A stretch of DNA of 64,000 nucleotides from Shimia gijangensis. Its GTDB lineage: Bacteria > Pseudomonadota > Alphaproteobacteria > Rhodobacterales > Rhodobacteraceae. The stretch lies in contig NZ_FQZQ01000001.1 of the NCBI RefSeq assembly GCF_900142085.1, forward strand, positions 1-64,000. The letters run 5' to 3'. Made by a program: the position numbers and the translations under genes. Shown here piece after piece: positions 1 to 64,000 of this stretch; the stretch's first letter is position 1, and each line of letters begins with the position of its first letter. The notes under the pieces were generated by a model, which worked only from the letters and a program-made list of their open reading frames with translations, was not told where the DNA came from and ran no database searches.

Positions 1-153
1 CATCGCAAACACGCCGCATAATACCATCAACAAGATGAGCCAAACACTCTCTTAGTTTAGGCCGCTCTTGGGCCCAAAAACTCTGCCGACGGACACAAGG
101 CTACTATCAAACTGGCCAACGACAATGATATTTCTCCGATTGCGGCGCCTAGT

Positions 154-1305
154 TTGGCAGATGTGGCACTGGAAGAAATTGTGTCTCGGGTTGAGGAATT
201 GATTCAAAAAGATCCCTCTGCAAATTCTCCGCTTTTTGCGGCAAATTTGGGTGGATTTGAATTGCCCGATACCACCCTGAACGAGATTGCAGAGCAAATG
301 GCTGAACTCTGTCCAGACAAGGTTGCTCGGAAAAATAACCGGCAAAGGAGAATGTGGCACAATCGCTATAAGCGAGCAGCCGCAACCTTTTCAGCACTCG
401 CGGGTAGTATGCCCATCGCCAATATTACAGTTGGTGACGCATCAAATTATCGGCGCTCATTTGAGAAGAGGGTAACCAATCAAGAAGTCACTACTCAGTA
501 TGCCAACAAGCATTTCGGCTATCTTCGGGTGATGGTCGATACGTATTATGACAACCTAAAGATTGATGAATACTCGAACCCTTTCGTTAATGTTCGCATT
601 AAGGGTGAAGCGAATTGGGAAAAGGCAAAAGATCCAGTCAGAAAGGCCGAATTTTCACCCAACTGGATTCAACAGAACATTGCAAGCGGTGCTAAGCTTG
701 ATGGCCTAAATGATGAAGCACGGGACATCTTGATTGTGTGTGCTGAAACGGGGTGCCGACAAACTGAAATCTACGATCTGCCCCAGTCAGCTATCAAGCT
801 AGATGCAAGTGTACCTCACATTTTGATTAGCGTGGAAGACGGCGAACACAGGCGGGAAATCAAAAACAAAGCCTCCCGTCGTCCAGTGCCACTTGTTGGA
901 ATGGCTCTAGCGGCCATGAAACGAAACCCAAAGGGTTTTCCAAGGTATCGCGGCAAAGAAGGTTTCAGTGCCACAGTGTCTAAGTACTTTGAGGAACATA
1001 ACATGTTCCCAACTGCCAGACACCATGTGAGCAGTTTACGTCACAGCTTTGAGTCCAGAATGCGCCGAGCCGGCCTCACCAACGAGGAGCGAGGCTACAT
1101 GATGGGGCATTCTATGAAAACCATTAGAGGGCGAGAAGTATATGGGGATGAACCAGATTTGAGAATTCGCGCACTTTATGCAGAGCTGGTTTCATTCGAA
1201 GCATCTGATTGGAAACCGAGAAAGGCTGAAGACATCTTCAATGAAATGGATGACATCTTGACTGACGAAGGTTTCCGCCCGGCAAGCCACAGGGATAACA
1301 GATAG
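154..1305 (+). CDS. Tyrosine recombinase / phage-type integrase, N-terminus uncertain
   Basis: Site-specific recombinase of the tyrosine family, expected to integrate or excise a mobile element. The catalytic half is visible: Arg202 in TGCRQTEI, the box II region SSLRHSF with Arg296, His319 in MGHSM and Tyr330 in EVYGDE. The His usually three residues before the box II Arg is Ser293 here; related Rhodobacteraceae integrases often have Tyr at this place. The chosen start is a TTG with no clear ribosome binding site. The same frame is open back to position 61, just after a TAG at 58-60, with no ATG, so the usual N-terminal DNA-binding part may have been lost or lie in another frame outside the window. 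It sits at the left of the AT-rich accessory region. Confident on family, unsure about start and activity. Confidence 0.8.
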   Translation: MADVALEEIVSRVEELIQKDPSANSPLFAANLGGFELPDTTLNEIAEQMAELCPDKVARKNNRQRRMWHNRYKRAAATFSALAGSMPIANITVGDASNYRRSFEKRVTNQEVTTQYANKHFGYLRVMVDTYYDNLKIDEYSNPFVNVRIKGEANWEKAKDPVRKAEFSPNWIQQNIASGAKLDGLNDEARDILIVCAETGCRQTEIYDLPQSAIKLDASVPHILISVEDGEHRREIKNKASRRPVPLVGMALAAMKRNPKGFPRYRGKEGFSATVSKYFEEHNMFPTARHHVSSLRHSFESRMRRAGLTNEERGYMMGHSMKTIRGREVYGDEPDLRIRALYAELVSFEASDWKPRKAEDIFNEMDDILTDEGFRPASHRDNR

Positions 1306-1389
1306 GCTTGTCCTCTTGTGCAATTGAATGGCACTATTTTGGAGAGTTGGAGCTTAGCAATCAAAGTTCGTTTCTAAAATGGTGCCATC

Positions 1390-2853
1390 ATGGACTATGC
1401 GTTAAAAATACTCGAAGTTATGGTCTTTGGAACAGCAGCCATAATTGTCATGGTCGTTGTCTCTGGAATTGTCTTGTTTGTTGTAGACAGAACTCAACGC
1501 AGGGACGCAATTCGGCGGAATTATCCGGTGATTGGACGGTTTCGGCGGCTTTTTTCCTCCCTAGGTGAATTCTTCCGACAGTATTTTTTCGCGATGGATC
1601 GCGAAGAAATGCCATTCAATCGCGCCCAAAGGGAATGGGTTAATCGAGCAGCGGAAGGGCACATTAACACCGTTGCATTCGGATCTACCCGCAACCTCGC
1701 CGTAGTGGGTACACCTATTTTTGTTAATGCACCCTTTCCGCCCCTAGAGGAACAACACACGATTCCGGGCCCCTTAATTATCGGCCAATCGGCCAAGTTT
1801 CCCTTTGAAGCTCCATCATTTTTCAACATTTCGGGAATGAGCTATGGCGCAATTTCCGCCCCCGCTGTTCGGGCCCTTAGCGCTGGTGCGCAAAAGGCTG
1901 GCATTTGGCTGAACACGGGCGAAGGAGGGTTAAGCCCTTTTCACCTTGAAGGGGGCTGCGACATCGTCTTTCAAATCGGAACCGCCAAGTACGGTGTCTG
2001 CAATGACAAAGGCGAACTGGATGACAAAAAGCTTAAAGAAGTTGGGTCCCACAAATCGGTTCGCATGTTCGAACTCAAATTGGCGCAAGGTGCAAAGCCG
2101 GGAAAAGGGGGCATTCTGCCAGCTGAAAAGGTGTCAGAAGAAATTGCGAAAATACGTGGGATTCCAATCGGCCAGGCGAGTTTGTCTCCGAACCGACACC
2201 GCGAAATCAAATCCTATTGTGATTTGGGCAAGGTGATTGCCCATATTCGAGAAGTGACCGGCAAACCCGTAGGTATTAAAATCGTCGTCGGTTCAGAAGC
2301 CGATGTTCGCCAGATGTTTGAAACTTTTGCGAATACAGCATCTGAGATGGTTCCAGATTTCATCACACTGGATGGCGGGGAGGGTGGAACCGGAGCAGCC
2401 CCGATGCCCTTGATTGATTTGGTAGGTGTTTCTATCCGCGAAGCACTGCCTTTGGTTGTTGGCGTTCGAGAAGAATTTGGATTGCAAGATCGCATTCGAC
2501 TGATTGCATCGGGCAAACTGGTTAACCCTGGTGATGTTGCATGGGCATTGGCCGCAGGCGCTGACTTTGTAACCTCTGCTCGCGGATTTATGTTTGCATT
2601 GGGATGTATTCAGGCATTGAAGTGCAACAAGAACACCTGCCCAACGGGGATCACGACACACGATGTTCGATTGCAGCAGGGTTTGGATGTAGGGCACAAG
2701 ATTGAGCGGGTCTTTTGTTATGCGAAAGAGATAATTCACGAGGTGGAGGTCATTGCGCACTCAACCGGTGTCTTAGAACCCAGAGACCTACGCCCCCAGC
2801 ATGTTCGGCTTGTTCTTCCAGATGGGCGTAGTGCTCAGATGGATCGGCTCTAG
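1390..2853 (+). CDS. Membrane-anchored FMN-binding glutamate synthase family protein
   Basis: Protein of 487 residues related to the FMN/Fe-S synthase domain of the glutamate synthase large subunit, without the glutaminase domain. Residues about 10-33 form one transmembrane helix. The synthase domain runs from about residue 85 to 460 and keeps the FMN-barrel signatures LKLAQGAKPGKGG and TLDGGEGGTGAAP and the cysteine cluster GCIQALKCNKNTCPTG, which in GltB binds a 3Fe-4S cluster. Stand-alone members are common in bacteria, but their substrates are mostly unproven; ammonia- or ferredoxin-dependent glutamate formation is only one possibility. The ammonium transporter gene and the glutamine synthetase remnant in the same region give it a nitrogen context. 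It is separated from the following operon by about 400 bp. The window has a complete gltBD elsewhere, so this is an additional copy of the domain. Confidence 0.85.
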   Translation: MDYALKILEVMVFGTAAIIVMVVVSGIVLFVVDRTQRRDAIRRNYPVIGRFRRLFSSLGEFFRQYFFAMDREEMPFNRAQREWVNRAAEGHINTVAFGSTRNLAVVGTPIFVNAPFPPLEEQHTIPGPLIIGQSAKFPFEAPSFFNISGMSYGAISAPAVRALSAGAQKAGIWLNTGEGGLSPFHLEGGCDIVFQIGTAKYGVCNDKGELDDKKLKEVGSHKSVRMFELKLAQGAKPGKGGILPAEKVSEEIAKIRGIPIGQASLSPNRHREIKSYCDLGKVIAHIREVTGKPVGIKIVVGSEADVRQMFETFANTASEMVPDFITLDGGEGGTGAAPMPLIDLVGVSIREALPLVVGVREEFGLQDRIRLIASGKLVNPGDVAWALAAGADFVTSARGFMFALGCIQALKCNKNTCPTGITTHDVRLQQGLDVGHKIERVFCYAKEIIHEVEVIAHSTGVLEPRDLRPQHVRLVLPDGRSAQMDRL

Positions 2854-3253
2854 TTCAAAAGTCGAAATCTGTAATTCTAGTGTCGGTCAACTAGGAGCGC
2901 TCATGGTAAAAACCAGCTGAGATTTGGATGGAACCAAAAGTAGAGTGTTCAGGTTTAGGAAGTGTACTGCGGCAACGTGGTAGAATGCGCCGAACGTCAA
3001 TTGCCTTAGATGCAACTCTTGACAATAACGCCTTGAAACTTAAACATTCCATTTCCCCTACGTGAATGCTGGCAAGCTTTACAGCAGTTAGGCATTCTAT
3101 TGTTTTTCTTGAGAAACCTTGTGCATTTGCTCTTTGTAATGCAGTTTGGTGGGTAAAGGCGCCTTAAGGCAATCACGGCTTGGGAAAGATCACTCAACTT
3201 TTCTTTTTGTATTAGCCAGCCTGAGGCCTTGATGGGGAATGCTGAGAGAACAA
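2854..3253. other. Intergenic region upstream of the signalling operon
   Basis: About 400 bp between the glutamate-synthase-like gene and the response regulator gene. I see no convincing gene. A TTGACA hexamer lies near 3017-3022, but a matching -10 box at standard spacing is poor. An 84-codon open frame on the minus strand (3006-3260) has no recognisable motif and no credible ribosome binding site. The operon promoter is presumably here. Confidence 0.4.
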
Positions 3254-3619
3254 ATGCCAAAAATTTTGCTTGTTGAAGACAATGAAATGAACCGGGACAT
3301 GCTGTCCCGACGATTAATGAAAAAGGGTTTTGATGTCGTTATGGCTTTTGACGGTCAGCAAGGCGTCAACATGGCTTTGAGCGAAACGCCTGACATCATT
3401 CTTCTTGATATGAGTTTGCCAGTCATGGATGGTTGGGATGCCGCTGGTGTTTTGAAAGGCCAAGACGCCACAAAAGCCATCCCAATAATCGCTCTTACTG
3501 CCCATGCAATGGCTGGTGACAAGGAAAAAGCCTTGGAAGCGGGTTGTAACGATTACGATACAAAGCCCGTGGATTTCAAACGGCTTCTGAGCAAAATCCA
3601 TGAGTTTGTTGGGGCATAA
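3254..3619 (+). CDS. Single-domain response regulator (CheY/DivK-like)
   Basis: A 121-residue receiver domain with no output domain. The acidic pocket is in ILLVEDNEMNRDM, the phospho-acceptor is Asp52 in IILLDMSLPVMDG, and the conserved Thr and Lys are in ALTAHA and DTKPVD. Such proteins pass phosphate between histidine kinases or act by protein binding. I chose the ATG at 3254 because homologues begin close to the first beta strand; an in-frame ATG at 3239 would add five residues. It opens the plus-strand run, 21 bp before the ammonium transporter, and the hybrid kinase two genes on is the natural phosphate donor. It belongs to the family of receivers often found beside hybrid kinases with several receivers. 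Confidence 0.9.
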   Translation: MPKILLVEDNEMNRDMLSRRLMKKGFDVVMAFDGQQGVNMALSETPDIILLDMSLPVMDGWDAAGVLKGQDATKAIPIIALTAHAMAGDKEKALEAGCNDYDTKPVDFKRLLSKIHEFVGA

Positions 3620-3640
3620 GCGCGGAAAGCGGAGACAGCA

Positions 3641-4867
3641 ATGAATAGTCTGGACATACTCTGGGTCGTCATTTGCTGCGCACTGGTTTTTCTGATGCAG
3701 GCCGGATTCTTGTGTTTAGAGAGCGGCCTCACTAGGACGAAGAACAGCATCAACGTTGCCATAAAAAACCTGGCCGATTTTTGCCTTACCACAATTGTGT
3801 TTTGGGCCGTCGGCTACTCGCTAATGTTCGGCACTTCTCAACTAGGTGTGTGGGGAAGGGGTTTGGTGTTTCCTGATTTTTCGGAGATTTCAGCACAGGA
3901 AACCACCTTTTTTCTTTTCCAAGTCATGTTTTGCGGAGCGACCGTGACAATAATTTCTGGAGCGGTCGCAGAAAGGTTGCAGTTCGGTGGCTATCTAATT
4001 GTTGCACTATTGGTCTCTGGGTTGGTTTATCCGGTCGCTGGACACTGGGCTTGGTCTTCACTGAACGGCGGCGAACCGGGTTTTCTGGCGAGATATGGGT
4101 TCGTGGACTTCGCAGGGTCTTCAGTAGTTCACAGTGTGGGGGGGTGGTCGGCCTTAGCCCTTCTAATAATTGTGGGGCCCCGCTTGGGTCGCTTTGACGG
4201 CAGCATAATGACGGCCGGGTCGAACCTGCCAATAGCGACACTTGGGGTCCTGTTACTTTTTGTCGGGTGGCTGGGCTTCAATGGGGGCAGCACGTTGGCA
4301 ATGAACGAAGACGTCCCATCCATCCTCGTAAACACGGTTATTGCCGGTTCAGCGGGCGCTCTCGCAGCTGGTGGGTTAGGATATGCTGTAAATAATAATT
4401 TGAACGTAACTCAGTTCATGAACGGCACTCTCGGCGGTCTGGTCGCAGTAACGGCCAATTGTTTTGCGGTCACGACACCTGTAGCAGCACTGATTGGGAT
4501 CGTCGGCGGCATGATTGTCGTCTTCGCTGAAAAGTTGCTGGAGCGTTTGGAACTGGACGATGCCGTCGGGGCGATACCCGTGCATCTGGCTGCCGGTATC
4601 TGGGGGACAGTGGCAACTGGCCTTTATGGAAATTTGGATATTTTGGGAACTGGGCTATCGCGGCTTGAACAAGTTGGCATCCAGCTCATAGGCGTTTTTG
4701 TTTATGGGGCTTGGGCCTTTGGAGTGTCTTATGTCTTGTTCTCTCTGGTCGACCGGGTTCTGCCATTTAGAGTGAGCGAAGAGCACGAGTTAATGGGGCT
4801 CAATCTTAGCGAGCACGGAATTCGACAGGAAACAGAAGGCGTGACACCAGTTACGTCAAATTCCTGA
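3641..4867 (+). CDS. amt: Ammonium transporter, Amt family
   Basis: Inner-membrane ammonium channel or transporter of 408 residues with about eleven hydrophobic helices, the usual Amt length. Both pore histidines are present: His164 in SSVVHSVGG and His315 in AIPVHLAAG. The N-terminal signature FLMQAGFLCLESGLTR is typical of the bacterial branch. The start ATG follows GCGGAGAC. Amt genes are normally paired with glnK, the PII regulator that plugs the channel. Here no glnK is present; instead a response regulator lies directly upstream and a hybrid histidine kinase 14 bp downstream. Fusions of Amt to histidine kinases act as ammonium sensors in some bacteria, so a sensory role coupled to the neighbouring kinase is a reasonable inference. 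Transport activity itself is likely. Confidence 0.93.
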   Translation: MNSLDILWVVICCALVFLMQAGFLCLESGLTRTKNSINVAIKNLADFCLTTIVFWAVGYSLMFGTSQLGVWGRGLVFPDFSEISAQETTFFLFQVMFCGATVTIISGAVAERLQFGGYLIVALLVSGLVYPVAGHWAWSSLNGGEPGFLARYGFVDFAGSSVVHSVGGWSALALLIIVGPRLGRFDGSIMTAGSNLPIATLGVLLLFVGWLGFNGGSTLAMNEDVPSILVNTVIAGSAGALAAGGLGYAVNNNLNVTQFMNGTLGGLVAVTANCFAVTTPVAALIGIVGGMIVVFAEKLLERLELDDAVGAIPVHLAAGIWGTVATGLYGNLDILGTGLSRLEQVGIQLIGVFVYGAWAFGVSYVLFSLVDRVLPFRVSEEHELMGLNLSEHGIRQETEGVTPVTSNS

Positions 4868-4881
4868 GCGGGGAAAATGAC

Positions 4882-7800
4882 ATGAGATCGAAACTTAGTA
4901 TCGGACAAAAGATTGTTTTTGTGACAATTCCGATAACGATGTTTGCTGTCCTTTTTACAGCGGTGGTTTCTGGCATCTCTTCGCGAAACGCCCTTGAAGA
5001 GGCCGCATTCGAACGGTTGACGGCTGTTAGAGAACTCAAAGCCCAACAAATCGAAGACTATTTTTTGCAAGTGGGTCATCAAGTAGCACAGGTTGCATTG
5101 GATCAATCCAATATTGACACATTGGACGCGATTGGCTTCACAACTTACAGCTTGCCAAGCATTTCTGAGAAAACAAAATCGGCCAATCTGGCGGCTGTTT
5201 CCAGTTTTTACTCGAAGAATATTTTCACATCTTTGAAGGAATCTCGCATTCCTGGTTTGACTCAGGAAATGCTTAGTGCGCTGGTTCCCCAAGACCCGAT
5301 AGCCTTGTACTTTCAAAATGCTATTCTTGTTTCTCAAAGTTTGGAAACCGTCGACACTTTACCGACTTACTGGCAATACTATTTGGACAAAAAGACCGAC
5401 CTCGACGCTCAATTTGTTGAGTTTTCACAACGGTTTGGTTTCCCATCTGTCTATTTCGCATTGGAACAAGATGCTCGCGTCGTTTACTCGACACAAAGGG
5501 GGATGGAGATTGGCACTTCTTTGACAAAAGGTCCGCATCACGAAAGCAATTTGGCTGAGGCGGTTAAACAAGCGCTCACACTCAAAAAAGGTGAAGCCGT
5601 CTTCGTCGATTTTGAGTCATATATTCCAGCAATGGGCCGCCCTACCGGTTTCATGGCGTCACCTATTTTCAAAGGCGATGTGAAGTTGGGGGCTGTTGCA
5701 TTTGAAATCCCGATCACCAAAATGAATGACATGATGACTTCACACCAATCCTGGAGCGAAGTTGGTCTGGGTGCGTCCGGAGAAACCTATCTAGTTGGCG
5801 ACGACTTTTTGCTACGTAGCCAGTCTAGGTTTTTGATTGAAGATCGTGATCAGTATCTACAAATGATCCGCGAAATAGGAACGCCAGAAGAAACAGTTCA
5901 ACTAATTGCCTCGCAAAACAATTCTATAGGGTTGCAAAAGGTCGACACTGTCGGGACTCGAACAGCGCTGAAGGGTGAGATTGATACCAGAATTTTTCCT
6001 GACTATCGCGGCGTTGACGTTTTGTCTTCTTTTCGCCCCTTAAACATCCCTGACACAAGTTGGGTGATAATGAGCGAAATCGACAAAGCGGAAGCTTTGG
6101 CGGCATTTCAAAAACTTCAAGACAAACTGATCCTGATTGCATCCGTTGTTTTGGCTGCGACGGTCTTTTTTGGCTATTTCTTCTCTTTGTCTTTGTCACG
6201 TCCAATCAGAGCCTTGGCTATGTCTGCAAAGGAACTAACCGGTGGAAATCTTGATGCTATCGTAGATGTTCAAACTGGTGATGAAATTGGAGAGCTAGCC
6301 GACGAATTCCAAAAAATGCAGCTGGCCCTACGGGAGTCTTTCGAGCGTGTCGAAATACAAAAAGATGAGCTGGAGTGCGAAGTTAAGCGCCAAACTGAAG
6401 AACTTAGAGAGACTTCTAGCCAGCTGAACTCGGCATTAGCTAGCATGTCCAGCGGCATTTACATGCTAGATGAAGAGTTAAATTTTGTCCTGTTTAATCA
6501 ACGGTTTTTGGAACAATACGAAGTCCCGGAAGGAGTTGTTCAAGTTGGCACAAATATTAGAGACGTTCTAAAGTTTCATGCTCATAGAGGTGATTTTGGT
6601 GATCGGGAAAGCGAAGAGGTGATTTTGTCGGTAATCGATGAATTCAGATCCAAAACTAATCAGCGGATTGAGCGAAAATTGCCTAACGGGAAAACTATCA
6701 ACGCCCAATTTTCGTTTCTGGAAAGCGGATCTGTCATCGTTGTTACTTCCGACATCAGCGACCTGAAAGAAAAAGAAGACCACCTCCTCCATCAAAACGA
6801 AGAGATGCTGAAAGTTCAGGGTGACCTAAAAGATAGTGAACAGCGTATCTCGAAGATTATTCAATCAAGTCCGGATGGGATCATTACGATTGATCGCAGC
6901 GGTATCGTTCAATCATTTAGCAATTCCGCAGAACGCATTTTTGGCTATTTTGCCGAAGAAGTGATCGGACGGAACGTCAAGATCCTGATGCCAAAAGAGG
7001 TTGCTCTGGAGCATGATTATTATCTCGAACGCTACACCGTTGGGAAAAGTTCTTCGATTGTTGGGGGCGTCCGAGTTGTAGATGCACTCCGCAAAGATGG
7101 CACGAAGTTTAAAATGGAACTGAGAGTTGAAGCTATTGAATTTGAAGGAGCCGAAACGCTCTACATAGGAACTGTCCGTGACATTACCATTCAACTGCAA
7201 ATGGAAGAGGAAGTGAACCGAGCTCGTGAGGAGGCCATTGCTGCCAACGCAGCCAAAAGTGCCTTCTTGGCCAATATGAGCCACGAGTTGCGGACGCCAA
7301 TGAACGCCATTATCGGGTATTCTGAAATGCTTGCGGAAGATGCCGAAGACGATGGCGATGAAGACGTACTCGCAGATTTGAACAAGATTACGACGGCCGG
7401 CAAGCACCTGCTTTCTCTCATCAATGATGTTCTTGACCTATCCAAGATCGAAGCCGGAAAAATGGAGCTGTTTATTGAAGAATTCAGCTTCTCAGATCTC
7501 GCCGCAGAGGTTGTTGTTACTGCTCAGAGTCTAGCAGATAAAAATGGAAATTCCCTTGCAGTCCAAATTGACGAAAATCTGAACAAAGTTTCCGGCGATC
7601 TAACGAAAACGCGGCAAATGCTTTTCAATCTGATTTCCAATGCTGCCAAATTCACCACGGATGGCACTATTACGCTGATTGGCGAAAGCTATCAAAATCG
7701 GGGTGAGGAATGGCTGCGTATGACTGTGGCGGACACTGGAATAGGCATTCCGGCGTCCAAACTGGACAAGATTTTTCAAGAGTTCTCTCAGGCCGACGAG

Positions 7801-8805
7801 TCCACGACACGAAACTATGGCGGGACAGGGTTAGGGCTTTCGCTTACTCGTCGCTTCGCCGAAATGATGGGCGGACGTATTAAAGTGGAAAGCATTGAAG
7901 GCGAAGGGTCTCAGTTCATTATTGAGTTACCTATGGAAGTTGAAAAACGGCACGAAGGCCTTGAAGCCGAAGCAAGCATTGAAGATCACGATCCAATTAC
8001 ATCGCCGGAGGAAGTGGTCGAACAATTAGCAGAAGTATCGGAACATGATTCCTTGGTCCTTGTGATTGATGATGAACAAAACGCACGACGATTGCTACAA
8101 AGAGCGCTGGAGCAGCAAGGATGCAAAGTCATCCTGGCAAATGATGGGCGAGAGGGGCTTAGACAAGCAGCCAAGTACAAACCGAATCTGATTACATTGG
8201 ATGTTATGATGCCCGGAATGGACGGCTGGGCTGTGTTGCGCTCGCTCAAATCTGATGAAGCTCTCAGAGATATTCCGGTCCTTATGGTGTCGATGATAGG
8301 TGACCGAGGCATGAGTTATGAACTCGGTGCTGTAGACGCGCTTCAAAAGCCGGTTGATCGGAATAAGCTAAGAAAATTTGTCGAAACCTATGCACATAGC
8401 AAAAACAAAAATGTGCTGATCGTTGAAGATGATCCAGCAGCCCGCTCCAATCTCAAGTCTATTCTGGAAAAGGAAAAATGGCGGGTTACAGAGGCAGAAA
8501 ATGGCGCCGTCGGATTGGAAAAGGCTCAGTCAACTGAGTACCAACTTATCCTACTGGATTTGATGATGCCGGTTATGGATGGATTTGAATTTTTGCAATC
8601 CGTTCGGTCGCCGGATTGTCGCTCGTCCCGCTCGCCAGTGGTCGTGATAACGGCCAAGGATTTGGATGCAACTGACAGGGCGAAGTTGTCGGGGAGTGTA
8701 GATCAGGTTGTTGCCAAATCTGGTCAATCAATCGAGAGCATTATGGCTGAGGTTAGGTCTGCACTTGGTGGGCAGTTTAATAAAGATCGGGGCCCGAATC
8801 CGTGA
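4882..8805 (+). CDS. Large hybrid sensor histidine kinase (periplasmic sensor, HAMP, PAS, kinase, two receivers)
   Basis: A 1307-residue membrane kinase. A helix at about residues 10-33 and another near 412-435 bracket a large periplasmic domain of about 380 residues, probably Cache-like. A HAMP segment follows (about 435-490), then a coiled coil, a PAS-like region (about 515-630), a clear PAS domain with IIQSSPDGIITIDRSG (about 655-775), a coiled coil, the H-box with His801 in SHELRTPMN, an ATPase domain with the G-boxes DTGIGIP and GGTGLGLSL, and two receivers with Asp1107 in TLDVMMPGMDG and Asp1226 in LLDLMMPVMDG. It should autophosphorylate and pass phosphate to its receivers, the upstream single-domain receiver or the receiver in the last operon gene. 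Its stop codon overlaps the next start by 4 bp. The ligand is unknown; proximity to Amt suggests ammonium or nitrogen state. Confidence 0.93.
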   Translation: MRSKLSIGQKIVFVTIPITMFAVLFTAVVSGISSRNALEEAAFERLTAVRELKAQQIEDYFLQVGHQVAQVALDQSNIDTLDAIGFTTYSLPSISEKTKSANLAAVSSFYSKNIFTSLKESRIPGLTQEMLSALVPQDPIALYFQNAILVSQSLETVDTLPTYWQYYLDKKTDLDAQFVEFSQRFGFPSVYFALEQDARVVYSTQRGMEIGTSLTKGPHHESNLAEAVKQALTLKKGEAVFVDFESYIPAMGRPTGFMASPIFKGDVKLGAVAFEIPITKMNDMMTSHQSWSEVGLGASGETYLVGDDFLLRSQSRFLIEDRDQYLQMIREIGTPEETVQLIASQNNSIGLQKVDTVGTRTALKGEIDTRIFPDYRGVDVLSSFRPLNIPDTSWVIMSEIDKAEALAAFQKLQDKLILIASVVLAATVFFGYFFSLSLSRPIRALAMSAKELTGGNLDAIVDVQTGDEIGELADEFQKMQLALRESFERVEIQKDELECEVKRQTEELRETSSQLNSALASMSSGIYMLDEELNFVLFNQRFLEQYEVPEGVVQVGTNIRDVLKFHAHRGDFGDRESEEVILSVIDEFRSKTNQRIERKLPNGKTINAQFSFLESGSVIVVTSDISDLKEKEDHLLHQNEEMLKVQGDLKDSEQRISKIIQSSPDGIITIDRSGIVQSFSNSAERIFGYFAEEVIGRNVKILMPKEVALEHDYYLERYTVGKSSSIVGGVRVVDALRKDGTKFKMELRVEAIEFEGAETLYIGTVRDITIQLQMEEEVNRAREEAIAANAAKSAFLANMSHELRTPMNAIIGYSEMLAEDAEDDGDEDVLADLNKITTAGKHLLSLINDVLDLSKIEAGKMELFIEEFSFSDLAAEVVVTAQSLADKNGNSLAVQIDENLNKVSGDLTKTRQMLFNLISNAAKFTTDGTITLIGESYQNRGEEWLRMTVADTGIGIPASKLDKIFQEFSQADESTTRNYGGTGLGLSLTRRFAEMMGGRIKVESIEGEGSQFIIELPMEVEKRHEGLEAEASIEDHDPITSPEEVVEQLAEVSEHDSLVLVIDDEQNARRLLQRALEQQGCKVILANDGREGLRQAAKYKPNLITLDVMMPGMDGWAVLRSLKSDEALRDIPVLMVSMIGDRGMSYELGAVDALQKPVDRNKLRKFVETYAHSKNKNVLIVEDDPAARSNLKSILEKEKWRVTEAENGAVGLEKAQSTEYQLILLDLMMPVMDGFEFLQSVRSPDCRSSRSPVVVITAKDLDATDRAKLSGSVDQVVAKSGQSIESIMAEVRSALGGQFNKDRGPNP

Positions 8806-9815
8806 ACTCTGATACCAATGGATCAACGCTGATCGAAAAACTTCTGATCGGAAAGGCTGAATGGGCCGAGTATCGTCTCTCCGCAGCGGGACAAAAAGAT
8901 GACGCACTAGATTTCAGCGAGGCGGATCTGGATGCAGCCGATCTCGCTGACCGCGATTTATCTAGGGCGGATTTCTTTTCGGCGAGCCTGGCGCAAGCAA
9001 ATCTAAAAATGTGCGATCTTGGTGGTGCAGATTTTGGAAGCGCCAAGCTAACGAAGGCTTCGCTATACAAATGCAATCTGAGAGGAACGATTTTTCAGGA
9101 AAGTGATTTGAGTCAGGCCGACCTGTCGCACAGCGATTGTGAAAACGCTGATTTCCGCGGAGCCAACTTGACCAATACTAACTTTGAAGGCGCCAATCTG
9201 AAAAATGCTCGGTTTGTGTCAGCAAATCTGACCAACGCATCTTTTCGAGCAGCTGTGTTAGATGGAATCGATTGCAGACATTCCACCTTTGAGAAAGTGG
9301 ATTTGACGTTATCTAGCTTTGGCGGATACAGCACGATGACTGGAAAGTTTACCGGAATCAGAGGTATCGAGAGCTGCTATGGAAATGCTGTCTTTGTTCG
9401 TGATGTGAAAGACCAAGACTATATTGATACATTCAAGCAATCTATCGAGGCGTTGCCCAATGGTTTCAAAAAGTCGCTAGAACTCTTGATGTTCAGGGCT
9501 TGGGGATTAATCGATCACGGGCGCAGTTTGGCTAAAGTCAGCCTTTATGCCGTGATACTGGCTACAATTTACGGCCTCGTCTATCTGGCTGATATGTCTT
9601 TTGGCTGGGAAATGATGGACTACTCCAATTCTGCCCAAACATGGTTCACGCCATTTTACTATTCCTTGGTTACTTACACGACACTCGGATACGGAGACGT
9701 TACAGCCAATTCTCTTATCGGAGAAATGTTAGTCATCAGCGAAGTTGTAATAGGGTATTTTACTCTCGGCCTGTTGCTGTCCATCCTTGCTAACACTATT
9801 GCTCGTCGAAGCTGA
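8802..9815 (+). CDS. Pentapeptide-repeat protein fused to a two-helix potassium-channel module
   Basis: A 337-residue protein with two parts. Residues about 38-178 are pentapeptide repeats of the A(D/N)LXX type, which fold as a right-handed quadrilateral beta helix. After a linker, residues about 240-335 form a two-transmembrane pore domain with the selectivity filter Thr293-Thr294-Leu295-Gly296-Tyr297-Gly298-Asp299, the hallmark of K+ channels (Ion_trans_2). It probably makes a tetrameric potassium channel in the inner membrane with a cytoplasmic pentapeptide domain for gating or docking. The start is a GTG overlapping the kinase stop codon, which indicates translational coupling. Pentapeptide-channel fusions occur in bacteria but are little studied. 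Placement between a histidine kinase and a second channel suggests that the operon controls ion flux. Confidence 0.9.
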   Translation: MNSDTNGSTLIEKLLIGKAEWAEYRLSAAGQKDDALDFSEADLDAADLADRDLSRADFFSASLAQANLKMCDLGGADFGSAKLTKASLYKCNLRGTIFQESDLSQADLSHSDCENADFRGANLTNTNFEGANLKNARFVSANLTNASFRAAVLDGIDCRHSTFEKVDLTLSSFGGYSTMTGKFTGIRGIESCYGNAVFVRDVKDQDYIDTFKQSIEALPNGFKKSLELLMFRAWGLIDHGRSLAKVSLYAVILATIYGLVYLADMSFGWEMMDYSNSAQTWFTPFYYSLVTYTTLGYGDVTANSLIGEMLVISEVVIGYFTLGLLLSILANTIARRS

Positions 9816-9832
9816 TTTCTTGGGGGAAATCT

Positions 9833-11791
9833 ATGAGTGAAACTTCATCCGTTACAGAAGCAGTTATATTTTTTCTTTTTCTGGCCAGTATAACGCTCCT
9901 GTTTGTACGAACAGCCATTGCGGTGGCAAAAGGACGACGACATCGTTTACGGCTGGCAATGGAGCTCGTGGCGCTTTTTGCGATAATCTACTTTCTCAAT
10001 AGTCCAGCATTGCGCTTCCTTGGGATGGAAAATCTTGCCGCTGATTTCCAAAAAGGAGTTTTGTTCCTTTGGACTGTCTCATTAGCGTTTTTGGCGAATA
10101 CAGCGCTGGAACGATTTGTGTGGGATGGTGTCCTTTCGATCCATGGTGAACGACGCATCCCCAAGCTAATCACCGATGGCATTGGGCTGATAATTTACTC
10201 CGTCGCAGTGATGTTTGTCCTTCACTATGTTTATGGCGAACCAATCGGCCCAGTGCTTGCGACCTCTGGGGCAGCCGCCATTGTTATTGGATTTGGTGCG
10301 CAGTCGACAATCCGCGAAGTGTTTTCTGGAGTTGCACTTAACACGACCAAGGCGTTGCGAATTGGCGACTACGTCGAGATAGACGACGTCTATGGGCAGG
10401 TACATGACATCAATTGGCGCAGCGTCTCTGTTCACAACCCTCACACTGACTCGCTCTACATTTTCCCAAACAGCGCCGTTGCTGAAACGAAAATCCTGAA
10501 CTTTAGCGAACCACAAGATGTATTTCGCTACTACATCACATTCTCGGCGGAGCTTTCAGCGCCACCCGAAAAGGTCATTCGGGTCATTGCGGATGAGCTT
10601 AAGCACTCGAAGTATGTTTACCGGACTCCAGCGCCAAACTTCAACATTCTCGGCTACAGTGAGCGAGGTATCGACTATCGTGTCCGGTATCATTTTGAAG
10701 GTGATGACCCATGGTGGGATGCCCAAAATGAAATGTGCATGGCCATATGGGGCGCTGCCCGCAAGCATGGATTGCGCATCGCCATGAACAGAATGCTTCA
10801 GGGTTCACCAAACTCGGAATGGGAGTTCATCGACGAAAAAAATTTCGCTACTGCGGCGCCGGATGCCGTGCTGGATCTTTTGAAATCCCATCCGGTTTTC
10901 GGCAAGCTTTCGGACGAAGGGTTAAAAATACTCTGCGATGGATACGAAACTGTCGATCTAAGCCCGCCATCCTGTTTCTACCAAAAAGGGGAGTTGGCAG
11001 ACGGCGCCTTTCTTCTGCTAGAAGGTCGTGTCGATATTCTTGACGATGAGGGGCTACACGACCTAGAGGTCCAGAACGTCGAGCCCGGCGAATTCTTTGG
11101 TTTGGAAACGGTCTTCGGAGAGCAAAAACGCTTGCTAGCAGCTCGGGCCGACGAGTACTCGGTTGCAGTACGATTTAATGACGAAACAATTACAAATATT
11201 CTCCGAGAGTCCGAAAATGTGAAAAAGCTTCTTTCTGAATCTGAGGCTTCATTCGACAATGATCGCCGTCAACGGCGTAAAGACGAGCTGTTCCAAATTC
11301 GCATCGCTGCACATCATCGGGAACGGCACTCTTCTCTTAACAGCATCCGCAGCGGTATAGACGAAATGGTTAACAAACCAGCCCTGCACCATTTGTTGGA
11401 TCATTTCTCCAAACGAGTTCGAAACGAAGAGCTTCTGGAAGGGCTGGCAGCTACGGCAGCCCACCTGGCCGTATCCCGCGGAACTCCTGACGAAGTCGAG
11501 AGAGACTATTTCAGAGAAGCCCTTCGACATGCTGATTTGCTGAAACATGTTGAGCTGACGCATGGTTTGGACCTGTTTGACAGCTATTGTTCTCAGTTAG
11601 TAGATCAGACCGACAGAGAAAAATCCGGCCTTGTTCTGAAGGAACTAAGAGAGGCCAAAAGGGTTAAGGGCGGTGAAGCGGTTGTTCGCCATTTTGCCAA
11701 AGGTTTGTTTGGCGTTCGAGGGTTGCCGGATGAACGTGAGCAAAGCGCTTTCGCTCAAATTGAGGCGGTTCTGAGCGAAACAAGAAACTAA
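9833..11791 (+). CDS. MscS-family channel with cyclic-nucleotide-binding domain and TerB-like C-terminus
   Basis: A 652-residue protein. Membrane helices lie near residues 9-31, 42-60, 75-92, 114-134 and 139-168; the last carries the Gly/Ala-rich pore pattern of MscS. The beta domain follows with RIGDYVEIDDVYGQV. Residues about 344-465 form a cyclic-nucleotide-binding-like domain, with AFLLLEGRVDILD and the PGEFFGLET turn that replaces the classical phosphate-binding cassette. Residues about 480-645 are helical and resemble TerB-like (tellurite-resistance) domains; this last call is weaker. MscS plus CNB proteins are known as a subfamily whose gating by cyclic nucleotides has been proposed. 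The start ATG follows a GGGGGA box. No nucleotide cyclase is encoded in the window, so a ligand would have to come from elsewhere. Confidence 0.85.
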   Translation: MSETSSVTEAVIFFLFLASITLLFVRTAIAVAKGRRHRLRLAMELVALFAIIYFLNSPALRFLGMENLAADFQKGVLFLWTVSLAFLANTALERFVWDGVLSIHGERRIPKLITDGIGLIIYSVAVMFVLHYVYGEPIGPVLATSGAAAIVIGFGAQSTIREVFSGVALNTTKALRIGDYVEIDDVYGQVHDINWRSVSVHNPHTDSLYIFPNSAVAETKILNFSEPQDVFRYYITFSAELSAPPEKVIRVIADELKHSKYVYRTPAPNFNILGYSERGIDYRVRYHFEGDDPWWDAQNEMCMAIWGAARKHGLRIAMNRMLQGSPNSEWEFIDEKNFATAAPDAVLDLLKSHPVFGKLSDEGLKILCDGYETVDLSPPSCFYQKGELADGAFLLLEGRVDILDDEGLHDLEVQNVEPGEFFGLETVFGEQKRLLAARADEYSVAVRFNDETITNILRESENVKKLLSESEASFDNDRRQRRKDELFQIRIAAHHRERHSSLNSIRSGIDEMVNKPALHHLLDHFSKRVRNEELLEGLAATAAHLAVSRGTPDEVERDYFREALRHADLLKHVELTHGLDLFDSYCSQLVDQTDREKSGLVLKELREAKRVKGGEAVVRHFAKGLFGVRGLPDEREQSAFAQIEAVLSETRN

Positions 11792-11826
11792 TCTAATCGC
11801 AGAATACTGTGAAAAGGGACGCAAAC

Positions 11827-13515
11827 ATGAGTGAAGCAAGCATTCTGTCATTTGTCGTGGGAGTAACAGGCCACAGAGACATCCCCAAGCAGCTTTGTCA
11901 GCTTGTGGAAGAGAACGTGGCTGCCCAACTCAGGTCGATTTCAGAAATGTTTTCGTCGTTACCCATAGAGATCGTGAGCGGGCTAGCAGCAGGCGCGGAC
12001 ACACTTGTGGCGGAACAGGCGTTGGCGCTGGGAATGAAGGTCACTGCGGTTTTACCTATGCCGGCAGAGATGTATGAAGCGGACTTTGATGGAGAAGATC
12101 TAGAACGTTTCCGCACGTTGTTGGTAGATGAAAGAGTCAGTGTTACAGAACTCCCCGTTCTAGATTCAGAAAACCTGGATCGAGATCATCAGTACGTTCT
12201 CCTGAAGGACTATCTTGTACGCAGATCTAATCTACTGATTGCGCTTTGGGATGGGGAGGTAACGGGGCTTGCCGGCGGTACTTCGGATGTAGTGCTGTCC
12301 TATCTTGGCATAGAAACAAATAGTCCCAATCTTCAAAAGCTATCCCGATCTTCAAATAGCGGAGATGATGGTAATCTAGTGATTTCGATTTCCACACCGC
12401 GTGTTTGGAGTGAGTATGCCGATGGTGAGGTTGGCTTTGAATATCTGGTGAGCGAAGGCGCTGAAGGGTGTTTGGCAAGTCTAATCGATTTCCCCAAGAC
12501 TATTTTCGACCGATGGAAAAATTTTAACTCCTATGCCGCTGAGAGATTTTCAACAAATGGTGAATCAATAGTTTCCTATGATTTGTTTTCAGAAAATGAC
12601 CCTGATCTTGTTGCCGCCGCTAATCTGCTGAATGAAGAATTCATCAGAGCGGATCAACTAGCCATCCAAAATCAAAAGCGATCTGACATGCTGTTCAAAG
12701 GTTTTGGATTGATGGCCGGGGCAATGGGTCTTCTGTTTCTGGTCTATGCAAAGCTAGCATCGATGAAGATCTTTCTAGTTGCTTATCTGGTTTTGTTTGC
12801 AGCGGGATATGTACTTTTCAAAGTCGGTCACAAGCGTGCCTGGTTCAGCAAGCACTTAGGATACAGGGCTTTTGCAGAGACAATCCGCATTCGGTATTTT
12901 CTGGAACTGTCCGGATGCGGTGACGCAGTGGATACCAGCGGTCGTTTGAAGCTTATGAAAGTGAACCGTTTCAAAGGGCTAGAATGGATTGTAGATGCTG
13001 CGCGATGCACCGAAACTCTGCCAAGTCTTAAACAGAACAGTCGTGGCGTGATGGAAACAACGAGGCGCTGGGTTGAAGATCAGTCGAAGTACTTTGAAAA
13101 GAAGGTTCATCACCTGCACGCTGAGCATGAAAGACTTGAGACGATAAAGAAGCTTTTGTTTTTTGGGTCGTTCATTGGGACGCTGGCTCTGATCTTTTTC
13201 AAGAAAGATCTCTATCATTTGAAACTTGCAGGATTTGACGGCAAGACTCTCCTAGTTTTCCTTATGGGTTTGCTTCCCCTCTGGTTGGCTCTTTGGGAGC
13301 TGTACCAGAGTAAAATGGCTATCAGGGAGCTGGCTTGGCAGTACTCCAATCAAGCTCAGATGTTCACGAACGCTTTACGCCGATTGAACGAGTTGCAGGG
13401 GGAGACCTGTCAACGTGCCATTATTACCGATCTTGCGGACAGCTCATTTGCGGAGGCTTTGCAATGGACAGTTCATCGTTACCATCGCGAACATGAACCA
13501 CCAACGGCAGGATAA
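11827..13515 (+). CDS. SLOG-like nucleotide-binding protein with four transmembrane helices (SLATT-like)
   Basis: A 562-residue protein starting at the ATG at 11827, which has AAAGGGA upstream; a GTG at 11809 would add six residues. The N-terminal 165 residues look like a SLOG (DprA/LOG-type Rossmann) domain: GVTGHRDI, then SGLAAGADTLVAEQAL, then NLLIALWDG followed by GGTSDVV. Hydrophobic pairs lie at about residues 293-311 and 315-333, and at about 443-459 and 475-493, separated by about 110 mostly helical residues with coiled-coil character. This resembles SLOG/SLATT architectures, which comparative genomics links to nucleotide-sensing membrane effectors in conflict systems. The SLATT part is inferred from layout, not from a motif. 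It is 35 bp after the MscS gene and 2 bp before the DUF4062 gene. Function unknown; membrane permeabilisation on ligand sensing is a hypothesis. Confidence 0.75.
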   Translation: MSEASILSFVVGVTGHRDIPKQLCQLVEENVAAQLRSISEMFSSLPIEIVSGLAAGADTLVAEQALALGMKVTAVLPMPAEMYEADFDGEDLERFRTLLVDERVSVTELPVLDSENLDRDHQYVLLKDYLVRRSNLLIALWDGEVTGLAGGTSDVVLSYLGIETNSPNLQKLSRSSNSGDDGNLVISISTPRVWSEYADGEVGFEYLVSEGAEGCLASLIDFPKTIFDRWKNFNSYAAERFSTNGESIVSYDLFSENDPDLVAAANLLNEEFIRADQLAIQNQKRSDMLFKGFGLMAGAMGLLFLVYAKLASMKIFLVAYLVLFAAGYVLFKVGHKRAWFSKHLGYRAFAETIRIRYFLELSGCGDAVDTSGRLKLMKVNRFKGLEWIVDAARCTETLPSLKQNSRGVMETTRRWVEDQSKYFEKKVHHLHAEHERLETIKKLLFFGSFIGTLALIFFKKDLYHLKLAGFDGKTLLVFLMGLLPLWLALWELYQSKMAIRELAWQYSNQAQMFTNALRRLNELQGETCQRAIITDLADSSFAEALQWTVHRYHREHEPPTAG

Positions 13516-13517
13516 AC

Positions 13518-14969
13518 ATGACAGAAGCTAGTCCAACATCCTTCGCAGAAATGCTTTCAGGCATCCGACATGACCTCAGAACGCCAGTAGGTCACATCAT
13601 CGGGTACTCAGAGATGATCGAGGAGGAATTGGATGAGGATGAGGCCAACACATTCGCCCAAGATTTGCAGGCAATTCAGAACGCTGGACAGCGGATCCTA
13701 GCACTGATTGACGACCACTTTAACGCAGCAAAAACGTCACCCGACCAAATTTCACTCCATGACGCACAGTACCAGTTGCGGGTACAGCTCAATCACATAT
13801 CCGGATATGCGGAGATGCTTCGAGAGGAGGGCGTGGATGACCAGAATCAAGAGCTCGTCTCCGACCTGGACAAAATCATCCACGCTGAAAAGGTGATTGT
13901 TTCGCTGGTCGAAAAAATTGACCTGAATGAAAAAGACTCAACCGAAAAATCTGCCAAAGTTTCGGGGCCACAAACAGCCCCTAGCAATCCGGCAATCGAA
14001 GAATCCGCGCTTGTCGGTGTAGGTGGTCATATTCTGGTCGTCGATGATGATCCTGTGAACCGAGAGATGCTTCAAAGAAGATTGGCTCGAAGTGGATATA
14101 CATCCTCTGTAGTCGCTTCCGGGCAAGAGGCATTGGACACGCTAGCCAAGAGCCGTGCCGATCTTGTTCTTCTTGATCTGATGATGCCTGGGTTATCTGG
14201 TCTGGAAACGCTTGAGATTCTGAAGGCGGATCAAAGGCTACGCACTGTCCCGGTGATTATGCTAACCGCCGCTGACGATATGAACACAATGGTACAATGC
14301 GTATTACAGGGTGCGGATGACTACATTTTCAAACCATTCAATCCTGTTCTTCTGAATGCTCGCATTAGCGCATGCTTGGAAAAAGTTCGACTTCGTCAGA
14401 ATGTCTCTAAGAAAATTCGCGTTTTTATTTCTTCACCTGGCGACGTCATTCCTGAGCGTAAAATCTTGAAAGAAGTCATTGGTCGGCTGAATGAAGAGTT
14501 TTTTGGATCCGCATACATCATCCCAATATTGTGGGAAGAAGAACCGCTTCTTGCGTCCGATACCTTTCAGGCTCAGATTCATCCCCCCCATGATACGGAT
14601 GTTTATGTGGGAATATTGTGGTCACGCATCGGTTCGCCATTACCGGACTCGATTCTACGGCCAGACGGAACGAGATACGATTCTGGCACCGCTTTTGAAT
14701 TCGAGGATGCGCTTGATGGATTTCGTCAGAATGGAAAGCCAGAGATGTTGCTTTACCGCAAATCTGGTGCTCCTTCTCTGTCGTTGGCAGATGAAGCGGC
14801 TGTTTTGGACAGATTGGATCAGATCAAAAAGTTGCAAAGCTATGTGGATAGGTGGCTGATTGGCGAAGATGGATCTTACATTGGCGCTTTTCACATGTTC
14901 GCGGAAATTGATGAATTTGAAGCAATGACTGAAATGCATTTACGTAAGGTGGTCGACAAGCTGATTTAG
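13518..14969 (+). CDS. Tandem DHp-like segments, receiver and C-terminal DUF4062 domain
   Basis: A soluble 483-residue fusion. Residues about 10-70 are a histidine-kinase dimerisation segment with His18 in IRHDLRTPVGHIIGYSEM. Residues about 80-135 repeat it (LNHISGYAEML), but the aligned position of the phospho-His is Tyr. No ATPase domain follows, so it cannot be a self-sufficient kinase. Residues about 170-290 are a receiver with Asp220 in LLDLMMPGLSG. Residues 298-483 form a DUF4062 domain starting with RVFISSPGDVIPER, a TIR-related fold usually found at the N-terminus of STAND NTPases. A DUF4062 domain as the output of a receiver is unusual. It could be phosphorylated by the operon's hybrid kinase, with DUF4062 as the effector or protein-binding part. 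Last gene of the run. Confidence 0.8.
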   Translation: MTEASPTSFAEMLSGIRHDLRTPVGHIIGYSEMIEEELDEDEANTFAQDLQAIQNAGQRILALIDDHFNAAKTSPDQISLHDAQYQLRVQLNHISGYAEMLREEGVDDQNQELVSDLDKIIHAEKVIVSLVEKIDLNEKDSTEKSAKVSGPQTAPSNPAIEESALVGVGGHILVVDDDPVNREMLQRRLARSGYTSSVVASGQEALDTLAKSRADLVLLDLMMPGLSGLETLEILKADQRLRTVPVIMLTAADDMNTMVQCVLQGADDYIFKPFNPVLLNARISACLEKVRLRQNVSKKIRVFISSPGDVIPERKILKEVIGRLNEEFFGSAYIIPILWEEEPLLASDTFQAQIHPPHDTDVYVGILWSRIGSPLPDSILRPDGTRYDSGTAFEFEDALDGFRQNGKPEMLLYRKSGAPSLSLADEAAVLDRLDQIKKLQSYVDRWLIGEDGSYIGAFHMFAEIDEFEAMTEMHLRKVVDKLI

Positions 14970-15133
14970 TGTGTGGCGAACCGCATAGCTAGTGTTTGGC
15001 AAGGGAACATTATTCATGTGCCACGTGCTGACCTCCAGCTTCTTGGCGGAACAATCTTGAAGTCCGCCAATGTCGTTGGATCATTCTACGCCGGATTGTC
15101 CCCTCCACAAACAATGTCGAGGGGACGTTTTGT

Positions 15134-15436
15134 CTATTGTTTCGTGGCCTGTTCATGTGCAATTTTTACAGTAGCCATAATCCTATGCACAATTTGGTAA
15201 GGATCTGCATCTGATGCCGGACGACGGTCTTCGAGATAGCCCTTCCAATCATGTGTAGTGGTGTAGAGTGGAATTCGGATCGATGCACCGCGGTTGCTGG
15301 CGCCAAAACTGAAATCGTCAATTGACGCCGTCTCGTGAGATCCAGTCAGACGCAGTTCGTTCCCCGCGCCGTATACAGCGATGTGATCCTTGTGGAATGG
15401 TCGAAAATGGTAGGAAAAGAAAAGCGATTTAGGCAA
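15134..15436 (-). pseudogene. C-terminal remnant of a type II glutamine synthetase (GlnII/GlnT-like)
   Basis: The open frame encodes about the last 85 residues of a glutamine synthetase. It carries [29 protein letters not shown] and [16 protein letters not shown], which line the active site and C-terminal region of GSII enzymes. It ends at a natural stop at 15134. The first dozen codons (upstream of about 15400) no longer resemble the family, and a stop lies in frame at 15446-15448. The N-terminal three quarters of the gene are absent, and the space is taken by the 3' end of an AAA ATPase gene on the same strand. A deletion or element insertion near 15400-15450 is the simplest reading. It cannot be an active enzyme. 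Confidence 0.8.
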
Positions 15437-15451
15437 GGTCGCATTTCAGTG

Positions 15452-16507
15452 CTAATGCTTCATCGGCAAAGTTTCCAACCTCTGCAATTCATCCAAAAGC
15501 TTGACCGCAAGCCGAACACTGGCGGATTGATATTTGTGCGATGCCTGAAGCACCCCCATGATTTCCTCTAAGCAATCATCTGGCAGATTCCGCCGCTTCA
15601 CTTCTTTTTCGAGGAATGTATTCATCTGAACCTGGTTCGGTGGTTCAATATGAATTGACCGAAGGCGGGAGCGCAAAAGAGCAGGAAGTCGACTGACATC
15701 ATTCGCAGTCATCAACCAATTGATCCGGCTCATGTCGAACCCTGTCTGGAAATACGGACAATGCCAATTAACGGCTGATACCGGCTCCAGCAGACCCAAC
15801 AACGCTGAATGAAGCGAAGTACTATGGCCACTCGTTCCTGTGGCAATTCCAGCTTTGTCGATTTCATCAATCACGACGACAGGGTTTGCAATCTTGTTTG
15901 CCAACATGGTTTTTACAGGACGACCACATTCCGCACCTCCCCAACCTCTGGCCAAACCAGCGACTGGGAAACCTTCAGATCCAGCGCCTCCATCAATATG
16001 AACAACGGGTAAACTGGTAAGTTCAGCAATCCGACGTACGAGATGTGTCTTTCCCAGACCAGCACCGCCAACCAATAATGTTGGGCGCAGCTTCAAACCG
16101 GCTCCATGTTCGGAAACATGATGACGCATATCCAACCAGATCTCGTTGATTGGCTCCTGCATCCAGGGCATTTCTTCAAACAGTTGAGATGCGATTTCAT
16201 CAACTTGATGTACAGTTTCAGGGCCTTCAATGGAGACCCCATTCAATGCCGGTTTCAACATCTTCTTTTCAGCACGAGTAAGATGCTGGCCTTGGCTGTA
16301 CTTTCGGCGAGCTCGCACAATCTTTGCAGCTCGTTGGTTGATCTTTTTTCTGTCGTCCCAACTCAGATAGATTGGATCTTGGGTTTTCTTGGTTTTGTTT
16401 TGAGTAAACCTTAGATCCTCAAGATGGCTTTTCAATCGCTTCTCAATATCTTCATCATCTGTTTCAAACAGCTTCAGATCAGTCAATAAGGGAACAATTT
16501 TAGGCAT
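15452..16507 (-). CDS. AAA family ATPase
   Basis: A 351-residue protein with one AAA+ module. The Walker A motif is at residues about 147-154 (GGAGLGKT), Walker B has Asp214-Glu215 in VVVIDEIDKAG, and a sensor-1/arginine-finger region follows (INWLMTANDVSRLPALLRSRL). The arrangement resembles the ATPase part of Lon-like proteins, but no protease domain is present. About 110 charged N-terminal residues are unassigned. The ATG at 16507 is preceded by AAGGTG. It lies downstream of the Rep-like gene on the same strand, separated by 186 bp, and appears to be part of a mobile replication or maintenance module. A chaperone-like or DNA-remodelling function is likely; the specific role is unknown. Confidence 0.8.
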   Translation of the reverse strand: MPKIVPLLTDLKLFETDDEDIEKRLKSHLEDLRFTQNKTKKTQDPIYLSWDDRKKINQRAAKIVRARRKYSQGQHLTRAEKKMLKPALNGVSIEGPETVHQVDEIASQLFEEMPWMQEPINEIWLDMRHHVSEHGAGLKLRPTLLVGGAGLGKTHLVRRIAELTSLPVVHIDGGAGSEGFPVAGLARGWGGAECGRPVKTMLANKIANPVVVIDEIDKAGIATGTSGHSTSLHSALLGLLEPVSAVNWHCPYFQTGFDMSRINWLMTANDVSRLPALLRSRLRSIHIEPPNQVQMNTFLEKEVKRRNLPDDCLEEIMGVLQASHKYQSASVRLAVKLLDELQRLETLPMKH

Positions 16508-16693
16508 GCAAACACCTTCCAAGATGTTTCGCAGACAGAGATTTCTATTGGGAAATTTCTAGAAAACCGTTGTCCGCATTCAATAATTATCGATCAGCAA
16601 AAATGCTGTTCATATCGAATGCAGGGGATTCCAGTTTCTATTCATACCAATGACATATGAGGCCAAAAGGTCAATTTCAACAAAATGATGATT

Positions 16694-18277
16694 CTAATGT
16701 TTCAATCTGGATATGAAGGAATTCACTTTTGACCAGAATTCATTTCCAAAAAGATTCAGCGAATAGATTTTCAGTCTGGAAATTGGGGATTCCAAAAGAG
16801 TAAGCCAACCATATTTAGGATCAGGGGATTCCTTGATTTTTCGGTTCTTCGGTTTTCGTTCTTTTTCGATCTCCAGAAGAGTTTTCAAAACATTTGGACT
16901 GACGATTACCGTGTAACTCTGTACCTCAGAAGCCCTTAGAAGCTTCAGAATGTCCTCGGCAATCGGGTTAAGGAATTCTTTAAGATTGAAGCGTCGACCT
17001 GTATTTGCTTCCCAGGCATATCTCGCCACTTTGTTGGCTTCATAAAAGCTACCTGGACCACCGGACACCAGCAAGTTTTCTAAACTGTCTTCTTCAAAAT
17101 TCTGAACAAGACCAAACGCCAATAGCCGGCCTTCAGGCGACGCAACGGGATTACCGCAGCCACAATAGATGTTTTCGGTTTTTGGACGATCCGGGTTTTG
17201 GGGAACCCTTTCGGGGTCTGGTTTCTCTGCTTCCGACGATTCTGAAGTGTCGTCCTTTTTTGAATTCGTTTTTGAGCGCTTATCAACAAGACAGACGGAC
17301 ATTCGGCCAGTTGTTTCACAGCGATGGAAAGTGGTTCGGCGCCCTTGGTCTTTCAGCTCTTTTAGAGTTGTTTTCAGAGGGGCTTCTGTTCTTGTGAACC
17401 TCTTTCGCCTGGATTGGCCTAGATAGGCTTCAAAAACGCTCTCATTGCCTGCTGCCGCGATTTCATAGGCTGTGGCGCAGGGTTTGGTTCCGTATCGAAT
17501 AGCTCGGGCAACATCTTTATGGGCGATACGCTTTAAATGTAATCCAGCATGGCTCTCCAGCCAGGGAGTATTTGTCTTCAGGAATGATAAGGCGTCCCGA
17601 CGGCTAACATCGCCAAATCCGATTTCCAAAAACACATGGAAATGCAGGTAGAAGGTTTCTGTTATAGGATCATACGGCGCCTCTAATTGAGCATAGATGA
17701 ATTCACCTAATTCAGACTTCTTGAATGCGTTTTTAAGTTTATTAAATCGCTTGAAGGCGAGATCGACACCAGCCTCGTAATTCTCAACTGTGATGCGTTC
17801 GTCAAGAGCGGGAAATGTCAGGGCTGCCAGCTGTGCCTGCCCATATATCTTGCTTTCATAATGGTAGGTAATATTGGCGGCAGTCTGTGTTGCATCGACC
17901 ATCGCAACTGACGGGAGACGCTTGTCATGTTTGTATGCCGAGTAACAAAACCCTAGGTATTCGCCGTCTGGCAGGCCCAACAAAAGCTGTGCCGTTTTCT
18001 TCTTTCCAGGGCGGCGGAAGCTTTGCCCAATCTGTTCTCCCATCTCCGCTACAACAGCCGACATCTCTCGAATGTTTGTGGAGCCAACGCCAAAACGGAA
18101 GCCGTCTTTGTATTCAACTTTCTTTCCGACTTTTTGCAGCGTGCCTTTGGTCGAGATGATCTCGTGACCGTTCAGTTCTTTGACTGCTTTTTTTGCCTGT
18201 TTGCGGTTTTTGTGGCTTCGTCTGCTTTGGGCAAACCTCTTCTGTTCACGGACTCGAGCCGCGTTCTGATTTTTCAA
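16694..18277 (-). CDS. Putative HUH-type replication initiator (Rep)
   Basis: A 527-residue basic protein with features of rolling-circle initiators. His212 and His214 in YLHFHVFLE form the HUH metal-binding pair after a hydrophobic strand, and Tyr262 with Lys265 in AIRYGTKP match the catalytic tyrosine motif (YxxK) seen in Rep families. The first 35 residues are highly basic (RRSHKNRKQAKKA). Residues about 320-370 are a low-complexity charged linker. The start is a TTG with AAGGA 8 nt upstream; no ATG is in frame nearby. It is followed by the AAA ATPase gene and preceded by a 377-bp intergenic region with inverted repeats. The family call rests on short motifs and context, so a related HUH relaxase or transposase cannot be excluded. 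Confidence 0.6.
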   Translation of the reverse strand: MKNQNAARVREQKRFAQSRRSHKNRKQAKKAVKELNGHEIISTKGTLQKVGKKVEYKDGFRFGVGSTNIREMSAVVAEMGEQIGQSFRRPGKKKTAQLLLGLPDGEYLGFCYSAYKHDKRLPSVAMVDATQTAANITYHYESKIYGQAQLAALTFPALDERITVENYEAGVDLAFKRFNKLKNAFKKSELGEFIYAQLEAPYDPITETFYLHFHVFLEIGFGDVSRRDALSFLKTNTPWLESHAGLHLKRIAHKDVARAIRYGTKPCATAYEIAAAGNESVFEAYLGQSRRKRFTRTEAPLKTTLKELKDQGRRTTFHRCETTGRMSVCLVDKRSKTNSKKDDTSESSEAEKPDPERVPQNPDRPKTENIYCGCGNPVASPEGRLLAFGLVQNFEEDSLENLLVSGGPGSFYEANKVARYAWEANTGRRFNLKEFLNPIAEDILKLLRASEVQSYTVIVSPNVLKTLLEIEKERKPKNRKIKESPDPKYGWLTLLESPISRLKIYSLNLFGNEFWSKVNSFISRLKH

Positions 18278-18442
18278 ATCTCAATTCCTTCAGTTTTGGT
18301 CGAAGGAAGAATTTGAAAATTTGGGCTAAATGAGCCCCACACCTCCGACGCCAGTTAAATGCGTCGAGGGTTGCAAGTCAGTTCGATCAAAATTGATGGA
18401 ACGCAAATCCTGTCGGCAAACAAGAGATGCGGCAAAACCCTT

Positions 18443-18464
18443 TTCAAACTCATTAAAGTTTGAA
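18443..18464. repeat. Inverted repeat in the Rep upstream region
   Basis: Arms TTCAAACT and AGTTTGAA separated by 6 bp; a third related copy (GGTTTGAAAG) follows near 18475. It lies in the 377-bp region (18278-18654) without genes between rep and the RHH repressor gene. The position upstream of a Rep-like gene would suit an origin or repressor site; there is no direct proof. I saw no other clear structure in this intergenic stretch. Confidence 0.45.
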
Positions 18465-18654
18465 GAAATTAGAAGGTTTGAAAGATGTTTATGGGTGTAA
18501 AATTACAACCAGTAGGAATGTACAGATTTCGTGACTAAGCAGCTGTCCCCGTTACTTCATACAAAAGAAACCAAATACGTGCGGATTAGTAACCAATTTC
18601 CACAGCGAAAAGAATTTTACGAAACATAGAAAAATACCTGAATTAGCGTGAAAA

Positions 18655-18855
18655 TTACATTGGTTCCGGCTTTTCTTTTCCCATTGGTCGCCGTGATCTG
18701 TGCACTTCCAGTCCATATTTGAGAAGAGTTCTGATCGCTTCCGAACGGTTTTTGAGGCGGGCGTCGTGGAAGTATTCGTCCACCTCAACCAGCTCGTCCT
18801 CATCAAGCATGACGTGGATACGAGTGGCTTTCTTGTCAGTTCGTCTCGGGGGCAT
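18655..18855 (-). CDS. Ribbon-helix-helix (CopG-like) DNA-binding protein
   Basis: A 66-residue protein with a short beta strand (ATRIHVMLDEDELVEVDEYF) followed by two helices (RLKNRSEAIRTLLKYGLEVH), the standard RHH fold that binds DNA as a dimer. The ATG follows AGGAGA at ideal spacing. Its upstream region contains several ACACA/TGTGT inverted repeats, as expected for autoregulation. It may control the Rep module or the divergent 35-codon ORF. The layout recalls antitoxin-type repressors, but I see no recognisable toxin. Confidence 0.85.
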   Translation of the reverse strand: MPPRRTDKKATRIHVMLDEDELVEVDEYFHDARLKNRSEAIRTLLKYGLEVHRSRRPMGKEKPEPM

Positions 18856-18868
18856 GTGTTTCTCCTGT

Positions 18869-18946
18869 CACACAACTTTAGTGTGGCACACATTATGTGT
18901 CAAATGTGCTTTACGAATCATACGGCACATTATACACATTATGCAC
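18869..18946. promoter_or_regulatory. Divergent operator array for the RHH repressor
   Basis: Three symmetric elements lie between the divergent RHH gene and the small ORF: CACAC-7 bp-GTGTG (18869-18885), ACACATTATGTGT (18888-18900) and a segment at 18925-18946 that begins GCACATTAT and ends ATTATGCAC. All share the CACA(TTAT) core. Spaced short palindromes are the usual target of RHH repressors. A promoter in each direction is expected here. Confidence 0.6.
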
Positions 18947-18964
18947 ACCATAAGGAGAGACGTC

Positions 18965-19072
18965 ATGAAGAAGCTGTTCGTAAAAGGTTGGCATGGGCTG
19001 CACGATATTAGTGTCGTCATTCACGTCAGTTTGGTCATGATGGAATTGGCCCACCAGGCACATCTGATCTGA
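18965..19072 (+). CDS. Small ORF, 35 residues, unknown
   Basis: ATG preceded by AAGGAGAGACGTC, a strong ribosome binding site. The peptide starts MKKLFVKGWHG, has a mildly hydrophobic middle (ISVVIHVSLVMMEL) and contains four histidines. It is divergent from the RHH repressor and downstream of its operator array, so it may be under the same control. I recognise no family. The ribosome site and the location support translation; sequence content alone does not. Confidence 0.45.
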   Translation: MKKLFVKGWHGLHDISVVIHVSLVMMELAHQAHLI

Positions 19073-19220
19073 TGATCGGGTTCGAATCAGAAAGCCGGCA
19101 GAGAAGTCTGCTGGTGATATGAAATCATTTACCTAGCTATGGTCAAATGCATGAATTCTTAAATATTTGCTTAATCTCAGTGGGCTAAAAGTTGGGCAGA
19201 CAATAAAAGAGGCAAAGCCC

Positions 19221-19400
19221 ATGCAGGTAACTATTGAAGAATTAGTGCTATATCAAAAGTACATCGCCAAGGCGATACAAAGCCGATCTGACGGTGAATT
19301 GTACATCCCCATTTTTGAGCGCCTGGAACGGGAAATCGAAGAGCGTCATCTTCGGGTGGACACTAAGTCTAGGATCGCGGCTATCGCGCAAATGAGCTAA
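19221..19400 (+). CDS. Small hypothetical protein, 59 residues
   Basis: ATG at 19221 preceded by AAAGAGGC; a TTG at 19167 would give 77 residues. The protein is charged and helical (MQVTIEELVLYQKYIAKAIQ, then YIPIFERLEREIEERHLR). It resembles in style the small helical accessory proteins of Rhodobacterales mobile elements. No function can be assigned. It lies between the 35-residue ORF and the tRNA gene. Confidence 0.5.
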   Translation: MQVTIEELVLYQKYIAKAIQSRSDGELYIPIFERLEREIEERHLRVDTKSRIAAIAQMS

Positions 19401-19745
19401 GAGAATTCCTTAGAAAATTTCACACAATCATTCAGAAGCCGAGTTTTGGATTTGTCGCTAGCATTTTGTTGGCGGCTTTTCTTTTGGCCTGACGGACAAT
19501 CGGCCGAGACGTCCTAGAGAAATTGGTAGATCAGGAAGAGGAGCAACTTCTTGGATTCGTGATCCAGAGACGCCCACAACAAGCACTCGCGCTGCCAATT
19601 TTGCGCTTGCCGCGTGAGGTTTTGGCAACAGCTGCGAAACCGGAAATGTGCTACAAAATGTGCAACATTTTTCGGAACAGATTGGCTCAAAGCTTCAGAA
19701 AATTCACTAAACTCAGTAACTTATAGCGAAAATGCCAAGAAGATT
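19401..19745. other. Non-coding stretch at the island edge beside tRNA-Leu
   Basis: 345 bp with no credible gene. It adjoins the 3' end of the tRNA-Leu gene, where an attachment site would be expected. I found no repeated copy of the tRNA 3' end within it or near the left end of the window. The open frames here read partly through the tRNA and are artefacts. Confidence 0.5.
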
Positions 19746-19832
19746 TGGTGCCCAGAAGAGGACTCGAACCTCCACGTCCTTGCGGACACTAGCACCTGAA
19801 GCTAGCGCGTCTACCAATTCCGCCATCTGGGC
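19746..19832 (-). tRNA. tRNA-Leu (anticodon CAG)
   Basis: The minus-strand sequence begins GCCCAGATGGCGG and ends TCTGGGCACCA, giving a 7-bp acceptor stem with an encoded CCA. The anticodon arm is CTAGC-TTCAGGT-GCTAG, so the anticodon is CAG (reads CUG). The long variable arm GTGTCCGCAAGGAC and the T arm GAGGTTCGAGTCCTC are typical of tRNA-Leu. It marks a visible change in base composition, and its 3' end faces the accessory region, a common integration geometry. Confidence 0.95.
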
Positions 19833-20055
19833 ACGGGTTGGTGAGGCTGGCATTTAGACCTCGGGCAAGGTGGTGTCAACGTCGATTCTGTGGAATTGCC
19901 AAAATTTCCTAAGAGTGCCGGGCTTCTGTAAGCCGATCCGGAAGGACTTGGCCTCCAAGCAAGGGTATTCTTGTCGCGGGGGTGGCTTTGCGTCTTGTTC
20001 CGAAACGCTCGTGAGAGTATTCCAGCTTAAGGAATTCAGACAGCGGAGGGTTCCC

Positions 20056-21036
20056 ATGTCTAAACTGGTTACGATCTACGGCGGCTCTGGCTTTGTTGGT
20101 CGCTACATTGCGCGCCGCATGGCCAAAGAAGGCTGGCGTGTACGGGTGGCCGTGCGCCGTCCAAACGAAGCTTTGCACGTTAAACCATATGGCACTGTTG
20201 GTCAGGTTGAACCTTTCCCCTGCAACATACGCGACGACACGTCGGTTGCAGCAGCTATGCAAGGGGCCGACGCGGTTGTGAACTGTGTTGGTATTCTGGG
20301 CGAACATCGCAAGAACACTTTTGATTCCGTTCAAGTCGAAGGCGTCGAGAGAATCGCAAGGCTGGCCGCTGCAATCGGTATCTCGACCATGGTGCATGTG
20401 TCTGCCATCGGAGCAGACGCTGACTCGGAAAGCGAATACGCGCAGTCCAAAGCCGCAGGCGAAGCTGCCGTGCTGGCCCATCTACCTGATGCCATGATCC
20501 TGCGCCCTTCGGTGATTTTCGGGCAGGAAGACGGGTTCTTTAACCGTTTTGGTTTCCTGTCGCGGTTCGGGCCTTTCCTTACTGTTGTTGGGGCTGACAC
20601 ACGGTTCCAACCCGTGTTCGTGGATGATGTTGCGGCTGCGGCAGTTCAGGGAATTTTAGGCAAAGCCTCAGGACTATACGAACTGGGCGGGCCAGATGTT
20701 GGAACGCTGCGCGATTTCGCACAGGAAACTCTGGATCTGGTCAATCGTCGCCGGGTGATTGTGAACCTTCCGTTCTGGGTGGCGCACCTAATGGCGTTGG
20801 GTTGCGATCTTACTCAAAAAATCCTGATGGGTCTGATCGAAAACAAGGTTCTGACTCGTGATCAGGTGAAACTGCTGCGTGAAGACAATGTTGTCGCTGA
20901 AGATGCGCGTACTCTCGAAGATCTGGGCATCAAGCCGACCAGTACAAGCACTGTATTGCCGACGTATCTGTGGCGGTATCGTCCGTCGGGTCAGTATGAC
21001 GACATCAAGGATTCGGCTAAGAACCTGAAAGTCTGA
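20056..21036 (+). CDS. Complex I NDUFA9-like NAD(P)-binding protein
   Basis: A 326-residue atypical short-chain dehydrogenase/epimerase-fold protein. The nucleotide motif GGSGFVGRYIARRM lies at residues about 8-21, followed by VNCVGILGE and VHVSAIGADADSESEYAQSK, as in the NDUFA9/39-kDa subunit associated with respiratory complex I in alphaproteobacteria and mitochondria. It is thought to have a structural NADPH-binding role, not a catalytic one. The start is the ATG at 20056, preceded by GCGGAGGG. First gene to the right of the tRNA and in GC-richer sequence. Convergent with uppP. Confidence 0.88.
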   Translation: MSKLVTIYGGSGFVGRYIARRMAKEGWRVRVAVRRPNEALHVKPYGTVGQVEPFPCNIRDDTSVAAAMQGADAVVNCVGILGEHRKNTFDSVQVEGVERIARLAAAIGISTMVHVSAIGADADSESEYAQSKAAGEAAVLAHLPDAMILRPSVIFGQEDGFFNRFGFLSRFGPFLTVVGADTRFQPVFVDDVAAAAVQGILGKASGLYELGGPDVGTLRDFAQETLDLVNRRRVIVNLPFWVAHLMALGCDLTQKILMGLIENKVLTRDQVKLLREDNVVAEDARTLEDLGIKPTSTSTVLPTYLWRYRPSGQYDDIKDSAKNLKV

Positions 21037-21062
21037 CGGATTGAGAACTCGAAAGTTTTGGA

Positions 21063-21082
21063 GCGGGCCCTGCGGGGTCCGC
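21063..21082. terminator. Hairpin between convergent genes
   Basis: GCGGGCCC pairs with GGGTCCGC (one G-T pair) around a 4-nt loop. There is no long T run. It lies between the NDUFA9-like gene and uppP, which converge, so it may end transcription from either side. Confidence 0.5.
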
Positions 21083-21083
21083 C

Positions 21084-21887
21084 CTAACTATATGCGATGA
21101 CCAAAAGTACGGAGCCAAGGGCAATGCGATAGATCACATAAGGCGTAAAGCTAACTGATCGCAACAGGCGCATCATAAGGCCCAGCGCCAGCAAGGCCGC
21201 GACAAAGGAAAACCCAGCAGCAATGGCCCCATCGCGGGCTGTTTGCAGATCAGCGTTACCTGCGACTTTGGCGCCCAGCAACACGCCGCTGGCAATGATA
21301 GTGGGGATCGACATCAGCATTGAAAGGCGCGCCGCGTCGCTGCGTTCATACCCCAGCGCGCGGGCGCCGGTGATTGTAATGCCAGACCGGGACGTGCCGG
21401 GGATCAAAGCCACGGCCTGCCAAAACCCCATGATCATCGCGTCGCGCAAATTCCAGTCACCCGAAGATTTGTCCGAACTACCTTTTTGATCCATCCACCA
21501 AAGCAGTATGCCAAAGCCCAGCATGGTCCAGCCAATGACTGTGATTGAACGCATGGCGTCGCTTAGTCCGGTGACGCTTAGGATAAACCCCAGGACGACA
21601 ACCGGAATAGTGGCCATGATCAGAAGAAATGCCAGTTTGCTGCCTTCGGTGTCCACACGGCCAGTCACCAGCCGGGGGAGGCCGCCAACCGCCAATCGCA
21701 CATCTGACCAGAAATACACCACCACCGCCGCGAGCGTGCCCAGGTGCACGGCGACGTCTATGGCCTGTCCCTGATCCTCAAGGCTCGTGAGATTCGGCAA
21801 TAGAATCAAGTGGCCTGAAGAGCTGACAGGTAGGAATTCTGTCAGTCCCTGAATGATCGCGACCAATAGAATATGAAAGAAGCTCAT
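21084..21887 (-). CDS. uppP: Undecaprenyl-diphosphatase
   Basis: Integral membrane enzyme (267 residues) that dephosphorylates undecaprenyl diphosphate to recycle the lipid carrier of peptidoglycan and other envelope polymers; overexpression gives bacitracin resistance. The family signatures are present: GLTEFLPVSSSGHL near the N-terminus and PGTSRSGITIT in the middle, both part of the active site, with about eight hydrophobic segments. Length is normal for UppP/BacA. It stands alone on the minus strand, divergent from gltD across a 220-bp AT-rich gap. Confidence 0.95.
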   Translation of the reverse strand: MSFFHILLVAIIQGLTEFLPVSSSGHLILLPNLTSLEDQGQAIDVAVHLGTLAAVVVYFWSDVRLAVGGLPRLVTGRVDTEGSKLAFLLIMATIPVVVLGFILSVTGLSDAMRSITVIGWTMLGFGILLWWMDQKGSSDKSSGDWNLRDAMIMGFWQAVALIPGTSRSGITITGARALGYERSDAARLSMLMSIPTIIASGVLLGAKVAGNADLQTARDGAIAAGFSFVAALLALGLMMRLLRSVSFTPYVIYRIALGSVLLVIAYS

Positions 21888-22107
21888 CCGCCCATGATCC
21901 TTTGTCCTATGGGGTTAGCCTATAAGGTATTGGAAATAGAAGGAAAGAGTGTATTTAGGTCCGATTCGGAGTTAATTTTATGCCATTTCCCTTGATGCGC
22001 TACCAGAAGGCTCGAAAAAAATCACTAATAGGTCAGTGAAATTGACTTTTATATCTTTTCAAACTTGCTTACACACGCGTGACCAAGGAAATTAGGAGGC
22101 AGCAACC

Positions 22108-23541
22108 GTGGCCAAGCAACCGATGCTGAAATTCGTAACCGTCAATCGGGATATGCCCGAAAAACGCGACGCAGAAATGCGGAACAAGGATTTCAATGAA
22201 ATCTATTCGGAATTTGCCGACACCAAGGCTGCAGAGCAATCCAGCCGCTGCTCGCAATGTGGCGTGCCCTATTGTCAGGCACATTGCCCGCTGCACAACA
22301 ACATTCCTGATTGGCTGAACATGACAGCGACCGGGCGTCTTGAAGAGGCCTATGCCATCAGTCAGGCCACCAATACGTTTCCGGAAATTTGTGGGCGTAT
22401 CTGCCCTCAGGACCGCCTGTGTGAAGGCAACTGTGTGATCGAACAATCTGGCCACGAGACGGTGACCATTGGCGCGGTTGAGAAATACATCACAGACACT
22501 GCTTGGGAAAAGGGTTGGGTCAAGCCGATCATCCCTGCACAAGAGCGGGCTGAAAGTGTCGGCATCATTGGCGCAGGCCCCGGTGGTCTGGCGGCTGCGG
22601 ACCGTTTGCGCCGAGCAGGTGTTCAGGTGACTGTCTATGATCGTCATGATCGTGCAGGCGGATTGCTGACCTACGGCATTCCGGGCTTTAAGCTGGAAAA
22701 AGATATCGTGATGCGCCGTAACGCGCAGCTTGAGGCGGGCGGCGTGACCTTCCGTTTGAACTGTGAAATCGGCAAGGACATTACTTTCGCGGACATTCGC
22801 GAGGCCCATGACGCCGTGATTATCGCCACCGGCGTATACAAGACCCGTGATCTGCAAGGCCCCGGTGCGGGTGCCAAGGGCATCGTGAATGCAATCGATT
22901 ACCTGACTTGTTCAAATCGCTTGAGCTTTGGAGACAGTGTTGCAGAATTCGATAGCGGTGAGTTGGATGCCAAAGACAAGAAAATTGTCGTAATTGGCGG
23001 CGGTGATACGGCTATGGACTGTGTACGCACTGCAGTGCGGCAAGGCGCCGAAAGTGTTAAATGTCTGTATCGCCGTGACCGCGCTAATATGCCCGGATCG
23101 CAACGTGAAACCCAGAATGCCGAGGAAGAAGGCGTGGTGTTCGAATGGCTGGCCGCTCCTAAAGGATTTGCAGGAGATCCTGTGACCGGAGTGATGGTTC
23201 AGCGCATGCGTCTTGGGCAACCCGATGCTTCGGGACGCCAAAGCCCGGAAGTGATCGAGGGTGCGGACTATATGGAAGACGCCGATCTGGTGATCAAAGC
23301 ATTGGGCTTTGAGCCAGAAGATTTGCCCGCTCTTTGGAACGAGCCGGAATTGGCAGTGACCCGTTGGGGTACAGTCAAAGCGCAATTCACGACAGGCGAG
23401 ACAGACATCGACGGTGTTTATGCAATCGGCGACATTGTCCGTGGTGCGTCACTGGTAGTTTGGGCCATTAAGGATGGTCGCGATAGCGCAGATGCCATTG
23501 TCGAAAGGTTTAGCGCGTCGGCATCGGTTGCCGCAGAGTAA
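22108..23541 (+). CDS. gltD: Glutamate synthase (NADPH) small subunit
   Basis: The 477-residue beta subunit passes electrons from NADPH through FAD and Fe-S clusters to GltB, which makes glutamate from glutamine and 2-oxoglutarate. The N-terminal Fe-S cysteines are in CSQCGVPYCQAHCP and CGRICPQDRLCEGNC. The FAD motif is GIIGAGPGGLAAADRLRRAG and the NADPH motif VVIGGGDTAMDCVR. The start is a GTG after AGGAGGC. gltB follows after two small genes on the same strand, an arrangement seen in other Rhodobacterales. Full length and intact. Confidence 0.96.
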   Translation: MAKQPMLKFVTVNRDMPEKRDAEMRNKDFNEIYSEFADTKAAEQSSRCSQCGVPYCQAHCPLHNNIPDWLNMTATGRLEEAYAISQATNTFPEICGRICPQDRLCEGNCVIEQSGHETVTIGAVEKYITDTAWEKGWVKPIIPAQERAESVGIIGAGPGGLAAADRLRRAGVQVTVYDRHDRAGGLLTYGIPGFKLEKDIVMRRNAQLEAGGVTFRLNCEIGKDITFADIREAHDAVIIATGVYKTRDLQGPGAGAKGIVNAIDYLTCSNRLSFGDSVAEFDSGELDAKDKKIVVIGGGDTAMDCVRTAVRQGAESVKCLYRRDRANMPGSQRETQNAEEEGVVFEWLAAPKGFAGDPVTGVMVQRMRLGQPDASGRQSPEVIEGADYMEDADLVIKALGFEPEDLPALWNEPELAVTRWGTVKAQFTTGETDIDGVYAIGDIVRGASLVVWAIKDGRDSADAIVERFSASASVAAE

Positions 23542-23619
23542 AGGTTGGCTGCCTGTCTGCTAACTTCGTCAGGCGCGTTGCCACACCATATGAGCCACCC
23601 ACTAAACGGGAGTACTGAT

Positions 23620-24285
23620 ATGAGAAAAACTGTAGTATTGGCAGCGGCACTGTCCATGGTCGCCGGCTTGACGTCTGCCTCTGAAACCATGCCAGTTCCC
23701 GAAAACTGCGAAGTGAAAGCCTCTGTGCACCGAGACAGTTGTATTGTGTCGAACTACGTGCAGTGTGGAGATCTTACAGAAGTGCATTCCTTTCTGCGGG
23801 GTGAGCTGACCGATACGCATATCTTCGGGCCGGATTGGGATCTCGTAGCGTATATGGCGGACGGTGGACGCACAGATGTTAGAGTGGTCGAAGGCAGCGC
23901 ACCTGAGGCGTCGCTTTCAAGCGCTCTGGCAACAGGCGAAAGCCTTGGTGAACGCGATTTGACGTTCTCAACAGGTGTTCTAAAGGGCAACGTGCTTCAC
24001 ATGGAGTCTACGTTGCTTATGAGTAAAGAAGAAATCGTTATAAGTGGTCAGACTTTTGTGACCGGAACACTTTCTCGCAAAATGACAGTCAAGAAAAACG
24101 GCGTAACATCTCAGTATGATTTTACGGTTTACGCAACGCCAGACGCCTCCTTGTTGATTGAAGGTGTGGCAGAGGTCGATCAGTTTGGTTCAAAAAACCG
24201 TTTGGAATGGACCCCCCGTAAAATTGCTTTACCCGGAGAAATAGGCTTTGGCGTGACTACGTCGCTTGTTGGGTGTGATGGGTGA
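23620..24285 (+). CDS. Secreted hypothetical protein between gltD and gltB
   Basis: 221 residues starting at the ATG at 23620 (upstream ACGGGAG). Residues 1-22 form a signal peptide (MRKTVVLAAALSMVAGLTSA, cleavage after SA or TSA). The mature part has four cysteines, three early (NCEVKA, DSCIVS, QCGDL) and one near the C-terminus (LVGCDG), and beta-rich character. I do not recognise a family. It probably acts in the periplasm. It lies in the glt gene group but a link with glutamate synthesis is not evident. Its stop lies 4 bp before the start chosen for the next gene. Confidence 0.75.
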   Translation: MRKTVVLAAALSMVAGLTSASETMPVPENCEVKASVHRDSCIVSNYVQCGDLTEVHSFLRGELTDTHIFGPDWDLVAYMADGGRTDVRVVEGSAPEASLSSALATGESLGERDLTFSTGVLKGNVLHMESTLLMSKEEIVISGQTFVTGTLSRKMTVKKNGVTSQYDFTVYATPDASLLIEGVAEVDQFGSKNRLEWTPRKIALPGEIGFGVTTSLVGCDG

Positions 24286-24289
24286 CACA

Positions 24290-24736
24290 ATGAGCTGTGA
24301 AAAGACTGGAAAGTGCCTGTGCGGGGCGGTGTCGTTTTCCGCGCGCAATGTGCCCAAAAATTTTGGACTTTGCCACTGCGATATGTGCAGACGCTGGTCC
24401 GGTGGGCGTTGGATAGGTGTTCACATCGAAATGCAGGATCTTCAGCTGTCCGGCGCCGAGGAAATAGCCACGTTTAAAAGCTCGGATTGGGCTGAACGAG
24501 CATTCTGCAAAAAATGCGGATCAAACATTTGGTACCGCGTGACCGAAGGGCCATACGCCAGCGGAGTCAGCATTGGCGTTGGACTGTTGGATGACACAGA
24601 CGAAATGAAACTGGCGCGCGAGTTTTACGTGGACCGCCAGACTGGAGCCTATGAGTTTCCAGCAGACAGAATTCAAATGACCGAGGCTGAGGTGATCGCA
24701 TTGTTCGCCCCCTCGGAAGAAGGAGAGCCGCAATGA
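24290..24736 (+). CDS. GFA family protein (glutathione-dependent formaldehyde-activating enzyme-like)
   Basis: A 148-residue zinc-binding protein of the Gfa/CENP-V fold. The cysteine pattern is complete: KCLCGAVSF, CHCDMCRRWSGG and FCKKCGSNIWYR. Most members have no proven substrate and the formaldehyde name is by similarity only. I chose the ATG at 24290 because homologues start close to GKCLCGAV; the ATG at 24278, overlapping the previous gene, is also possible. The stop overlaps the start of gltB by 4 bp, so the two are translationally coupled. Confidence 0.85.
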   Translation: MSCEKTGKCLCGAVSFSARNVPKNFGLCHCDMCRRWSGGRWIGVHIEMQDLQLSGAEEIATFKSSDWAERAFCKKCGSNIWYRVTEGPYASGVSIGVGLLDDTDEMKLAREFYVDRQTGAYEFPADRIQMTEAEVIALFAPSEEGEPQ

Positions 24737-27700
24737 TAAAATATGACGAAAACTGGGTTCGTGCCGAAGAGGCCAAGCGCACATGGATGGCTGAAAATGG
24801 TCTCTACAAGGAAGAAGAAGAGCATTCCTCTTGTGGTGTTGGCCTTGTCGTATCGATTGACGGTAAACCCAGCCGTAAAGTTGTCGAAGCAGGCATTACG
24901 GCGCTGAAAGCAATCTGGCACCGTGGCGCGGTGGATGCCGATGGTAAAACCGGCGATGGCGCGGGCATCCATGTGCAGATCCCCGTCATGTTCTTTTACG
25001 ACCAAATCCGCCGTACAGGTCATGAACCCCGTATGGACGAATTAATGGCGGTCGGTCAGGTGTTTCTGCCACGCACCAACTTTGGTGCACAGGAAGCCTG
25101 TCGGACGATTGTCGAAACCGAAGTTCTGAAGATGGGTTACAACATCTATGGGTGGCGTCATGTACCTGTGGATGTGACCTGTCTTGGTGAGAAAGCAAAC
25201 GCGACACGTCCCGAGATCGAACAGATTCTGATTTCGAACTCCAAAGGCGTAGATGAAGACACATTCGAACGCGAGCTTTACGTGATCCGCCGCCGCATCG
25301 AAAAGGCAGCAGCGACTGCAAACATTACCGAGTTGTATCTTGCGTCGCTGTCCTGCCGGTCGATCATCTACAAAGGCATGATGCTGGCTGAACAAGTTGC
25401 CGTGTTTTATCCTGATCTGGAAGACGAACGCTTTGAAAGCGCTTTTGCCCTGTACCACCAGCGCTATTCAACCAACACTTTCCCGCAGTGGTGGCTGGCG
25501 CAACCTTTCCGCATGCTGGCGCACAATGGCGAAATTAACACGCTGAAGGGCAACCTTAACTGGATGAAGAGCCACGAAATTCGGATGGCTTCTTCCTTTT
25601 TCGGTGAACTGGCAGAAGACATCAAACCTATTGTTCAAAGTGGGTCTTCTGACTCGGCCGCTTTGGATTCGGTGTTTGAAGTTATGGTGCGTGCTGGGCG
25701 CTCGGCCCCGATGGCCAAAACGATGCTGATCCCGGAATCCTGGTCGCAGCAGGCTGTTGAATTGCCTGATGCATGGCGTGATATGTATTCTTATTGCAAC
25801 TCGGTTATGGAGCCATGGGATGGCCCTGCCGCGCTGGCAATGACCGATGGTCGCTGGGTGTCCGCCGGGCTAGACCGCAGCGGCCTGCGTCCGATGCGCT
25901 ATGTGGTGACCGGAGACGGCTTGCTGATCGCTGGATCCGAGGCAGGCATGGTGCCGATTGACGAGGCAAATCTGGTCGAGAAAGGCGCGCTGGGCCCTGG
26001 GCAGATGATCGCTGTCGATATGGGCGAAGGCAAATTGTACCACGATACCGAACTTAAAGATAAGCTCGCGACTGCCCGACCCTACGGTGAATGGGTTGGC
26101 AAAATTCGTGATCTGGCGACCGATCTGAAATGTGTGCCTGAAACAGCCATTTTCACTGGCGAAGACCTGCGTCAGCGTCAGATCGCAGCCGGTTACACCA
26201 TGGAAGAGTTAGAGCAAATCCTTTCGCCAATGGCAGAAGATGGTAAAGAAACACTGGCTTCAATGGGCGACGATACACCAAGTGCGGTTCTGTCGAACAA
26301 GTACCGCCCCCTGAGCCATTTCTTCCGCCAGAATTTTTCTCAGGTCACAAACCCGCCGATCGACAGCTTGCGTGAATTCCGAGTGATGTCTTTGAAGACA
26401 CGGTTTGGGAACCTCAAAAACGTGTTGGACGAAGACGGCTCACAAACAGAGATTGTCATGCTGGAAAGCCCTTTTGTGGCCAACACTCAGTTTGAAAAAC
26501 TTCTCGAAGCGTTTGATGACACTGTCGCGCGTATTGACTGCTCCTTTGGAGCGGATGACGGCAAAGGTGCGCTGCAAGCCGGACTGGAGCGTATTCGCGC
26601 CGAGGCAGAAGATGCCGTTCGGTCTGGGGCCGGGCATATCGTTCTGAGCGATGAAGGGCAGGGGCTTGACCGGGTTGCGATGCCAATGATCCTCGCGACA
26701 AGCGCGGTTCACAGCCATTTGGTGCGCAAAGGGTTGCGGACGTTCTGTTCGCTGAATGTGCGTTCTGCCGAATGCATCGATCCGCACTATTTTGCGGTTC
26801 TGATTGGCGCAGGGGCCACTGTGGTCAACGCTTATCTGGCCGAAGATTCGCTGGCTGATCGTATTGAACGGAACTTGCTTGATTGCGACCTTAACACCGC
26901 GATGGCGCGTTATCGCGAAGCCATCGATCAGGGCCTTCTCAAGATTATGGCCAAGATGGGTATCTCGGTCATCTCATCCTATCGTGGTGGGCTCAACTTT
27001 GAAGCGGTTGGTCTGTCGCGCGCGATGTGCGCTGAGTATTTCCCCGGCATGCTTAGCCGGATTTCAGGCATCGGGATCAGCGGCATCCAGACCAAAGCTG
27101 TCGAAATTCACCACAAAGGATTTCGCACTGGTCAGGACGTTCTGCCAATTGGTGGTTTTTACAAGGCTCGCAAATCTGGCGAGACTCACGCCTGGGGTGC
27201 TCAGACCATGCATATGTTGCAATCGGCCTGTAACAGAGCCTCATATGAGCTGTGGAAACAGTATTCCGCTGCGATGCGCGCCAATCCACCAATCCACTTG
27301 CGTGATCTCTTGGACATCAAGGCAATCGGAAAACCTGTGCCGATAGAAGAAGTCGAAAGCATCACGTCGATCCGCAAACGGTTTGTGACTCCGGGCATGT
27401 CTTTGGGCGCGCTTAGCCCCGAAGCCCATAAAACCCTGAACGTTGCGATGAACCGCATTGGTGCCAAATCGGACAGCGGTGAAGGCGGCGAAGACCCGGC
27501 ACACTTTGTACCGGAACCCAATGGCGACAATCCGTCGGCCAAGATCAAACAGGTGGCATCGGGCCGCTTTGGTGTCACGGCGGAATATCTGAACCAGTGT
27601 GAAGAACTTGAGATCAAGGTGGCACAGGGCGCAAAGCCCGGTGAAGGTGGCCAGCTGCCGGGCATGAAAGTGACCGACCTGATCGCGCGCCTGCGTCACT

Positions 27701-29271
27701 CGACCAAGGGCGTCACCCTGATTTCACCGCCGCCGCACCACGATATCTATTCGATCGAGGACCTCGCACAGCTGATCTACGATCTGAAACAGATCAATCC
27801 GCGTTGCAAAGTCACCGTGAAACTGGTGGCCTCTTCGGGGGTTGGCACAATTGCCGCTGGTGTGGCCAAGGCTAAGGCCGACATCATCCTGATCTCGGGT
27901 CACAACGGTGGCACCGGGGCATCGCCTGCGACCTCGATCAAATATGCTGGTCTTCCGTGGGAGATGGGTCTGACCGAGGCGCATCAGGTTCTGGCGATGA
28001 ACAACCTGCGTGAACGCGTGACCCTGCGGACCGATGGCGGTTTGCGCACTGGGCGTGACATTGTCATGGCCGCAATGCTTGGCGCCGAGGAATACGGCAT
28101 CGGAACCGCCGCGTTGATTGCGATGGGCTGTATCATGGTGCGACAGTGCCAATCGAATACCTGCCCGGTAGGTGTCTGTACGCAGGACCCTGAGTTGCGG
28201 GCCAAGTATTCGGGCTCGGCGGATAAGGTTGTGAACCTGATCACCTTTTATGCGACCGAAGTCCGCGAAATTCTAGCTTCTATCGGGGCGCGCTCTTTGG
28301 ATGAAGTGATTGGCCGCGCTGACCTTTTGGCGCAGGTTTCGCGCGGGTCGGCACATCTTGATGATCTGGACCTCAATCCGCTGTTAATCACGGTCGATGG
28401 TGCAAAGAACATCGTCTATAACCGTGACAAAGACCGCAACGCGGTGCCGGATACTCTGGACGCCGAGATTGTTCGCGATGCTAGCCGTTTCCTTGAGGAT
28501 GGCGAAAAGATGCAGCTGTCTTATGCGGTGCAAAACACCCATCGTACTGTCGGAACGCGCACCTCGTCGCATATCGTCCGCAATTTTGGAATGCGCAATG
28601 CGCTGCAAGAGGATCACTTGACGGTGAAATTGACCGGATCTGCCGGACAATCACTGGGGGCTTTTGCGGCTCCGGGTCTCAAGATCGAAGTATCTGGCGA
28701 TGCCAACGACTACGTTGGCAAGGGCCTATCCGGGGGCATGATCGTAGTTCGCCCGTCAATGGCGTCACCACTGATGGCTTCGGAAAACACCATCATCGGC
28801 AATACGGTTCTTTACGGGGCCACAGACGGTTATCTGTTAGCCGCAGGCCGCGCGGGCGAGCGTTTTGCTGTGCGCAACTCGGGTGCCAAAGTGGTGGTCG
28901 AAGGTTGTGGTGCCTGTGGCTGCGAATACATGACCGGTGGTCTGGCCGTGATCCTTGGAGACATCGGCGCCAACTTTGGCGCAGGCATGACCGGAGGTAT
29001 GGCCTATCTGTACGATCCAGAGGGCAAAGCCCCGGATGTCATGAACATGGAAACGTTGGTGACCTGTCCGGTCACGGTTGCCCATTGGGAAGATCAGCTG
29101 AAATCCATGATCGAACGCCATGTTGCCGAAACAGGTAGCCGCAAAGGCGCGGATATTTTGCAACATTGGGAGTTTGAGAAGGCCAACTTCTTGCAGGTCT
29201 GCCCAAAAGAGATGCTGGTGCATATCCCGGCACCACTCAGCGAAGAAGAGACGGCCGTTCCCGCTGAATAA
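24733..29271 (+). CDS. gltB: Glutamate synthase (NADPH) large subunit
   Basis: The 1512-residue alpha subunit. Cys34 in HSSCGVGLV is the catalytic nucleophile of the class II glutaminase domain, exposed after removal of a 33-residue propeptide. The central domain and FMN-binding synthase domain follow, with AQGAKPGEGGQLPG, SGHNGGTGASP and the 3Fe-4S cysteines in MVRQCQSNTCPVGVC. The C-terminal GXGXG helical domain runs from about residue 1260. It makes two glutamates per glutamine and 2-oxoglutarate with GltD as electron donor. The gene is intact and of usual length. A strong terminator follows at 29294. Confidence 0.97.
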   Translation: MIKYDENWVRAEEAKRTWMAENGLYKEEEEHSSCGVGLVVSIDGKPSRKVVEAGITALKAIWHRGAVDADGKTGDGAGIHVQIPVMFFYDQIRRTGHEPRMDELMAVGQVFLPRTNFGAQEACRTIVETEVLKMGYNIYGWRHVPVDVTCLGEKANATRPEIEQILISNSKGVDEDTFERELYVIRRRIEKAAATANITELYLASLSCRSIIYKGMMLAEQVAVFYPDLEDERFESAFALYHQRYSTNTFPQWWLAQPFRMLAHNGEINTLKGNLNWMKSHEIRMASSFFGELAEDIKPIVQSGSSDSAALDSVFEVMVRAGRSAPMAKTMLIPESWSQQAVELPDAWRDMYSYCNSVMEPWDGPAALAMTDGRWVSAGLDRSGLRPMRYVVTGDGLLIAGSEAGMVPIDEANLVEKGALGPGQMIAVDMGEGKLYHDTELKDKLATARPYGEWVGKIRDLATDLKCVPETAIFTGEDLRQRQIAAGYTMEELEQILSPMAEDGKETLASMGDDTPSAVLSNKYRPLSHFFRQNFSQVTNPPIDSLREFRVMSLKTRFGNLKNVLDEDGSQTEIVMLESPFVANTQFEKLLEAFDDTVARIDCSFGADDGKGALQAGLERIRAEAEDAVRSGAGHIVLSDEGQGLDRVAMPMILATSAVHSHLVRKGLRTFCSLNVRSAECIDPHYFAVLIGAGATVVNAYLAEDSLADRIERNLLDCDLNTAMARYREAIDQGLLKIMAKMGISVISSYRGGLNFEAVGLSRAMCAEYFPGMLSRISGIGISGIQTKAVEIHHKGFRTGQDVLPIGGFYKARKSGETHAWGAQTMHMLQSACNRASYELWKQYSAAMRANPPIHLRDLLDIKAIGKPVPIEEVESITSIRKRFVTPGMSLGALSPEAHKTLNVAMNRIGAKSDSGEGGEDPAHFVPEPNGDNPSAKIKQVASGRFGVTAEYLNQCEELEIKVAQGAKPGEGGQLPGMKVTDLIARLRHSTKGVTLISPPPHHDIYSIEDLAQLIYDLKQINPRCKVTVKLVASSGVGTIAAGVAKAKADIILISGHNGGTGASPATSIKYAGLPWEMGLTEAHQVLAMNNLRERVTLRTDGGLRTGRDIVMAAMLGAEEYGIGTAALIAMGCIMVRQCQSNTCPVGVCTQDPELRAKYSGSADKVVNLITFYATEVREILASIGARSLDEVIGRADLLAQVSRGSAHLDDLDLNPLLITVDGAKNIVYNRDKDRNAVPDTLDAEIVRDASRFLEDGEKMQLSYAVQNTHRTVGTRTSSHIVRNFGMRNALQEDHLTVKLTGSAGQSLGAFAAPGLKIEVSGDANDYVGKGLSGGMIVVRPSMASPLMASENTIIGNTVLYGATDGYLLAAGRAGERFAVRNSGAKVVVEGCGACGCEYMTGGLAVILGDIGANFGAGMTGGMAYLYDPEGKAPDVMNMETLVTCPVTVAHWEDQLKSMIERHVAETGSRKGADILQHWEFEKANFLQVCPKEMLVHIPAPLSEEETAVPAE

Positions 29272-29293
29272 TGTGTTAAAAGTACAAGAGTTG

Positions 29294-29323
29294 AGCCCCG
29301 CAGACCAAGTCTGTGGGGCTTTT
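29294..29323 (+). terminator. Rho-independent terminator of gltB
   Basis: AGCCCCGCAGAC pairs with GTCTGTGGGGCT over 12 bp (one G-T) around a 3-nt loop, followed by TTTT. It lies 22 bp after the gltB stop. Confidence 0.9.
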
Positions 29324-29389
29324 CCTTGTCGCAAACACTTGCCTGACAGGCGGTGCTGGATTAGGGCCTAGGGGCAGAGCAGGTCCGAG

Positions 29390-30112
29390 ATGATGGCAAA
29401 GAAGAAGACGAAAAAGAAGCAAGAACCAAGCCTCGCTCGGCGGCAATGGTTGCGCGTGCGTCACTGGTTGCGCCGATCATTGATGTGGGCTGTGTCTTTT
29501 ACCGTTTTGCTAGTGTTGCTCTACGCGGTCATTAACCCGCCGATCACATGGACTATGGTTGGTGAGAAACGCAAGTTAGGTCAGATAGATCGTGAATGGG
29601 TGGCAATCGAAGAAGTTGCCCCGGTTTTCCTGCGATCCGTTGTGGCCGCAGAGGATGCCAATTTCTGTCAGCACTGGGGTTTTGATATCAAAGCGATCCG
29701 TGCAGCTATGGATGGGGGTGCTACTCGGGGGGCGTCAACAATTAGCCAGCAGACGGTCAAAAATGTCTATCTATGGCAAGGCCGAAGCTGGGCACGTAAG
29801 GCACTTGAGGCCTTGATCACTCCAGTCGCCGAAATTGCATGGAGCAAACGGCGAATTCTTGAGATTTACATAAACATTGCCGAGTTTGATGAAGGTGTCT
29901 TTGGCGTCGAAGCTGCCGCGCGCCATTATTTTGGAGTTGGGCCAGAGGCGCTGAGCGCGGTTCAGGCCGCCCGGCTTGCGGCTGTTCTTCCTTCACCAAA
30001 AAAGCGATCTGCCGCAAAACCATCGGCAAGGGTCCGCCAAAAAGCAGCAGCGATCATGGATGGGGCAGAAACCATCCGCCAAGACGGTCGATCAGCTTGT
30101 TTCGAGGATTGA
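29390..30112 (+). CDS. mtgA: Monofunctional biosynthetic peptidoglycan transglycosylase
   Basis: A 240-residue GT51 glycosyltransferase that polymerises lipid II into glycan strands. A basic N-terminus (KKKTKKK) precedes one membrane anchor at about residues 28-50. The catalytic Glu is in VAAEDANFCQHWGFD; GASTISQQTVKNVYLW and WSKRRILEIYINIAEF are the other family blocks. There is no transpeptidase domain, hence MtgA and not a class A PBP. Two adjacent ATGs (29390 and 29393) are possible starts. Confidence 0.95.
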   Translation: MMAKKKTKKKQEPSLARRQWLRVRHWLRRSLMWAVSFTVLLVLLYAVINPPITWTMVGEKRKLGQIDREWVAIEEVAPVFLRSVVAAEDANFCQHWGFDIKAIRAAMDGGATRGASTISQQTVKNVYLWQGRSWARKALEALITPVAEIAWSKRRILEIYINIAEFDEGVFGVEAAARHYFGVGPEALSAVQAARLAAVLPSPKKRSAAKPSARVRQKAAAIMDGAETIRQDGRSACFED

Positions 30113-30170
30113 AAAATTTGCGATCTCAGGGCATTGAGGTGGCGTACTCTTATTCTAGCGTGATGTTCAG

Positions 30171-30836
30171 ATGAATCGTCTTTTCCATGTCCCTCTTTCT
30201 CCCTTTTGTCGCAAGGTTCGCCTGTCTTTGGCCGAAAAACGGATTGAGGTCGAGTTGGTAGAGGAACGATATTGGGAACAAGATCCTGATTTCCTGCGTC
30301 GCAACCCGGCAGCCAAGGTTCCGGTTCTCAAGATGAACGGAAAAATGATGGCCGAAAGCGGTGCCATCTGCGAATACCTTGAAGAAAAGTATCCCGATCC
30401 AAGTCTGATGCCGCGGGATGCAGACGGCCGGTACGAAGTGCGCCGCCTTGTGGCGTGGTTTGATGATAAATTCCACCACGAAGTGACATCCAAACTTTTG
30501 TATGAGCGTGTGAACAAGAAGGTCACCGGACAGGGGTATCCAGACAGCACCAACGTCAAAGCGGGTGCGCGCGCCATCAAATACCATCTGGATTATATGA
30601 ACTGGCTTTTGGAGCATCGTCGCTGGTTGGCGGGAGATGTGATGACATTGGCTGATTTCGCGGCGGCCTCGCATCTGTCTGCGCTGGACTATATTTCGGA
30701 TGTGGACTGGAATCGATCAGAGACCGTCAAGGACTGGTACGCCAAGATAAAATCACGCCCGGCGTTTCGCTCAATTCTGGCGGATCAAATCCCTGGCTTT
30801 GTACCGCCGCAACATTATTCAGATCTGGACTTTTGA
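30171..30836 (+). CDS. Glutathione S-transferase family protein
   Basis: A 221-residue soluble protein with an N-terminal thioredoxin-like domain (LFHVPLSPFCRKVRLSL, NPAAKVPVL, ESGAICEYLEEKYP) and a C-terminal helical domain (LAGDVMTLADFAAASHLSALDY). The cysteine in SPFC may be the catalytic residue, as in omega- or beta-type enzymes. Substrate unknown. The queG gene follows 23 bp downstream, an arrangement I believe is common in Rhodobacterales. Confidence 0.9.
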   Translation: MNRLFHVPLSPFCRKVRLSLAEKRIEVELVEERYWEQDPDFLRRNPAAKVPVLKMNGKMMAESGAICEYLEEKYPDPSLMPRDADGRYEVRRLVAWFDDKFHHEVTSKLLYERVNKKVTGQGYPDSTNVKAGARAIKYHLDYMNWLLEHRRWLAGDVMTLADFAAASHLSALDYISDVDWNRSETVKDWYAKIKSRPAFRSILADQIPGFVPPQHYSDLDF

Positions 30837-30859
30837 TACTGTGACGCCGATGTCTGAAC

Positions 30860-31918
30860 ATGGCTGATGACCTGAAATCAAAACTAGTGGCTGAAGCGCA
30901 GGAGATGGGGTTCGATTCGTGCCGCATTTGCCGTCCTGATGCAGTTGGCCATGTACCCGAAGGCCTGTCCGCCTATTTGGCAAAGGGACATCATGGGCAG
31001 ATGGGATGGCTGGCCGAGCGCACGCATTGGCGCGGAAATCCATCAGTCCTTTGGCCGGAGGCAAAATCAGTGATCATGCTGGGGGAAAGCTATTCTCCTG
31101 AGCATGATCCTACGGCAGTTCTTGAGATGCCAGATCGCGCTGCCATTTCGGTTTACGCCCAAAACAAAGACTACCACGAGATTGTCAAAAAGCGGCTCAA
31201 ACGGTTGGCGCGTTGGTTGATTGCCGAGGTCGGTGATGAAACCCAAGTGAAGGTGTTTGTTGACACGGCGCCGGTTCCGGAAAAGCCACTGGGTCAGGCG
31301 GCAGGATTGGGATGGCAAGGCAAACACACCAATCTCGTGAGCAGAGAATTGGGGTCGTGGTTTTTCATTGGATCGGTGTTCACAACGGTAGAATTAGAGA
31401 CTGATTACGCCGAAATCGATCATTGCGGGTCGTGTCGGGCCTGTCTGGATGCCTGTCCAACAGATGCATTTCCGGCGCCTAATCAGATTGATGCGCGTCG
31501 ATGCATTTCCTATTTGACGATTGAACATCACGGGCCTGTAGATCTGCAGTTTCGCCCGTTGTTGGGCAATCGTATCTATGGCTGTGATGACTGTCTGGCA
31601 GCCTGCCCGTGGAATAAGTTTGCTGTAGAAGCCCGCGAGATGAGGTACCATGCACGCGATGACTTGATGGCTCCAAAACTCAGCAGTTTGGTAGAATTGG
31701 ACGATGCATCTTTTCGCACGTATTTTTCTGGTAGCCCGATCAAGCGCATCGGGCGCAACAGGTTCATTCGCAATGTGCTTTACGCCATTGGCAACAGTGA
31801 CGACATTAATTTGCTGCCAAAGGTCCGGGCACTACAGACAGACCCGGATGAAACTGTCGTTGATGCTGCTCATTGGGCGGAAGAGCAGCTAAAACAGGTC
31901 GCAAACAGGCAGGTTTAG
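30860..31918 (+). CDS. queG: Epoxyqueuosine reductase
   Basis: A 352-residue cobalamin- and Fe-S-dependent enzyme that reduces epoxyqueuosine to queuosine in the wobble position of tRNAs with GUN anticodons. The two 4Fe-4S motifs are [17 protein letters not shown] and [14 protein letters not shown]. The N-terminal part ([10 protein letters not shown]) and the [11 protein letters not shown] block are typical. HEAT-like helices end the protein. The start ATG has no strong ribosome site but fits the family. Confidence 0.95.
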
Positions 31919-31966
31919 GGCCGTTTTACGTGGCACTCAGGCTCTCGCGAACAAGGGGAAAATCAC

Positions 31967-33973
31967 ATGGCATTGTCACTGGGTGTGGATACTGGTGGAA
32001 CCTATACAGATGCGGTTCTGATCCGTGACGAAAAGGACGTGATCGCGTCAGCCAAAGCGCTGACCACACGACATGATCTGGCCGAGGGGATCGGCGGCGC
32101 GGTCAGCGCGGTTCTGGAGCAGGCCTCGGTTGATCCTGGCGATATTGCACTTGCATCCTTGTCGACGACTCTGGCCACCAATGCCTTGGTCGAAGGGCAA
32201 GGCGGTCGTGTCGCGCTCATTCTGATTGGGTTTCGTGATGGTGATCTGGGCCGGCATGGTCTGACCGGCGCTTTGGCTGGTGACCCAGCTTTGTTGCTGG
32301 CAGGTGGTCACAATCACGCAGGTGATCAGAAGCAGCCGCTGGATGAGGACGGATTGCGCGAATGGCTGAAAGAGCATGGCCGCGAAGTATCTGGTTATGC
32401 CGTTGCAGCGCAGTTTGCCACGCGAAACCCGGCGCATGAGCAGCGCGTGTCAGCTATGGTACAGGAAATGACGGGCCGGCCAGTCAGCTGTTCACATCAC
32501 CTATCATCCAAGCTGAATGGCCCAAAGCGGGCGATGACGGCCGTGTTGAATGCACGGTTGATCGGCATGATTGATCGTCTGATCAATCGCGCCGAAGAAC
32601 GTTTGAACGAATTGGGCGTCACCGCCCCTTTGATGGTGGTGCGTGGGGACGGCGCATTGATTTCGGCCGAATTTGCCCGTGAACGGCCCATTGAAACGAT
32701 CCTAAGTGGCCCTGCCGCGTCCATTGTTGGCGCCCGGTGGATGACTGGTGCGCAGGAAGCTTTGGTCAGCGATATTGGTGGGACCACGACCGATGTTGCC
32801 GTCCTGCGAGACGGACGCCCAAGTATTGATCCAGACGGCGCGAGGGTAGGGCCCTATCGCACCATGGTCGAAGCGGTTGCAATGCGCACCTCAGGTCTGG
32901 GTGGTGACAGCGAGGTGCATTTCCTTGGTGAAGGCCTGAAAGGTGGTGTCTCGCTGGGGCCCCGACGCCTATTGCCGGTTTCGCTGATCGCATTAGAGGC
33001 CCCTGATGTCGTGCACGCTGCACTGGATGAACAACTGCGCAACGCCGCGCCGGGTGAGCACGACGGCCGCTTTGTGCGAACCCTTGCTGGTATTCCGCGC
33101 GAGGGGCTAGAGCTGCGTGAGGAGACACTGCTCGCTCGGATAGCGGATCAGGTCCAACCATTGGCTAAAGTGCTTCGAAACCGGATAGAGATGAAGGCGC
33201 TACGTCGTTTGGTTGAGCGCGGGATTGTGCAGATTGCCGGGGTCACTCCTTCGGATGCCAGCCATGTATTGGGCAACCTTTCGTCCTGGGATCGCGAGGC
33301 TGCTGAAAAGGCGATTGCTCTGTTTGGTCGCCGCCGAACCGGAAGCGGCAACATGCTTGCTCCGAACCCCGCGGACATGGCGGAAATAATCGTTAAGCAA
33401 CTTACCGATCAGACCGTATTGGCTCTATTAGAGACTGCTTTTTCGGAAGAGGTCGACGTATTCGGCCTTCCCGCAGAACAGTTGGCGCGGCATGTTCTGA
33501 TAAAACGGGGTTTGGACGGGCATCGTGGGTTGCTCCGTCTTGATGCCGGACTGAACCGTCCCGTTATTGGGCTGGGCGCTTCGGCTTCGACCTATTATCC
33601 AGCCGTCGGCGAGCGTCTCGGCTGTCAGATGGAATTACCCACCCATGCCGGTGTGGCCAACGCTATTGGTGCAGTTGTCGGACGGGTGACAATTCGGCGC
33701 TCGGGAGAAGTGAGCGCGCCTGCTGAAGGCCGTTACCGTGTGCATCTGGAAAGCGGGCCACTGGATTTCACGGATTGCGAAGAAGCTTTGGGTGCGTTGG
33801 AGAAACACCTGTCCGAAACAGCGCAGAAAGAGGCGATTGCAGCCGGGGCAGAAGGTATCCGTGTCACCGTAACACGCGATATCCGCACCGCCCCAGCAGA
33901 AGGCCGTGAGATATTTATCCAAGGCCTGCTGAGTGTCGAAGCATCGGGGCGACCCCGAATTGCGGCGGATTAG
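31967..33973 (+). CDS. Hydantoinase/oxoprolinase family protein (HyuA-like)
   Basis: A 668-residue ASKHA-fold ATPase-type protein. It opens with GVDTGGTYTDAV and carries SDIGGTTTDVAVLRDG (about residues 267-282), the two phosphate loops of the family. Members cleave cyclic amides such as 5-oxoproline or N-methylhydantoin, or carboxylate ketones, usually with a HyuB partner. No hyuB is next to it here, so the substrate is open. Length is normal for HyuA-type subunits. The start ATG follows AAGGGGAAAA. Confidence 0.88.
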   Translation: MALSLGVDTGGTYTDAVLIRDEKDVIASAKALTTRHDLAEGIGGAVSAVLEQASVDPGDIALASLSTTLATNALVEGQGGRVALILIGFRDGDLGRHGLTGALAGDPALLLAGGHNHAGDQKQPLDEDGLREWLKEHGREVSGYAVAAQFATRNPAHEQRVSAMVQEMTGRPVSCSHHLSSKLNGPKRAMTAVLNARLIGMIDRLINRAEERLNELGVTAPLMVVRGDGALISAEFARERPIETILSGPAASIVGARWMTGAQEALVSDIGGTTTDVAVLRDGRPSIDPDGARVGPYRTMVEAVAMRTSGLGGDSEVHFLGEGLKGGVSLGPRRLLPVSLIALEAPDVVHAALDEQLRNAAPGEHDGRFVRTLAGIPREGLELREETLLARIADQVQPLAKVLRNRIEMKALRRLVERGIVQIAGVTPSDASHVLGNLSSWDREAAEKAIALFGRRRTGSGNMLAPNPADMAEIIVKQLTDQTVLALLETAFSEEVDVFGLPAEQLARHVLIKRGLDGHRGLLRLDAGLNRPVIGLGASASTYYPAVGERLGCQMELPTHAGVANAIGAVVGRVTIRRSGEVSAPAEGRYRVHLESGPLDFTDCEEALGALEKHLSETAQKEAIAAGAEGIRVTVTRDIRTAPAEGREIFIQGLLSVEASGRPRIAAD

Positions 33974-33976
33974 TCT

Positions 33977-34474
33977 CTATTTTTGCCGTGGGAGCACCCA
34001 ATCAGGACGGGCAAAGTGACAGGTATACCCGCCGCGATTTTTCTCCAGATAATCCTGGTGGTGCTCTTCGGCTGTCCAGAAGGCACCGACAGGTTCAACC
34101 TCGGTCACAACTTTGCCCGGCCATAGACCTGATGCGTCGACATCCGCAATCGTATTCAGGGCTTCGTTCTTTTGAGTTTCATCGGTGTAGTAAATAGCAG
34201 ACCGATAGGCTGTTCCCAGATCATTGCCCTGACGGTTGGGGGTGGTTGGGTCATGAATCTGAAAGAAAAATTCGAGCAGCTTACGAAAGCTGATTTTCGC
34301 GGGATCATATATGATTTCGATCCCTTCCGCATGGGTACCATGGTCGCGGTAGGTGGCGTTATCTACATTACCTCCGGTATAGCCAACCTGCGTTGAAATC
34401 ACGCCGTCCATTTTGCGGATCAGGTCCTGCATGCCCCAAAAACACCCGCCTGCGAGTACCGCACGTTCGCTCAT
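33977..34474 (-). CDS. msrA: Peptide methionine (S)-S-oxide reductase
   Basis: A 165-residue enzyme that repairs methionine S-sulfoxide in proteins and free methionine. The catalytic Cys is in [10 protein letters not shown] at residues 9-18. QVGYTGG and EGIEIIYDP are conserved. No signal peptide, so it is cytoplasmic. It overlaps msrB by 4 bp and is the second gene of the pair. Confidence 0.95.
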
Positions 34475-34920
34475 GTCACGTCCTCCACTTGATCCAGATA
34501 AGCCCCATAGCCTTCGTCTTGCATGTCAGTGCGATGAATAAATCGCAAGCTGGCTGAATTGATACAATACCGAAGTCCGCCTTGATCTGCCGGGCCGTCA
34601 GTGAACACATGGCCCAGATGACTGTCACCATGTGTTGACCTCACTTCGGTTCGCACCATTCCATGTGTAGTGTCTTGCAACTCGGCCACGTGGGCAGGCT
34701 CGATTGGTTTGGTGAAGCTGGGCCATCCACAACCGGATTCATACTTGTCCGAACTGGCAAACAGGGGCTCCCCTGACACAACATCAACGTAGATGCCGGG
34801 TTCCTTATTGTTCAACAACCGGCCTGATCCGGGTCGCTCTGTCCCGCTTTCCTGCGTCACCCAGAACTGCTCGTCCGTCAGCGCGGCAATGGCGTCTGGA
34901 TTTTTTGAATAGGATGTCAT
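34471..34920 (-). CDS. msrB: Peptide methionine (R)-S-oxide reductase
   Basis: A 149-residue enzyme that repairs methionine R-sulfoxide. [12 protein letters not shown] and the catalytic cysteine in [12 protein letters not shown] are present, with [10 protein letters not shown]. The two CxxC pairs that bind zinc in many MsrB proteins are absent (the first place reads [11 protein letters not shown]), so this is a zinc-free form. It overlaps msrA, and the two are co-transcribed. Confidence 0.95.
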
Positions 34921-35099
34921 GCGCGTTTCCCCTTTTGTCTAAGTCTTACACTAGATGGGGTACGCGCACGAGTTTCAAAGCATTATTTCAAACAGCTTTC
35001 AAAGGCGTGATAAGGCCGTGCGAATTGCAGCAAATACACTAATTTCACTTTTCGGAAATGCTTTGCGAACCGGAGCTAGGCCCCGGCCTTTCTGTTTGA

Positions 35100-35507
35100 C
35101 TAGGACATAGCCGCCTTCAACGCCGTATCCATCAACGCCTTGATGTCGCCCCTTGAGGTGCCGGCCACAATACGCCCCAACTCATCTTCACCTTTTAGGA
35201 CAACCAGCGTTGAGCGGCGCGGGATGTTCAGGAACATTGTCAGAGCATCTTTTGAGTAAGTGTCCCAGTCGACATTCACAAACACGATGTTCTTTTCGTA
35301 ATCAGGGTTCTCGCCTTTCAGGGCATTGATGACGCGCTCTTGGGCCGCACAGGTGCTGCACCAATCGGCTTTAAAGTCCAGAAAGACGGTATCACCCGCA
35401 TCCAGATGCTTTTGTACAAGGCCGGGTTTATAATCCATTGCGGCAAAAGCCAGGCTGGGAAAGGTCGATGCAGCGGCGGAAAAAAACAGGAAATCGCGAC
35501 GGTTCAT
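35100..35507 (-). CDS. Periplasmic thioredoxin-like protein with Tat-type signal
   Basis: 135 residues. The N-terminus MNRRDFLFFSAAASTFPSLA has a twin-arginine pattern and hydrophobic stretch, so export by Tat is likely. The mature part is a thioredoxin fold with WCSTC as the redox pair and IPRRSTLVVL at the cis-proline region, where Pro is replaced by an RST context. It lies 17 bp after the ccdA-like gene. The pair is likely to carry electrons from cytoplasmic thioredoxin across the membrane to this protein. It resembles the C-terminal domain of DsbD. Confidence 0.85.
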   Translation of the reverse strand: MNRRDFLFFSAAASTFPSLAFAAMDYKPGLVQKHLDAGDTVFLDFKADWCSTCAAQERVINALKGENPDYEKNIVFVNVDWDTYSKDALTMFLNIPRRSTLVVLKGEDELGRIVAGTSRGDIKALMDTALKAAMS

Positions 35508-35524
35508 AAGAAGTTCTCCAGAGG

Positions 35525-36238
35525 TTAAACAGATACGGAAAGATCAAGAAGCCAGCCGGGCATGAGGGAAATCAACCAGGCTTCAATCATGTGGTGAATG
35601 TTGAAAAATAGCATCAGGCCGACTGCGACAAAGACAATTCCCATCACGGGTCGTGCCGAAGCCGCAATACGGCGCATCAAAGCCTGATGTTTCATCAGGG
35701 CTGAGCGCGCGCCATGGCCAAGCGCCAGAATGATGGTCGACACGCCCAAGGCGAAAAAGATCATGATGGCAGCCGCCCAGCCCAGACTTTTGCCCTGACT
35801 GGCCAGCGAGATTGCCCCGCCCAGCGTTGGGCCAACGCAAGGGCTCCAAACTGCCCCAAGCAGGATGCCACCCAGAAACTGGCCACGCAAAGTGTTGCGG
35901 TCAATTTGGTCCATGCCTGCATCCGCGCTTGCGGCTACCCCGGCGGTGGCTGTGGAAAAGGCGGCAGAAAAACGGGGAACCAGCAGGATCAGACCAAAGC
36001 CAATCATCAACACCGCGCCGCCGCGAGCAATGTCTTCTTCGCGCAGGCCAACTGCATATCCAAAAGTCGTCACCGCCACCCCAAGCAGCACAAACGACAG
36101 GCTCATCCCCGCGGCAAGCGCGAGAGGGCCATGGCGGCTGGCTTGTAATGCGGTCGCCAAAACAATCGGCAACACCGGCAAAACGCAGGGATTAATCAAG
36201 GTCAGCAGACCGGCAGTATACGCAAACAAAAGCTCCAT
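35525..36238 (-). CDS. CcdA/DsbD-like thiol-disulfide membrane transporter
   Basis: A 237-residue protein with six or seven hydrophobic helices. The redox cysteines are in LINPCVLPVLPI (residue about 18) and GAVWSPCVGPTLGG. It moves reducing equivalents across the inner membrane, for cytochrome c maturation or periplasmic disulfide reduction. The thioredoxin-like gene is immediately downstream and is its likely partner. Confidence 0.9.
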   Translation of the reverse strand: MELLFAYTAGLLTLINPCVLPVLPIVLATALQASRHGPLALAAGMSLSFVLLGVAVTTFGYAVGLREEDIARGGAVLMIGFGLILLVPRFSAAFSTATAGVAASADAGMDQIDRNTLRGQFLGGILLGAVWSPCVGPTLGGAISLASQGKSLGWAAAIMIFFALGVSTIILALGHGARSALMKHQALMRRIAASARPVMGIVFVAVGLMLFFNIHHMIEAWLISLMPGWLLDLSVSV

Positions 36239-36295
36239 GCTTCTTATCTGCCGCGTTTTACATGTGATGTCAGCACTACGGCGTCTGACAAACGA

Positions 36296-37171
36296 TCACT
36301 TGGGCGTGTGGGTTTGTTTCGAAAGCTGCACGGCCAGAATACCGATCGTGATGATCGCAACCCCTACGATATCAAGCCAGCCAAGAGTTTCCCCCAGCAG
36401 TATTGCCGCAATCGCGACACCAAAAAATGGGTTGAGAAAATGAAATGTGGCGGCGCGAACCGCCCCTATTCGATTGACCAATGCGAACCAAACCCAAGTG
36501 GCCAGCAGACCCGGTGCCAAGATGGTATAGGTTAGCGCGCTGAGCATGCGGGGATTCCAGTTGAATTCCCAGGTTTCCAGTACCAACGAAGCCACAAACA
36601 AAACGGCGGCACCAACGAACATCTGAAGTCCCACAACCATCATCAGATTGCCGCCAGATGATGCGCCGCGCATGGCCAGGGTGGCAATCGTCAGCGCTGC
36701 GGCGGCCACAAAGCACAAGCCCATCCCGAACATGTCCACGCCGGCGCCAATCCGTGAACTCATGATGACAGCGACACCGGTAAACCCCAAAGCCAACCCA
36801 AGGGATGCCATCGGGGACAGCCGTTCGCGCAAGACGGCCCAACCCGCGAACGCCACCATCAGCGGCATGGTCGAGGCAATAATTGAGGCAACCGAGGCTT
36901 CGACGGTGGTCATAGCCATAAAGTTGAGACCCAGATACAGCCCATTCTGACACAGTCCAAAGACAAGAATCGTCCGCCACTGATCCCGGTTCAGGTGCCA
37001 GGATTGGCCCAACGATCGGGCAATTAGAACTCCGAGAACACCCGAAATAGCGAACCGGATTGCAGAGATCGCAAGCGGTGGTGCGTCCGCCACGATGATC
37101 CGCGCCGAGGTAAAGGCCGATGACCAGATCAAGGCAAATAAAAGGCCCATGCCCAACGCGCGGAAATCCAT
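36296..37171 (-). CDS. DMT-family (EamA) transporter
   Basis: A 291-residue inner-membrane protein with about ten helices in two EamA repeats. The first carries FALIWSSAFTSARIIV, typical of drug/metabolite exporters. Substrate unknown. It stands alone and diverges from the MFS gene over a 119-bp gap. Confidence 0.88.
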   Translation of the reverse strand: MDFRALGMGLLFALIWSSAFTSARIIVADAPPLAISAIRFAISGVLGVLIARSLGQSWHLNRDQWRTILVFGLCQNGLYLGLNFMAMTTVEASVASIIASTMPLMVAFAGWAVLRERLSPMASLGLALGFTGVAVIMSSRIGAGVDMFGMGLCFVAAAALTIATLAMRGASSGGNLMMVVGLQMFVGAAVLFVASLVLETWEFNWNPRMLSALTYTILAPGLLATWVWFALVNRIGAVRAATFHFLNPFFGVAIAAILLGETLGWLDIVGVAIITIGILAVQLSKQTHTPK

Positions 37172-37290
37172 TTACCTTGCCTCACATGTTAACCTTTGGG
37201 CGGATGTAACCGCATTCACTGGACCTGCGCAACGGCTCTGCCCTGAGATAATGCTTGCGAAGATGATCGTGGCCGTGCACAGCGGATTCC

Positions 37291-38538
37291 ATGAGAGCAG
37301 ACGGTTTCCTTAGACAGAATGCGCCATTTTTGGCCGCCGGAGCGTTACTGACGTTCATGTCTGGTTTTGGGCAGACGTTTTTTATCTCGATCTTCGCCGG
37401 AGAAATCCGTGGAACCTTTGGCCTAAGTCACGGCGAGTGGGGCGGAATCTATATGCTTGGCACCACGGCTTCGGCGGTGGTGATGGTTTGGGCCGGCGCG
37501 CTGACAGATAAAATGCGGGTCAAAGTTTTGGGGCCTGTGATCCTGTTAGGACTGGCCTGCGCTTGTGTGGCGATGGCGACGAACCGATGGGTTTGGGCCT
37601 TGCCGGTGGTGATATTTGCCTTGCGGTTTTTTGGGCAAGGCATGAGCAGTCACATTGCCGTTGTGGCTATGGCGCGCTGGTTTGTGGCCACGCGGGGCCG
37701 GGCCTTGTCGATCGCCTCGCTTGGGTTTTCGGTTGGCGAGGCGGTCCTTCCGCTTTTGTTTGTGGCCTTGATGACAATGATCGACTGGCGGTTCCTGTGG
37801 GTTGCTGCGGCAATGATCAGCATTATGGGTATTCCCATTCTGGGCTGGTTATTGGGTAAAGAGCGCACCCCCGGAGCCTTGGCCGCAATCAACAGTAGCC
37901 TTGGCATGCAGGGCAAACACTGGAAGCGCAAAGAGGCGTTGATGCACCCGTTGTTCTGGGTGTTGGTGCCGTCGATTCTTGGACAATCGGCCTTTAACAC
38001 GGCGTTCTTTTTTCACCAGGTCCATTTCGCCGATGTCAAAGGTTGGAACCATGTCTATCTAGTGTCCTTTTTCCCGGCCTACACACTGATCTCAATCGGA
38101 GCGCTGATGCTGGCGGGCTGGGCGTTGGACAAATATGGCACCGCGCGGTTGATGCCCTTTTATCAGGTGCCGATGATTGTGGCCTTCCTGATTTTTGCGG
38201 GCGGCAGCAGCGCGTATAGTTTGTTCCTGGGGTTGTTTTTTCTCGGGTTGTCCGCGGGTGCTAATGCCACCTTGCCCAGCGCGTTCTGGGCGGATTTTTA
38301 CGGTACCGCGCACATCGGCGCGATAAAGGCCATGGCGACAGCAGTTATGGTGTTCGGCTCAGCAATTGGACCGGGCTTGACCGGTGTCCTGATCGATCTC
38401 GGGTTTGGTATTGAAGGACAGTATGTGGCGATCGGATTATTCTTTGTTGCGACCACCGGCTTGTTGCTCTGGGGGATTCGCAGGTCGGCGCAGGATCTTC
38501 CTCCTCCTATAACTTCTGAAGTCAGAGCAAGGATCTGA
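37291..38538 (+). CDS. MFS transporter
   Basis: A 415-residue membrane protein with about twelve helices. The loop 2-3 motif reads WAGALTDKMRVKVLG, a variant of the MFS signature. Residues LGLSAGANATLPSAFWADFYG in the second half are conserved in a bacterial MFS subgroup related to monocarboxylate carriers. Substrate unknown. The VOC gene starts 1 bp after its stop, so the two are probably co-translated. Confidence 0.88.
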   Translation: MRADGFLRQNAPFLAAGALLTFMSGFGQTFFISIFAGEIRGTFGLSHGEWGGIYMLGTTASAVVMVWAGALTDKMRVKVLGPVILLGLACACVAMATNRWVWALPVVIFALRFFGQGMSSHIAVVAMARWFVATRGRALSIASLGFSVGEAVLPLLFVALMTMIDWRFLWVAAAMISIMGIPILGWLLGKERTPGALAAINSSLGMQGKHWKRKEALMHPLFWVLVPSILGQSAFNTAFFFHQVHFADVKGWNHVYLVSFFPAYTLISIGALMLAGWALDKYGTARLMPFYQVPMIVAFLIFAGGSSAYSLFLGLFFLGLSAGANATLPSAFWADFYGTAHIGAIKAMATAVMVFGSAIGPGLTGVLIDLGFGIEGQYVAIGLFFVATTGLLLWGIRRSAQDLPPPITSEVRARI

Positions 38539-38539
38539 T

Positions 38540-38911
38540 ATGCAGGGCATTCAAGGGCAGATCACCTGGGTCTACACACATGACTTGGAAACCAGTGCTG
38601 GATTCTACCGTGATATGCTTAGACTACCGGTGTCTCGTGATGCTGGTACGGCGGTGATTTTTGAAACAACTCCTAATGCCTTTGTTGGGGTCTGCGAAGT
38701 TTTCGGAGATCGAACAGTTGAGCCCGAGGGCGGCATGATCACCTTTCTTGTCGACACCAAAGATCAGGTTGATGATCGGTTTGCCCAACTAAAAGCGCGG
38801 GGAGTGGCTCTGGGAAAGGCACCTCAAGAACTCGACCAATTTGGCATCTACAGTTTCTTTTGTACCGATCCCAATGGATATGTGATCGAAATTCAGACCT
38901 TCCTGAAATGA
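38540..38911 (+). CDS. VOC superfamily protein (glyoxalase-like)
   Basis: A 123-residue single-domain vicinal-oxygen-chelate protein. QITWVYTHDLETSAGFYRDML begins the first beta-alpha-beta unit, and FCTDPNGYVIEIQTF ends the second. The metal-ligand Glu in VIEIQ is present. The reaction is unknown; possible roles include a lyase, dioxygenase or resistance protein. Coupled to the upstream MFS gene. Confidence 0.85.
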   Translation: MQGIQGQITWVYTHDLETSAGFYRDMLRLPVSRDAGTAVIFETTPNAFVGVCEVFGDRTVEPEGGMITFLVDTKDQVDDRFAQLKARGVALGKAPQELDQFGIYSFFCTDPNGYVIEIQTFLK

Positions 38912-38912
38912 A

Positions 38913-38938
38913 AAAGGGCCGCCATCTGGCGACCCTTT
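38913..38938. terminator. Bidirectional terminator between the VOC gene and hup
   Basis: AAAGGGCCGCCA pairs with TGGCGACCCTTT (11 of 12 bp) around a 2-nt central spacer. Flanking A and T runs suit both strands. The VOC gene (+) and the HU gene (-) converge on it. Confidence 0.85.
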
Positions 38939-38959
38939 CAACGTGTCTTGAAAAAAGAC

Positions 38960-39247
38960 TTAGCCGTTTACGCTATCTTTCAGCGCTTTGGCGATGGTCA
39001 TTTTGACCACTTTGTCGGCGTCTTTTTTGATTTGCTCACCGGTGGCAGGGTTGCGAACCATACGCTCAGGGCGCTCGCGGCAATAAATTTTGCCAACGCC
39101 CGGCAGAGTTACGGCGCCACCGGCCGAAACTTCGCGGGTGATCAAAGCACATACGGCTTCCAAAGCTGCGCCTGCAGATTTCTTGTCTGTGCCCATATCT
39201 TCGGCCAGTGCAGCAACGAGTTGGGTCTTGGTCATCGGTTTTGCCAT
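38960..39247 (-). CDS. hup: HU family DNA-binding protein
   Basis: A 95-residue nucleoid protein that binds and bends DNA. The first helices are KTQLVAALAEDMGTDKKSA and the DNA-binding arm is RERPERMVRNPATGEQI, close to the HU consensus. Length and layout fit. The upstream 245 bp hold no gene and include a T-rich stretch. Confidence 0.93.
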   Translation of the reverse strand: MAKPMTKTQLVAALAEDMGTDKKSAGAALEAVCALITREVSAGGAVTLPGVGKIYCRERPERMVRNPATGEQIKKDADKVVKMTIAKALKDSVNG

Positions 39248-39492
39248 TTCAGGTCTCCATTAGTCTGCCCGATTTGTAGGGCCTCGTGCGGGGCATTTAA
39301 CGGGATATAGTGGTCGAACACAACGAATTGTGGTGTTGAAACCCTTATTTTTTGCGGTTTTCTTTCGATTTTTGACCAAATAGTGCATTTCAGAATGCTC
39401 ATTTGCGGAAGATGAGCAAAAACCTGCCGAAATGCCGCAAAACTGTGGGTTTCCTGAGTAAATCCCCTAAAAGCGCCTTTTCCAAGCCTTCC

Positions 39493-40971
39493 CTAAAGGA
39501 AAGCGGTTTCATCAAAGCTTCGCAGCTTCCGTGAGTGCAGTCTTTCCAGGGGCATTTCACGAAGGGTTTCCATGGCGCGAATTCCGATCATCAGGTGACG
39601 TGCCACCTGTGTTTGGTAAAAGTCCGACGCCATTCCGGGCAGCTTTAATTCCCCATGAAGCGGTTTGTCCGATACACATAAAAGCGTTCCATAGGGCACC
39701 CTGAACCGAAACCCATTAGCTGCAATCGTGGCACTTTCCATATCAAGCGCAATTGCACGCGATTGGCTCAGGCGCTGGACAGGACCGGACTGATCACGCA
39801 GTTCCCAGTTGCGATTGTCGATTGTGGCCACCGTGCCGGTTCGCATCACGCGTTTCAGATCATATCCCTTGAGGTCAGTGACATCGGCCACCGCCTGTTC
39901 CAGCGCAATCTGCACTTCGGCCAGTGCCGGGATCGGTACCCAGACGGGCAAATCATCATCCAGAACGTGGTCTTCGCGCAAATAGGCATGTGCCAGGACA
40001 AAATCGCCAAGGCTTTGCGAATTGCGCAGGCCCGCGCAGTGCCCCACCATCACCCAGGCATGTGGGCGCAGCACCGCGATGTGATCCGTGGCCGTTTTAG
40101 CGTTCGAAGGGCCAACGCCGATGTTCACCAGTGTGATACCGGATCCATCTGGTCGCTTAAGATGGTAAGTCGGCATTTGCGGTTGTTTTGCCACAGTAGG
40201 AATCGGTGTATCCCCATCAGTAATCTCGCAATTGCCGGTGCTGACAAACGAAGAATACCCACTGGCAGGATCGTTCAGTTGCTGGCGCGCAAAGGCTTCA
40301 AACTCTGAGACATAGAATTGATAGTTGGTAAACAGTACGTGGTTTTGGAAATGCTCGGCGTCCGTGGCGGTATAGTGACTTAGCCGGGCCAAAGAATAGT
40401 CGACGCGCTGGGCGGTAAATGGAGCCAGCGGGGCGCTGCCATCTTCTGGCACAAAGGTTCCGTTAACGATGTCATCATTGGTTGTCGACAAGACCGGAAC
40501 GTCAAACACATCGCGTAGAGTGAATGCTGTGGCGCCTTCTTGCGGGACCGTCAGGTTGGTATCTCCTGACACCGCAAAATGCACCGGAATTGGCGTTGTC
40601 GACGGGCCGATCATCACCGGTGCACTGTGGTTACAAATCAGCAAATCTATCTGTTGCTCCAAATAGTTTCGGAACAGATCAGGGCGAGTGATTGTGGCCA
40701 CATGGGTGCCGGGTTCAGCCACGTGGCCAAAGCTCAGTCGCGAGTCGACCTGGGCAAAACTGGTCGTGGTAATACGAATCTCGGGATAAAAAGCACGAAA
40801 GCGTTTCGCTTTGGGGCCGCTCTCCAGAACCAGGCGAAACTTTTCACACAAGAAATCTGTTGCTGCATTATAAAGCTGCTCCAGACGATCCACAGCAGCC
40901 TTGGGATCTGTGAAGGCCTCGGCATGGGGCACAGTTGGGGTAATGATGCGATTGTCGGTGTGAGGTGTCAT
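39493..40971 (-). CDS. amn: AMP nucleosidase
   Basis: A 492-residue enzyme that splits AMP into adenine and ribose 5-phosphate. It has the long N-terminal AMP-nucleosidase domain (residues about 20-190) and a C-terminal phosphorylase-like domain with VNIGVGPSNAKTATDH and VMVGHCAGLRNSQSLGDFVLA and ALDMESATIAANGFRF, which hold the active-site residues. It overlaps the upstream adenine deaminase gene by 4 bp; together they convert AMP to hypoxanthine and ammonia. Confidence 0.95.
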   Translation of the reverse strand: MTPHTDNRIITPTVPHAEAFTDPKAAVDRLEQLYNAATDFLCEKFRLVLESGPKAKRFRAFYPEIRITTTSFAQVDSRLSFGHVAEPGTHVATITRPDLFRNYLEQQIDLLICNHSAPVMIGPSTTPIPVHFAVSGDTNLTVPQEGATAFTLRDVFDVPVLSTTNDDIVNGTFVPEDGSAPLAPFTAQRVDYSLARLSHYTATDAEHFQNHVLFTNYQFYVSEFEAFARQQLNDPASGYSSFVSTGNCEITDGDTPIPTVAKQPQMPTYHLKRPDGSGITLVNIGVGPSNAKTATDHIAVLRPHAWVMVGHCAGLRNSQSLGDFVLAHAYLREDHVLDDDLPVWVPIPALAEVQIALEQAVADVTDLKGYDLKRVMRTGTVATIDNRNWELRDQSGPVQRLSQSRAIALDMESATIAANGFRFRVPYGTLLCVSDKPLHGELKLPGMASDFYQTQVARHLMIGIRAMETLREMPLERLHSRKLRSFDETAFL

Positions 40972-42776
40972 TGCGAAGTCTCCAACAGGTCGATGCGTTC
41001 GAACTTGCGGACATCCACCAGCCCAAGGTCTGAAATGCGTAGTTCAGGAATCACCACAAGAGCCAACAAAGAATGCTGCATGTAGGCATTGTTGAGGGTG
41101 CAACCACAGGTCTCCATTGCGTCCACCATCGCTTGCGCTTTGTCGGCAACATCGGTGGCTGGACTGTCGGACATCAGGCCCGCAATTGGCAGCTCGACCA
41201 AGGCGATTTCTTTGCCGTCCTGAAATACAGTGACACCACCGCCAACTTCACCCAACCGATTGGAGGCTAACGCCATATCTTCGCGGCTTGTTCCAATCAC
41301 AATCATATGATGGCTGTCATGGGCTACTGTACTGGCCATCGCCATATTGCCCTTGTAACCGAACCCCGAAACAAACCCATTGGTCACATTACCGGTTGCG
41401 CGATGCCGTTCCACTAGCGCGATTTGGGCAACATCAGCCTCTATATTGCCCTCAACGACCCCATTGCGCACAGTTAGATCCGCCTTCAGGGCCTTTGTCG
41501 GCGCCTGATTTTCTACCACACCAATCACGTTGGCCGTGACTGTGTTGGCGCCCTCGGGTGCTGCAATCTCAAAGTGCTTTGCATCCAGCGTCTTGCCCAT
41601 ATGGACAGTGTTTCGAGCGTGATCTGGCCAGTTGTAGTGTGGACAGTCTACAAGACATGCGCCGCCGTTTGCGATGGTCACGCCACGTGCAATCACGTGT
41701 TCGATGGGCAGGGTTGTCAGATCACTGGTCAGGATCACGTCCGCGCGCCGTCCCGGTGTAATAGAGCCGATATCCCGCTCAAGACCAAAGTGGCAGGCAG
41801 TGTTCAATGTCGCCATTTGTAGGGCCACTACCGGATCGCAACCGCAGGCAATGGCATGGCGCACCACACGGTTCATATGGCCTTCGTGCACCAGAGTGCC
41901 GGAATGGCTGTCGTCAGTGCAGAGAATGAAGCTGCGCGGATCCAGCCCCTTTTCCGTCACAGCGGAAATCTGCGTTTCCACATCATACCAGGCCGAGCCC
42001 AGCCGCATCATTGACCGCATGCCCTGACGCACCCGCGCTATCGCGTCCGCCTCGCATGTGCCTTCGTGATCATCCGCCGGACCACCGGCCACATAGGCCG
42101 CAAAGTTGGGTCCAAGATCAGGGGATGCATAATGCCCACCAACGGTTTTGCCGGCATTTTGCGTGGCGGCAATTTCTGCCAGCATTTGTGGGTCAGCACT
42201 GATCACACCGGGAAAATTCATCATTTCCCCAAGGCCGATGATACCGGGCCATGTCATGGCTTCGGCAACATCTTCGGCTGAAATCTCAAAGCCAGTTGTT
42301 TCTAATCCCGGGGCCGAGGGTGCACAGGACGGCATTTGCGTGAAAATATTCACGGGTTGCATCAAGGCTTCGTCATGCATCATGCGCACGCCCTCAAGCC
42401 CAAGGACATTGGCAATTTCATGCGGATCGGTGAACATCGACGTGGTGCCATGCGGGATCACGGCGCGGGCGAACTCTGCCGGAGTCAACATGCCGCTTTC
42501 GATATGCATATGGGCATCGCAGAGCCCGGGGATCATAAAGCGGCCATTTGCTTCGATAATCTCAGTGTCCGGGCCGGTGCAATGGCTGGCATCCAATCCG
42601 ACATAGGCAATCCGACCTTCGGCGATGGCGATGTCATGATCCGGCAGGATCTCACGCGTGTGCACATTGACCCATTGGCCTTTGCGGATCACGAGGTCAG
42701 CGGGTGCGCGACCTGCGGCCACAGCGACGAGACGGGGGGCACATTCGGCCCAGGTTTTGAATGTGGTTTGCTCCAT
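40968..42776 (-). CDS. ade: Adenine deaminase
   Basis: Amidohydrolase of about 602 residues that deaminates adenine to hypoxanthine. The metal-binding HMHIE is in GLCDAHMHIESGM, and further ligands lie in TDPHEIANVLG and CTDDSHSG. The C-terminal adenine-deaminase domain has GFVSGFGYKGNMAMASTVAH. I chose the ATG at 42776 because homologues start near this point; the frame extends to a TTG at 42797, with another ATG at 42791. First gene of the ade-amn pair. Confidence 0.94.
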   Translation of the reverse strand: MEQTTFKTWAECAPRLVAVAAGRAPADLVIRKGQWVNVHTREILPDHDIAIAEGRIAYVGLDASHCTGPDTEIIEANGRFMIPGLCDAHMHIESGMLTPAEFARAVIPHGTTSMFTDPHEIANVLGLEGVRMMHDEALMQPVNIFTQMPSCAPSAPGLETTGFEISAEDVAEAMTWPGIIGLGEMMNFPGVISADPQMLAEIAATQNAGKTVGGHYASPDLGPNFAAYVAGGPADDHEGTCEADAIARVRQGMRSMMRLGSAWYDVETQISAVTEKGLDPRSFILCTDDSHSGTLVHEGHMNRVVRHAIACGCDPVVALQMATLNTACHFGLERDIGSITPGRRADVILTSDLTTLPIEHVIARGVTIANGGACLVDCPHYNWPDHARNTVHMGKTLDAKHFEIAAPEGANTVTANVIGVVENQAPTKALKADLTVRNGVVEGNIEADVAQIALVERHRATGNVTNGFVSGFGYKGNMAMASTVAHDSHHMIVIGTSREDMALASNRLGEVGGGVTVFQDGKEIALVELPIAGLMSDSPATDVADKAQAMVDAMETCGCTLNNAYMQHSLLALVVIPELRISDLGLVDVRKFERIDLLETSQ

Positions 42777-42847
42777 AGCGCACGTTGACATGTGCAAGGG
42801 CGGGGATCAAGCTCGGGGTCGTGAAGGTTTTGTGAAAGGGGCCGGCG

Positions 42848-43267
42848 ATGGATTTTGAGACGGTTGGAGCCGAAGAGTTCGGGGCCTCATTGCGGGGGAT
42901 CGGGCTGAACCTGCTGGTGCGCGATGTGCAAGCGATGTGTGTCATGCTGGAGGCTGTGTTTGGCATGAAGCCGCATCAGGTCACCGCAGATTTTGCCATC
43001 GTGACATATGGTGATCAGGTGTTTCAGCTGCACAGTGATGGCACCTATCACTCCAACCCGTTGCTGGGGTTGCTCCCCGAAGCCGGGGCACGTGGCGCGG
43101 GTATAGAAATCCGTCTTTATGATAGTGATCCGGAGGCAGCGGTTGCGCGGGCCGACGCGGCCGGTATGCATGTGTTGCAGGCGCCGGCGGACAAGCCTCA
43201 TGGTTTGCGCGAGGCGTATTTGTTGTGCCCCAACGGTTATGCCTGGGTGCCTTCGAGGCCATTGTAG
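42848..43267 (+). CDS. VOC superfamily protein
   Basis: A 139-residue glyoxalase-fold protein. IGLNLLVRDVQAMCVMLEAVF is the first unit and EAYLLCPNGYAWVPSRPL the C-terminal strand. GARGAGIEIRLYDSDPEAAV is the inner helix-strand. The usual metal-ligand Glu at the C-terminal strand is not evident (YAWVP), so metal binding may be lost. Divergent from ade. Function unknown. Confidence 0.8.
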   Translation: MDFETVGAEEFGASLRGIGLNLLVRDVQAMCVMLEAVFGMKPHQVTADFAIVTYGDQVFQLHSDGTYHSNPLLGLLPEAGARGAGIEIRLYDSDPEAAVARADAAGMHVLQAPADKPHGLREAYLLCPNGYAWVPSRPL

Positions 43268-43325
43268 GGCTTGGTTTGCTAAACTAAAAAAGGGACGCTG
43301 CCCCTCCCTGCCCGGGTAGGCCGGT

Positions 43326-44243
43326 TCACCCCGGAGTATTTGTGAAAAGGTGAAGCCCAGGGGGTAGGTTGTCTTCGGCGGCGATTTCCCCGATCAGCCA
43401 GTCTGAAAAAGCATGGGCCGCAGGAATGTCGCGGGCATGGGGGGCGATCATCAGATAGTAGGCTTCCTGCATGGCGACGCGATGCTCAAAGGGGGCAACC
43501 AGTTTTCCATCTGCAATGAGGCCGGATGCAATGGTATCGTGGGCCAGTGCCACGCCACCGCCTGCTGCCGCCACGGCCATGCTAACGGAATAAGTTGTGC
43601 AATAGGTGACATGTGGGTTTGGCCAGTCCAGCGCCTGATCCTCGGCCCAGGAGGGCCAGTTGCACATCAGCTTGGCACAATCATAGAGCGGATGGGTCGC
43701 AAGATCGTCAAGGCCCACCGAGTAACCGGGCGCGGTGACCGGATAGTAATGATCCTGCCGGATCAGGCGCGCCTCGAGATCAGGTGGCGGGCTGAGCGTG
43801 TAGCGGATTTCGATATCAGCGCCTTCGGCCATGTCGCGCGGCTCCCACAACTCTGTGCGGATATTCAGCCGGACGTCCGGGTAGAGCGCGTGAAAGCGAC
43901 CCAGGCGCGGCGCCAGCCAGTGAATGGCAAAGGTGATGTTGCTTTGGATTTGCAACACCTGCGACTGCGGCCCCAACATGGCACGGGTGCCGCGCAGAAG
44001 CGTACGAAACGCTTCGCGCACCACGGGCAGGTACAATAGCCCGGTTGATGTGAGTTCAAGCGAACGCGGGCGACGGTGAAACAGCGGCGTGCCCAGATGC
44101 CCTTCCAGCGATTTGATCTGCTGGCTGACGGCGCTTTGGGTCATGTGCAGCTCGGCGGCGGCATCGGTAAACGACAAGTGCCGCGCTGCGGCCTCAAAAG
44201 CACGCAACCAGTTCAGCGGAGGCAGGGCATTCTGCATATGCAT
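43326..44243 (-). CDS. LysR-family transcriptional regulator
   Basis: A 305-residue regulator. The winged helix-turn-helix is at residues about 8-67 (LNWLRAFEAAARHLSFTDAA, then MTQSAVSQQIKSLEGHLG), followed by the type 2 periplasmic-binding-like effector domain; it resembles GcvA-like members. The frame is open upstream to 44711, but the start ATG at 44243 (or 44237) is the family start. It diverges from the class II aldolase gene with 100 bp between, the usual LysR geometry, and probably controls that gene. Confidence 0.93.
   Translation of the reverse strand: MHMQNALPPLNWLRAFEAAARHLSFTDAAAELHMTQSAVSQQIKSLEGHLGTPLFHRRPRSLELTSTGLLYLPVVREAFRTLLRGTRAMLGPQSQVLQIQSNITFAIHWLAPRLGRFHALYPDVRLNIRTELWEPRDMAEGADIEIRYTLSPPPDLEARLIRQDHYYPVTAPGYSVGLDDLATHPLYDCAKLMCNWPSWAEDQALDWPNPHVTYCTTYSVSMAVAAAGGGVALAHDTIASGLIADGKLVAPFEHRVAMQEAYYLMIAPHARDIPAAHAFSDWLIGEIAAEDNLPPGLHLFTNTPG
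43331..43355. repeat. Roseobacter-type gene-end repeat, copy 1
   Basis: CCGGAGTATTTGTGAAAAGG followed by TGAAG at the 3' end of the LysR gene. It has the same core (GTATTTGTG...GATGAAG-like) as the copies near 48345 and 52873. Such 3'-end repeats are common in Rhodobacteraceae genomes. It overlaps the last codons of the regulator gene. Confidence 0.6.
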
Positions 44244-44343
44244 AATCCACGCATTAGTTTTACTTATGAGATACCTGTGTTTTTTTCGTTGGTAAAGGTG
44301 TGCCGCGCGCGGCAGGTAATGAACAGAACAAGGAGATTCCCAA

Positions 44344-45099
44344 ATGAGCGTGACTGAACTTCGTCCCAACCTCGATTTCTGGCAAGAACGCGTCGACATG
44401 GCCGCCGCATTTCGCTGGACCGCCCGGCTGAACCTGCACGAAGCCGTGGCCAACCATTTCTCACTGTCGGTGAACGACGATGGCACCAAGTTCCTGATGA
44501 ACCCGAACCAGGTGCACTTTAGCCGCATCAAGGCCAGCGATCTGTTGCTGCTGGACGCCAATGACCCGGACACATTGAACATGCCCGGCGCGCCGGACCC
44601 AACCGCCTGGGGTGTGCATGGCAGCCTGCACCGGTTCTGCCCGCACGCGCGTTGCGCTATGCATGTGCATTCGATGCATTCCACAGTTCTTGCCAGCCTG
44701 GCCGATTCCAATATCCAACCGATCGATCAGAATACCGCGACATTCTATAACCGGTATGTGATCGACGAAGAGATGCAGGGTCTGGCTTTTGAGAACGAAG
44801 GCGAACGTCTGGCCAAATTGTTGACCGACCCCAAGAAGAAAACCGTCATCATGGGCAACCATGGCGTTTTGGTGCTGGGTGACACGGTGGCCGAGACGTT
44901 CAACCGGCTCTACTACTTTGAGCGCGCCGCCGAGACCTATATTCGTGCGCTGCAAACCGGCCAGCCGCTGCGCGTGTTGAGCCATGAGGTTGCCGAGAAG
45001 ACAGCACAAGAGCTTGAGGATTACCCCGAGCAGGACGTGCGCCATCTGGCAGAGCTGAAAGCGATCCTGGACGAAGAGGGATCGAACTACGCGAGCTAA
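44344..45099 (+). CDS. Class II aldolase/adducin family protein
   Basis: A 251-residue zinc enzyme. AMHVHSMHSTVLAS and MGNHGVLVLG supply the histidine ligands, and the N-terminal ALNL-HEAVANHFS region binds the substrate phosphate in related enzymes. Members are aldolases or decarboxylases for sugar phosphates or 3-oxoacid phosphates, or unknown. The start ATG follows AAGGAGA. Divergent from the LysR gene, which probably regulates it; 43 bp upstream of the sterol-desaturase-like gene. Confidence 0.9.
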   Translation: MSVTELRPNLDFWQERVDMAAAFRWTARLNLHEAVANHFSLSVNDDGTKFLMNPNQVHFSRIKASDLLLLDANDPDTLNMPGAPDPTAWGVHGSLHRFCPHARCAMHVHSMHSTVLASLADSNIQPIDQNTATFYNRYVIDEEMQGLAFENEGERLAKLLTDPKKKTVIMGNHGVLVLGDTVAETFNRLYYFERAAETYIRALQTGQPLRVLSHEVAEKTAQELEDYPEQDVRHLAELKAILDEEGSNYAS

Positions 45100-45142
45100 G
45101 CCGGTCCAGAGACTGTTTTTATCCAATAGGGGAGGATTGGAT

Positions 45143-46141
45143 ATGAGCGATAAGGACGCAATGCAGGACATGAGCCGGGAGTGGAACTACCACCCCGAGC
45201 TCCCTCTGCGGGATTCGTCGATCTTTCACTGGCCACCCCGGCCCGGCCATTTGCTGCGCTGGGTTGGGCGCAACTGGCTGACCCTTAGTGAACGGGTGAT
45301 GATGGTTGGGCTCGCCGTGTTGCTATGGCTGTTCGTCTACCCGTCACTGGAGACGGCGCAGAGCTTTGCCTTGGGCTGGATTGCGCAGGTCTGGGTGGCA
45401 AATTTACTGTTGATCTTTGCCAGCGCGGGCGGGCTGCACTGGTTCTTTTACATGCGCAAGGGTCAGGGCAAAAAGCTGAAGTTTGAACGCCGTGATCAAG
45501 GCAAAAACAACAAGCTGTGGGATTTCAGCGATCAGGTGAAAGACAATATGTTCTGGTCGCTGGGCTCTGGCGTTTTGCAACTGACCGGCTTTCAGGTGGT
45601 GACCATGTGGTTGATGGCCAATGGCTATACCCCCGTCATCACCTTTGCCGAGGCCCCGGTCTGGTTCATCGCCTTTCTGATGATCCTGCCGATGTGGTCG
45701 GCGTTTCATTTTTACTGGGTGCACCGGCTGTTGCATCAGCCGTTTTTGTACAAACGCGTGCATGCCTTGCACCACCGCGACGTCAACATCGGCCCTTGGT
45801 CCGGATTCTCGATGCATCCCGTTGAGCACTTTATCTATCTGACCACACTGTGCATCCACTGGGTGGTGGCGAGCCACCCGATCCACCTGTTCTTTCATAT
45901 CGTGTTTCAGGGGCCGGGTGCTGCGATGACCCACACCGGCTATGAAGATCTCTTGATACGGGACAAACGGCGGCTAGCATTGGGGACGTTTTATCACCAG
46001 CTGCATCACCGCTATTACGAGTGTAACTACGGCAATCAGGAAATGCCCTGGGATCGTTGGTTTGGCACCTTCCATGATGGATCGACCGACGCCACGGACG
46101 AAACCCGCGCACGCAAGAAACGCATGTACAGCAAAGGCTGA
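45143..46141 (+). CDS. Sterol desaturase/fatty acid hydroxylase family membrane protein
   Basis: A 332-residue membrane diiron oxygenase-like protein with four or five helices. The eight-histidine clusters are visible: WVHRLLHQPF, HALHHRDVN and HQLHHRYYE, and HPVEH between. The family hydroxylates or desaturates lipids, sterols or carotenoids. The ATG at 45143 follows GGGGAGGA. Substrate unknown. It follows the aldolase gene on the same strand. Confidence 0.9.
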   Translation: MSDKDAMQDMSREWNYHPELPLRDSSIFHWPPRPGHLLRWVGRNWLTLSERVMMVGLAVLLWLFVYPSLETAQSFALGWIAQVWVANLLLIFASAGGLHWFFYMRKGQGKKLKFERRDQGKNNKLWDFSDQVKDNMFWSLGSGVLQLTGFQVVTMWLMANGYTPVITFAEAPVWFIAFLMILPMWSAFHFYWVHRLLHQPFLYKRVHALHHRDVNIGPWSGFSMHPVEHFIYLTTLCIHWVVASHPIHLFFHIVFQGPGAAMTHTGYEDLLIRDKRRLALGTFYHQLHHRYYECNYGNQEMPWDRWFGTFHDGSTDATDETRARKKRMYSKG

Positions 46142-46143
46142 TA

Positions 46144-47091
46144 TCAGTGACTATCACGGCGTAATTCGCGTGGGGTGGTGCCAAACTCCTGCTTGAAAGC
46201 ACGGGTCATGGCGGCGGGGTTTTCATAGCCAGACCGCAATGCAATTTCGGCCACGGTCAGGTCGGTTTCTGTCACCAGTTTGCGTGAGAGATTGAGCCGA
46301 AGGCGGCGATAGACCTGTTGCGGGGTGGCGCCAAGGTCAGCCATCATTCGCGCCTCAAGCGCCTTTTGGGTGCGGCCCGACCGGCGGGCCACTTCGGCGA
46401 TCGGTAGTGGCTCTTCCAGATGTTCCTGCATCACCGCCAGCGCGCGGTTGACCACACGGCTGGCGGACCCTGCCCCACCGGCATGGCTGCGCGCAGAATC
46501 GCGAGTCATGAACAGATGCGACACCTCAAGCGCGAGTGCCTGCCCGTGGTCACGCCCGATCATATGCAGCACCAGATCAAAGGCCGCCATTGCACCGGAA
46601 CAGGTCACCCGGTCACGGTCGATAACAAAACGTTCACGCGCGGTGTCAACCTCGGGGAAACGTTCCTCGAAACTGGTCAGCTCTTCCCAGTGGATGGTGG
46701 CGCGGTGCCCGTCCAGCAAACCGGCCTCGGCCAGCAGCCAGCTGCCGGTGTCCAGCCCGGCCAGCGCGGTGAACCGTTTCGCCGAGGCGCGCAGGGCGGC
46801 CTGCGTGGTCCAGCCCGCGTATTGCTGAAACCCGTAAGACGGCATCACCGCCAAAAGATCACCGGATGCATCATTCAGGCGGCTGTGCGGGGCCACCTGT
46901 AATCCACTCGAGCTTTCGGCATTGCGTCCACTCAACGTCAGGAACTGCCAGTCATAAAGGGGCCTGCCCGAAAGCGTGTTGGCTGCGCGCAGCGGTTCGA
47001 CCGTATTGGCCAGACAATGGTTCGAAAACCCGTCAAACAACAGGACCCCGATATGCTGCACAGCAGCGGAAGTTTTCGACCATATTCGCAT
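46144..47091 (-). CDS. GlxA-family AraC-type transcriptional regulator
   Basis: 315 residues. The N-terminal DJ-1/PfpI domain (about 10-190) is fused to an AraC helix-turn-helix (about 220-315; VAEIALRSGYENPAAMTRAFKQ). This architecture is that of CdhR, GbdR and SouR, which control carnitine, betaine and sarcosine catabolism in Pseudomonas and relatives. It diverges from the acyl-CoA dehydrogenase gene, its likely target, over 75 bp containing a direct repeat. Confidence 0.92.
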   Translation of the reverse strand: MRIWSKTSAAVQHIGVLLFDGFSNHCLANTVEPLRAANTLSGRPLYDWQFLTLSGRNAESSSGLQVAPHSRLNDASGDLLAVMPSYGFQQYAGWTTQAALRASAKRFTALAGLDTGSWLLAEAGLLDGHRATIHWEELTSFEERFPEVDTARERFVIDRDRVTCSGAMAAFDLVLHMIGRDHGQALALEVSHLFMTRDSARSHAGGAGSASRVVNRALAVMQEHLEEPLPIAEVARRSGRTQKALEARMMADLGATPQQVYRRLRLNLSRKLVTETDLTVAEIALRSGYENPAAMTRAFKQEFGTTPRELRRDSH

Positions 47092-47115
47092 GATTTACCT
47101 CTAATTCCGCATGAT
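47087..47115. promoter_or_regulatory. Direct repeat, probable AraC-type operator
   Basis: CGCATGAT occurs at 47087-47094 and 47108-47115, centred 21 bp apart (two helical turns), both in the same orientation. AraC-family regulators bind such direct repeats. The first copy overlaps the regulator's own start codon; the second is upstream of the dehydrogenase gene. Inference from position only. Confidence 0.5.
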
Positions 47116-47166
47116 ATAACCCGTCAAGAGTCGTAATCCTGTGTGAAATCGAAAAGGAAGCGCGCC

Positions 47167-48330
47167 ATGCATTTTGGAATGACCGAAGAACAGGCCATGA
47201 TCGTCGATACGACTCGGGCTTTTGTGGAAAATGAACTCTACCCGCACGAGCTGGAAGTTGAGCGCACCGGCCATCTGGACATGGACCTGATCCGTGACAT
47301 CCAGAAAAAAGCGATGGAGGCTGGCCTTTATGCGGCCAACATGCCCGAAGAAGTGGGTGGCGCGGGTCTCGATACACTGAGCTGGCTTCTTTATGAAAAA
47401 GAACTGGGCCGCGCCAACTATGCGCTGCACTGGACCGGTGTTGCGCGCCCGTCGAACATCCTGCTCGCAGGTACGGAAGAGCAGAAAGAAAAATACCTCT
47501 ACCCTTGTATGAAGGGTGAGAAATGGGACTGTCTGGCGATGACCGAGCCGGGCGCCGGATCGGACCTGCGCGGCATGAAAGCCTCGGCGCGTCAGGATGG
47601 CGATGACTGGATCCTGAACGGCACCAAACACTTCATCAGCCACGCCGACATTGCCGACTTTTCGATCGTGTTCATGGCTTCGGGCGAAGAAGACACGCCG
47701 CGCGGGCCAAAGAAAAAGATCACCGCGTTTTTTGTCGACAAGGGCACGCCCGGCTTCACCATCCGCGAAGGTTATCGCAATGTGTCGCACCGCGGCTACA
47801 CCAACGCCGTGCTGGAATTCGACGATTGCCGCCTGCCGTCCTCTGCCATTCTGGGTGAGGTCGACAAAGGCTTTGACGTGGCCAACACATGGCTGGGCGC
47901 CACCCGTCTGCAAGTTGCTGCCACCTGTCTGGGCCGCGCCGAACGCGCATTGCAACACGCCACCGAATACGCCGCCGAGCGTAAGCAGTTCGGTCAGCTG
48001 ATCGGCAAATTCCAAGGGGTCTCGTTCAAGCTGGCCGATATGGCGCTGGAGCTGAAAGCCGCTAACCTGCTGACATGGGAAGCCGGTTGGAAATTCGATC
48101 AGGGCACAGTGACCGAGACCGACATGTCGATGGCCAAGCTGAAGGCCACCGAAATGTTGGCATTCGTAGCGGACGAGGCGATCCAGATTCACGGCGGCAT
48201 GGGCCTGATGGACGAGCTGCCGCTGGAACGCATCTGGCGCGATGCCCGGGTTGAACGCATCTGGGAAGGCACCAGTGAAATTCAGCGCCACATCATCAGC
48301 CGCGAAATGCTCCGTGCGCTTGGCGCTTAA
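47167..48330 (+). CDS. Acyl-CoA dehydrogenase
   Basis: A 387-residue flavoprotein that forms enoyl-CoA thioesters. The middle domain has AMTEPGAGSDLRGM (FAD binding), and the C-terminal RIWEGTSEIQRHIISREML holds the catalytic-Glu region. IQIHGGMGLMDELPLERIWRDAR is typical. The ATG at 47167 follows GGAAG. Its neighbours, a CoA ligase and a CaiD-like hydratase, suggest a CoA-linked oxidation such as that of gamma-butyrobetaine, but the substrate is not proven. Confidence 0.94.
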   Translation: MHFGMTEEQAMIVDTTRAFVENELYPHELEVERTGHLDMDLIRDIQKKAMEAGLYAANMPEEVGGAGLDTLSWLLYEKELGRANYALHWTGVARPSNILLAGTEEQKEKYLYPCMKGEKWDCLAMTEPGAGSDLRGMKASARQDGDDWILNGTKHFISHADIADFSIVFMASGEEDTPRGPKKKITAFFVDKGTPGFTIREGYRNVSHRGYTNAVLEFDDCRLPSSAILGEVDKGFDVANTWLGATRLQVAATCLGRAERALQHATEYAAERKQFGQLIGKFQGVSFKLADMALELKAANLLTWEAGWKFDQGTVTETDMSMAKLKATEMLAFVADEAIQIHGGMGLMDELPLERIWRDARVERIWEGTSEIQRHIISREMLRALGA

Positions 48331-48337
48331 GGATTTA

Positions 48338-48420
48338 AGCCTCCGGCGGGGATACTTGGGCCATTTGGAAGCCATTCAGTCGTTGCTTCCAAATGGTGGT
48401 CAATATCCCCGCCAGAGGCT
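48338..48420. repeat. 83-nt imperfect palindrome with a gene-end repeat
   Basis: Outer arms at 48339-48354 and 48404-48419 pair with one mismatch (GCCTCCGGCGGGGATA against its partner), and inner arms CCATTTGGAAGC (48361-48372) and GCTTCCAAATGG (48385-48396) pair perfectly. The left half matches the Roseobacter gene-end repeat family seen near 43331 and 52873. It separates the dehydrogenase and CoA-ligase genes and could attenuate transcription or protect mRNA ends. Confidence 0.75.
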
Positions 48421-48450
48421 CCGGCATTTTCCACTCTTGCGAGGTTTCCA

Positions 48451-50481
48451 TTGAAACGCGATCTTTCGAGACTATTTCGCCCTAAAACCATTGCTGTAGT
48501 TGGCGGCGGTGCCTGGTGTGCACTGGTGATTGAACAGTGCCACAAAATGGGATTTGACGGGGAAATCTGGCCAGTGCATCCCAAGGCGGACACTGTGGGT
48601 GGGTTGCCCGTATACAAAGATGTGGCTGCTCTGCCAGAGGCGCCGGATGCGACCTTTATCGGCGTGAATCGCTTTCTGACGATTGAGATTGTGGCCGCAT
48701 TGTCGGCGCGTGGCGCAGGTGGTGCAGTGTGCTTCGCTAGCGGGTTTCTTGAGGCTCAGGCCGAGGATGCCGAAGGTGCAGACTTGCAGCAAAGATTGCT
48801 GGAAGCCGCCGAAGACATGCCGTTTCTTGGGCCAAACTGCTATGGCTTTGTAAACTATCTGGACGGCGCACTTTTGTGGCCCGATCAACATGGCGGCGTT
48901 GCCTGCGACACCGGGGTGGCGATTGTCACCCAAAGCTCAAACATCGCGATCAACATGACCATGCAGATGCGTGGGCTGCCGGTGGCCTATGTCGTAACGG
49001 CTGGTAATCAGGCTCAGTCTGGCGTTGCGCATATTGGTGAGGCACTATTGGACGATCCACGGGTGACGGCTTTGGGTCTTCACATCGAAGGTTTTGGGGA
49101 CCTGAGAGCATTTGAATCTCTTGCCAAAAAGGCCAACGATTTGGGCAAGCCGATTGTTGCCCTGAAAGTTGGAAAATCGGACCAGGCGCAGGCTGCGACC
49201 GTATCTCATACGGCCTCGCTGGCGGGCGGGGATGCTGGGGGCGCTGCGGTTCTAGCGCGTTTAGGAATCGCCCGGTTGAATTCCATCCCGGACTTTTTAG
49301 AAACTTTGAAGTTGTTGCATGTGGTTGGGCGGCTGCCGTCCACGCGAGTCGCCTCAATCAGCTGCTCGGGCGGTGAAGCCAGTCTTGCCGCCGACACCGC
49401 TCACGGGCGGGATGTGTTTTTCCCACCATTGAATGCCCAGCAAAAGACGGATCTGCGCGACGCCTTGGGCCCTATGGTCGCCTTGGCCAACCCACTGGAT
49501 TACCACACCTATATCTGGCGTGACGCCGAGGCGATGACCAAGGCCTGGGGTGCAATGATGGACCCCTCGTTGGCGTTGACCATGCTGATCGTGGATTTCC
49601 CGCGTCCGGATCGATGTGACCCACGTGATTGGGACTGCGCAGTGAAAGCAGCGATTGGTGCTAAGAATATGCGCAACGCCAATGTGGCCTTGGTCGCAAC
49701 GTTGCCGGAACTTATCACCGAGGACATTTCAGATGTCCTGATTGAGGCTGGGGTTGTACCACTTGCAGGGCTAAGCGAGGCAATTTCCGCCTGCGAAGCG
49801 GCTGCGATTCAGATACCAGATGAGATATTGCCGATTTGCCTGCCGACAAAGACTGTTTCACCTGATCTTGTCCCGGAAGCAGAGGCGAAAGCACGTCTGG
49901 CGGCCTATGGGTTACGCATTCCAAGAGCAACGAGGTGTGACAGCGCGGCCGGGACTGGCGTTGCAGCGGAAATGACTGGCTACCCGGTTGTTCTCAAAGG
50001 CGAGGGTGTCGCGCATAAAACCGAGGCCGGGGCTGTTGCACTGAATTTGACGGATGGCGATGCCGTCATCCAAGCGGCGCAATGCATGCCAACGGATCAC
50101 TTTCTGGTGGAGGAAATGATCACCGGAACTGTCGCTGAGTTGTTGATCGGCGTTGTCAAAGACCCGGCACATGGCTTTGTTATGACACTGGCGGCGGGCG
50201 GCACGTTGACTGAAATACTGGAGGACAGCGCCAGCCTGCTTTTGCCTGCTCCAGGTGCCGCGATTGAAACTGCCCTGAACGGCCTGCGTGTGGCTGGGTT
50301 GTTGGATGGATTTCGCGGTGCACCGGCGGCGGACCGTGCGGCGATCCTGAAAGCAATTCGTGCGGTCGAAGCATATGTCCTTGCCAATGCCGAAGGACTT
50401 GAAGAAATTGAAATCAACCCCCTGCTGTGTACCGCCGATGACGCGATTGCAGCAGACGCCCTGATGCGACGGAAGGACTAA
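48451..50481 (+). CDS. ADP-forming acyl/acetyl-CoA ligase family protein
   Basis: A 676-residue fusion. The N-terminal CoA-binding domain opens with LFRPKTIAVVGGGAWCALVI, the succinyl-CoA-ligase flavodoxin-like domain follows, and the C-terminal third is an ATP-grasp domain (GYPVVLKGEGVAHKTEAG, then LVEEMITGTVAELLIGV). The family makes CoA thioesters with ATP to ADP and phosphate, or acts as a protein acyl transferase without activity. The start is a TTG after GAGG. It is followed 3 bp later by the CaiD-like gene. The acid substrate is unknown; a carnitine-related acid is suggested by context. Confidence 0.9.
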   Translation: MKRDLSRLFRPKTIAVVGGGAWCALVIEQCHKMGFDGEIWPVHPKADTVGGLPVYKDVAALPEAPDATFIGVNRFLTIEIVAALSARGAGGAVCFASGFLEAQAEDAEGADLQQRLLEAAEDMPFLGPNCYGFVNYLDGALLWPDQHGGVACDTGVAIVTQSSNIAINMTMQMRGLPVAYVVTAGNQAQSGVAHIGEALLDDPRVTALGLHIEGFGDLRAFESLAKKANDLGKPIVALKVGKSDQAQAATVSHTASLAGGDAGGAAVLARLGIARLNSIPDFLETLKLLHVVGRLPSTRVASISCSGGEASLAADTAHGRDVFFPPLNAQQKTDLRDALGPMVALANPLDYHTYIWRDAEAMTKAWGAMMDPSLALTMLIVDFPRPDRCDPRDWDCAVKAAIGAKNMRNANVALVATLPELITEDISDVLIEAGVVPLAGLSEAISACEAAAIQIPDEILPICLPTKTVSPDLVPEAEAKARLAAYGLRIPRATRCDSAAGTGVAAEMTGYPVVLKGEGVAHKTEAGAVALNLTDGDAVIQAAQCMPTDHFLVEEMITGTVAELLIGVVKDPAHGFVMTLAAGGTLTEILEDSASLLLPAPGAAIETALNGLRVAGLLDGFRGAPAADRAAILKAIRAVEAYVLANAEGLEEIEINPLLCTADDAIAADALMRRKD

Positions 50482-50484
50482 TTC

Positions 50485-51270
50485 ATGAGCGACTCACCTG
50501 TAAAAACGCGCCGCGAAGGTGCTATTCTCGAGATCACACTAGACCGCCCAAAGGCCAACGCGATTGACCTTGCGACCAGCAGAATCATGGGCGAGGTTTT
50601 CCGTGATTTTCGCGATGACCCCGAATTGCGCGTTGCGATTCTGACAGGTGGTGGCGAAAAGTTCTTTTGCCCCGGTTGGGATTTGAAGGCTGCGGCTGAC
50701 GGTGACGAAGTTGACGGGAACTATGGCGTCGGTGGATTTGGTGGCCTTCAGGAACTGCGTGACATGAACAAGCCGGTGATTGCTGCAGTAAACGGCATTG
50801 CCTGTGGTGGTGGCCTGGAATTGATGATTTCAGCAGACATTATCATTGCCGCAGAGCACGCGAGTTTTGCTTTACCGGAAATCAGATCGGGCACCGTGGC
50901 GGATGCGGCCAGCATCAAGCTGCCCAAACGAATTCCATACCATATCGCCATGGATCTCTTGCTGACTGGTCGCTGGTTTGATGTTGAAGAAGCCAATCGT
51001 TGGGGGCTGGTGAACGAGATTGTACCAGCCGATAAGCTGATGGATCGCGCCTGGGAGCAGGCCCGCCTTTTGGCAAGCGGTCCGCCGCTGGTATATGCCG
51101 CCATCAAGGAAGTGGTGCGAGACGCAGAAAATTTGAAATTCCAGGACGCGATGAACCACATTACTCAGCGTCAGCTGCGGTCGATCGATGTGCTTTATTC
51201 GAGCGATGACCAGCTTGAGGGCGCGCGCGCCTTTGCTGAAAAGCGCGATCCCGTCTGGAAAGGCAAGTAA
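50485..51270 (+). CDS. Enoyl-CoA hydratase, CaiD (carnitinyl-CoA dehydratase)-like
   Basis: A 261-residue crotonase-fold protein. It is close to CaiD: ILEITLDRPKANAIDLATS, VAILTGGGEKFFCPGWDLKAA, KPVIAAVNGIACGGGLELM and a C-terminal FAEKRDPVWKGK. CaiD reversibly hydrates crotonobetainyl-CoA to carnitinyl-CoA. ALPEIRSGTV carries the catalytic-Glu block. The assignment to carnitine rests on this likeness and on the CdhR-type regulator nearby. Last gene of the run. Confidence 0.88.
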   Translation: MSDSPVKTRREGAILEITLDRPKANAIDLATSRIMGEVFRDFRDDPELRVAILTGGGEKFFCPGWDLKAAADGDEVDGNYGVGGFGGLQELRDMNKPVIAAVNGIACGGGLELMISADIIIAAEHASFALPEIRSGTVADAASIKLPKRIPYHIAMDLLLTGRWFDVEEANRWGLVNEIVPADKLMDRAWEQARLLASGPPLVYAAIKEVVRDAENLKFQDAMNHITQRQLRSIDVLYSSDDQLEGARAFAEKRDPVWKGK

Positions 51271-51276
51271 TCAGTC

Positions 51277-51915
51277 TCAGGCTTTGCGGAAAAGCGCGAT
51301 ATAGACGGTGTCATCCTTGTGGCCGTCTGTTGCGCTTTCTCCGTAAATCCGGACTTCTGGCAGGTGCAGATCTGTGATTTGGCCGTCGAGGTCTTGCAAT
51401 TTGGCTTTGAACCCCTTCGCGTCATAATGGACGGTGTTGATCGAAAGCGCCAACAGACCACCGGGTTGGGTGATGCGCAGCAATTCGTCAAATGCCTCGG
51501 GACCAACATGCCCGTTCGTGAAGGTGCCAGAACTGACAACGCCCGCATAAGTGTCGTCTTCGACGGCTAGGCGTGCAGTCAGATCTCCAGCGAAAAGGGT
51601 TCGATAGATCGACTTGGTCGCAGCAACGTTCAGCATTTCTTGTGAAATGTCCGTGGCATCAACCGGTCCGATATTCAGCGCGATGAGCTCTTGTCCACAA
51701 AGCCCGGTTCCGGCGCCCACATCCAACACAAGGCCTGTTCCTCCCTCATCCTTGTAGGCCTGTGCCACAAGTAGCGGCAAAAGGTAATCATGCGCCTGGG
51801 CAAAGGTCTGATCATAGGTTTCCGCCCAATTGGCATAAAGGCGGCGCGAATCCTCGGGGGTTTCCAGAGCATAGGCCCCATCGAGGCTTGGGTTTTCGGT
51901 GTCTTTGTCTGTCAT
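51277..51915 (-). CDS. Class I SAM-dependent methyltransferase
   Basis: A 212-residue Rossmann-fold methyltransferase. The SAM loop is VLDVGAGTGLCG at residues about 63-74, followed by VDATDISQEMLNVA. Substrate unknown. It converges with the CaiD-like gene and diverges from the reductase-like gene over about 80 bp. Confidence 0.9.
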   Translation of the reverse strand: MTDKDTENPSLDGAYALETPEDSRRLYANWAETYDQTFAQAHDYLLPLLVAQAYKDEGGTGLVLDVGAGTGLCGQELIALNIGPVDATDISQEMLNVAATKSIYRTLFAGDLTARLAVEDDTYAGVVSSGTFTNGHVGPEAFDELLRITQPGGLLALSINTVHYDAKGFKAKLQDLDGQITDLHLPEVRIYGESATDGHKDDTVYIALFRKA

Positions 51916-51994
51916 ATGTGCAGTGAAGCGCGTGACAATGTCTCACGCAAGGGTTTCTCTTGCGAATAGGGCAGAGGAAATGCAATTTGCGCCC

Positions 51995-52849
51995 ATGACC
52001 AAAACACTACTTTCACTGGGACATGGGTTTTCCGCGCGCGAATTGGGTCGCCAGTTGGTGCCACAGGGATGGCGCGTGATTGGCACTACCCGCAAGATTG
52101 AGAACTTTGCTGCGTTTGAAGCCGAAGAGGTCGAGCCGCTTTTGTGGCCTTGTGATCTTGAACAAGCACTTCAGGGTGTGACGCATCTTTTGACGTCGGT
52201 AGCACCGGACAGCGATGGCGATCCGATTATGCGTCATCACCGGGCCGCTATTGAGGCGGCGGCGCCTCAACTTGAATGGGTTGGATATCTGTCGACAACT
52301 GGTGTCTACGGAGATCACGATGGCGGTTGGGTCGACGAAGACTCGCCTACAGATCCTGCCACGATCCGTGGTCAACGCAGAGTTCTGGCCGAACGCGAGT
52401 GGTTGAATACGCCGGGCCTGCCAGTGCATGTGTTTCGACTTGCTGGAATTTATGGTCCGGGCAGGGGGCCTTTTGCCAAGCTGCGCAAAGGTGTAGCGCA
52501 GAGAGTTATCAAGAAAAATCAGGTGTTTAGCCGCGCGCATATCGAGGATATTGCGCAAGTTCTGGAGGCATCTATTGCCGCGCCGAATCCTGGAGGGATC
52601 TACAATGTCTGTGACGATGATCCCGCCCCACCACAGGATGTGATTGAATATGCGGCCGAGTTATTGGGGATGGCACCGCCCCCTGCGGTGCGGTTCGAAG
52701 ACGCAGAGATGAGCCCGATGGCGCGGAGTTTTTATTCCGACAGCAAACGTGTGCGCAATGACCGGATCAAAAATGAGTTGGGTATTGTGCTGAAGCATCC
52801 GACCTATCGGGCGGCGTTGCGGGCCATGCTTGAGGTCGAGCAGAGCTAA
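51995..52849 (+). CDS. SDR/epimerase-like NAD(P)-binding protein (YeeZ-type)
   Basis: A 284-residue protein. LLSLGHGFSARELGRQL is the nucleotide-binding start, and GYLSTTGVYGDHDGGWVDED and FRLAGIYGPGRGPF are the extended-SDR blocks seen in the YeeZ family. Substrate unknown. I chose the ATG at 51995; an in-frame ATG at 51980 is five codons earlier, but its ribosome site is too close. Confidence 0.85.
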   Translation: MTKTLLSLGHGFSARELGRQLVPQGWRVIGTTRKIENFAAFEAEEVEPLLWPCDLEQALQGVTHLLTSVAPDSDGDPIMRHHRAAIEAAAPQLEWVGYLSTTGVYGDHDGGWVDEDSPTDPATIRGQRRVLAEREWLNTPGLPVHVFRLAGIYGPGRGPFAKLRKGVAQRVIKKNQVFSRAHIEDIAQVLEASIAAPNPGGIYNVCDDDPAPPQDVIEYAAELLGMAPPPAVRFEDAEMSPMARSFYSDSKRVRNDRIKNELGIVLKHPTYRAALRAMLEVEQS

Positions 52850-52872
52850 GCGGTGGGGCTATTACCCCCACT

Positions 52873-52899
52873 CCCCAGTGTATTTGTGGCAAGATGAAG
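52873..52899. repeat. Roseobacter-type gene-end repeat, copy 3
   Basis: CCCCAGTGTATTTGTGGCAA followed by GATGAAG, in the 53-bp gap between the convergent SDR-like gene and dxs. Matches the core of the copies near 43331 and 48345. Confidence 0.6.
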
Positions 52900-52902
52900 C
52901 TC

Positions 52903-54831
52903 TCAGGCGCGTTTGGTGCCTATTTGGGCAATGCCCAATGCACTGAGTACTTTGGCTTCGATCTGTTCGGCATTCATAGCAGCCACATCATACATGTCAC
53001 GCGGATTTGCCTGATCGATAAAGATGTCCGGCAAAACCATAGAGCGAAATTTCAACCCGTCATCAAACACGCCGTTTTCTGCCAAAAGCTGTGCCACATG
53101 AGAGCCAAAGCCTCCAATAGCACCTTCTTCGATGGTGATCAGTGCCTCGTGGCCATGTGCGAGGTCCAGAATCAGTGCCTCGTCCAGAGGTTTGGCAAAT
53201 CGGGCGTCCGCAATGGTCGGCGTGATGCCTTTGGCCGAAAGGGCCTCGGCGGCTTTTCTTACTTCGTCGAGACGGGTTCCTAAGGACAACAATGCAACAC
53301 GTTTGCCTTTTTGGATCATCCGGCCTTTGCCGATTTCCAATGGCTCCCCGCGCTCAGGCATTTCGACGCCAACGCCTTCACCACGTGGGTAACGGAAAGC
53401 AATTGGTCCCTCATCATGGGCTGCGGCCGTGGCCACCATGTGCACCAGTTCTGCCTCATCCGCGGCGGCCATCACGACCATGCCTGGAAGATTGGCCATA
53501 AAGGCGATGTCAAAACTGCCTGCATGGGTGGCGCCATCTGCGCCCACCAGACCGGCACGGTCGATGGCAAAGCGCACGGGCAAACGTTGGATCGCCACGT
53601 CGTGCACAACCTGGTCATAACCGCGCTGAAGAAAGGTCGAATACATCGTGCAGAACGGTTTCATGCCGCCTGCTGCTAAAGCGGCCGAGAATGTCACACC
53701 ATGCTGTTCGGCAATGGCGACGTCAAAGCACCGGCTGGGATAGCGTTCGGCAAACAGGTTAAGACCGGTACCATCAGGCATCGCAGCCGTCACCGCGCAG
53801 ATTTTGTCGTCGCGGGCGGCTTCATCCACCAATGCGTTGCCAAATACAGTTGTGTAAGACGGCGCGTTGGAAGGCGCTTTGTGCTGCTTGCCTGTCAGAA
53901 CGTCGAATTTCGCAGTGGCGTGACCCTTGTCACGTGCGGCCTCTGCGGGGGCATAGCCTTTGCCCTTTTTGGTGATGATGTGCAGCATCACCGGGCCCGT
54001 CGCGCGCTGGTGAATGGTCCGTAGTACCGGCATCAACTGGTCCATGTCGTGGCCGTCAATCGGGCCGACGTAGGAAAACCCAAGTTCTTCGAACAAGGTC
54101 CCACCAACGGCCATGCCCTTGATCATTTCCTTGGCGCGTTTGGCGCCTTCACGGAAGGGTTCCGGCAGCAGCGACACAGCACCCTTAGCGGCAGCGCGCA
54201 GCTCTTGAAAAGGCTCTCCTGCATAGAGGCGTGACAGATAGGATGACATGGCCCCGACAGGTGGCGCAATCGACATGTCGTTGTCGTTCAGCACCACAAA
54301 CAGACGCTTGTCCAAGTGGCCCGCGTTATTCATCGCTTCAAAAGCCATACCCGCCGAGATGGATCCATCGCCAATCACCGCGACGGCATCACCAAGACCA
54401 CCTTCGCATTGGCCACCCAGATCGCGCGCGACAGCGAATCCCAAAGCCGCCGAGATCGAAGTCGATGAATGTGCGGCACCAAAGGGGTCGTAAACGCTTT
54501 CGCTGCGTTTGGTGAAGCCCGAAAGGCCATCTTTCTGGCGCAAGGTTCGGATACGGTCGCGCCGCCCAGTCAGGATTTTATGCGGATAACATTGGTGCCC
54601 CACATCCCAGATAATCTTGTCACGTGGTGTATCAAACACCGCATGCAACGCTACGGTCAGCTCAACCACGCCCAGGCCTGCGCCCAGATGTCCGCCGGTT
54701 TCTGATACTGCAGACACAGTCTCGGCGCGCAATTCATGCGCTATCTGAGCCAGCTCGGAATCCGAGAACTGCTTCAAATCTGCCGGGCGGTCCACTTTAT
54801 CCAAAAGCGGTGTGTCGGGTCTGGCTGACAT
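52903..54831 (-). CDS. dxs: 1-deoxy-D-xylulose-5-phosphate synthase
   Basis: A 642-residue thiamine-diphosphate enzyme that joins pyruvate and glyceraldehyde 3-phosphate, the first step of the MEP isoprenoid pathway. [34 protein letters not shown] (ThDP motif) and [15 protein letters not shown] are diagnostic. The ATG at 54831 fits the family start; the frame is open further upstream. It is the third gene after xseB and ispA, the standard Rhodobacterales order, with ispA 19 bp upstream. Confidence 0.96.
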
Positions 54832-54850
54832 CACAGGATGCCTTTCTGTC

Positions 54851-55720
54851 TTAGCTATCGCGCGAAATAACGAAACGTGCGGCTTCCCGCAAGGTCGTGG
54901 CCTCATTCCCGTATATATCCAAAGCGTCGCAAGCGTCATTCACGAGTTCGCGCGCGCGCGCTTTTGCCCCGTCAAGCCCGAGCAAAGACACGAAAGTGGC
55001 TTTGCCCGCATCCGCATCCTTGCCAACGGCTTTGCCGACCTTATCGGCATCGCCTTCGATATCCAGGATATCATCGGCAATCTGAAAGGCGAGTCCAAGG
55101 TCGGTGGCATAGCGTTGCAATGGGGCTGTGTCAGACCGGGCCATGACTGCACCTGCCATTGCCGACCACGCAATCAACGCCCCGGTCTTTCCAGCCTGAA
55201 GGGTGGTGATTTCCTTCAAAGTCAAAGGTGTTTTTGCGGTTTCGGCTGCAATATCAAGCGCTTGTCCCAAAACCATACCTTGCGCACCAGCGGCGCGGGC
55301 TAAGGTCAATGTCAGATCGGCGCGTACAAGAGGGTCAGGATGGCACTCAGGCCGGCTCACGCATTCAAACCCGAACGTCTGCAGTGCATCACCCGCCAAC
55401 ACTGCGGTCGCGTCATCCCATTTGACATGTACGGTTGGCTGCCCCCTGCGCAGGGCATCATCGTCCATGCAGGGCAGATCATCATGCACCAGCGAATAAG
55501 CATGGATAGCCTCAATAGCAGCGGCAGGCCAAATCGCGTGATCCGGTGACACACCATGTAATCGCGCACTTTCCAAAACTAAAAAGGCGCGCAACCGTTT
55601 GCCACCCGCGCTCGCATAGCGCATGGCGTGGATCACGGGCAGATTGCCCAATGATCCCATTGTGGCATCCAGATGCGCCTGCACCTGTGCCGCAGCATCC
55701 ATAAGGCGGGATTGAAACAC
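54851..55720 (-). CDS. ispA: Farnesyl diphosphate synthase (polyprenyl synthetase)
   Basis: A 289-residue prenyltransferase that makes farnesyl diphosphate from DMAPP and IPP. The first Asp-rich motif is [15 protein letters not shown], the second [22 protein letters not shown] is near the N-terminus. Immediately downstream of xseB (0 bp gap). It supplies precursors for quinones, carotenoids and undecaprenyl phosphate. Confidence 0.95.
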
Positions 55721-55963
55721 TCAGAGACCTTCGGCAGGCTTTAGGCCAGTGGCGTTTCCGTCACCATCAAGGGTAATCGCCGCAACCTTTTCTTCGGCCT
55801 CTTTCAGCTTGGCTTCACAACGCTTTTTCAACTCGGCTCCGCGCTCATACAGCGCGATTGATTCCTCAAGCGCCACGTCGCCGCGTTCCAACTGGCCAAC
55901 AACTTTTTCCAGCTCGGCCATGGCCTGTTCAAAGCTCAATTCGCTTACGGACGTGTCCGTCAT
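55721..55963 (-). CDS. xseB: Exodeoxyribonuclease VII small subunit
   Basis: An 80-residue helical protein with SFEQAMAELEKVVGQLERGD and SIALYERGAELKKRCEAKL, the XseB hallmark. It assembles with XseA to degrade single-stranded DNA. It overlaps the deacetylase gene by 4 bp and abuts ispA, so the four genes form one transcript. Confidence 0.93.
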   Translation of the reverse strand: MTDTSVSELSFEQAMAELEKVVGQLERGDVALEESIALYERGAELKKRCEAKLKEAEEKVAAITLDGDGNATGLKPAEGL

Positions 55964-56895
55964 GCGCCATTCTCCATCAATACGCTCACATGTGCGGCGG
56001 TCGCTGCCGCCAGTGCCGAAAGATCATATCCGCCTTCCAGAGTCGAGACAACGCGGCCCTCGCAATGATCCGCCGCCAGACCACAAATTTTCTGCGTCAA
56101 CCAAGCGAAATCCTCGGTGCTCCAATTAAGCTGCGCCAACGGGTCAGCTTCGTGTGCGTCAAATCCCGCTGACACTATGATCAACTGAGGCTCATAGCGA
56201 TCGATCACTGGCCAGACCTGAGCGTCATATGTGGCGCGCATCAGCCGACCATCGCTGTGTGGAGGCAACGGCAAATTGTGAATATGGCCATGTCCACCGG
56301 TTTCCTCAGCCATACCAGTCCCCGGCCAAAGTGGGTTCTGATGGCTCGATACAAATAACGCACGCGTTTCGTTCCACAACAATGCTTGCGTGCCGTTGCC
56401 GTGGTGAACATCGAAATCAACAATAGCCACGCGTTCCAACCCATGGCGCTCAATGGCGTGGCGCGCGGCGATGGCGGCATTTCCGAACAGGCAAAACCCC
56501 ATCGGTGTGCTTTGTTCGGCATGATGGCCCGGAGGGCGGCACGCGACAAATGCGTTTTGCACTTCACGGTCCAAAACTGCATCAACGGCCGCGATATTGG
56601 CGCCAACCGCTCGCCGTGCCGCCTGAACCGATCCAACGGACATATGTGTGTCCGCATCTAAAGCCCTGCTTCCCTTGAATGGTTCTGCGGCAAAGATCGT
56701 GTCCAGATGGCTTTGGGGATGGCACAACAGAATATCGTCATCGTTACACAAAGGTGCTTTGCGTCGGTCCAATTTGTCAAAGGCTTCGGACGACAATGCG
56801 TCATTGATATACTGCAATCGCGCGACCTGCTCGGGATGGCCCGGGGGCGTGCGGTGTTCCAGACAATCGGAATGAGTGTAAAATGCGGTGGTCAT
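55960..56895 (-). CDS. Histone deacetylase superfamily protein
   Basis: A 311-residue zinc amidohydrolase of the HDAC/acetoin-utilisation family. ACRPPGHHAEQST has the paired catalytic His, and IVDFDVHHGNGTQ the zinc ligands. TLEGGYDLSALA ends the fold. Substrates in bacteria include acetylated polyamines or proteins; unknown here. It is the first gene of the deacetylase-xseB-ispA-dxs run. Confidence 0.93.
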   Translation of the reverse strand: MTTAFYTHSDCLEHRTPPGHPEQVARLQYINDALSSEAFDKLDRRKAPLCNDDDILLCHPQSHLDTIFAAEPFKGSRALDADTHMSVGSVQAARRAVGANIAAVDAVLDREVQNAFVACRPPGHHAEQSTPMGFCLFGNAAIAARHAIERHGLERVAIVDFDVHHGNGTQALLWNETRALFVSSHQNPLWPGTGMAEETGGHGHIHNLPLPPHSDGRLMRATYDAQVWPVIDRYEPQLIIVSAGFDAHEADPLAQLNWSTEDFAWLTQKICGLAADHCEGRVVSTLEGGYDLSALAAATAAHVSVLMENGA

Positions 56896-56941
56896 TGAGG
56901 CCCCTGTTTCTTCGTTTCAAAATACTTTCACCGAAGGCAAT

Positions 56942-56959
56942 AAAAGGGGAACGTACCCC
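56942..56959 (-). terminator. Short hairpin terminator, minus strand
   Basis: On the minus strand GGGG-TACGTT-CCCC is followed by TTTT. It lies between the secreted-protein gene at 57025-57515 and the deacetylase gene, and would end the former. Confidence 0.6.
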
Positions 56960-57024
56960 GCCTTTTGTCCGCTCGCGGCGAAAGTAATCGGCGGCCCGTC
57001 AGGTTGCCAGCGAATTAGAGAACC

Positions 57025-57515
57025 TCAGCCCATCTCTTCCTGACGTTCGATAGCTGCTTCCAGGCCTATCATCGTGCCGCCCAAGTCGATCGCAGTGACA
57101 TAGCCATTCTCGTTGTAAATGTTCATCGTGTATTTGGCGGCGATGTCAAAAAGGAAATCAGGGTTGTCAAAATAGATGTCGGCACCCGGCACATCATTCA
57201 AATACAGTCCGGTGGCCATCGCGTCATACTCTTGACCATCCAGATCAAACAGAATGCCATGGGTTTGGCCTTGTTCGATATCGCCCCAAGCCTCGTTAAA
57301 GGCGGTGACATACCCCTCGCCTCGGTTGCGGTCAAAGCCAATGCGAATAACAGATCCGTCGGAATAGGCAGCCTGAATCAGACAACCATCTCCAAGGGAC
57401 GGATCAATCATCACATCCCAACCTCCGGCTGTTCCCCATGCCTCAAGCTGTTGTGCGGCGGCAGAAAAAGGGAGCAGTCCGGCAAATGCAATGGCAGTAA
57501 ATTTTTGAGTATCAT
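57025..57515 (-). CDS. Secreted hypothetical protein with a one-base frameshift in its signal peptide
   Basis: The mature protein (about 135 residues, beginning AQQLEAWGTAGGWDVM, acidic) is in one open frame down to 57025. A good ATG with AAGGAG upstream lies at 57515, but its frame runs only 35 codons. Between them is a run of five A (57502-57506). One more A would join the frames and give MILKKFTAIAFAGLLPFSAA, a textbook signal peptide. In the frame of the mature protein there is no ATG, only a GTG at 57414. So the gene is either truly frameshifted or the run was misread. I recognise no family. Confidence 0.65.
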
Positions 57516-57599
57516 GGAGTTCTCCTTGTTCAATCCTATCCGAAACAAAGTTTCAGTTCGAAATCTCTCACAACAAAAGGACGAGTTATCACAACAGGT

Positions 57600-58301
57600 T
57601 TAGTCAGGAGCCAACATATACCCGGCGCCGCGAACTGTCTGCAAATACCTTGGTTGCTTGGGGTCGGCCTCGATTTTCCGGCGCAAGCGGGTGATTTGTA
57701 CGTCCACTGCACGTTCCTGCGCCTGATCACGATCCCGCCCCAAATCCTCGACCAACTTGTTGCGGCTAACCGGCTCGCCAGGGGTGGCGGCGAATATCTT
57801 CATCAACTGATTTTCGGTGGCGGTGAGGCGTACGATATCTTCACCCTGCCACATCTCTCCGCGATCTATGTCATAACGGATCGCGCCAAGGTGCAGCACT
57901 TTGGGCACGGTGTCTGCTTCCTTTACTTCTGGCATCCGTCTCAGAATGGCGTTGATCCGAAGCAACAATTCTTTGGGTTCAAATGGCTTTGGCAGGTAGT
58001 CGTCTGCACCTGCTTCGAGCCCTTGAATGCGATCTTCGGTTTCGCCTTTTGCGGTCAGCAGCAAGATTGGCGTCATGGAAGTTTCGCGAATGGCACGGGT
58101 CAGGGACATACCGTCTTCTCCGGGCATCATCACGTCCATTACGATCATGTCGAAATCCAACCCCGACAAGATGCGGCGCGCGTGGGCTGCATCGCGGGCA
58201 GAGGTCACCAGAAATCCGTTGCGCATCAGAAATTTCTTGAGCAATTCCCGAATGCGTTCGTCATCGTCGACAATCAGAAGGTGGGGATCGATTTCGCTCA
58301 T
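57600..58301 (-). CDS. petR: OmpR-family response regulator, PetR-like
   Basis: A 233-residue regulator with a receiver (acidic pocket in LLIVDDDERIR, Asp in MIVMDVMMPGEDG) and a winged-helix DNA-binding domain (about 140-233; LTATENQLMKIFA, then VDVQITRLRRKIE). The pairing with a MarR-type gene that overlaps by 4 bp matches petP-petR of Rhodobacter capsulatus, where they precede the cytochrome bc1 genes. Here petABC is not adjacent. The cognate kinase is unknown. Confidence 0.88.
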   Translation of the reverse strand: MSEIDPHLLIVDDDERIRELLKKFLMRNGFLVTSARDAAHARRILSGLDFDMIVMDVMMPGEDGMSLTRAIRETSMTPILLLTAKGETEDRIQGLEAGADDYLPKPFEPKELLLRINAILRRMPEVKEADTVPKVLHLGAIRYDIDRGEMWQGEDIVRLTATENQLMKIFAATPGEPVSRNKLVEDLGRDRDQAQERAVDVQITRLRRKIEADPKQPRYLQTVRGAGYMLAPD

Positions 58302-58795
58302 TGGCCATTCTCCCTCAGGCTGGCATATCGACGCTTCATGTCGCCATCCATCATCGACTCCAGCACCTTGCGAAACCCAGCAACGGCTTCGGGACCCGCA
58401 TCGCGAAAGGCGGCGCGCATGCGGGTGCGCTGGGCTTCCGACAACCGGTTCTCCAAAGCTTCACCTGCTTCTGTTAGAAACAAATTGCGCTCGCGGCGAT
58501 CGGATGAGCCAACCTGACTTTCAACCAACCCGTCCTCGATCAAAGCCCGCAGAACTCGGTTCAGAGATTGTTTGGTCACTCCCAGGATAGCCAAAAGGTT
58601 CGTCACGGTTGTGCCCGGTGCACGTTTGATAAAGTGGATGGCCCTGTGATGCGCGCGTCCATATGCCATGGTCCCCAGAATGCGATCCGGATCGGCGGTA
58701 AAGCCGCGATAGGCAAAATACATTGCTTCGATGCCCTGCCGCAGCTGCTCGTCGGTGAGGTACAATAGGCTGTTGCCACTCGAATGTTCTGGCAT
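58298..58795 (-). CDS. petP: MarR-family regulator, PetP-like
   Basis: A 165-residue regulator with a winged helix of MarR type (TVTNLLAILGVTKQSLNRVLRALIEDGLVESQ, then DRRERNLFLTEAGEAL). It overlaps the petR-like gene by 4 bp. Regulated genes and ligand are unknown. Divergent from ilvE over 164 bp. Confidence 0.88.
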   Translation of the reverse strand: MPEHSSGNSLLYLTDEQLRQGIEAMYFAYRGFTADPDRILGTMAYGRAHHRAIHFIKRAPGTTVTNLLAILGVTKQSLNRVLRALIEDGLVESQVGSSDRRERNLFLTEAGEALENRLSEAQRTRMRAAFRDAGPEAVAGFRKVLESMMDGDMKRRYASLRENGQ

Positions 58796-58959
58796 AGGCG
58801 ACCACCATTCTTTTTTGCCTGTTTAAGCGCCACAATACGTCAGCTTTGTTGACACTCCAAGCGTGAACTGATAGCGATTCTCAGATTTTGCGCAAGAATA
58901 TGTCCGCTTCGGACGTAATTTGCGCAACTAATGCAAAACCCTAAGCTGGAGGATGAGCT

Positions 58960-59829
58960 ATGGCAGGTTCTTATGATGATCGCGACGGCAAAATCTGGAT
59001 GGATGGCAAATTGGTCGAATGGCGTGACGCCAATGTCCACATTCTGACCCATGCGATGCACTATGCAAGTTCGGTGTTTGAGGGCGAGCGCGCCTACAAT
59101 GGCAAGATTTTCAAAAGCCGTGAACACTCCGAGCGTTTGATCGCGTCGGCCGAGGCCCTGGATATGCCAATGCCCTATTCGATTGACGAGATCGAAGCCG
59201 CCAAAGAAGAAACCCTCAAAGCCAGCGGTTTGACCGACGCGTATGTTCGAGTTTTGGTTTGGCGCGGCTCTGGCGAAGACATGGGTGTGGCTTCGGCCCT
59301 TAACCCAGTGCGCATGGCAGTCGCTGTTTGGGGCTGGGGCGCCTATTATGGCGATGCTAAAATGCAAGGCGCCAAGCTGGACATCGCGGAATGGAAGCGG
59401 CCCAGCCCGGAAACCATTCCCGTGCACGCCAAGGCCGCCGGTCTTTACATGATCTGCACCATTTCCAAACACAAAGCCGAGGCCAAAGGCTGCTCGGACG
59501 CTTTGTTCATGGATTGGCGTGGCTATGTCGCGGAAGCGACGGGCGCCAACGTGTTCTTTGTCAAAGACGGCGAAGTTCACACACCAAAGGCAGACTGCTT
59601 TCTGAATGGCATCACGCGTCAGACCGTGATTCAGATGCTGAAGGACAAAGGCATCACAGTGCATGAGCGCCGGATCAAGCCAGAAGAGATGGCCGAATTT
59701 GAACAGTGCTGGTTGACTGGTACCGCCGCCGAGGTGACTCCGGTTGGTCAGATCGGTGACTATACGTTTGAAGTCGGCGATATGACCCGCGACATCGCCG
59801 AAAGCTACGAGCGTCTGGTCCGCGAGTAA
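58960..59829 (+). CDS. ilvE: Branched-chain amino acid aminotransferase
   Basis: A 289-residue class IV PLP aminotransferase. ILTHAMHYASSVFEGERAY binds the substrate carboxylate, the PLP lysine is in PVHAKAAGLYM, and EVTPVGQIGDYTFE is the phosphate region. It makes or degrades valine, leucine and isoleucine with 2-oxoglutarate. The ATG follows GGAGGA. A citF-like gene follows 5 bp downstream. Confidence 0.93.
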   Translation: MAGSYDDRDGKIWMDGKLVEWRDANVHILTHAMHYASSVFEGERAYNGKIFKSREHSERLIASAEALDMPMPYSIDEIEAAKEETLKASGLTDAYVRVLVWRGSGEDMGVASALNPVRMAVAVWGWGAYYGDAKMQGAKLDIAEWKRPSPETIPVHAKAAGLYMICTISKHKAEAKGCSDALFMDWRGYVAEATGANVFFVKDGEVHTPKADCFLNGITRQTVIQMLKDKGITVHERRIKPEEMAEFEQCWLTGTAAEVTPVGQIGDYTFEVGDMTRDIAESYERLVRE

Positions 59830-59834
59830 GTCGC

Positions 59835-61331
59835 GTGGCCGCGTTGCCAGATTACATAGATGGTTACGGCCCCGTGCATGCATTTGCCGGGGCCGAATTG
59901 TCTCTGACATCGCCTAATCCGCCCCGCCCGGCAGTCAACACAGTGTTCACCGCAACCTTGGCTGAAGCTATTGGCAATGCGGGCCTTGCCAGTGGCTCTA
60001 CGATTTCGTTCCATCACCATTTGCGTAATGGCGATGACGTGATGCGCCAGGTACTGGCGATCTGCCAGACGCTGGGTATCTGCGACCTTCATATCGCGCC
60101 CTCCTCCCTGTTTCCGTGCCACGCGAGCCTGATTCCATTCCTTGCAGACGGCACGGTGACCCGTATTACCACTGCCTACATGAATGGCCCCCTTGCGGAT
60201 GCAGTGAAGGCAGGTAAGTTACGCAACCCAGCTGTCCTGCAAACCCATGGTGGTCGGGCCCATGCCATCGAAAGTGGGCGTCTTGGGATCGACGTCGCCT
60301 TTGTTGCGGCCCCTGCGGTCGATCGGTCTGGTAATCTCACTGGCGCCATCGGTCCCGAGGCTTGCGGACCCTTGGGCTATGCTATGGTCGATGCCGCCCA
60401 TGCCGCCCATGTCATTGCGGTGACAGATCACGTTGCCGAATCTCTGCCACGAATCTGCATCCCTGCTGCGCAGGTGGATCAGGTCGTCAATGTGCACTCA
60501 ATCGGTGCCGCCGCCAGAATCGTCTCGGGCACCACGGGTCGCCCGGTCTCGCCAAAGGGCAAGATCATTGCCAACCTGACCGCGCGGCTCATTGCGGCGT
60601 CTGGGTTGCTGCAAAACGGTTTTAGCTTTCAAACAGGTGCAGGGGCCACGTCTCTTGCGGTGGCAAGTGCTTTGACCCCGGTTATGACCGAAAGGGGCAT
60701 CACTGGTGGTTTTGCCGCTGGCGGCATGACCGGCCCCTTGGTCAACATGCACCACAACGGCCTGTTTCGCGAGTTGTGGGATGTGCAGGCTTTTGACCTT
60801 GAGGCTGTTCGGTCTTTTGCGTCCGATGCAGCGCATCATCCAATGTCCGCCGCACTCTATGCCAGCCCAGCACGTGCTGACGCGATTGCCAATCGGCTTG
60901 ACGTGATGATCCTTGGTGCTGCCGAAGTGGACCAATCCTTTAATGTCAATGTCACACAGGCCAGCGATGGGCGCATCATTGGCGGCTCTGGTGGTCATTC
61001 GGACACGGCTGCCGGCGCCAAGCTTCCAATTGTCACCACGACGCTCAAAGCAGGTGGATTTCCCAAGTTAGTGTCTGAATTGACTTGCCTGACCACGCCA
61101 GGTGACACCATCGGTGCCGTCGTGACCGAGGCCGGTATGGCCATTCACCCCTCTCGCCCGGACCTTACCAAAGCCGCCCTTCACGCAGGCTTGCCTGTCG
61201 TATCTATCGAAGACTTATGCGCACAGGCTCAGCGTGAATGCGGGAAAGCTCCTCGGACACAATCCGATGGCCGCATTGTTGCGGTTTGCGAGTATCGCGA
61301 TGGTCGTGTGATTGACGTGATCATCGCGTAA
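59835..61331 (+). CDS. citF: Citrate lyase alpha subunit-like protein (CitF)
   Basis: A 498-residue CoA-transferase-fold protein. FTATLAEAIGNAGLASGSTISFHHHLRNGDDVM, THGGRAHAIESGRL and GSGGHSDTAAGAKLPIV are CitF blocks. In the citrate lyase complex, CitF transfers acetyl and citryl groups on the CitD acyl carrier. The window holds no citD, citE, citC or citG, so the role may be another CoA transfer. The start is a GTG after the ilvE stop. The protein is full length. Probably co-transcribed with ilvE. Confidence 0.88.
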   Translation: MAALPDYIDGYGPVHAFAGAELSLTSPNPPRPAVNTVFTATLAEAIGNAGLASGSTISFHHHLRNGDDVMRQVLAICQTLGICDLHIAPSSLFPCHASLIPFLADGTVTRITTAYMNGPLADAVKAGKLRNPAVLQTHGGRAHAIESGRLGIDVAFVAAPAVDRSGNLTGAIGPEACGPLGYAMVDAAHAAHVIAVTDHVAESLPRICIPAAQVDQVVNVHSIGAAARIVSGTTGRPVSPKGKIIANLTARLIAASGLLQNGFSFQTGAGATSLAVASALTPVMTERGITGGFAAGGMTGPLVNMHHNGLFRELWDVQAFDLEAVRSFASDAAHHPMSAALYASPARADAIANRLDVMILGAAEVDQSFNVNVTQASDGRIIGGSGGHSDTAAGAKLPIVTTTLKAGGFPKLVSELTCLTTPGDTIGAVVTEAGMAIHPSRPDLTKAALHAGLPVVSIEDLCAQAQRECGKAPRTQSDGRIVAVCEYRDGRVIDVIIA

Positions 61332-61543
61332 CCCTGTGGCAATGATCTACTTGGTCCTCGCCTGGGGCGAATGTGTTCACAATCGCAAACACCAAGATCG
61401 AATTCAGCCTCAATGCGATGGCGTAATGTGGTGATGAAGGCTCCGATCCCAGGAAGAATTGCGCAGGAATGACATGAGCAAGGGCTTGAAATTGGTGCGG
61501 GAGCAGGGGACAACCTCGTAAAAACCAGACAAAGGCCTTTTCC

Positions 61544-63046
61544 ATGTACGATCAGAATTACCTGATAACTCGTTTACGTGCAGCGTCCGTCGACGACGAC
61601 GCGCGTACCTTTGCGACAATTCCGAGCCGCACGTCGATGTCTCATGCCGATCTGTGGGGTGGTGCAGAACGCATGGCGGCGGCTTTGGTGCAGATGGGGG
61701 TGGTGCCCGGAGATCGGGTGGCCGTTCAGGTCGAAAAGACCATCGAAGCGATTCAGTTGTATCTTGGTACGGTGATGGCGGGCGGAGTGTTTCTGCCTCT
61801 CAATACGGCCTACACCACGCCCGAGGTCGCCTATTTTCTGGGAGATGCGACCCCGCGAGTGGTGGTCTGCGATCCCGCCAAAGAAGTTGCCATTGTTGAG
61901 ATTTCCAACGGCGTCCATGTCGTGACTTTGGACGCGGCTGGTCAAGGCTCAATGAGCGATGCTGCGGCACAAATGTCAGGCTTTGTGCCGATTGACCGCA
62001 GCGCAGATGATCTGGCGGCGATCCTTTATACTTCCGGTACAACTGGACGCTCGAAGGGAGCGATGCTGAGTCACAAAAACCTGGCTTCAAATTCAGAAAC
62101 CTTGCGTGACTACTGGCGGTTCACCAGCGCTGATGTTCTGATCCATGCATTGCCGATTTTTCACACGCATGGGCTGTTCGTGGCGACCAATGTGGCCTTG
62201 CTGGCGGGCGCATCAGTTGTGTTTCTGGCCCGGTATGACCCTGACCTGATCCTTGATGCGATGCCACAGGCAACAGCGCTTATGGGCGTGCCAACCTTTT
62301 ACACCCGGCTTTTGGGTGATCCGCGTCTGACCCGCAAGCAGGCGGTCAACATGCGGTTGTTCATCTCAGGATCAGCACCGCTTTTGGTGGACACACATGA
62401 AAGCTGGGAGCAGCGCACCGGCCACCGGATTCTTGAAAGATACGGTATGACCGAGACCAATATGAACACGTCCAATCCCTATGACGGTGAACGCCGCGCA
62501 GGCACGGTAGGTTTCCCTTTGCCGGGCGTCCAGGCACGCATCCTGAAGGATGGTATTGAAGTGCCGGATGGTGAGATCGGTGTGCTGGAAGTGCGCGGTG
62601 ACAACGTATTTAAGGGGTATTGGCAAATGCCCAAGAAAACCGCCGAAGAATTGCAGGCGGACGGATGGTTCATTACTGGCGATTTGGCTCGGGTGGATCA
62701 GGATGGATATGTCACCATCGTCGGCCGCTCTAAGGATTTGGTGATCACAGGCGGTTTTAATGTCTATCCCAAAGAGGTGGAATCGCTGATTGACGACATT
62801 CCCGGTGTTTTGGAAAGTGCTGTCATTGGTGTGCCGCATCCCGATTTTGGCGAGGCCGTTGTGGCGGTTGTCGTGCCAGATGGCGAAGACCTGCAGGCGC
62901 AAGGCATAATCGATGCCCTTGCCGATCAACTGGCCAAGTTCAAGCAACCCAAAAAGGTGATTATTCTGCCAGAGTTGCCCCGCAACACGATGGGCAAGGT
63001 GCAGAAAAAGGCGCTGCGCGAAGAGTATTCGACCTTGTTCGCTTGA
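61544..63046 (+). CDS. matB: Malonyl-CoA synthetase, MatB-like
   Basis: A 500-residue AMP-forming acyl-CoA ligase. The ATP motif is ILYTSGTTGRSKGAMLSHKN, and the active-site block ERYGMTETNMNTSNPYDG and GDLARVDQDGYVTIVGRSKDL follow, with C-terminal RNTMGKVQKKAL holding the catalytic Lys. The block HALPIFHTHGLFVATNVALL is typical of MatB enzymes. It makes malonyl-CoA (or methylmalonyl-CoA) from the free acid. The 212-bp gap upstream holds no gene. Confidence 0.92.
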   Translation: MYDQNYLITRLRAASVDDDARTFATIPSRTSMSHADLWGGAERMAAALVQMGVVPGDRVAVQVEKTIEAIQLYLGTVMAGGVFLPLNTAYTTPEVAYFLGDATPRVVVCDPAKEVAIVEISNGVHVVTLDAAGQGSMSDAAAQMSGFVPIDRSADDLAAILYTSGTTGRSKGAMLSHKNLASNSETLRDYWRFTSADVLIHALPIFHTHGLFVATNVALLAGASVVFLARYDPDLILDAMPQATALMGVPTFYTRLLGDPRLTRKQAVNMRLFISGSAPLLVDTHESWEQRTGHRILERYGMTETNMNTSNPYDGERRAGTVGFPLPGVQARILKDGIEVPDGEIGVLEVRGDNVFKGYWQMPKKTAEELQADGWFITGDLARVDQDGYVTIVGRSKDLVITGGFNVYPKEVESLIDDIPGVLESAVIGVPHPDFGEAVVAVVVPDGEDLQAQGIIDALADQLAKFKQPKKVIILPELPRNTMGKVQKKALREEYSTLFA

Positions 63047-63153
63047 GCCCAGCGGACAGGCACCACCGACGGAAGTGTTTGACAATAGGGAATGGCAGTG
63101 TTGCGCTGCGTTGAATGCAATGAAACAGTGAGGCACCTTAGAAAGGATGCCTC

Positions 63154-64000
63154 ATGTCAGACGCACCAGTTTTTGAGATTGATCCAAAAGCCTTTTGGCG
63201 CGACCCTTATCCTGCGTTGAAGCAAATGCGCGCACAGGCTCCGATTGCCTATGTGCCCCAGTTGAATGCCACTCTGTTCACCCGGCGCGATGATATTTTT
63301 GAAAATGAAAAGAAGATCGACGTGTTTTCGTCGGACCAGCCTGACGGGTTGATGACGGTCTTGATGGGACAAAACATGATGCGCAAAGATGGCGATGCGC
63401 ATATGGCAGAACGCCGCGCGATTTTCCCAACGATTTCCCCGAAAACAGTGAAAAATGTCTGGCTGGCCCAGTTTCAGGCCGCAACACAACAAATTTTGGA
63501 CGAAGTAGCTCCTTTGAGCAGGGCCGATATGGTTGGCGATATCGCGATGCGGATATCCGGAGAGGCACTCAAATCCATCACTGGTTTGACCAATATGTCC
63601 TGGGCCGAAATGGACCGTGTCAGCCAAGGCATGATTGATGGCTGTTCCAATTATGCCGGCGATCCGGAGGTTGAGGCACAGTGCCACGACTGCACTGGTT
63701 CAATCGACCGTCATATTGATGAGATGACGCCCCTGCTCAAGGCGACCCCCAATCACTCGCTTTTGTCAGTGCAGATGCAGGCAGAAATGCCAGAGGCCGC
63801 GATCCGGGCAAATATCAAGCTGGCCATCAGTGGCGGTCAGAACGAACCCCGTGACGCGATTGCCGGGGTGATCTGGGCGTTACTCACGCACCCTGAACAG
63901 TTGCGCGGTGTGCTGGATGGTAAAGTCACCTGGTTGCAGGCGTTCGAAGAATATACTCGCTGGATGTCTCCGATTGGGATGTCACCGCGCCGGGTTGCAA
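63154..64000 (+). CDS. Cytochrome P450, 3' end cut by the window
   Basis: The first 282 residues of a P450. DPKAFWRDPYPALKQMRAQAPI begins the N-terminal beta sheet and AERRAIFPTISPKTV is the C-helix region. The I helix reads LAISGGQNEPRDAIAGVIW; the usual acid-alcohol pair (D/E-T) of the oxygen-activation site is replaced by Asn-Glu. The haem-Cys loop lies beyond the window, so the haem ligand cannot be checked. The ATG follows AAAGGA. Class I bacterial type, with redox partners unknown. Partial. Confidence 0.9.
   Translation, partial: MSDAPVFEIDPKAFWRDPYPALKQMRAQAPIAYVPQLNATLFTRRDDIFENEKKIDVFSSDQPDGLMTVLMGQNMMRKDGDAHMAERRAIFPTISPKTVKNVWLAQFQAATQQILDEVAPLSRADMVGDIAMRISGEALKSITGLTNMSWAEMDRVSQGMIDGCSNYAGDPEVEAQCHDCTGSIDRHIDEMTPLLKATPNHSLLSVQMQAEMPEAAIRANIKLAISGGQNEPRDAIAGVIWALLTHPEQLRGVLDGKVTWLQAFEEYTRWMSPIGMSPRRVA

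Follow-up and report, generated by a model that had tools for sequence, protein, structure and literature searches.

A probable two-protein ammonium-sensing switch encoded in a seven-gene operon of Shimia gijangensis

A tight operon close to the start of contig NZ_FQZQ01000001.1 of Shimia gijangensis probably encodes a two-protein ammonium-sensing switch, because its pairing of a receptor-type Amt with a separate histidine kinase recurs in distant bacteria. The best reading, to which we give a probability of roughly two in three, is that the Amt acts as an ammonium receptor in trans on a hybrid kinase with a periplasmic sensor of its own, and that the kinase relays to a free receiver and to a DHp-receiver-DUF4062 protein, with channel and SLOG proteins as conjectured outputs. 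This reading is drawn from gene and protein sequences. The window, as the term is used below, is the whole stretch of DNA analysed, 64,000 nt in length.

The seven genes lie on the + strand and are headed by a single-domain, CheY-like receiver of 121 aa (3254–3619; Response_reg 2.2e-24, Pfam), for which a start at 3254 fitted the orthologues better than the mechanical ORF start at 3239. A gap of 21 nt separates it from an unfused, sensor-type Amt of 408 aa (3641–4867; Ammonium_transp 1.5e-107, Pfam), which is followed 14 nt later by a hybrid histidine kinase of 1307 aa (4882–8805) composed of a Cache-like periplasmic sensor, HAMP, PAS_7, PAS, HisKA (His801), HATPase_c and two REC domains. The kinase gene overlaps by 4 nt the gene for a pentapeptide-repeat protein with a C-terminal two-helix, K+-channel-like pore (8802–9815; Pentapeptide 2e-28, Ion_trans_2 2.5e-10). 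Then come, at spacings of 17, 17 and 2 nt, an MscS-like channel with a cyclic-nucleotide-binding domain (9833–11791; MS_channel_2nd 2e-14, cNMP_binding 3e-10), a SLOG-domain protein whose C-terminal helices are likely transmembrane and weakly SLATT-like (11809–13515), and a protein in which a DHp domain (HisKA with His18, no ATPase and a second degenerate repeat) precedes a receiver and DUF4062 (13518–14969; HisKA and Response_reg, Pfam). An earlier, sequence-only reading of this DNA had ended at 8805; the operon continues to 14969. That reading placed an Amt between a receiver and a hybrid kinase with no glnK, an arrangement confirmed by the open frames, the Pfam domains and tblastn, with which GlnK of the same genome found no match at E 1e-3 within the 64 kb window. 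The genome carries three amts, one of them (L046, at C36:314666) with glnK directly upstream.

By its placement among known families, the window Amt is not a glnK-type AmtB; it falls among Amts that are joined to a kinase or to another signalling domain. A search of the PDB gave 8qj3 at 376 bits, Ks-Amt5 (6eu6) at 284, A. fulgidus Amt1 at 172 and E. coli AmtB at 130. The closest solved relative is thus represented by entries 8qj3, 8qj4 and 8qpf, titled 'Ammonium transporter', which we take to be Sd-Amt1, with a cyclase output. The chain in these entries is 644–661 aa with a long C-terminal part, whereas the window Amt stops at 408 aa. Since no transducer is present on its chain (stop codon at 4867), it does not itself belong to the fused sensors. 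When 64 Amt domains were placed in a tree, the window Amt and 16 standalone cluster Amts came together in a single branch (support 100/100), nested within one of 39 rows that also holds 21 fusions and 8qj3 (97/88). Canonical Amts fell outside the 39-row branch, and the window Amt outside both canonical branches. Ks-Amt5 stood outside the 39-row branch as well, apart on its own long branch; 8qj3, Ks-Amt5 and several fusions are all long branches whose placement is unsure. Amt rows under 330 residues were omitted from this set (under 300 from the second sample described below), and the fragments of L091 and L096 are absent from the tree.

Genome searches agreed with this grouping. Across 385 genomes of the class, 29 of the 30 matches outside the own genome at E 1e-88 or better lay in frames of at least 706 aa, i.e., fusions, and the same was true of 12 out of 12 such matches at 1e-115 in 398 genomes of the phylum (frames of 741–1295 aa). 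The closest relatives of the window Amt (61–68% identical) are standalone proteins encoded beside homologues of the window kinase; they come from Roseobacteraceae and allied groups, from Colwelliaceae and, among further sources, from bins labelled Hyphomicrobiaceae and Desulfobulbaceae. The relationship to fused ammonium-sensor Amts that had been suggested from the letters of the window is borne out by membership in this branch.

In Ks-Amt5, the fused Amt-histidine kinase of Kuenenia stuttgartiensis, two membrane ammonium ions are liganded by Q24, E31, N47, D50, T51, T109 and T112 (PMC5764959). The window counterparts are Q20, E27, N43, D46, F47, T103 and S106 (QEND-F-T-S), of which five of seven are identical to Ks-Amt5 (T51 is replaced by F and T112 by S) and all seven to 8qj3. 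By alignment to Ks-Amt5, Q20, E27, N43, D46, T103 and S106 make up the predicted intramembrane ammonium site, and their codons fall between 3698 and 3958 on the + strand. The Q, E, N, D, T, S signature was found in all 16 cluster Amts and all 30 fused Amts of a first sample, and in none of its 12 canonical Amts. A second sample of 67 rows showed it in 12 of 13 fusions (one of which, L249, repeats gene L070 of the first sample), in 1 of 31 solo Amts, and in none of 25 solo Amts with glnK in a short locus; the 23 cluster rows of this sample all carry it too, but repeat genes of the first. Two distinct standalone Amts with the signature (L169 and L217) have no kinase gene adjoining in the 10 kb and 3.3 kb visible, so the signature by itself is no proof of kinase-linked sensing. 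An ordinary amt-glnK locus that had lost its glnK was rejected on the branch and the site residues.

The pore gives a different picture. The residues F27, Y30 and F34 that block the pore of Ks-Amt5 correspond to F23, L26 and L30 in the window Amt, as in glnK-type AmtBs, and to F, F and N in 8qj3, which is also unlike Ks-Amt5 here. The twin His, the Phe gate, and the W and S pore residues of the window Amt are intact. As two of the three plugs are missing and the pore residues are retained, this Amt may still be a transporter.

Recurrence of the pair was surveyed by a scan of 84,980 species (genome_contigs) for relatives of the aligned kinase sensor, two exact peptide patterns serving as seeds; 112 relatives were confirmed and 80 loci kept. 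By neighbour annotation, 13 of the 80 carry an Amt 61–67% identical to that of the window: Aliiruegeria (2), Boseongicola, Falsiruegeria, Tateyamaria, Thalassotalea, Colwellia (2), and bins labelled Desulfobulbaceae, Gammaproteobacteria, Caldilineaceae, Filomicrobium and Methyloceanibacter. Sensor and kinase core share a chain in 17 loci, and 11 of these have the Amt in the locus. In two more, L087 (Marivita) and L089 (Ruegeria arenilitoris), the locus stops at a contig edge just before the expected Amt position while the same genome carries such an Amt cut off by the end of another contig, from which we infer adjacency of Amt and kinase. The four others, with no Amt visible, are L092, L099 and the kinase-type homologues L143 and L149; L092 was dropped as an example of a kinase without an Amt, its DNA being that of L091 (100% over 4645 bp) up to a cut before the Amt. 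Where the sensor chain has no core, the Amt was present in 0 of 55 untruncated loci and 2 of 8 contig-truncated ones. Among the genomes behind the nearer loci, 14 of 24 hold an Amt at least 60% identical, each being the genome of an Amt-linked locus, and the 50 genomes behind the farther loci hold none at that level: the best match there reaches 55% and lies in a frame of 673 aa, and all four matches above 50% are in frames of 668–819 aa.

These counts are ascertained from the side of the kinase sensor, the unbiased reverse test amounting to two positive genomes (G000 and G141), and near-copies occur among the rows (L082/L083, L097/L111, L091/L092, and L096/L138 with 98.6% DNA identity over 1.8 kb). 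Some rows are metagenome bins with possibly wrong labels, one stretch of DNA being filed under two phyla as L091 and L092. Of 149 family genomes (one per genus, the own genome included), a single other one, G141, has the cluster, with two tandem Amts, and the window type of Amt was not found in 24 other species of the genus. The co-occurrence of Amt and kinase genes that the sequence-only reading had asked about therefore holds for the branch of sensors to which the window belongs, and the pairing recurs there where a majority of kinase homologues lacking an Amt would have spoken against it; it does not extend to the majority of distant sensor-domain homologues, which are without this Amt. The feature looked for in transporter-kinase pairs, a transporter homologue whose gene accompanies that of the kinase in genomes of many kinds, was thus found. 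Chance adjacency was rejected on the recurrence of the pair with altered gene order.

The Amt follows the sensor and membrane module of the kinase even where the kinase core has been exchanged. In a sensor tree of 86 rows, which took in all 80 loci, the window, G141, G055 and G146, the 17 Amt-linked rows (two of them linked solely by matching contig ends) all fell in one branch of 19 rows, with an SH-aLRT support of 100. A smaller tree of 60 rows, with 56 of the 80 loci (L132 and L139–L161 omitted), gave the same result with a support of 99. Of the two remaining rows, one is L092, the cut copy of L091, which leaves L103 as the exception: it has the sensor of the branch, but neither its 3.9 kb locus nor its bin shows such an Amt. 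Three loci (L090, L091 and L096) keep the sensor and the Amt and have another type of core, 40–46% identical to the window type and 72–76% among themselves. Conversely, L104 and L099 have a window-type core (59–62%) and a sensor outside the branch, and are without this Amt; the core of L104 is on a separate chain, and its receiver, SLOG and DUF4062 proteins are retained. This natural exchange of cores behind a retained sensor and Amt suggests that the Amt acts on the membrane and sensor module of the kinase. Amt and sensor distances correlate across 13 loci (r 0.95; 0 of 5000 permutations), but species relatedness is not removed from this figure and shared descent alone can explain it.

The kinase has the expected motifs HELRTP at 801, NAAKFT at 920, DTGIG at 951, GGTGLGL at 980, and LDxMMP at 1106 and 1225. 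Its periplasmic part matches dCache_1 below the curated cut-off, at 0.0004 (20 bits) in the window protein and 5e-10 (40 bits of the 45 needed) in the orthologue at L034, which is 50% identical over 1294 residues. In some clusters there is in addition a periplasmic protein resembling PilJ or a binding protein resembling UrtA, the latter near the kinase in L034, L091, L092, L093, L094 and L103, so these clusters may sense nitrogen compounds besides ammonium.

The free receiver is 67–79% identical in seven of eight compared loci, with representatives from a Roseobacteraceae type, Colwelliaceae and a Trueperaceae bin. At L090 the nearest receiver is only 36% identical, and both L090 and L096 have a receiver-SpoIIE phosphatase after the kinase instead. 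In the DHp-receiver-DUF4062 protein, His18 and the receiver Asp220 are kept in 10 of 10 rows and no ATPase domain was seen, so it may accept phosphate from the kinase. A DUF4062 match was found in 10 of 10 members (best 8e-6), that of the window protein (0.0012) being below the cut-off. Over the DUF4062 region the model confidence is mostly below 70 (blocks of 42–83), and the structure hits, among the matches listed, are chiefly to the receiver. According to its AlphaFold2 model (pLDDT 74), the product of the gene at 11809–13515 has a SLOG Rossmann-like fold. The SLOG part aligned with YpsA (Z 17.7 over 156 residues at 2.7 Å) and with ThsA (6lhx; Z 8.7 over 141 residues at 3.8 Å); the model also matched DprA, ShosA and, in its SLOG part, TRPM2. 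SLATT_3 was detected in 4 of 10 members, weakly (best 0.042, range 0.04–0.13), and below the cut-off in the window row. Relatives of the pentapeptide and K+-channel protein are present in L034, L082–L087, L089, L099 and L104.

The favoured reading can be set out as a series of steps. An Amt receptor derived from the Amt modules of fused sensors, or sister to them, would now be a separate protein, and would bind external ammonium at its intramembrane site. Its state would be passed sideways to the membrane and HAMP module of the neighbouring kinase, whose Cache-like sensor would add a second input, so that two inputs are combined. The two receivers of the kinase would then feed a phosphorelay to the free receiver and the DHp-receiver-DUF4062 protein. 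Likely effectors are the SLOG membrane protein and the two channels, one of the pentapeptide/K+ and the other of the MscS-cNMP type, and we conjecture from their folds that a nucleotide messenger might control ion flux. Extended to the whole operon, this would be a new ammonium-to-ion-flux system, in which a free Amt receptor acts on a kinase in trans, a phosphorylation-gated DUF4062 enzyme makes a nucleotide signal, and SLOG and cNMP-MscS readers with the K+ channel reset the flow of ions across the membrane; this fuller scheme is tentative, and we hold it about three times as likely to be wrong as right.

The strongest competitor, though rather unlikely, takes the Amt for a transporter of the ordinary kind or with mild specialisation, co-regulated with or useful to the same response, and has the Cache domain of the kinase respond to some other signal. 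The intact pore and the two absent plugs would suit a transporter, the UrtA-like and PilJ partners hint at other nitrogen compounds as the signal, and standalone signature Amts without kinase neighbours do exist. A transporter would, however, be the third amt in a genome that already has two others, one with glnK; it would share its branch and site with fused sensors rather than with glnK-type proteins. The Amt also tracks the sensor module of the kinase and not its catalytic core.

The favoured receptor reading also has to be set against two more distant accounts. The operon could be chiefly a nucleotide-signal conflict or ion-stress module with a captured nitrogen sensor, in which ammonium sensing is incidental. 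The relationship of the SLOG fold to ThsA and ShosA, the presence of DUF4062, the mobile-looking flanks and the absence of the Amt from 24 congeners are all in keeping with this. Nine window proteins (the Amt and the glutamate-synthase-like protein excluded) nevertheless gave nothing beyond partial single-domain matches to PADLOC (best 1e-11, for a receiver), and nitrogen-related neighbours recur; we regard it as improbable. More improbable still is a true evolutionary split, in which an Amt-kinase fusion broke and its kinase half became the hybrid kinase. The cluster Amts do lie inside a branch otherwise made of fused Amts and 8qj3, but the window kinase core shares 31–44% identity with Amt-fused kinases, which is no more than it shares with unrelated hybrid kinases, and the kinase has its own sensor-HAMP front end, common to non-Amt proteins. 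The pair therefore does not have the look of a severed fusion; the 'split version' of the sequence-only reading finds no support in its literal sense, and fission is disfavoured.

Among known systems, Ks-Amt5 (PMC5764959) is similar in its Amt-fold receptor (here a predicted one), most of its site residues, the lack of a glnK neighbour and a kinase output. Unlike in Ks-Amt5, the window kinase is a protein apart from the Amt, equipped with a periplasmic sensor of its own, with PAS domains and with receivers, and two of the three pore-blocking residues differ. The pairs DctA/DcuS and UhpC/UhpB (PMC5703999) likewise have a separate transporter-like membrane protein that tunes a sensor kinase, a role suggested by the genes in the present case, but they belong to other protein families and have other ligands. 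In a review (PMC8534201), transporters are discussed among the accessory proteins of kinases, with Ks-Amt5 given as a case in which the two are fused. GrtK/GrtR of Burkholderia glumae shares the logic of a two-component response to external ammonia but, unlike the window pair, is reported as lacking an Amt module and as Amt-independent (PMC12918730). AmtB-GlnK has the Amt fold and conserved pore residues in common with the window Amt, and differs in branch, in site (A-E-N-L against Q-E-N-D) and in the presence of GlnK. Searches of open-licence papers, text of the reviews PMC10433425 and PMC10794816 included, turned up no account of a standalone Amt that partners a hybrid kinase.

The solved ammonium-sensor Amts that were met (6eu6 and 8qj3) are parts of single fused chains. 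Amts are trimeric and most kinases work as dimers (PMC5764959); a free Amt receptor over a separate kinase, if real, would show how a trimeric transporter fold signals between proteins. The question of sensor versus transporter would then become testable by changes to one gene that leave the kinase untouched, and the kinase cores that have been exchanged in nature behind a single sensor indicate where to seek the Amt contact. From the SLOG, DUF4062 and channel genes linked to the pair, its output would seem to differ from classical nitrogen control.

Plasmid carriage was rejected: in 72,556 plasmid records no Amt match at E 1e-60 exceeded 46.9% identity, and at E 1e-10 at most 29% of the SLOG protein was covered. 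For a possible island at the tRNA-Leu gene (19746–19832), the tRNA end is unrepeated within the window, and direct repeats, among 20 of 43 families listed, are short and imperfect. The flanks of the operon look mobile, with an integrase-like gene at 154–1305 and an AAA protein at 15452–16522. Recurrent nitrogen-related neighbours of the clusters are the Amt, the UrtA-like binding protein and a glutamate-synthase-like protein.

Genes encoding PilJ-domain and UrtA-like proteins occur in some loci that carry a homologue of the window hybrid kinase, in part of them paired with a standalone sensor-type Amt, and suggest additional nitrogen inputs. In one cluster (L034), a PilJ-domain periplasmic protein (L034:11337-12302) is placed between Amt and kinase, and an UrtA-like binding protein (L034:5064-6392) is encoded past the K+ channel gene. 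UrtA-like genes precede the kinase in loci L091-L093 and L103; in L094 such a gene is located ahead of the Amt. L091 and L092 share 4645 bp of identical DNA but come from metagenome bins labelled Caldilineaceae and Halieaceae, so at least one of these contigs is misassigned.

Some Roseobacteraceae-type clusters carry two sensor-type Amts in tandem. In all four loci compared, L034 (second copy at L034:12299-13549), L084, L085 and L086, the first Phe-gate residue is changed to Leu in the second Amt copy; the first copy retains Phe at this position. The full sensor-site signature is also present in standalone Amts at L169:3368-4669 and L217:670-2001, and no kinase was seen beside them in those loci. 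Near the L169 Amt is a gene that was judged by eye to be GAF-sigma54 activator-like.

In the window, a glutamate-synthase-like gene (1390-2853) ends some 400 bp before the operon starts. In loci L097 and L111 the Amt is preceded by a gene resembling it (37-38% identical), and another glutamate-synthase-like gene is nearby in L090. The operon is possibly a mobile island, as it is flanked by an integrase-like frame (154-1305; Phage_integrase 0.0003, below cut-off) and by AAA and unassigned minus-strand genes (15452-18277), and its Amt is missing from congeners.

The sensor family of the window kinase also occurs joined to a guanylate-cyclase domain (L036:7828-10065). This gene adjoins an MscS-cNMP channel, and the two may represent a cyclase-channel pair.
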